IMG/VR virus record: IMGVR_UViG_3300017782_000287
Location: 1-20,942 of that record
DNA: 20,942 nucleotides
Direction: 5' to 3' (one strand)
Origin: a virus
In this document: piece after piece, positions 1 to 20,942 of the stretch
How positions within the stretch are numbered: the stretch's first letter is position 1
Layout of the letters: every line of letters starts with the position of its first letter
Program-made: the position numbers and the translations under genes
Notes under the pieces: model-generated
What the model saw: only the letters and a program-made list of their open reading frames with translations
Database searches by the model: none
What the model was told of the DNA's origin: nothing

Positions 1-3000
1 AGCAATGTCTGCATCATTTAATCCATTTTGGATAATTAAATTACCAATTGAGGTTTTTATATAACTATCAGTTCCATCGTGATAAATCTGTAAATCATTA
101 TCTGCACCAAAAGCAACCTTTGAATCATCTGCAAGTTCTAATATGTTATTAGTATTATCCCAATAAAGATTAGCAGTACTACTTATTGAATTTGTTCCAT
201 CCCAAAATGCTACCCTAGTAGCAACACCACTTCCATTTACTCCAAGAGTTCTTTCTATTACATTACCTGAAGAGTCAACAGCTAATGCTTTTACTGGAGT
301 TCCTGTTATTGTACCACTTCCGTAAGCACTTAACTTTAACGATCCTGCAAAAGTTGCGCTTAGATCTGGATTTAGCTGAAGTAAAACAGCTTCAGAGTTG
401 TAAGGAGAACTATGAGAAGTTCCTCTATATATTCTAAATGCATTACTATCGGAAGAACTTCTAGAAGATAAACTCCAATAAACGCCACTCCAACTTGTAG
501 CTGTGCCTGCGGTATCTCTACCAAATAATAAATCTGCTGGGGCATCACCTCTTGTGTCTATTCTTACAGTTCCTCTATTAGACAAACCGGTTACATCTCC
601 AATTCTTACTCTACTATTAAATCGAGCATCTCCTGCAAAAGTTGCTACAGACGTACTTGCATTTAAAGTCATTATACTTGAACCAGTACTTGATTTATAT
701 GCTATTGTATTTGTACCTGCTTCAAAATAATGATCTCCACCATAATCAAAAGTCAATCTTGAGTTTAATGTTACATTTCCTGAAAAAGTTGCATTTTGTG
801 ATGAGTCTAATAATAATGCTCTTGTTAATGCTGATCCTGTTTCTGTAAAAAATCCTAAACTGCTTATCGCACCACTACCTCGTAATGCTTGTATTCTTGC
901 CATAAACCTATTGGCAGTGTCATTGGAACTTGATTTAAAATCAATATTGTAACCTCCACCGTTATCAATATTATTATTATCAAAAAGAAGTTGAGTTGTA
1001 GGAGATGTTTGTGATACTGATGTGTTTGCTATTGTAACTGCACCTGCTGTAGTAACACTTCCTGCAAAAGTTGCGTTTTGTGAAGCGTTAAGTGTTAAAG
1101 CTGCGGTTGATCCGCCTGTTCTAAAAACTAATTCACCGCTAGCGTTACTTGCTGCAATATAATTAGATCCAGCTCTAAGTAATTGTAAAAATGCACTTGA
1201 TGTTGTTCCAATGCTAGTGTCTCCAGTAAACTTTGCAGTTCCAGTAACGTGAAGTTTAGTACTTGGGTTAGTATTTCCAATACCTACATCACCTCCATTA
1301 AAGTAACTATCTCCAGCAGTAGATATTTGTACTTGCCCTTGCTCACCATTAGAGTACATCTTGTAAACAGCATCATTATTACTGTCTATCTCCATTTTGA
1401 AAGATGAGTTAGTACCTTCTTTTATGACAAAAGCATCTGAGCTTGTAGCTGATTGTATTTCAAGATTTGCAGTAGGGCTATCAATTCCAATTCCTACTTT
1501 CCCATCGTGGTTAATTCTTACAGCTTCATCTAATGTTTCATCATTTTGTGTAACAAAGAATCCTAATCCTGTGCTAGAGTCTGAATCGCTTGCCACCTCT
1601 CTAATTGCAGCAATACTCGCTCCCACCATACTGTTTCCGGGTGTAGTTGCGTCATTACCCGCTATTCTAAATTTAATTCCTACCCCTTCACCTCCAAGTT
1701 GGTTAATTGTATTGCCATCATCTCTTGAAGAAATAGTATATGGATAATCTATAGTAGAGGCGGCAGATAATTGTTTACTAATCTCTAATAAAGAGGTAGG
1801 CGTAGCAGTCCCAATTCCTATATTGCCAGAACTATTAATACGCATTGCTTCGCCACCATTTGTTTCAAATAGAATATTTTTATTTGCGTCTTCTGCATAT
1901 AATTTTAAGTCTCCATCTGTTTTTATTGTAGCTGTTCCCGTACCTACATTTCTAAAAAGAATTTCTTTAGATCCATTAGCTGCGCTATCTAGCCTTAAAG
2001 TATTTCCTGTACCAAATATTTCTAATGGCGCACCCGGCACGTCAGTCCCTATACCTAACCTATCATTAGCATTGTCCCAATTGAAATTAGCGTTACTGCT
2101 TAAAACACTTGCCGCTGACCAAAAGGTGACTCTTGTTGCAGCTCCTCCTCCTGAGATTCCACCCCCCGCTGGAGCGGTCTCTATTATGTTTCCACTGCTG
2201 TCTATTTGTAAGTTTTTTACAGCTGTGCCTGTATGCGTTCCAGATCCATAAGAGTTTAACTGAACCTGACCATCAGAGTTATCTATTGTAAACCTTCTAG
2301 TTATTGTGTTTTCATCATCACTTATCGTGTCTATCCTAAATAAACCTGTCTGTTGTCTTATTAAACTGTTTACATCTGTAGTATCTGACTCTATAAGCTT
2401 AATGTCCATTATTGAACCAGTTAGCTTAACATTTCCTGCAACTTCAAGCTTTTCTTGAGGATTACTAGCACCAATACCAACATTACCTCCATTTAAATAT
2501 GAATCGCCATTAGAATTTAAAAGTACTTTTACTGAATTTCCTGCATTTTTAAATTGCAAGTTATAATCTCCGCTAACTGAATTTATAAGAAACTTAGTAT
2601 TGTTTGTGTCATTTTCTATTCTAAAGACAGTAGAAGTACCTGTCTGACTTATGCCAGATATGTGTAGCTTAGAACTAGGCAAAGTGGTTCCAATACCTAA
2701 ATCCCCATCATTATCTATAACTATTTTACTATTTCCTGCTTGTTTAAAGTTGGCAATTATCCCTGTTCCTGTTTGATTAACTTGTAAAAGATCTGTAGTT
2801 CTACTACCATCTATATGAAGCAATGAACCGGGATTATTAGTACCAATACCGACATTCCCTGAAGAAAGGATAGTTATTCTCTCAGCGTTATTAGCGTCAA
2901 TAGAAAGAGTATTTGTGTTATTGTTATAGGCTATTCCTCCCATTGAATTATCATCAGCATCACCAAATATTAAATACCCTTCAGCTGTTGCTTCTGTAAT

Positions 3001-4662
3001 AATTCTTATACCCTTGTTTCCACTTGAAGTATTAATAGATATATCTCCATCTACTTCTAAGGTTTTAGATGGTGAAGAGGTATTGACACCTAGTCTGTTA
3101 TTTGCTTCGTCTAAATGTATAAAGCTTGAGGCGGCAGTATTTGTAGCAGTACCAACCCATACTTTTCCTGTAGGTAGATTAGGCACATCATTACTCCTCA
3201 TTATTGAAGAGACAGTTAGTGATCCAGAATTACCCGTAGAAACCTTCCCTACCAATCCCATATTCTGAATTAGGTTAGTAGATCCTTGAGGTTTTGTTAG
3301 CGTTAAACCTCCGCTTGACTTAACATATATAGTGTCATTAATAGAAGGAGTAGATCCATCAATAGGCGATGTAATTAGATTTAACAGTTCTCCAGTAACT
3401 ATAACATAACCAGTACCGTTTTGAACTAAATCTCCAGTAAGCAGTCCTACTGCGGGCATTTTAGTAGCATCACCAGCTTCAGCGGGAGCTATCTCAATAA
3501 CATTAGTTGCCCCTACAGTTCCTGTTTTATACACAGGAGTTCCTTTATTTATCGTAGACCCTGAAGTGTTTTTACAAGCAATAAGAACATTTGATGCGGG
3601 ATCTGCCGTTGCTTGAGTAGTGTTAACCCAATTGCCAGTAGATGCTTGATAAGTTAAATACTGACCATCAGCGATAGACGATATGTCTACATCATTAATG
3701 TCATCAATGTCTAAAACGACAGTACCCGTTAATCCATTTACTGAAGTAACAGCATCTGTAGAATCAGACTTTTGCCAAACAGCACCATCATATATACATA
3801 GATCACCTATTTCAAAAGATATACTTCCACTACCTAAGTTTTGAGTACCCGCAACACTAACACGATACACATCTCCTGATGTTCCTGTGCCATCAGCAAG
3901 GGTTGGAGTATTAGTATTTGCGTTCCACGTTCCTAAATAAAGAAATACGCTAGATGGTAATTGTGAAGTTGGAATTTTACCACCACCATCAAGAGTAGCC
4001 ACGCCATTAGCAGCAGCTCTTTGACTAAGAGGAATAAATCTTCCGTCTATATCTACAGTTATAGTATTTGTGTCTCTTTTAGTAAGAGTAATAACTCCGT
4101 CTGTCGTGTCAAAAGCAGCAGAGGTAATAGTCTCATTATACGCTGCCGTCCAAGTAGCTTGAGTAGCATCTGTAGGTAGACTGTAACCAGTATCAAATCC
4201 TAAAGCTAGTGTTCCTGATGTTGTTACTGGATTACCACTTATATCAAAACCTGTAGGCACAGACATATCTACGCTAGTGACAGTACCAACAGTAGAGTTT
4301 ATAGTTATAGTATCTGTAGTAGGATTTGTAGCTATAGTTACTCCCGTTCCTCCAACGAAAGTAAGTGAGTTCGTTAATGAAGAGGCGACAACGTCTGTTT
4401 GGCCAGAGACGATAAGTCGATTAAATATACCTACACTTCTATTCTCCCATTGGTCTTCTTGAGAGTTATATACTATTAACTGATTATTTAAAGGTTCTGT
4501 TATGGATGGAGAAAATCCACCACCAACAGCACTGCCACCTACAGCCCCACGTATCTTAGCGAGTAAGGTGAAATAAGTAACTGTTTTATTTTTCTTTGTG
4601 CTTGGATCAAATAATGTAAACTGATCCTCTGGAGCTATTCTAAAATCTACTTGTACGGCCAT
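1..4662 (-). CDS. Giant tail fibre / receptor-binding structural protein (C-terminus beyond window)
   Basis: The reading frame is open from the ATG at 4662 to the left edge, 1554 codons without a stop, so the protein is at least 1554 residues and its C-terminus is not seen. It is Gly/Ser/Thr/Asn-rich and low in Cys. Residues about 218-234 read GVATLDGGGKIPTSQLP and about 304-321 VTSVNGLTGTVVLDIDDI, both motifs known from phage tail fibres. From about residue 516 to 1144 there are eight copies of a G-I-G-T-x-x-P-x-x-x-L-x-(V/I) motif, for example NVGIGTNNP, DLGIGTTLP, NIGIGTATP. Such repeats are typical of long trimeric fibres, often ending in an S74-type chaperone domain, which would lie outside the window. 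A 60-residue module is duplicated (802-864 and 1444-1503). The gene follows the portal gene in the late direction, 41 bases away, and seems to have its own -7 box. An adhesin-like structural protein other than a fibre is the main alternative. Confidence 0.85.
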   Translation of the reverse strand, partial: MAVQVDFRIAPEDQFTLFDPSTKKNKTVTYFTLLAKIRGAVGGSAVGGGFSPSITEPLNNQLIVYNSQEDQWENRSVGIFNRLIVSGQTDVVASSLTNSLTFVGGTGVTIATNPTTDTITINSTVGTVTSVDMSVPTGFDISGNPVTTSGTLALGFDTGYSLPTDATQATWTAAYNETITSAAFDTTDGVITLTKRDTNTITVDIDGRFIPLSQRAAANGVATLDGGGKIPTSQLPSSVFLYLGTWNANTNTPTLADGTGTSGDVYRVSVAGTQNLGSGSISFEIGDLCIYDGAVWQKSDSTDAVTSVNGLTGTVVLDIDDINDVDISSIADGQYLTYQASTGNWVNTTQATADPASNVLIACKNTSGSTINKGTPVYKTGTVGATNVIEIAPAEAGDATKMPAVGLLTGDLVQNGTGYVIVTGELLNLITSPIDGSTPSINDTIYVKSSGGLTLTKPQGSTNLIQNMGLVGKVSTGNSGSLTVSSIMRSNDVPNLPTGKVWVGTATNTAASSFIHLDEANNRLGVNTSSPSKTLEVDGDISINTSSGNKGIRIITEATAEGYLIFGDADDNSMGGIAYNNNTNTLSIDANNAERITILSSGNVGIGTNNPGSLLHIDGSRTTDLLQVNQTGTGIIANFKQAGNSKIVIDNDGDLGIGTTLPSSKLHISGISQTGTSTVFRIENDTNNTKFLINSVSGDYNLQFKNAGNSVKVLLNSNGDSYLNGGNVGIGASNPQEKLEVAGNVKLTGSIMDIKLIESDTTDVNSLIRQQTGLFRIDTISDDENTITRRFTIDNSDGQVQLNSYGSGTHTGTAVKNLQIDSSGNIIETAPAGGGISGGGAATRVTFWSAASVLSSNANFNWDNANDRLGIGTDVPGAPLEIFGTGNTLRLDSAANGSKEILFRNVGTGTATIKTDGDLKLYAEDANKNILFETNGGEAMRINSSGNIGIGTATPTSLLEISKQLSAASTIDYPYTISSRDDGNTINQLGGEGVGIKFRIAGNDATTPGNSMVGASIAAIREVASDSDSSTGLGFFVTQNDETLDEAVRINHDGKVGIGIDSPTANLEIQSATSSDAFVIKEGTNSSFKMEIDSNNDAVYKMYSNGEQGQVQISTAGDSYFNGGDVGIGNTNPSTKLHVTGTAKFTGDTSIGTTSSAFLQLLRAGSNYIAASNASGELVFRTGGSTAALTLNASQNATFAGSVTTAGAVTIANTSVSQTSPTTQLLFDNNNIDNGGGYNIDFKSSSNDTANRFMARIQALRGSGAISSLGFFTETGSALTRALLLDSSQNATFSGNVTLNSRLTFDYGGDHYFEAGTNTIAYKSSTGSSIMTLNASTSVATFAGDARFNSRVRIGDVTGLSNRGTVRIDTRGDAPADLLFGRDTAGTATSWSGVYWSLSSRSSSDSNAFRIYRGTSHSSPYNSEAVLLQLNPDLSATFAGSLKLSAYGSGTITGTPVKALAVDSSGNVIERTLGVNGSGVATRVAFWDGTNSISSTANLYWDNTNNILELADDSKVAFGADNDLQIYHDGTDSYIKTSIGNLIIQNGLNDADIA
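154..333 (-). repeat. Duplicated fibre module, copy 2
   Basis: This codes for about 60 residues (1444-1503) starting LSAYGSGTITGTPVKALAVD, then SSGNVIE, ATRVAFW and ending YWDN. It matches the copy at 2071-2259 in order and spacing: YGSGT, TGT, VK, L, D-SSGN-IE, ATRV-FW, SS-AN, WDN. The two copies are about 640 residues apart, so this is an internal duplication rather than a short tandem repeat. Confidence 0.7.
2071..2259 (-). repeat. Duplicated fibre module, copy 1
   Basis: This codes for residues 802-864, starting LNSYGSGTHTGTAVKNLQID, then SSGNIIE, a short Gly-rich insert, ATRVTFW and ending FNWDN. The matching copy lies at 154-333. Copy 1 is three residues longer because of the Gly-rich insert. 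Confidence 0.7.
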
Positions 4663-4666
4663 AGCA

Positions 4667-4674
4667 CAAATTTA
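4667..4674 (-). promoter_or_regulatory. -7 promoter box before the giant fibre gene
   Basis: The minus strand reads TAAATTTG, a match to the Bacteroidota -7 consensus TAnnTTTG, only four bases before the ATG at 4662. Transcription from it would give a nearly leaderless message. I see no clear -33 TTTG at the usual 17-23 base spacing, so support comes from the -7 box and its position after a likely terminator. Confidence 0.4.
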
Positions 4675-4675
4675 C

Positions 4676-4704
4676 AAAAAGAAAGGGGGCGGGTTACCTT
4701 CGCC
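4676..4704 (-). terminator. Possible intrinsic terminator after the portal gene
   Basis: On the minus strand, starting at the last base of the portal stop codon, the sequence can fold as GGCG (AA bulge) GG, loop TAA, CC CGCC. A pyrimidine-rich run CCCTTTCTTTTT follows. The stem is short, six G-C pairs with a bulge, so strength is uncertain. Its position between the portal stop and the -7 box of the fibre gene fits a transcript boundary. Confidence 0.35.
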
Positions 4705-7151
4705 TATTGCTGTTCTTCATTAAGAAGAACGTCTACAATATTCTCTTCATCCTCAAGCTCAGATCTTTCTCCTTTTCTTTGGGAGATTAACTTGCTTTGT
4801 TGAACAGCTTGCTTTTTAACACGATCATCCTTTCGGTCTTCTTTCTCGCTCTCTAAGGTTTGCTTAACGCCAGACTCTATCCTTTGCTCGGCAATGCCAA
4901 AGTTACCTTTTAAGTTTTCAAGCTGCATCTTTAACTCATACTCCAATTGCATAAGCTGAGCTTTTGCCTGAGTCTCTATCTGTATTCTTTGAGCGTCAAT
5001 CTGAGCTTTCATCTGCTCCTCTTGCATCTTTCCTTGAGAGCTAGCCATCGCTGTTTGCTGATTCATCTGTGCTTGCATCTGAGAATTCATAGCAGCAGTT
5101 TCTTGTTGCTGTTTAATCCTCTTCTTTCTACGAACAACTAGTAGTCTTTCCGCTTGGTCAATATCTCTTAGTTGCCTAATTGCAATTGCATCTTCTAAGT
5201 CAATCTCTTTCTGAGCTAGAGCTACTTGAATGTTTTGCTCTAAGTAAGCCTTGTCTACATCATTCATATCGCTAACGACACGAACACCAAAATTATACAT
5301 AGGTAGCTTAGAGAAAGAACTAAGAACACTCATATTCTCTTTACCTATAGCCTTCTCATACGCTTGATACAATATAGTCTTAGGAGGAATTATTTGTAAG
5401 CATTTAACTATATCCTCGCAAACCCTTCTGTATAAAACTAAAGAGGCGTTTGTTATATCATATAAAGCATTATTTCCTGCCGCTAATTGCTGTTGTCTAA
5501 CACCTACTAGCTGATCCCCCTTTGGAGATGTGCCATCCATAACTTCATTGATACCCGTAGCATCACGAATCATTCTTAGATAGTGATTGTATAAAGCTAT
5601 AAGCTCATTGATATTTCTGATGGTATTATCTAAAGGACGAACCGGTGGGTTCTGGAATCCTCCTTCCGGGTTCTTGCTCCTATAATAAAAGACACCTGTC
5701 TGTTCGTAGATGTCTTGAATATCTAGTGGTTGCAACTCTCCTCCCCGACCTAATTGGACATTTTCTAGTCCTTCGATATCGACAAGAAGACCGTCTGGCT
5801 TTGCCTTAGCAATTGCTTGCTGAATCTTGAGGTGAGACAATTGTAGCTGATCTGCGAATCCTATTACTCCAGAAACTATGGATTTAGGGATCATTCTTCG
5901 GATGTTTGTTGCAATCGCACTATAGCTCATACGTGTACGGCTTAGGTCGTGTACATTCTTTGGTACATTCTTTTTTAAGCCATAATTATATATGTGTTCT
6001 GTTCCTATGATAAAGCAACCACCATATAGCGTAGAATTCTGCATATAAACAGCCTCTCTATCATAAACACTATTTGTTGGTGCTGAGTACTTATTTCCTT
6101 TATGGTAAAAACCAATATTTCCATAAGCAGATTCTTTCTTTTCGAATATAACATTGTCTACACTCACAAACTCAAAGTCCATAACCTGTATAGTGTACTC
6201 GTCATATCCATAGTTATATCTATCAAGGTTACCATCGTATGTTGAAGAGCCTATTATGTTAGGGTTATTACCATATCGGTTCATAACCGTCTTAGCCATA
6301 TTCTTATACTGCTCTTCTGTAAACTGATCTCCAGCGACTCTCTTCAACTCAGAGATAGACATCCTTTCAATATGTCCAGCATAAACGATATCAGAAAAGT
6401 TAGGGTCGTCAGTATAGCTATGAATAAAATAAGCAGGATCTACATACTTAGTTACAATTCCGTAGTTAGGGTCATTCTCTCTCTTGACAACAGCCATACC
6501 TACATTAACTAAATCTTCTACATTTCTTCTGTAGATACGCTCATCAAAATCATTCCAAGAAAGGGTTAGGTTAATGCCTATCTGTGAAGCTATTTCTGAT
6601 GCTGTTTTTAAGTTAGTGTCTAAGAATATCTCTACCTCTTCTGGGGTATCAGGAAGCTGGTCTGGGTCTACCCTTACTTTTAATCCAGAAGCTTTAATTT
6701 CTTTAAGTCTTTCCTTTTCTTCCGTGTATAATTTTACTTTGTTTTTCTCAATGTCTTTTTCACTCCTAGATAAAGGGTCTATCGCCTCTACATTAGGATA
6801 CATCTTAGAAGAAAGGATTTTATTTACTACAATTTTTACAAACTTAGGAACAATTGGCACTGGAGTCCAATCTAATGACAGCATAGATCCATCACCGTTA
6901 TTCGGGTCTAAAGAAGACAGTATTTGTTTATATATTGAGGTATCTTGAGTCCCGTTTGCATAATCCCTTGACACTTCAAATTCCCTCCACCTTTTGGAGT
7001 ATAGAGAGCCATCAATATCTACGCCTCCCCATTGAGAGTATATCGCTTTAGCATACTGTAACCCATATTGCTTTGTTAGCTTTTTGGGCTGCTCCGCTAA
7101 CGGATCAGGAAAAATAGACTCATAATTTGATGAGCTTCCAGTGTAATTCAT
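4704..7151 (-). CDS. Portal protein (dodecameric DNA-entry channel)
   Basis: The 815-residue product is called a portal from its position directly downstream of the large terminase, its length, and its overall character. The N-terminal two thirds is mixed alpha/beta. It includes VPIVPKFVKIVVNKILSSKM (clip/wing-type start) and a segment around 510-545, LIALYNHYLRMIRDATGINE, followed by TSPKGDQLVGVRQQ, features shared with long portals of Bacteroidota podovirus-like phages. From about residue 672 to the end the protein is a Gln/Met/Lys/Glu-rich, strongly helical, probably coiled-coil tail, matching the extended crown/barrel of such portals. It would form the ring through which the terminase pumps DNA at the capsid vertex. 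The start ATG at 7151 lies 19 bases after a TATCTTTG box. The gene is 37 bases from the terminase stop. Confidence 0.8.
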   Translation of the reverse strand: MNYTGSSSNYESIFPDPLAEQPKKLTKQYGLQYAKAIYSQWGGVDIDGSLYSKRWREFEVSRDYANGTQDTSIYKQILSSLDPNNGDGSMLSLDWTPVPIVPKFVKIVVNKILSSKMYPNVEAIDPLSRSEKDIEKNKVKLYTEEKERLKEIKASGLKVRVDPDQLPDTPEEVEIFLDTNLKTASEIASQIGINLTLSWNDFDERIYRRNVEDLVNVGMAVVKRENDPNYGIVTKYVDPAYFIHSYTDDPNFSDIVYAGHIERMSISELKRVAGDQFTEEQYKNMAKTVMNRYGNNPNIIGSSTYDGNLDRYNYGYDEYTIQVMDFEFVSVDNVIFEKKESAYGNIGFYHKGNKYSAPTNSVYDREAVYMQNSTLYGGCFIIGTEHIYNYGLKKNVPKNVHDLSRTRMSYSAIATNIRRMIPKSIVSGVIGFADQLQLSHLKIQQAIAKAKPDGLLVDIEGLENVQLGRGGELQPLDIQDIYEQTGVFYYRSKNPEGGFQNPPVRPLDNTIRNINELIALYNHYLRMIRDATGINEVMDGTSPKGDQLVGVRQQQLAAGNNALYDITNASLVLYRRVCEDIVKCLQIIPPKTILYQAYEKAIGKENMSVLSSFSKLPMYNFGVRVVSDMNDVDKAYLEQNIQVALAQKEIDLEDAIAIRQLRDIDQAERLLVVRRKKRIKQQQETAAMNSQMQAQMNQQTAMASSQGKMQEEQMKAQIDAQRIQIETQAKAQLMQLEYELKMQLENLKGNFGIAEQRIESGVKQTLESEKEDRKDDRVKKQAVQQSKLISQRKGERSELEDEENIVDVLLNEEQQ

Positions 7152-7170
7152 TTAGTAAATGCTTTGTGTA

Positions 7171-7178
7171 CAAAGATA
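7171..7178 (-). promoter_or_regulatory. Late-type -7 promoter box before the portal gene
   Basis: The minus strand reads TATCTTTG followed by TACA, 19 bases before the portal ATG. The word TGTACAAAGATACA on the plus strand is identical at this site and before the 324-residue fibre gene (11705-11716 area), which suggests a shared late promoter or operator. No convincing -33 element was found. Confidence 0.5.
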
Positions 7179-7188
7179 CAGATAAGAA

Positions 7189-9309
7189 TTAACGCTTAAT
7201 TGGGCGTACTTTCCTAAAAAACACCTTGCTTTCAAAGTCTGTTTTAATTTTTTGTTTAACATTTTTTTGTGCTGCCATAAGAGCTAATCCACTAGATATT
7301 GATAAGTCAAATTTAGTACGATCATCTATCTTAAAGTTAATCCAATCTTCTAAAGTTCTATTAAAATACATATTTCCATAGTTCCCAGTCTCGTGATGTA
7401 CACCTACGTGATCGTGAATATACGCCTCAATTGCCTGAGCGTGAGCTTGTATGATATCTTGAGAGTTAGAAGGTATGCCTTTTGTCTTTGTCTTTATGTG
7501 GTTTGAAACTGCTCCTAGATGAGCGGGCCTATCCATAAGATAACCATCATAACCCCTTGCCTCAAAATATCTTGCAATTCCATATTTATTGTTCTCTATA
7601 AGTATTGGATAACCATAAAACTTAGCAGCCATAAGAATATCTTCATAGAATATTTTTGCTAATGGAGGTCTACTTGCATACTCAGCAACGAACATATTTG
7701 AAGGGTGTTGTATAGAAAACTTATTATAAATATGACAAGCTCCTTTTGAAGATCTGTAGTCAACAGTAGTATCTATATCATATGAGTCAACACCGCCACA
7801 CCCTAACGTCTGATTAGGAGGGACAATCTTGTTGTTTTCTACTTTTCTTAGATTCCTCAGATCTGCTGGAGGTAACCAGCTTATTCTCCATCGACCATTA
7901 ACATCGGGTTTAAATAGAACCTTTGTGTCTTGCTTGCCGTTCTCCCAAACAAAGTTACCTACGACAATTGGATTTGGATACAGATCATCGTTATACTGAG
8001 TCTGCTCATAAATCTTTTGTATGTTAAACAAGCTACTCTTTGTAGAATCTCTAAACGCCTCCTCTTCAGTAAAAGGAAACTGTCTGATTATTTCGTTAAG
8101 TTCATAGCTGTTGTGTTGTTGACCCTTGCGTTCATTTTTTAAAAAAGTCTTAGCACCTATTTCCGTAGGAGTTCCGTCTTCGGTAAGAACCATAGACTCT
8201 GGGTCATCGATTATAGGATTGCCGTACTGATCAAAGAATCCTTCTAGTGCCTCATAGGCAGGAATGAATATTGAGTAAAGACCACTCTTTGTTCTTCCGT
8301 TTTCGTTTCTATCTAAAGGATCTGAATCTTTATATAAGTCTCTGTATTCACGACCCCCTTTGTCTAACGGATTTACTGTAGATCCTACTAACGATTTACC
8401 TATAACTCTTCTACCTACCAAAAGACAAGTTCTGTGTATTCTCCACACCTCTCGTATATCAATCCCTTTCTCAAACTTACCCGCCTCATCTAAGAATAAA
8501 AGGTGAGTCTTTGATCCGTCATATGCATTACTAACAGTATTCTTCCAATTTATTATTGTATCTAAAGCTTCGCCCTTTTGAACACTCTTGTTCTTTTTTG
8601 TAATTCTCTTTGAAGGCTCTCTGAATGCTAACTCTTGACGAGGGTTTGTTGTACCGTCAAGAATAGGCTGAAAGAAAAATGGATAAGACTTGTATATAGG
8701 GACTACCTTACTTGAGAATACTGCCGACTGAGCATCCGTTCCAGTTTTACTCATTATGCCTAACAGCTTTTCTTTTACCTGAGTAGCCTCATTTACCATT
8801 ATGCTAGAACTCATATTTGTGTACCCGGATCTTCTACACTTAGTGTATATCTGACCCATACATCTTGGATCAGCCTCGCAAGCAGAGAAGTGAATAAACA
8901 GCCTTCTTTGAAATTCTAAATAACTAGGATATCCGATATCTATCTTACTCCATTGCAAAAACATATAGTGATGACCGGTAATGTATGTTGGAACACCATT
9001 ATTGTAAAACCAAACACCTTCTCGCCTTCTTCTAAATTCTTGCTCTATGTATGGAGCATACTTTTGTTGGAATTCTTTGGGGGCTGAATACCAATCTTCC
9101 ATAGAAGTTACAGTATTTAAATCTTTAGGCATATCATACCTTCTCCAATGCTGATCTTTTTTTGGGAGGTCGTGAAATAGTATGTCTTTCTTTTTAGGCT
9201 TCTTTGGTAATTGTATGTTTAAACAAGCAATTTCTTCTATGTCTCCTTCCGTATCATTAAAACATACATTAATAATCGCTTGATCGTCTATAATTTTAAG
9301 ACCCGCCAT
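7189..9309 (-). CDS. terL: Terminase large subunit (DNA-packaging ATPase/nuclease)
   Basis: The 706-residue protein has the layout of a large terminase. Walker B is HLLFLDEAG (about 269-277, Asp274-Glu275), a coupling-type motif GSTVNP lies at 309-314, and an RNase H-like nuclease half follows with GVDSYD (Asp508), ILIENN (Glu572) and DRTKFD (Asp668) as likely metal ligands. The expected Walker A site is the deviant KCRRSGYTN (157-165), with Arg-Arg-Ser-Gly instead of a GKT/GKS loop. Deviant Walker A loops are known in terminases. The enzyme would drive DNA into the prohead through the portal and cut the concatemer. Its ATG overlaps the stop codon of the upstream gene (TAATG), so translation is probably coupled. 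The upstream gene is a candidate small terminase and the downstream one is the portal. Confidence 0.92.
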   Translation of the reverse strand: MAGLKIIDDQAIINVCFNDTEGDIEEIACLNIQLPKKPKKKDILFHDLPKKDQHWRRYDMPKDLNTVTSMEDWYSAPKEFQQKYAPYIEQEFRRRREGVWFYNNGVPTYITGHHYMFLQWSKIDIGYPSYLEFQRRLFIHFSACEADPRCMGQIYTKCRRSGYTNMSSSIMVNEATQVKEKLLGIMSKTGTDAQSAVFSSKVVPIYKSYPFFFQPILDGTTNPRQELAFREPSKRITKKNKSVQKGEALDTIINWKNTVSNAYDGSKTHLLFLDEAGKFEKGIDIREVWRIHRTCLLVGRRVIGKSLVGSTVNPLDKGGREYRDLYKDSDPLDRNENGRTKSGLYSIFIPAYEALEGFFDQYGNPIIDDPESMVLTEDGTPTEIGAKTFLKNERKGQQHNSYELNEIIRQFPFTEEEAFRDSTKSSLFNIQKIYEQTQYNDDLYPNPIVVGNFVWENGKQDTKVLFKPDVNGRWRISWLPPADLRNLRKVENNKIVPPNQTLGCGGVDSYDIDTTVDYRSSKGACHIYNKFSIQHPSNMFVAEYASRPPLAKIFYEDILMAAKFYGYPILIENNKYGIARYFEARGYDGYLMDRPAHLGAVSNHIKTKTKGIPSNSQDIIQAHAQAIEAYIHDHVGVHHETGNYGNMYFNRTLEDWINFKIDDRTKFDLSISSGLALMAAQKNVKQKIKTDFESKVFFRKVRPIKR

Positions 9310-9632
9310 TATTTTTTAACGAATTTTTCTGCAAAACCTCCTCGATAATCTATCTCTTTAGATATTTCACCATTATCTCCTAATGATGACACTAATTCCT
9401 CTAACTTTTGACGCTCTATAATTAACTCCTTGCAAGCCAATGCGGTATCCTTAATAGCTTGAAGTTCTGCTTTACGTGCAGACCCCGTAAGGTCTTGATC
9501 TACAGGCTTTTGTATTTCTGAAGTCATATTCTTAATTGCTGACTCCATAGCTTTAATTAAATCTACTGATGCTTTAGCTGTTGTAAATTTTACTTTTCTA
9601 CTATTGTTAGATTTTGAATTAGCACTCTCCAT
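9309..9632 (-). CDS. Putative terminase small subunit
   Basis: The 107-residue protein is charged and mostly helical. The first 20 residues are Ser/Asn/Lys-rich, then come helices AKASVDLIKAMESAIKNM and KAELQAIKDTALACKELIIE with a heptad-like pattern. I find no recognisable DNA-binding motif. The small terminase proposal rests on the position directly upstream of, and one base overlapping, the large terminase gene, and on size and helical nature. Its start lies inside the end of the GroES-like gene (43-base overlap). A packaging accessory or unrelated helical protein remains possible. Confidence 0.45.
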   Translation of the reverse strand: MESANSKSNNSRKVKFTTAKASVDLIKAMESAIKNMTSEIQKPVDQDLTGSARKAELQAIKDTALACKELIIERQKLEELVSSLGDNGEISKEIDYRGGFAEKFVKK

Positions 9633-10168
9633 AGTTTTTTATCATCAATTTGCATTTCATAGTCGGAGTTCTTCGTAAACCAAACGACATCTCCAATTTT
9701 CAACCCTAGCTCTTTTATCTTATCACTAGCATACATAATCTTTCCTTTATAGTTTACCTCTTCTTCAAAAGATACAAGTTCAAGGATATCACTTTTTAGT
9801 TTAGGCTCTGGCTTTATCGGATCTAAAAATACCCAATCATCTAAAGCTATAATCTCATCCGTGTCTTTTTTCTTCACAATATAAGATTGTGTGGCGTGAC
9901 CACCGTCTGGACTGTAGTTAACCTGATACAAGTCATTATTCTCATCAAGAACTTGAGGTGTTATCACAACGTGATGATGAAAGTAAAGTGTGTCTCCAAT
10001 AGCTACTTGCGTTTTGTACTTTTCCGGGATGCCAACAACTTCACCTTCCATAACCCTATGCTCAAACTCGTTGAACTTAGTTTCGATATATATCTCAACG
10101 TCTCCTATCTTTTTAGTCTCGTTCACTTTCTTGGGAACGTAAACAACAAAATTACTTAGTGGTCTCAT
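9590..10168 (-). CDS. GroES-like co-chaperonin
   Basis: The 192-residue product resembles the GroES-like proteins often found beside the terminase in Bacteroidota phages. The N-terminus MRPLSNFVVYVP suits the first barrel strand. A long polar stretch (about 13-36) could be the mobile loop that binds GroEL. It is followed by GEVVGIP and GDTLYFHHHVV (about 58-68), the usual position of the GroES core. The C-terminal half repeats the theme with KIKELGLKIGDVVWF and DDKKLWRVL, so it may hold two GroES-type domains, about twice the length of bacterial GroES. By analogy with T4 gp31 it would work with host GroEL in folding capsid proteins. The ATG overlaps the upstream stop by one base (TGATG), which suggests coupled translation. 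Confidence 0.7.
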   Translation of the reverse strand: MRPLSNFVVYVPKKVNETKKIGDVEIYIETKFNEFEHRVMEGEVVGIPEKYKTQVAIGDTLYFHHHVVITPQVLDENNDLYQVNYSPDGGHATQSYIVKKKDTDEIIALDDWVFLDPIKPEPKLKSDILELVSFEEEVNYKGKIMYASDKIKELGLKIGDVVWFTKNSDYEMQIDDKKLWRVLIQNLTIVEK

Positions 10169-10404
10169 CAGAAGTTACAATCAAATTCAAGTAATACGGG
10201 TGCGTTTTCTACAGCCTTCCATAAGGCTAAGTCTCCATTCTGATCTTTGATATAAATGACGTATCGTCTTTCTTTATATCTGTCTAAATGTTTTCTGTCT
10301 AATAAGATGGCGTTTACTTCACCAGCTCCAGCTTTCTGACCTACATAGTAAGCCATCGCTTTAAGTGGGTCGTTGCCCACGATAATTTTACGAATGATTT
10401 CCAT
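10168..10404 (-). CDS. Small conserved-looking late protein of unknown function
   Basis: This 78-residue protein is not one I can name. It opens MEIIRKIIVGNDPLKAMAYY, then VGQKAGAGEV, and has a beta-rich centre (AILLDRK, RRYVIYIK) with LALWKAVENAP near the end. There is no signal peptide or membrane segment. It sits inside the late operon directly before the GroES-like gene, sharing one base with it, and 12 bases after the previous gene. That tight coupling suggests a role in head assembly or packaging, but this is only context. Confidence 0.7.
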   Translation of the reverse strand: MEIIRKIIVGNDPLKAMAYYVGQKAGAGEVNAILLDRKHLDRYKERRYVIYIKDQNGDLALWKAVENAPVLLEFDCNF

Positions 10405-10416
10405 TTCAATTTAAAT

Positions 10417-10722
10417 TTAAGCATCTCCACCTTCTCTGTTTAGCCAGTAGTCTATATTACTAAAGTCATCATCGCCTTTATCATACGAACTTGCTATATG
10501 AGACATCAAAGAAGCTAATTCACTTTCATTATCGACAAAGATACTAGAAATAGCATTTACCTTATAGCGTAGTGGAGAAATGTCTTCCTCTATAAGGCCA
10601 ACGCACATTACAGACATAAAGTCTTTCTTTAGACCGTAATCTTCAGCTAGGTCTTCTATATCCTCAAACTTCTCTCTAACCTTTATAAAAAATTCAAGCT
10701 TGTTTTCTTCTTCTTTATTCAT
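10417..10722 (-). CDS. Small acidic late protein of unknown function
   Basis: The 101-residue protein is acidic and helical (KFEDIEDLAEDYGL, SELASLMSHIASSYDKGDDD). I recognise no domain. Its start overlaps the end of the 324-residue fibre gene by eight bases, so it is co-transcribed with it and with the downstream packaging genes. Confidence 0.65.
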   Translation of the reverse strand: MNKEEENKLEFFIKVREKFEDIEDLAEDYGLKKDFMSVMCVGLIEEDISPLRYKVNAISSIFVDNESELASLMSHIASSYDKGDDDFSNIDYWLNREGGDA

Positions 10723-11689
10723 TATTTGAGATCAACTTAACACTAGATCTAAAATACATAGTTTCTCCCACTCCATTGCTTGCCCTCACATCTATGCTTG
10801 AATTGTCAGAGCTAATGGCTGCTGAAAGAATAAAGTCTCCAGTTGTTGTATCGCCAAGTTGTACAGCTACAGAGTCTGAAAATATAGGTGCAGTTGCTGT
10901 GTTCTGTGAATTCCAAATAACAGAAAAAGTACCCATTCTCTTTCTTGTTTCATTTCCAACATTAACAACATAGTCAACCATCATTCCTTTGAATGTTGTT
11001 ATTGGTATGCTAAACATAATAGAATTAGTAGCTCCATTTGCAACGTTTTCACCTTCTGATCTTCTGTAAGTAGAAGTTTTTCCGTCACTTCCTTCTCTTA
11101 TAACAAAATCAGTTCCTGCATAAAAAAGAATAGATGTGCTAAAAGTAAATATAGAAGAACCACTAAGAGATCCTGAATTATTAAACTGTATTTGAGTGTT
11201 GCTACCACCAGCAGCTGCTGTAACTCCTGTAGTTACATAATCTTTTAAGTCTTGAATGGTTATGTACTTGTGAGCTGTTGCACTTGCGTCATATATAAAG
11301 AAGCTATCCTCTATAGCTACATCAGACTCTGTTAGTTGAAGTAGTGTTGTTGGAGCGTTTAGGGATATAACATTGCTTCCTGATACAGCAATGGGAGCTG
11401 TTCCAGTGTTGGATTCTCCAGTAGAGAACGCACCACTATTTAAAGTTCTTTTTACAACATTATTATTTGAATCTAAAAGCAGAGCAGAAGTTTCTGAAGA
11501 CCCAGCGGTAGGTGCTGTCCCAAATTTTAATGTGCCATCCACTTCAACGATTGTTGAAGATATTTTAAGAGCGGAGTCATTTCCCGCCCCATCTTCTACC
11601 ACCTTAGTAGAAGTAGTTATCACACCCTCATCTAGTTTTAAGAGAGATGTATAGGCCTCTTTTACCTTTGTTCCTGCAAGTGTTCCCAT
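10715..11689 (-). CDS. Fibre-like structural protein
   Basis: The 324-residue protein has the composition of a fibre: rich in Ser, Thr, Gly, Asn and Ala with many short beta stretches. Residues about 48-90 hold VEVDGTLKFGTAP and LLLDSNNNVVKRTL, which parallels LAVDSSGNVIERTL in the giant fibre. After GSNTQIQFNNSGSLSGSS (common in phage fibre proteins) comes a beta-rich C-terminal domain from about 200 onward with no motif I recognise. It is the first gene after a TATCTTTG promoter and leads an operon that continues through the packaging genes. Possible roles are a short tail fibre, a head decoration or a tail appendage. Confidence 0.7.
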   Translation of the reverse strand: MGTLAGTKVKEAYTSLLKLDEGVITTSTKVVEDGAGNDSALKISSTIVEVDGTLKFGTAPTAGSSETSALLLDSNNNVVKRTLNSGAFSTGESNTGTAPIAVSGSNVISLNAPTTLLQLTESDVAIEDSFFIYDASATAHKYITIQDLKDYVTTGVTAAAGGSNTQIQFNNSGSLSGSSIFTFSTSILFYAGTDFVIREGSDGKTSTYRRSEGENVANGATNSIMFSIPITTFKGMMVDYVVNVGNETRKRMGTFSVIWNSQNTATAPIFSDSVAVQLGDTTTGDFILSAAISSDNSSIDVRASNGVGETMYFRSSVKLISNNE

Positions 11690-11696
11690 AATAAAG

Positions 11697-11714
11697 TACT
11701 TTTGTACAAAGATA
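11697..11714. promoter_or_regulatory. Face-to-face promoter pair with central palindrome
   Basis: The plus strand has TACTTTTG (11697-11704) and the minus strand TATCTTTG (11714-11707). Both fit TAnnTTTG and they point at each other across only two bases. The palindrome TTTGTACAAA (11701-11710) covers the ends of both boxes. The plus box would serve the winged-helix gene (28-base leader) and the minus box the fibre and packaging operon (17-base leader). A protein bound to the palindrome would cover both boxes. No good -33 boxes were identified. Confidence 0.5.
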
Positions 11715-11732
11715 CATTTAATTCAATTCATT

Positions 11733-12356
11733 ATGGGATCTAAACGAATCCACAAAAAAGAGGACAAGAAGTTTCGTGATTTCTTATATCTAGACAATAA
11801 ACCAGACTCTCCCGCTAAGTTTTACTATATAGCCATACGATGGGCTAGAAAAAACTCTACACTAAAGCCTAGACAGATAGAAGCCCTGTTCTTTATGCAC
11901 GACCTAGAGTTCTTTACTTGCCAATGGTTAGGTAAACAGCTAAAGGTTAGTTACTTTCAAACTAAGGATAAACTGATAGGCCCACTAGTGCGTGAGGGTT
12001 ACTTATTTAAGTACTTTGATAGAAGAGCTGTTGGGTATGAAGACGACAGTATGTGGTTTAGAGATGAGAATAGGTTTAACTATAGAGTTAGATACTCTCT
12101 GACTCAGAAGTCAAAGCTGTTCATTGCAAAGATGTATAGGATTATGGCTGGGGAAACAAAAGTAGAAACAGACTATGACGAATCCACCATTGCTAAGGAC
12201 AGACCCGATAAGTCAAGGGGTGGCCCTAGAAAGGTTAAGAAGAAAAGACTCAAAGGTTTTGAGGACTCTCCTTTAGGTAAAAAGATTATTTCGAATCAGA
12301 ATGCTTATCGACAACACGAAACGGCATCTCAAGAGCAGCACCCTCGTGAGGAATAA
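11733..12356 (+). CDS. Winged-helix-like protein, candidate late-gene regulator
   Basis: The 207-residue protein is basic. Residues about 43-110 (LKPRQIEALFFMHDLEFF, WLGKQLKVSY, TKDKLIGPLVREGYLFKYF, then a beta hairpin and YRVRYSLTQKSKLFIAKMYR) follow the helix-helix-helix-wing order of MarR-like winged-helix proteins: a recognition helix, a beta wing and a C-terminal helix after a Y-x-L-T-x-K-x-K turn. The C-terminal 60 residues are Lys/Arg-rich and look disordered (RGGPRKVKKKRLKGF). It is the only rightward gene within the leftward late block, and its promoter overlaps the late promoter of the fibre operon. Regulation of that promoter, including its own, is an inference from layout. Its 3' end overlaps a leftward gene by 71 bases. 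Confidence 0.7.
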   Translation: MGSKRIHKKEDKKFRDFLYLDNKPDSPAKFYYIAIRWARKNSTLKPRQIEALFFMHDLEFFTCQWLGKQLKVSYFQTKDKLIGPLVREGYLFKYFDRRAVGYEDDSMWFRDENRFNYRVRYSLTQKSKLFIAKMYRIMAGETKVETDYDESTIAKDRPDKSRGGPRKVKKKRLKGFEDSPLGKKIISNQNAYRQHETASQEQHPREE

Positions 12357-12462
12357 ACTTTCCTTTATGCTTCATTAAAGAATATCTTCCGCCCTTAGAC
12401 ATCCAGTGATATCCCTCTGGAGACTTTACCATTTTTTTAGTTTCTCTTTTTTTTGTTTTCAT
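12286..12462 (-). CDS. 58-residue basic protein, antisense-overlapping
   Basis: Reading leftward from the ATG at 12462 gives 58 residues: MKTKKRETKKMVKSPEGYHW, then MSKGGRYSLMKHKGKFIPHE, GAALEMPFRVV and a short tail before TAA. It starts two bases after the stop of the upstream lytic gene, as a late operon gene would. The core pattern EGYHWM-KGGRYSLMKHKGKF-PHEGA with C-terminal FRVV looks like a compact conserved fold rather than random coding, and I recall similar short proteins in other marine phages, which is not verified. The last 71 bases overlap the winged-helix gene tail to tail. Its first residues (MKTKK) copy those of the preceding protein. Function is unknown. Confidence 0.65.
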   Translation of the reverse strand: MKTKKRETKKMVKSPEGYHWMSKGGRYSLMKHKGKFIPHEGAALEMPFRVVDKHSDSK

Positions 12463-12464
12463 AA

Positions 12465-13091
12465 TTATATTCTTGGTGTTGAATATCTAAATTTTAGATA
12501 CTCTTCAGTGTCTTTTTTAAATTTTTTAGCTTTTGGGCCTTTGTCTTTTTTATGGTGATACTTTCTCCACCATTCTGAAAAGTCTTTACTTGAACTTAAA
12601 ACATCACCAAAATCTCCCGGCCCCTGAAGTTTGTCTGCTATAAGCAGTATTTGCTGTTTTTCTTTTGATAGCCTTGAGAAGTCTGCTGGCTCTTGATGTA
12701 GCTTAAAAAGCCATTCAGGTATTTGTCTTCCTTGATCATTGAATCTTTCAACGGCTCTGTTTACAGCTGTTGCCGCTGCTGATCTGTCTAATTTAGAAGG
12801 GTCTTTAAGATACTCAAATTGATATAAGCCTCTACCCGGCCCACCACCAACTTGTTTTTGTGCAGGATCCATTGTCTTACCTGTTTCGTGATAAGCAATA
12901 GCCTCAAATTTATCCTCCCAGTCTCCTCTAGTTCCTCCCTTTTCAGCGATTAAGTCTTTAAAAGAATCTTCTAAAATTTTATCATCGCTCATTTCACCAG
13001 CCATCCTGTATGGTTCATACATAGGCTCAGGTTTAATAGAACGCCTTCTTATTTTTAATTTTTTAGGATCTGTTTTTTTCTTAGTCTTCAT
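12465..13091 (-). CDS. Lysozyme/transglycosylase-like virion or lysis protein
   Basis: The 208-residue protein has a basic N-terminal tail (first 20 residues nearly all Lys/Arg/Thr/Pro). It then has IAYHETG (Glu69, candidate catalytic acid) and QVGGGPGRGLYQFE (80-93). This Glu plus G-L-(Y/F)-Q pattern resembles soluble lytic transglycosylase and phage internal lysozyme-like proteins. The remainder is helical and ends in a Lys-rich segment. It would cleave peptidoglycan, either during DNA entry from the virion or at lysis. Overlaps of 11 bases with the upstream gene and a two-base gap downstream place it in the lysis operon. Catalytic assignment is by motif only. Confidence 0.55.
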   Translation of the reverse strand: MKTKKKTDPKKLKIRRRSIKPEPMYEPYRMAGEMSDDKILEDSFKDLIAEKGGTRGDWEDKFEAIAYHETGKTMDPAQKQVGGGPGRGLYQFEYLKDPSKLDRSAAATAVNRAVERFNDQGRQIPEWLFKLHQEPADFSRLSKEKQQILLIADKLQGPGDFGDVLSSSKDFSEWWRKYHHKKDKGPKAKKFKKDTEEYLKFRYSTPRI

Positions 13092-13407
13092 CTGCGTAGA
13101 AACAAGCTTTTACTTTGTAATGGGTAGGTGTCATATTCCCAGCTTTAACAGCAGCCTTTACAGCTTTAGTAGCCTCCTCTAATGTATCAGCCTTTACCAT
13201 AACCATCTGCTCATTGCTCATATAACCTCCTTTGTCATACTCCATATAGCCACCGCCACCATACTCAACCATTCCTCCGCCTTCATATTCTTTAGACAGC
13301 ATCTTCTTTGCCATCTCTCTTTGCTTAGGATCTTCAAGTAAAGCTTTTAGCATACCACCAGAAGCATACTCCATCATTCCACCTTTTCCGTACTTCTTAA
13401 TCTTCAT
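13081..13407 (-). CDS. Gly/Tyr/Met-rich small protein
   Basis: The 108-residue protein has two parts. Residues 1-66 carry repeated G-G-x-M-x-E-Y type units: GKGGMMEYASGGML, then GGGMVEYGGGGYMEYDKGGY, separated by a Lys/Glu helix (LLEDPKQREMAKKMLSKEYE). Residues 67-108 look globular (EQMVMVKADTLEEATKAVKA, then HYKVKACFY). The repeats may be a flexible or self-associating region. I do not recognise a family. It overlaps the endolysin gene upstream and the lysozyme-like gene downstream by 11 bases each, so it is tightly coupled to both, which suggests a part in virion or lysis functions. It lacks a membrane segment, so it is not a typical holin. Confidence 0.65.
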   Translation of the reverse strand: MKIKKYGKGGMMEYASGGMLKALLEDPKQREMAKKMLSKEYEGGGMVEYGGGGYMEYDKGGYMSNEQMVMVKADTLEEATKAVKAAVKAGNMTPTHYKVKACFYADED

Positions 13408-13867
13408 AATTCAAATATTTAGTTTTTCCGTTTTTCTTTACTGCCTTAAGTATTTGTTTTCTGTTCTTACCATAGTTATATGATACGTGTACCCAATCGG
13501 GGCATTCCTCCGAACCGAATTCCCAAATTAATTGATCAAACACAAAATTATCTTTTATATTATGAAATACTTCAGCATTCTTGTAATCACAGTCCCCTGT
13601 GCATATATCTATATCAGCCGCAGCTCCCTTGATAGCACAATGCTGTGAGGTAGCACTCCCACCGATAGCAGTATTCAAAGCAGGACTTCTATATCCACTT
13701 GTAATAACAATAGGCCCCATAAGATCTCTTAAGGGTTGTAATACTTTTTCACATAGTTCTGTTAGGTTTTCTATTTGCTGTTCATCGGGTGTATTATCTA
13801 TGTCTCTACGCTTAGCCGTAACAGACCTAGTCATCTCTTTTAATGTAAAGTTTTTACTTAGCTTCAT
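13397..13867 (-). CDS. Peptidase M15-family endolysin (D-Ala-D-Ala-type)
   Basis: The 156-residue protein matches the zinc peptidase M15_3 fold. It opens SKNFTLKEMTRS, then ITSGYRSPALNTAIGGS, the SxH motif in TSQHCAIKGAAADIDI (about 79-94), and DQLIWEFG with PDWVHVSY (about 124-134), whose His is the third zinc ligand. Such enzymes cut peptide cross-links in peptidoglycan and serve phages as endolysins. The usual spacing is S-x-H-x-x-G-x-A-x-D; here there are four residues between His and Gly, as if two had been inserted. There is no signal peptide, so release would need a holin, which is not seen nearby. It is the first gene of the leftward operon and starts seven bases after a TATCTTTG box, so its message may be almost leaderless. 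Confidence 0.88.
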   Translation of the reverse strand: MKLSKNFTLKEMTRSVTAKRRDIDNTPDEQQIENLTELCEKVLQPLRDLMGPIVITSGYRSPALNTAIGGSATSQHCAIKGAAADIDICTGDCDYKNAEVFHNIKDNFVFDQLIWEFGSEECPDWVHVSYNYGKNRKQILKAVKKNGKTKYLNYED

Positions 13868-13874
13868 AATAAGG

Positions 13875-13882
13875 CAAAGATA
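13875..13882 (-). promoter_or_regulatory. -7 promoter box of the lysis operon
   Basis: The minus strand reads TATCTTTG, then CCTTATT and the ATG at 13867. The seven-base distance would place the transcript start at or next to the start codon. It lies five bases from the oppositely directed -7 box of the HNH gene. The -33 region has TTG only at a longer spacing than usual. Confidence 0.5.
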
Positions 13883-13886
13883 AACT

Positions 13887-13894
13887 TATATTTG
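13887..13894 (+). promoter_or_regulatory. -7 promoter box of the HNH gene
   Basis: TATATTTG fits TAnnTTTG and is followed by CTTTG and the ATG at 13900, so a leaderless message is predicted. It shares the 32-base divergent gap with the lysis promoter. Confidence 0.45.
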
Positions 13895-13899
13895 CTTTG

Positions 13900-14178
13900 A
13901 TGGAAGACCAACAAGAAACAAGTAAGGAAAAAAGGATAAGAAGGAAAAGGGAATATCGTAACAGAAAGAGAAAAAGATTAGACGATTATAAAAAGACATT
14001 AAGTTGTGAGATCTGTGGAGAGAGCCATACTCGATGTTTAGAATTCCACCACATAGATCCTTCTACCAAAAGAGGACACATAGCCGACTTAATTAAAGAT
14101 TGTTCTTTTGATTTAGTTATGGAAGAGATTAAGCTGTGCAGAGTTCTCTGCGCTAACTGCCATAGAAAGGAGCATTAA
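13900..14178 (+). CDS. HNH endonuclease
   Basis: Translation from the ATG at 13900 gives 92 residues; an upstream in-frame TTG is less likely. After a very basic helix (about 8-35, mostly Lys/Arg/Glu) there is CEIC, then LEFHHIDP, then LCRVLCANCHRKEH. This is an HNH nuclease with a zinc-binding CxxC...CxxC pair and HH-N-H catalytic residues. In phages such small HNH proteins work in packaging (often next to the terminase) or as homing nucleases. Here it is alone, divergent from the lysis operon and at the border of the control region. A homing or selfish role is possible but nothing nearby (intron, split gene) supports it. Confidence 0.85.
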   Translation: MEDQQETSKEKRIRRKREYRNRKRKRLDDYKKTLSCEICGESHTRCLEFHHIDPSTKRGHIADLIKDCSFDLVMEEIKLCRVLCANCHRKEH

Positions 14179-14188
14179 GAGATTTACT

Positions 14189-14203
14189 TAAAGTATTACT
14201 TTA
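14189..14203. repeat. Inverted repeat upstream of a promoter
   Basis: TAAAGTA, one base, TACTTTA forms a perfect 7-base-arm inverted repeat. It lies 10 bases after the HNH stop and four bases before the TTG of the next promoter. It could be a weak terminator for the HNH gene or an operator. Confidence 0.4.
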
Positions 14204-14206
14204 GGG

Positions 14207-14237
14207 TTGCATCTTAATTTTTTTTGTTGTAACTTCG
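14207..14237 (+). promoter_or_regulatory. Bacteroidota-type promoter of the central region
   Basis: TTG (14207-14209), a 20-base spacer that includes an eight-T run, then TAACTTCG (14230-14237). The -7 box is a one-base variant of TAnnTTTG and is identical to the box before the 42-residue gene at 19327. Transcription would start near 14243. Confidence 0.5.
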
Positions 14238-14242
14238 TCTAA

Positions 14243-14390
14243 GTACTGCGAGGTAGCAACGATACTCAATACTTCACGTAATGAACTATCTCGTCTCGCC
14301 ATACGAAACTCTCAACTTAAATACTACTGAAGTGCGGGGGTCTCAAAACCCCAAGCACGAAAGGACAGAACACTAAGTGAGACTCCATTC
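14243..14390 (+). ncRNA. Candidate structured RNA with possible pseudoknot
   Basis: This stretch is clearly less AT-rich than its surroundings and follows directly on a promoter. GTGC-GGGG (14332-14339) pairs with CCCC-AA-GCAC (14349-14358). The loop word GTCTCA (14340-14345) is complementary to TGAGAC (14378-14383), giving an H-type pseudoknot, or alternatively a nine-pair helix GGGGTCTCA/TGAGACTCC (14337-14345 with 14378-14386) that excludes the first stem. Upstream, GAGGTAG (14250-14256) can pair with CTATCTC (14286-14292). It does not match tmRNA, RNase P, 6S or tRNA features that I can recognise. A 31-codon ORF overlaps it, so a coding role is the main alternative. Confidence 0.35.
14281..14376 (+). 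CDS. Possible 31-residue peptide
   Basis: An ATG 44 bases after the predicted transcript start opens a short frame reading MNYLVSPYETLNLNTTEVRG then SQNPKHERTEH before TAA. There is no A-rich leader like those of the other rightward genes. The frame remains open for 14 more codons after the TAA, so it could be the remnant of something longer. It lies across the possible pseudoknot. Confidence 0.2.
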   Translation: MNYLVSPYETLNLNTTEVRGSQNPKHERTEH

Positions 14391-14902
14391 CAATTTGTAT
14401 ACGGGCGTATTATATTCATAATTTTGCTGTTACCCCATTGCTATTTAACAGCTCTATCACAAGACATATCTGGCCTTCTGACGTTCCCCGAAAATTTTCT
14501 GAGAAATGTTTAGTGAGGGGATTATATACATATTATAACGACACGATCAGCAAACCGAAACGAATTCTGCAACCCATCCCCCTCATTTTGAAACGCATTT
14601 TCTGCAAATATTCTAGCTTTTGTATGTAGCATATAGATATAACTAATAACTGTAGCTATTACAAAGTATTGAACTATTTAAATGATTTTTGAGTCCCTTA
14701 TGGAAGCGGAACAATCCCTCCACCAATTACCCTTATATATATATTACAGCTCAGGGAACATTATCAGATGCGCTTGTGTAAATCTGTTGCAATATGTAAG
14801 CTGTTGATTATCAAGTTGCGATACATATGTTATTAACAATTTGTTTATTAAAATATATTTTCTTACATTAGCAAAATATTAATCAAACAAACAACACAAA
14901 TT
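14391..14902. other. Gene-free control region or possible origin
   Basis: I find no convincing gene in these 512 bases. Contents: the 10-base inverted repeat TACGGGCGTA (14400-14409); the inverted repeat GCTGTTA/TAACAGC (14426-14432 and 14446-14452); TGAGGGG (14514-14520) against CCCCTCA (14579-14585); an imperfect direct repeat GAAACGAATTCTGCAA / GAAACGCATTTTCTGCAA (14557-14572 and 14590-14607); the inverted repeat TTGAT-T-ATCAA near 14804; and an AT-rich stretch 14821-14902 leading into the first early gene. The position between leftward late and rightward early genes, with repeats beside AT-rich DNA, fits a control region or replication origin, but that is inference. Confidence 0.4.
14557..14607. 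repeat. Pair of imperfect direct repeats
   Basis: GAAACGAATTCTGCAA (14557-14572) and GAAACGCATTTTCTGCAA (14590-14607) differ by one substitution and a two-base insertion. Starts are 33 bases apart, about three helical turns, so proteins bound to each would lie on the same face. Confidence 0.4.
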
Positions 14903-15187
14903 ATGAGCAATTTCACTTTAAAAAACCCGAAAAAATTTTATATATGGTCAGTAAAATCATATAGAAACCCTAGAACAATTTATATAACTGATATATTAGC
15001 ACCAAAAGATTTTAATTTTCAAGTTGGTCAATTTGTTGGTACAAAAATTAACGAAATGAAGTTAATTGGATATAAATTTATAAAAGACCATTATGGTAGA
15101 GATGTCGAGGAGGTTTTTGAAAATACAGGAAAATTTATGAAACAAGAAATTATTGATATTCATAATAATTCTTTTAAGGCATACTGA
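14903..15187 (+). CDS. Unknown 94-residue protein, first gene of the rightward module
   Basis: The protein opens MSNFTLKNPKKFYIWSVKSY and is rich in Lys, Ile, Phe and Tyr, with a predicted beta-rich centre (RTIYITDIL, NFQVGQFVGTKI, MKLIGYKFI) and a helical end. I do not recognise a domain. The start is supported by an A-rich leader (AATCAAACAAACAACACAAA) of the kind that precedes most genes of this module. A hairpin begins five bases after the stop. Confidence 0.7.
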   Translation: MSNFTLKNPKKFYIWSVKSYRNPRTIYITDILAPKDFNFQVGQFVGTKINEMKLIGYKFIKDHYGRDVEEVFENTGKFMKQEIIDIHNNSFKAY

Positions 15188-15191
15188 AGAT

Positions 15192-15221
15192 GGGTTTATT
15201 ACCCGAAACGCTGTGAAGCGT
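15192..15221 (+). other. Two small RNA hairpins between genes
   Basis: GGGT-TTATT-ACCC (15192-15204) is followed by ACGCT-GTGA-AGCGT (15208-15221), the latter a five-pair stem closed by a GTGA (GNRA-type) tetraloop. They lie directly after the stop codon of the upstream gene and before the A-rich leader of the next. No T-run follows, so they are not obvious terminators. Confidence 0.45.
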
Positions 15222-15256
15222 CTATGTCAATTAATAATAATCAAACAACACAAACA

Positions 15257-15670
15257 ATGAAAAAAGTAAGACTTTCAAATAACCCACATAATAAACTAAG
15301 GACAGGAGTTAATCGGTTGCCTCATCAGAAATATGAGCGAGCAATGCACAAAATGAACTTTGATAAAAAGTCAGGCGAAGAAATTCCGCTCGAGCAAGTA
15401 ATTGAAAATTGCGTTGAAGAGCTGGAAAATTTTCGGCTTTCGTTTTACGTGATGGGTAACGATATTCAAATCGCTGAAGACTATTGCTACAAAATACAAT
15501 CGTTTTTAGATTATGTCGATAATAATTGGTATCGATATGACACAGATAGTGCAAAAGTTATAAAAATTGCAAACCTATGCACGCAAAATTTATACGCATC
15601 TCGTCAATTACATAAGGCCTTACGAACTATTAACGAAGTCGAAAAGTTTTTCGATCCAGTTTATGGATAA
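15257..15670 (+). CDS. Unknown 137-residue helical protein
   Basis: I chose the ATG at 15257 because the sequence before it, AATCAAACAACACAAACA, is the shared A-rich leader; an in-frame ATG at 15224 would put that leader inside the coding region. The product opens MKKVRLSNNPHNKLRTGVNR and then is mainly helical (EEIPLEQVIENCVEELENF, IQIAEDYCYKIQSFLDYVD, SRQLHKALRTINEVEKFF). No motif is recognised. Codon use (for example CTCGAGCAAG, TCGTTTTT) is somewhat less AT-biased than in the flanking gene at 14903. Confidence 0.7.
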   Translation: MKKVRLSNNPHNKLRTGVNRLPHQKYERAMHKMNFDKKSGEEIPLEQVIENCVEELENFRLSFYVMGNDIQIAEDYCYKIQSFLDYVDNNWYRYDTDSAKVIKIANLCTQNLYASRQLHKALRTINEVEKFFDPVYG

Positions 15671-15683
15671 TTAATTTATTTAT

Positions 15684-15724
15684 CCGCCTTGCCTGACCTT
15701 GAAATAGCGGTCAGGTTTCGGTGG
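15684..15724 (+). other. Two-tier RNA hairpin upstream of ardC-like gene
   Basis: An inner seven-pair stem CCTGACC/GGTCAGG (15692-15698 and 15709-15715) is capped by a 10-base loop. An outer stem CCGCC/GGTGG (15684-15688 and 15720-15724, one G-T pair) is separated by small internal loops. The 3' side runs into GGTGGTAAAAACCA, a word nearly repeated at 16763-16776, and then the A-rich leader of the next gene. Confidence 0.5.
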
Positions 15725-15760
15725 TAAAAACCATTAATAAACAACTAAAACAACACAATT

Positions 15761-16714
15761 ATGAAAGCTGAAATCTATAATAAAATTAACGACATCGTAA
15801 TCGCAGGATTAGAAAAGAAAGGTATGAAATGGTTCAGACCGTGGAGGAATGCAAACGGACTCGTTGATGGTGCATACAATTACACTACAAAGAGAGCTTA
15901 TAACGGGTTTAATATATTCCTGTTAAATGCTGTTATGGCTGATCAAGGATACGAGTTTAATCAATGGTTAACATTCAAGCAAGTATCAGCTCTTAAAGGA
16001 AAGGTGATCAAAGGTCAAAAAGCTACAGATGTTTACCTTTGGAACAACGGTTATTTTGATAATGTCAAGAATGTTTACATCAGCTCAAAGGATGTAAAGA
16101 ATATTAATCTTAAAGAGAAGACAAAAACAGGATCACTTCGCTACAGGAAGACCTACAGCATTAGATTCTATAAAGTATTTAATGTATCACAATGTGAAGG
16201 TATTGAACCTCATAAAACAGAAGATAAAGTAGAGGTTATCAATGAGCCAATCGAAGTAGCTGAAAGTTTAGTTAAGGACTTTGTTGAAAGAGAAAATAAC
16301 TTTAAGATTGTTCATAGAGAAAACAGAGCATATTACAATAAGACAAATGATTTTATTAATATGCCTGAGATGAATTCATTCATCGGATCAGAATCTTACT
16401 ACAAGACATTGTTTCACGAAATGGTGCATAGTACAGGACACAATTCTAGACTCAACAGGAAGACCTTAGAAGAGGTTTCATCATTCGGTAGCGTAGAGTA
16501 TTCAAAGGAGGAGTTGGTCGCTGAGATCGGCTCAATGTACTTAACAGGTCTATTAGGGATTGAATGTGAGGATACAATGGAGAATTCTCAAGCATATATC
16601 AAAGGATGGTGTAAGCATCTGAGAGAAGCCAAAGATGAGTGCATATACGCAATGCAACAGGCAACCAAAGCTGTTAACTATATAAAGGAAGGTAAAGCAG
16701 TAAATATTAACTAG
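15761..16714 (+). CDS. ArdC-like antirestriction protein
   Basis: The 317-residue protein has the two-part plan of ArdC proteins. The N-terminal domain (about 1-140) includes MKWFRPWRN, the YNGFNIFLLN segment and GQKATDVYLW, typical of the single-strand DNA-binding ArdC_N domain. The C-terminal zincin-like metallopeptidase domain has LFHEMVHSTGH (His219-Glu220...His223) and EELVAEIGSMYL (Glu255 as third ligand), all intact. Known ArdC proteins protect incoming single-stranded DNA from host restriction. Expression early in infection fits its place in the rightward module. It is preceded by a two-tier hairpin and an A-rich leader, with no promoter of its own visible. Confidence 0.85.
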   Translation: MKAEIYNKINDIVIAGLEKKGMKWFRPWRNANGLVDGAYNYTTKRAYNGFNIFLLNAVMADQGYEFNQWLTFKQVSALKGKVIKGQKATDVYLWNNGYFDNVKNVYISSKDVKNINLKEKTKTGSLRYRKTYSIRFYKVFNVSQCEGIEPHKTEDKVEVINEPIEVAESLVKDFVERENNFKIVHRENRAYYNKTNDFINMPEMNSFIGSESYYKTLFHEMVHSTGHNSRLNRKTLEEVSSFGSVEYSKEELVAEIGSMYLTGLLGIECEDTMENSQAYIKGWCKHLREAKDECIYAMQQATKAVNYIKEGKAVNIN

Positions 16715-16720
16715 TTTTTG

Positions 16721-16778
16721 TTTGGTTCTGCCATCAGTCTGCATAGAGATATGCGGACTTTTGGTGGTAGAAACCAAA
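16721..16778 (+). other. Long three-tier RNA hairpin after ardC-like gene
   Basis: Three stacked stems are seen: TTTGGTT/AACCAAA (16721-16727 and 16772-16778), CTGCCA/TGGTAG (16728-16733 and 16765-16770, one G-T pair), and AGTCTGCAT/ATGCGGACT (16736-16744 and 16751-16759, one G-T pair) with a six-base loop AGAGAT. That is 22 pairs in 58 bases. It begins six bases after the ardC-like stop, lacks a following T-run, and its 3' strand merges into the A-rich leader of the next gene. Confidence 0.6.
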
Positions 16779-16800
16779 TATTAATTTAAACAACAACACA

Positions 16801-17262
16801 ATGAAAACAATTCTAAAAGAAAAAGTTCAATTCGATTTATTCCAAGTGAATACAAGTTATGAAAGTGGTAATGAAGGAACTGATACCATTAATGGTCTGG
16901 ATATGATTGGGGAACATACTTATGGCATCAACAACCCATATTCATCTTTAAATAAAAGTCAGCAAGAAGAGAGAAGAACATATTTAAAATCAAGAATCTT
17001 TGCAATCAATTTTTTAGATAATAAATCTGTATGGGAATCCAAAATGGATTATGTAGCTAGAGAACTAGGATTAAATGAAGATAAATGTTACTATCGTATA
17101 AATACAGTAACTGAACCAGATCCCGTAATTCAGATAAAAGGAAGATCGGGAAAGAAAGATTGGGAAATACACCTAACAAAAGTAGATCCAATTATTCCTA
17201 TATGCTATGATGAATGGAGATATGATTCTGTTCTTAAAGATGAGGAAGCTACAGACTTTTAA
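16801..17262 (+). CDS. Unknown 153-residue protein
   Basis: The protein opens MKTILKEKVQFDLFQVNTSY. A polar N-terminal third (GNEGTDTINGLDMIGEHTYG) is followed by a charged helix (LNKSQQEERRTYLKSRIFAI) and a more beta-like C-terminal part (YYRINTVTEPDPVIQIKG, KDWEIHLTKVDPIIPI). No known domain. It starts after the leader CAAATATTAATTT plus AAACAACAACACA, and a hairpin starts five bases after its stop. Confidence 0.7.
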   Translation: MKTILKEKVQFDLFQVNTSYESGNEGTDTINGLDMIGEHTYGINNPYSSLNKSQQEERRTYLKSRIFAINFLDNKSVWESKMDYVARELGLNEDKCYYRINTVTEPDPVIQIKGRSGKKDWEIHLTKVDPIIPICYDEWRYDSVLKDEEATDF

Positions 17263-17267
17263 ATAAT

Positions 17268-17297
17268 AAGTAATACCTCGCCATGCGAGGTATTCTT
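17268..17297 (+). terminator. CAT-loop hairpin, copy 1 (terminator or attenuator)
   Basis: AATACCTCGC (17272-17281), loop CAT, GCGAGGTATT (17285-17294) is a perfect ten-pair stem, extended by AAG/CTT around a one-base bulge. It is followed by GTTTCAG, only weakly T-rich. It matches the hairpin at 17684-17712 in loop and outer arms but differs in the stem by compensatory changes. No promoter is visible before the next gene, so partial termination or an RNA processing signal is likely. Confidence 0.6.
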
Positions 17298-17337
17298 GTT
17301 TCAGTAAAAATCAAATATTAATTTTAAAAACAACACA

Positions 17338-17475
17338 ATGAATAAAGAATCAGAATTAAAACAAGCACAAAGTCTATTAGATGAGGCATATGGAATAGTA
17401 ATGAACATTACAGAAGATGATCATCCAATTTTACACAAAATAGATGATGTCCAAAATGATATCGATGAATTATAA
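17338..17475 (+). CDS. Unknown 45-residue acidic peptide
   Basis: The frame reads MNKESELKQAQSLLDEAYGI, then VMNITEDDHPILHKIDDVQN and DIDEL. It is short, helical and acidic. The start is supported by the leader CAAATATTAATTTTAAAAAC plus AACACA directly before ATG, nearly identical to the leader of the gene at 16801. Function is unknown; it may be related to the next gene (similar MN(N)KE...LK..... L N-terminus), weakly. Confidence 0.6.
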   Translation: MNKESELKQAQSLLDEAYGIVMNITEDDHPILHKIDDVQNDIDEL

Positions 17476-17515
17476 ATTATAACTAAACCAAATATTAATT
17501 TAAACTTTAAAACAG

Positions 17516-17674
17516 ATGATGAATAATAAAGAACACTTAAAAAGAGCAACTGATAAGTTAGAAAATATAACTTATTGGATGAAGAAAAGTAAAATACCTT
17601 ATGATGTAAAAAGTTTGAAATTAGTCTTTGATGATGTGATTTCAGATTATTGTGATTATAAGAATAGTAATTAA
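17516..17674 (+). CDS. Unknown 52-residue peptide
   Basis: The frame reads MMNNKEHLKRATDKLENITY, then WMKKSKIPYDVKSLKLVFDD and VISDYCDYKNSN. Either of two adjacent ATG codons may start it. It follows the leader ACCAAATATTAATTTAAACT, which repeats the leader of the gene at 16801. Helical, no known domain. A hairpin starts nine bases after the stop. Confidence 0.6.
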   Translation: MMNNKEHLKRATDKLENITYWMKKSKIPYDVKSLKLVFDDVISDYCDYKNSN

Positions 17675-17683
17675 GTTTAATTA

Positions 17684-17712
17684 AAGAGTACCCTGCCATG
17701 CAGGGTATTCTT
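17684..17712 (+). terminator. CAT-loop hairpin, copy 2 (terminator or attenuator)
   Basis: AAGAGTACCCTGC (17684-17696), loop CAT, GCAGGGTATTCTT (17700-17712) forms a 13-pair stem with one G-T pair. Compared with the copy at 17268, TACCTCGC/GCGAGGTA becomes TACCCTGC/GCAGGGTA, so two positions changed on both strands with pairing kept. It sits between an unknown peptide gene and the tandem membrane peptides. The next gene starts 16 bases later without a visible promoter. Confidence 0.6.
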
Positions 17713-17728
17713 ATATATAGTAATATCT

Positions 17729-17842
17729 ATGATAAAGTATTTTGAAAAATCAATAGCTCTATTTGTAGCTCTTATATTAATAGTTTTAACATTCGTTATT
17801 CCTGCATATATATGTTCTGTAATAGAGTCAATTATAAGTTGA
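17729..17842 (+). CDS. 37-residue single-membrane-segment peptide
   Basis: The frame reads MIKYFEKSIALFVALILIVL, then TFVIPAYICSVIESIIS. Residues about 9-30 are continuously hydrophobic, with Lys residues at the N-terminal side. Its stop is two bases before the next ATG, whose product is also a membrane peptide. Possible roles are a small holin or antiholin, superinfection exclusion or a host membrane modulator. None can be chosen from sequence. Confidence 0.6.
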   Translation: MIKYFEKSIALFVALILIVLTFVIPAYICSVIESIIS

Positions 17843-17844
17843 GT

Positions 17845-17967
17845 ATGAAACCATACAGCAACTTGGTCACAATGGCAATAGGAGTATTCTTTTTGCTGTT
17901 AACAATCTTCGTATACATCGTGATGACCTACACAATAATAGATGTATTTTTTTCATTAATTAAATAA
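17845..17967 (+). CDS. 40-residue single-membrane-segment peptide
   Basis: The frame reads MKPYSNLVTMAIGVFFLLLT, then IFVYIVMTYTIIDVFFSLIK. Hydrophobic from about residue 8 to 34. It follows the membrane peptide gene at 17729 by two bases (TGAGT ATG), so the two are co-translated and may act together. The C-terminus ends in a single Lys. Function unknown. Confidence 0.6.
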   Translation: MKPYSNLVTMAIGVFFLLLTIFVYIVMTYTIIDVFFSLIK

Positions 17968-17978
17968 ACATTTTAAAT

Positions 17979-18134
17979 ATGGATAGTATAAGCAAAATAA
18001 AGCGATCATTACTTGAAAATTATAAACTAGAAATTGTCGAATTTGACATTGAAAAAGCTAAGGAAGAGCTTAGGATGTCAAAAATGCTTCTGCATTACGA
18101 TAGGCAACCGACAACTAAAAATAGTGAATTATGA
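17979..18134 (+). CDS. Unknown 51-residue peptide
   Basis: The frame reads MDSISKIKRSLLENYKLEIV, then EFDIEKAKEELRMSKMLLHY and DRQPTTKNSEL. Charged and helical. Its stop overlaps the next start in ATGA, a translational coupling arrangement. Confidence 0.6.
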   Translation: MDSISKIKRSLLENYKLEIVEFDIEKAKEELRMSKMLLHYDRQPTTKNSEL

Positions 18135-18256
18135 TTGATGTAAAAGATCAGATAGATAAGCTGAATGAACAGCTTAAAAAATGTGAAGAACTAAATAAGC
18201 AATGTTCCGAAACACTAGCAATAATAGAAGTATTAATTAATCATAAATGGAAATGA
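18131..18256 (+). CDS. 41-residue coiled-coil peptide
   Basis: The frame reads MIDVKDQIDKLNEQLKKCEE, then LNKQCSETLAIIEVLINHKW and K. Hydrophobic residues recur in a heptad pattern (I-x2-L-x3-L...), so a coiled coil is likely. It is joined by ATGA to the gene before it and overlaps the start of the next gene by 10 bases. Confidence 0.6.
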   Translation: MIDVKDQIDKLNEQLKKCEELNKQCSETLAIIEVLINHKWK

Positions 18257-18531
18257 ATTATATTTTAAGATCAGGAAAGTACAAGGGTAAAAAGTGGACA
18301 GATGTCCAGACCTATGATAGAGGTTATATTGAGTGGGTTAGAGAGAATCGACCTGAGATGTTAAAACCTTTAAAAAAGAAAGCTGTTAACAGCAAACCAA
18401 TCAACGACAAGGTTAAGTTTATTCCTTTAAGTGATGACGATATTGTCAAAAAGGATATAGATACAATGAAAAGCAAGAAGAAATTCAGGCAGTTCGCATC
18501 TAAAGTTCATAAACACCATAAAAATCTTTAA
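18247..18531 (+). CDS. Small basic protein with a DUF3820-like N-terminus
   Basis: The 94-residue protein begins MEMNYILRSGKYKGKKWTDV, followed by DRGYIEWVREN. The pattern G-K-Y-K-G-K-x-W-x-x-V...Y-(I/L)-x-W is that of the short DUF3820-type domain found alone or at the end of phage exonucleases. The rest is Lys-rich (DTMKSKKKFRQFASKVHKHH) and may bind nucleic acid. An internal ATG at 18253 (MNYILRS) is an alternative start that would avoid most of the overlap with the coiled-coil gene. Confidence 0.65.
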   Translation: MEMNYILRSGKYKGKKWTDVQTYDRGYIEWVRENRPEMLKPLKKKAVNSKPINDKVKFIPLSDDDIVKKDIDTMKSKKKFRQFASKVHKHHKNL

Positions 18532-18535
18532 TAAA

Positions 18536-18751
18536 ATGACATACAAAGAATTTAAATCAAAACACAACTTGAGTAACGACTCGATAGACAGTTTAAAAAT
18601 GCTTAGTGGTTGTGAGGTTTACTCAATAAATTATGAGGATACAGTTGCCATATCAGGAGTAAATGTTGTTTCTCAAGGAGAAGTAATTGATTGCTTAGAT
18701 ACAAACGAAAAAATATCTGAGCTGTTTGAAGAATATTTCAAAAATTGTTAA
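18536..18751 (+). CDS. Unknown 71-residue protein
   Basis: The frame reads MTYKEFKSKHNLSNDSIDSL, then KMLSGCEVYSINYEDTVAIS and ends ELFEEYFKNC. A possible short helix-turn-helix-like start is followed by beta strands, without a clear motif. It is packed between neighbours by 4 and 16 bases, in the same operon. Confidence 0.6.
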   Translation: MTYKEFKSKHNLSNDSIDSLKMLSGCEVYSINYEDTVAISGVNVVSQGEVIDCLDTNEKISELFEEYFKNC

Positions 18752-18767
18752 ATTTAAATTAATAGAA

Positions 18768-18929
18768 ATGAGAACACAAGAAGACGAGTATAACGAGAAA
18801 AAGAAAAATCTCAATATGTCAATACATTATTGCGAAAGAACTTTAGGATTAACTAAAGATGCCCCAATGTTGAAATACTACATTGATGAGAGAGATAAAG
18901 TAATTGACTTTCTAAATAACATACGATGA
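18768..18929 (+). CDS. Unknown 53-residue peptide
   Basis: I take the ATG at 18768 as the start because it follows an A/T-rich leader (AAATTTAAATTAATAGAA). An in-frame start at 18726 would overlap the previous gene. The product reads MRTQEDEYNEKKKNLNMSIH and ends YIDERDKVIDFLNNIR; charged and helical. Its stop overlaps the next ATG (ATGA). Confidence 0.6.
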   Translation: MRTQEDEYNEKKKNLNMSIHYCERTLGLTKDAPMLKYYIDERDKVIDFLNNIR

Positions 18930-19081
18930 ACTACGATGAAAGTTTAGATCAAAACAATCCATACACTATGGATGTATCAGAGTACTGCGAAGAATGCGGT
19001 GAACATAATGGTAGCCATCCAACAGAAGATATTTTCTGTTCTGAGGAATGTTACAAAAAGTATAACTATATAATAGATTAA
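18926..19081 (+). CDS. 51-residue four-cysteine, zinc-binding-like peptide
   Basis: The frame reads MNYDESLDQNNPYTMDVSEY, then CEECGEHNGSHPTEDIFCSE and ECYKKYNYIID. Cys21, Cys24, Cys38 and Cys42 (CxxC-x13-CxxxC) suggest one zinc site of zinc-ribbon or treble-clef type. Acidic, so nucleic acid binding is not obvious; a protein-binding role is possible. Coupled by ATGA to the gene before it. Confidence 0.65.
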   Translation: MNYDESLDQNNPYTMDVSEYCEECGEHNGSHPTEDIFCSEECYKKYNYIID

Positions 19082-19085
19082 AACT

Positions 19086-19247
19086 ATGCCAACACACAAT
19101 AGAAAAACGTTTTATGTAGACTACGTTCCCAGAAAGAAGGAATGGGTAATAAGAAATCTGTCAAGTAAATTAATATTATTTTCTTTTAAGACAGAAAATG
19201 ACGCTAAATCCTTTAAGAGCAAACTAGATAAATACCCAATGGGATAA
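19086..19247 (+). CDS. Unknown 53-residue basic peptide
   Basis: The frame reads MPTHNRKTFYVDYVPRKKEW, then VIRNLSSKLILFSFKTENDA and KSFKSKLDKYPMG. The pattern of beta strands followed by F-x-T-x-x-D-A-x-x-F-x-x-x-L resembles small single-domain phage proteins of unknown function. Basic. It is the last gene of the dense cluster, before a promoter. Confidence 0.6.
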   Translation: MPTHNRKTFYVDYVPRKKEWVIRNLSSKLILFSFKTENDAKSFKSKLDKYPMG

Positions 19248-19280
19248 TTATTTAGAATCAATATAAATTAACAGAAAAAC

Positions 19281-19312
19281 TTGATTATGTGGTCAAAAGT
19301 AGTGTAACTTCG
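19281..19312 (+). promoter_or_regulatory. Promoter before the 42-residue gene
   Basis: TTG (19281-19283), a 21-base spacer, and TAACTTCG (19305-19312), the same -7 variant as at 14230. An A-rich leader (CAACAACAAATATT) leads to the ATG at 19327. Confidence 0.5.
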
Positions 19313-19326
19313 CAACAACAAATATT

Positions 19327-19455
19327 ATGAACAGCAACACAGAAGAACTAATATCGTTTCTAACTTACAGAATTCAAGCTCTTGAACGTGAGTTAGAAGA
19401 AAGCAAAAAGATTAACAGCAAACAGGGTTTAGCGGAAAAAGTAACGAACGTTTAA
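19327..19455 (+). CDS. 42-residue helical peptide
   Basis: The frame reads MNSNTEELISFLTYRIQALE, then RELEESKKINSKQGLAEKVT and NV. The first 30 residues form a likely amphipathic or coiled-coil helix. It has its own promoter and a 14-base A-rich leader. Function unknown; 156 bases without a gene follow. Confidence 0.55.
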   Translation: MNSNTEELISFLTYRIQALERELEESKKINSKQGLAEKVTNV

Positions 19456-19554
19456 TTTTTATTCATTAAGAATTAAATAACAACGCTAAACGAAATATAA
19501 GTGATTTGGGGATGCTTCTGCACTATCTGGAAATCTTATAAATAAGAATAGTAT

Positions 19555-19585
19555 TTTGCTATTCATCTAATAATCAGTAACTTTA
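19555..19585 (+). promoter_or_regulatory. Promoter of the recombination genes
   Basis: TTTG (19555-19558), a 19-base spacer and TAACTTTA (19578-19585), a one-base variant of TAnnTTTG. An AT-rich leader ending AAATTCAAATT precedes the ATG at 19612. The spacing is the usual one for Bacteroidota promoters. Confidence 0.5.
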
Positions 19586-19611
19586 TATCAATTAAATTTT
19601 AAATTCAAATT

Positions 19612-20223
19612 ATGGCAACTAAAACAACCACTAAGAAGAAGTCTGTATTCGAAACATTGAATGCGATTAATGTCAACGAACATACCGAGAATAAAAACGG
19701 ACTAACATATCTGTCTTGGGCGTGGGCTTGGCAAGTAACTAAGGAGAACTATCCAACAGCTATATATACTATATATGAAAGCGCAGAAGGAATGTTCTAT
19801 CATACCGATGGCAAGACAGCTTGGGTAAAGACAGGAGTAACTATTGAAGATGTAGAACACATTGAGTACCTGCCTGTAATGGACTATAGAAATAAGTCTA
19901 TATCTATGAGCAACATAACATCTACCGATGTAAATAAGACCATACAGCGTAGCTTGACTAAGGCTATTGCTAGACACGGACTTGGACTTTACGTTTATGC
20001 AGGTGAAGATTTACCTTCTAAAGATGATGGCAAAACTACAGCTCCAAAAAAGGTAGAAAAGAAAGCTGTTAAACAGGCAGATAGTAGCGAAGAAAAGTTT
20101 GCTTTAGCTAAAGAGTATATTGGCAATCACGGAAACAAAAAGGAGGCAGTCCAAATGTCTTTGAAATGGTATGGTGATATATTTACAGATGCGCAAAAGA
20201 ATGAGCTAAACGCTTTAGTCTAA
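19612..20223 (+). CDS. Single-strand annealing protein, DUF1071/Sak3-like
   Basis: The 203-residue protein has YLSWAWAWQVTKENYPTAIY (about 33-52), the signature start of DUF1071 (Sak3-type, ERF-like superfamily) annealing proteins. The beta-rich middle and TSTDVNKTIQRSLTKAIARH with GLGLYVYAGEDLP (about 103-136) complete the core. The last 65 residues are a Lys/Ala-rich linker and a small helical tail. These proteins bind single-stranded DNA and anneal complementary strands in phage recombination and replication. The following exonuclease gene shares one base with its stop codon (TAATG), so the two likely form a RecE/RecT-type pair. Confidence 0.85.
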   Translation: MATKTTTKKKSVFETLNAINVNEHTENKNGLTYLSWAWAWQVTKENYPTAIYTIYESAEGMFYHTDGKTAWVKTGVTIEDVEHIEYLPVMDYRNKSISMSNITSTDVNKTIQRSLTKAIARHGLGLYVYAGEDLPSKDDGKTTAPKKVEKKAVKQADSSEEKFALAKEYIGNHGNKKEAVQMSLKWYGDIFTDAQKNELNALV

Positions 20224-20942
20224 TGCAGTTTGCTGTTGATTTACAAAAGAAAACAGGCAAGAGTTGGTTATCTTACAGCTCTATTAAATTAGCTGTTGAG
20301 GATCTGGTAAACTTTGAGGCTTACTGTGCTGGTACTTACTACAAGGATTCTGATGCATTAACTTTTGGTTCTGCATACGATTGTCTCTTATTTGAAAAGG
20401 ATAAGTTTAAGAAGAGATTTGCTGTTATGGACGATAGGGAAATTGTCGATGAGATTGGCGGAAAGAACCCTAGAGTTACCAAAAAATATAGAGATTGGAA
20501 ACAGCAGTTTTCTGAAGGAGCGGAAGGTAAAAAACTTTTATCAGGAGATGACTACCACAAGGCTTTAGCAATGATCAAAAGATTGAAGTCTACAAATATG
20601 TATGATATGTATTTAGCAGATGCTGAATATCAGTATGAAGCATCAGGGTTTATAAAAGATGTGCCTGTTCACGGATTTTTAGATGCTAAGGGTAAAGACT
20701 ACATAGTGGATGTTAAGAGTGCTAGATCGGTGAATTCTTTTCGAGGATCTGTATTTAACTTCTCTTATGATTTACAAGCATATGTATATACGCAACTCAC
20801 TGGTATTCAAGACTATATATGGGTTGTGCAAGAAACAACATATCCCTATACAATGGGATTATTTACGTGTTCTGAGCGAACATTAGAATCTGGCAAACGA
20901 AAGTTTGAAACAGGAGTGGACATTATCCGCTCATATCTTGAT
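20223..20942 (+). CDS. RecE-like PD-(D/E)XK exonuclease (C-terminus beyond window)
   Basis: The frame from the ATG at 20223 stays open for 240 codons to the right edge. Motifs fit the exonuclease VIII/YqaJ-like PD-(D/E)XK fold: LTFGSAYDCLLFE (about 46-58), VHGFLDAKGKDYIVDVKSA (149-167, with Asp154, Asp163 and Lys165 as catalytic candidates) and YDLQAYVY (182-189, Gln185). It would resect double-stranded DNA ends to give single strands for the annealing protein encoded directly before it. The family's usual length is about 250-350 residues, so only a short C-terminal part should be missing. Confidence 0.82.
   Translation, partial: MQFAVDLQKKTGKSWLSYSSIKLAVEDLVNFEAYCAGTYYKDSDALTFGSAYDCLLFEKDKFKKRFAVMDDREIVDEIGGKNPRVTKKYRDWKQQFSEGAEGKKLLSGDDYHKALAMIKRLKSTNMYDMYLADAEYQYEASGFIKDVPVHGFLDAKGKDYIVDVKSARSVNSFRGSVFNFSYDLQAYVYTQLTGIQDYIWVVQETTYPYTMGLFTCSERTLESGKRKFETGVDIIRSYLD

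Follow-up and report, generated by a model that had tools for sequence, protein, structure and literature searches.

A putative structured noncoding RNA gene beside a conserved DNA block in uncultured Bacteroidetes phages

The gap between the late and early genes of an uncultured Bacteroidetes phage very probably contains a stand-alone structured RNA that is absent from Rfam. This reading agrees with an initial annotation of the DNA, which had proposed a promoter-led structured RNA as a candidate, and it rests on sequence comparison, which shows that the promoter and structure are conserved, that the central hairpin covaries in related clades, and that the promoter is linked to a conserved DNA block. 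The best overall explanation, although we would put it at somewhat below an even chance, is a stand-alone noncoding RNA gene of the phage that serves the neighboring DNA module.

The window, by which we mean the whole 20,942-nt stretch of DNA analyzed, is a 20.9-kb piece of an uncultured phage (IMG/VR record). Its late genes run leftward and encode a portal protein, a terminase matching phrog_6681, and an M15 endolysin (13397–13867), and its early genes run rightward, with the first ORF at 14903. The two gene sets are separated by 0.7 kb of noncoding DNA and an HNH endonuclease gene (Table 1). The HNH gene was found in the relatives L006/L008 and L088 and was not detected in the other relatives tested; it may be mobile. 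The nearest named relatives by terminase were Podoviridae ctfjg026 (MW202828; 48% identity) and the Flavobacterium elemo phages (40%). Searches with blastn against named phages for the window region, and against named phages and plasmids for the related element L061, returned only chance short AT-rich or isolated matches. A rightward gene within the leftward late operon (11733–12356) had no Pfam or PHROG match and is kept by relatives at 28–97% identity, and an ArdC-type anti-restriction protein (ArdcN plus zincin-like peptidase domain; 15761–16714) is encoded early in the rightward operon.

Table 1. Features of the window in and around the gap between late and early genes.
Feature	Position	Strand	Description
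HNH endonuclease gene	13911–14178		Small; directly before the RNA promoter
RNA promoter	14207–14237	+	Bacteroidetes sigma-A type, TTG-N20-TAACTTCG; TTG 14207–14209, 20 nt, TAACTTCG 14230–14237
5' domain of the structured noncoding RNA	14242–14420	+	About 180 nt; from conservation and folding
P1 helix	14248–14299	+	GCGAG 14248–14252/CUCGC 14295–14299; inner hairpin UCA-UAC/GUA-UGA; from predicted pair probabilities
P1 alternative	14248–14256/14286–14294		GCGAGGUAG/CUAUCUCGU
31-codon ORF	14281–14376	+	ATG 14281, MNYLVSPYETLNLNTTEVRGSQNPKHERTEH; judged not a gene
Closing helix	14298–14406	+	GCC-AUACGAA 14298–14307/UUUGUAU-ACG-GGC 14394–14406; predicted
Nested helix	14310–14382	+	UCUC 14310–14313/GAGA 14379–14382 and CUUA 14316–14319/UAAG 14374–14377
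P3 hairpin	14332–14358	+	GUGC 14332–14335/GCAC 14355–14358; GGGGU 14337–14341/ACCCC 14348–14352
P5 hairpin	14426–14452	+	GCUGUUA/UAACAGC; pair probability 0.97
Conserved DNA block	14512–14625	+	GGGGATTATATACAT...CCGAAACG...AGCTTTT; separate module adjoining the RNA, missed by the initial annotation
GGAACAATCCC motif	14708–14718	+	Its complement is a repeat of the block's GGGGATTRT arm
Early promoter	14841–14871	+	TTG-N20-TACATTAG, for the first early gene (ORF 14903); read from the sequence; also in L008

The promoter lies where it had been annotated, matches the flavobacterial sigma-A consensus, and leads into a noncoding region that folds. The -7 box of flavobacterial sigma-A is TAnnTTTG and spans -12 to -5 (PMC9723704); since TAACTTCG fits this box, transcription is predicted to start near 14242. 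Over 14238–14420, the window is identical to L008 at 180 of 183 positions (3 differences) and to L088 at 176 of 183 (7 differences, plus 2 gaps), whereas the adjacent HNH gene matches at 241 of 268 and 234 of 268 positions, respectively (27 and 34 differences). In these close relatives the 5' RNA domain is thus 96–98% identical to the window and the HNH gene 87–90%, and the comparison shows purifying selection on the noncoding sequence. Differences climb past 14420 (over 14421–14510, 5 of 90 against L008 and 16 of 90 against L088), so that the constrained RNA measures about 180 nt, or perhaps 210 nt with P5. The annotated feature was therefore present but had been cut short, its conservation and structure reaching about 14420 and possibly 14452.

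Folding of the single sequence gave a modest signal (z = -1.94 for 14238–14400 alone and -0.04 for 14238–14540), so the case rests on comparison. Among the elements whose promoter faces the conserved block (the PLUS class), 39 of 40 have a first 185 nt that folds more stably than its dinucleotide-shuffled versions, with z = -2.2 for the window. L016 and L024 also contain the GCGAG and CUCGC words of P1. Pair probabilities of the closing helix are 0.52–0.63 in the window and 0.84–0.90 in L088, and those of the nested helix are 0.92–0.95 in the window and similar in L006 and L088. P3, with a CUCAAA loop and a 3' AA bulge, corresponds to the strong stem of the initial annotation and is predicted with pair probabilities of 0.97–1.00. 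The GCUGU-type stem of P5 reappears in other clades (GCUGUC/GACAGC in L183). TAGCTGT was rejected as a genome-wide leader motif. No intrinsic terminator was found in the RNA of the window, and no conserved one in its class; P4 or P5 could form the 3' end of the RNA.

In other clades, compensatory change in the hairpin at the place of P3 is strong. In the window's own group (group A), comprising only about six known sequences of which one is incomplete, covariation is thin, L006 and L088 differing by a U-A to G-C replacement that maintains the pairing of P3. Across 10 diverse relatives, whose P3 loop differs from that of the window, 95.5% of cells at this place are paired, and both partners have changed in five of nine pairs. 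Such two-sided change was counted in 11 cells, compared with 3.2 after shuffling. The covariation score was 0.363 compared with 0.110 for shuffled alignments, none of 500 shuffles reaching the observed value, and sliding the partners by 1–3 columns lowered the paired fraction to 28–54%. A pairwise test of the clade B hairpin counted 154 compatible double changes versus 44. Variants include GGGUGUC/GACACCC, GGGGGUC/GACCCCC, and AAAGGGAC/GUCCCUUU, with the loop GUCGCxUAAGCAGA. A covariance model of P3 from clades B, C, and F recovered its own clades, gave at most marginal matches elsewhere, and none in the window; we therefore do not claim the same detailed fold for the P3 of the window. Homology of helices across the most divergent groups was judged by position and pairing, with no stand-alone alignment. 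Comparison of whole-sequence folds across very divergent groups was uninformative, many predicted helices being wrong, and when local hairpins were compared, clade B alone gave a signal, apart from a weak one in clade E. Searches of viral contigs with the pattern GGGGTCTCAAAACCCC returned four apparently unrelated loci, and the P4 pattern TACRGGCGYAYTRTATTC returned 21 loci, 17 of them new and likewise apparently unrelated.

The initial annotation had also considered a tiny gene, and the 31-codon ORF it described is present, but is not conserved beyond near-identical relatives. Its frame stays open in L008 and L088, where the changes comprise three replacements and about one silent substitution, and a corresponding ORF is absent in L016 and L019. 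Comparison of relatives, which the annotation had suggested for distinguishing covariation from synonymous substitution, thus revealed covariation of the hairpin in related clades and no codon-type conservation of the ORF; a protein-coding role is very improbable. A pseudoknot had been proposed as well, and its complementary words exist in the window (GTCTCA at 14340–14345 and TGAGAC at 14378–14383), a six-nucleotide match between the loop and the next ~45 nt being mildly unusual (about 0.03 expected by simple arithmetic). The proposal fared poorly in comparison: the loop of L008 reads TTCTCA, which breaks one pair, and the words are absent in L016 and L019. UGAGA is moreover predicted to prefer nested pairing with the upstream UCUC (14310–14313, p ~0.95), outcompeting the pseudoknot. 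The impression that the RNA belongs to no recognizable family was borne out by Rfam 15, which gave no match at the gathering threshold in the window, none up to E = 10 in 14170–14910, none in 11 related loci, and none in L200 at E = 1. GOLLD and ROOL are phage-encoded, elaborately folded noncoding RNAs of ~600–800+ nt, function undescribed, that often lie near tRNAs (PMC12286853). The present RNA differs in being smaller and in having no Rfam match, and the window contains no tRNA genes.

Downstream of the RNA lies the conserved DNA block, which nhmmer matched in at least 102 distinct elements, gathered from terminase relatives, M15 relatives, and two block patterns. Its order is roughly GGGGATWATATACATA, a variable GC-rich stretch, GAAAC, CCCC, and GCGTTTT. 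A (G)ACAATCC motif follows 182–252 nt from the block start in the 40 elements measured, and the arms of the module are inverted, GGGGATTGT being the complement of ACAATCCCC. In the window, the module spans 14512–14718, with the GGGGATWATATACATA block and the ACAATCCC motif about 200 nt apart, inverted GGGGATTRT arms, and then C-rich DNA; it is a candidate origin or pac site. Scanning most of the records of the cultured relatives MW202828 and NC_055853 gave no match to the block, and a genome-wide scan of bacteria gave two, which we took as chance. Both GC skew and gene strand flip at the block; GC skew was dropped as proof of an origin after the test at four-fold sites, where no origin-type pattern was seen. 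Long contigs do not end at the block, and a cos-type end there was accordingly rejected.

The link between promoter and block extends through one lineage of uncultured phages. Under the strict promoter motif used, on which the counts depend, 36 of 101 elements have a promoter with a spacer of 19–20 nt pointing to the block from 290–504 nt upstream, against about 2 expected, and 33 of 101 have a promoter pointing away from it, 85–189 nt upstream, against about 1 expected (background of 0.030 per 500 nt per strand). The block-facing promoter is present in about 36–40 distinct elements, all of which have gene-free DNA between promoter and block. Neither arrangement is seen in 23–32 of the elements with the motifs applied, and no element has both orientations (Fisher p = 1.6e-8 for the exclusivity); this value overstates independence, because the orientations are states of clades that follow terminase relatedness, identity to the terminase of the window being 69–99% in the block-facing class and 62–68% in the outward class.

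In the sister clade, a strong promoter points away from the same block. At five of its loci (L283, L309, L281, L355, and L348), the predicted outward transcript of ~140 nt, on the reverse strand and upstream of the block, stops immediately ahead of the late promoter at an intrinsic terminator (e.g. CCCCCTAATATATGGGGG-TTTTTT), so that these transcripts resemble discrete small RNAs. A GUGUGUACAC-type hairpin, in which some changes appear compensatory (e.g. GUGCGUGUACGCAC in L320), is common to several other loci of this clade. Lambda OOP RNA is a comparable short independent RNA next to an origin region, transcribed away from the neighboring module; it differs in being antisense to cII, whereas no antisense target has been identified here.

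Because such a promoter adjoins the same block throughout the lineage, toward or away from it by clade, control of the module appears to be the most likely function, and we suggest, tentatively, that the RNA helps to control an adjacent origin-like or pac-like element. Host RNA polymerase with sigma-A would start at ~14242 and yield a discrete folded RNA of ~180–210 nt, comprising P1, the closing helix, the nested helix, P3, and possibly P5, that would act as RNA and not as mRNA. It would control use of the neighboring module, probably a replication origin or packaging site, somewhat in the manner of an origin-adjacent small RNA that binds a factor or sets transcription or supercoiling at the module, and would not itself be a primer. 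That the RNA is transcribed, where it ends, and that it is tied to replication or packaging are all inferred from sequence. Against this reading, the block travels with terminase and M15, and the adjacency could be mere synteny, in keeping with promoter orientations that follow terminase clades; GC skew at four-fold sites does not mark the block as an origin.

The place of the RNA beside the block would be no more than inherited synteny if this stand-alone small RNA instead acted in trans, on targets in the host or the phage, for example in host takeover, as a decoy, or as an antisense RNA. The block is 58% identical between the window and L008 although the RNA is 98% identical, so that the two sequences are not changing together, which counts against control of the module and for action in trans. 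Along this pair, identity is 98% before the block start, 51–58% after it (14516–14700), and 88% again from 14701, which suggests that the block may have been exchanged through recombination. A role in trans also agrees with the host-type promoter, which would permit transcription immediately on infection, with the variation of orientation between clades, and with the many phages that carry the block without a PLUS promoter. On the other side, no target or binding partner has been identified, and although genes on its other side have turned over, the promoter still lies no farther than 0.5 kb from the block. In our best reading, a purely trans role is possible and nearly as likely as control of the module, and a primer role is less likely.

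A replication primer, one of the functions raised by the initial annotation, would resemble ColE1 RNA II, a structured, processed primer at its origin: a transcript from 14242 would enter the block, form an R-loop, and be processed to prime DNA synthesis. Origins of T4 are likewise promoter-driven, and in both systems, as here, a promoter lies a few hundred nucleotides before the origin element, here a candidate one. The arrangement of the PLUS class is compatible with priming, as is the position of the AT-rich block between divergent operons. RNA-based replication is also known in phages, namely at the prophage origins of mycobacteriophages Alma, LadyBird, and RedRock (Wetzel et al. 2020, PMC7157519). 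There too, a noncoding RNA arises from a phage region of a few hundred nucleotides, and it has been implicated in replication; those phages are temperate parABS phages of Actinobacteria studied by RNA-seq and plasmid assays, whereas in the present case, which is built from sequence, no parABS was noticed. Unlike in ColE1 and T4, the sister-clade transcript leaves the block, and this, together with the four-fold sites, weakens the primer proposal. Sequence constraint also drops after ~14420, and R-loops are disfavored by the DNA downstream of ACAATCCC, whose RNA-like strand is rich in C. We consider priming unlikely.

The initial annotation had also mentioned a riboswitch-like element, which would act as leader or attenuator of the early operon, and the RNA has the same orientation as the early genes from 14903. 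This role is improbable: the early operon is served by a promoter of its own, which in both the window and L008 sits immediately ahead of the first ORF, ~450 nt and the conserved DNA module intervene, and the sister-clade RNA points the opposite way. Just upstream of early promoters, the sequence TTATTAACAATTTG recurs in relatives (window 14829–14845; L045 1174–1198; L064 1760–1782) and is a possible phage-specific early promoter element.

A further alternative is an RNA for packaging, or one linked to pac, whose role would resemble that of the phi29 pRNA, a structured phage RNA of ~170–180 nt and thus similar in size. In L043, L079, L213, and related elements, the loops of P3 and P4 are complementary by eye (GUCGC/GCGAC in clade B, GCGCCU/AGGCGC in clade C, and GCGCUU/AGGCGC in clade F) and possibly form a kissing contact within or between molecules; such loop-loop contacts could join copies of the RNA. 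The inverted arms of the block, about 200 nt apart, also resemble a two-ended recognition site. However, the window lacks the loop complementarity; its terminase belongs to the large terminase-plus-portal type and not to the phi29 type, so that the packaging machinery differs; and long contigs share no ends at the block. We regard this role as quite improbable.

Control of the neighboring module remains our preferred reading. The RNA represents a family new to Rfam, tied to a DNA module that occurs in one uncultured phage group and for which we found no described function. It is possible, if somewhat doubtful, that the lineage carries a compact control module, composed of a two-armed DNA element and a dedicated structured RNA gene whose direction has been switched between clades, and that this is a new system in which an RNA takes part in starting replication or packaging. 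Should the link to either process prove real, the RNA and its module would give both a marker of, and a handle on, the way in which these phages begin it.
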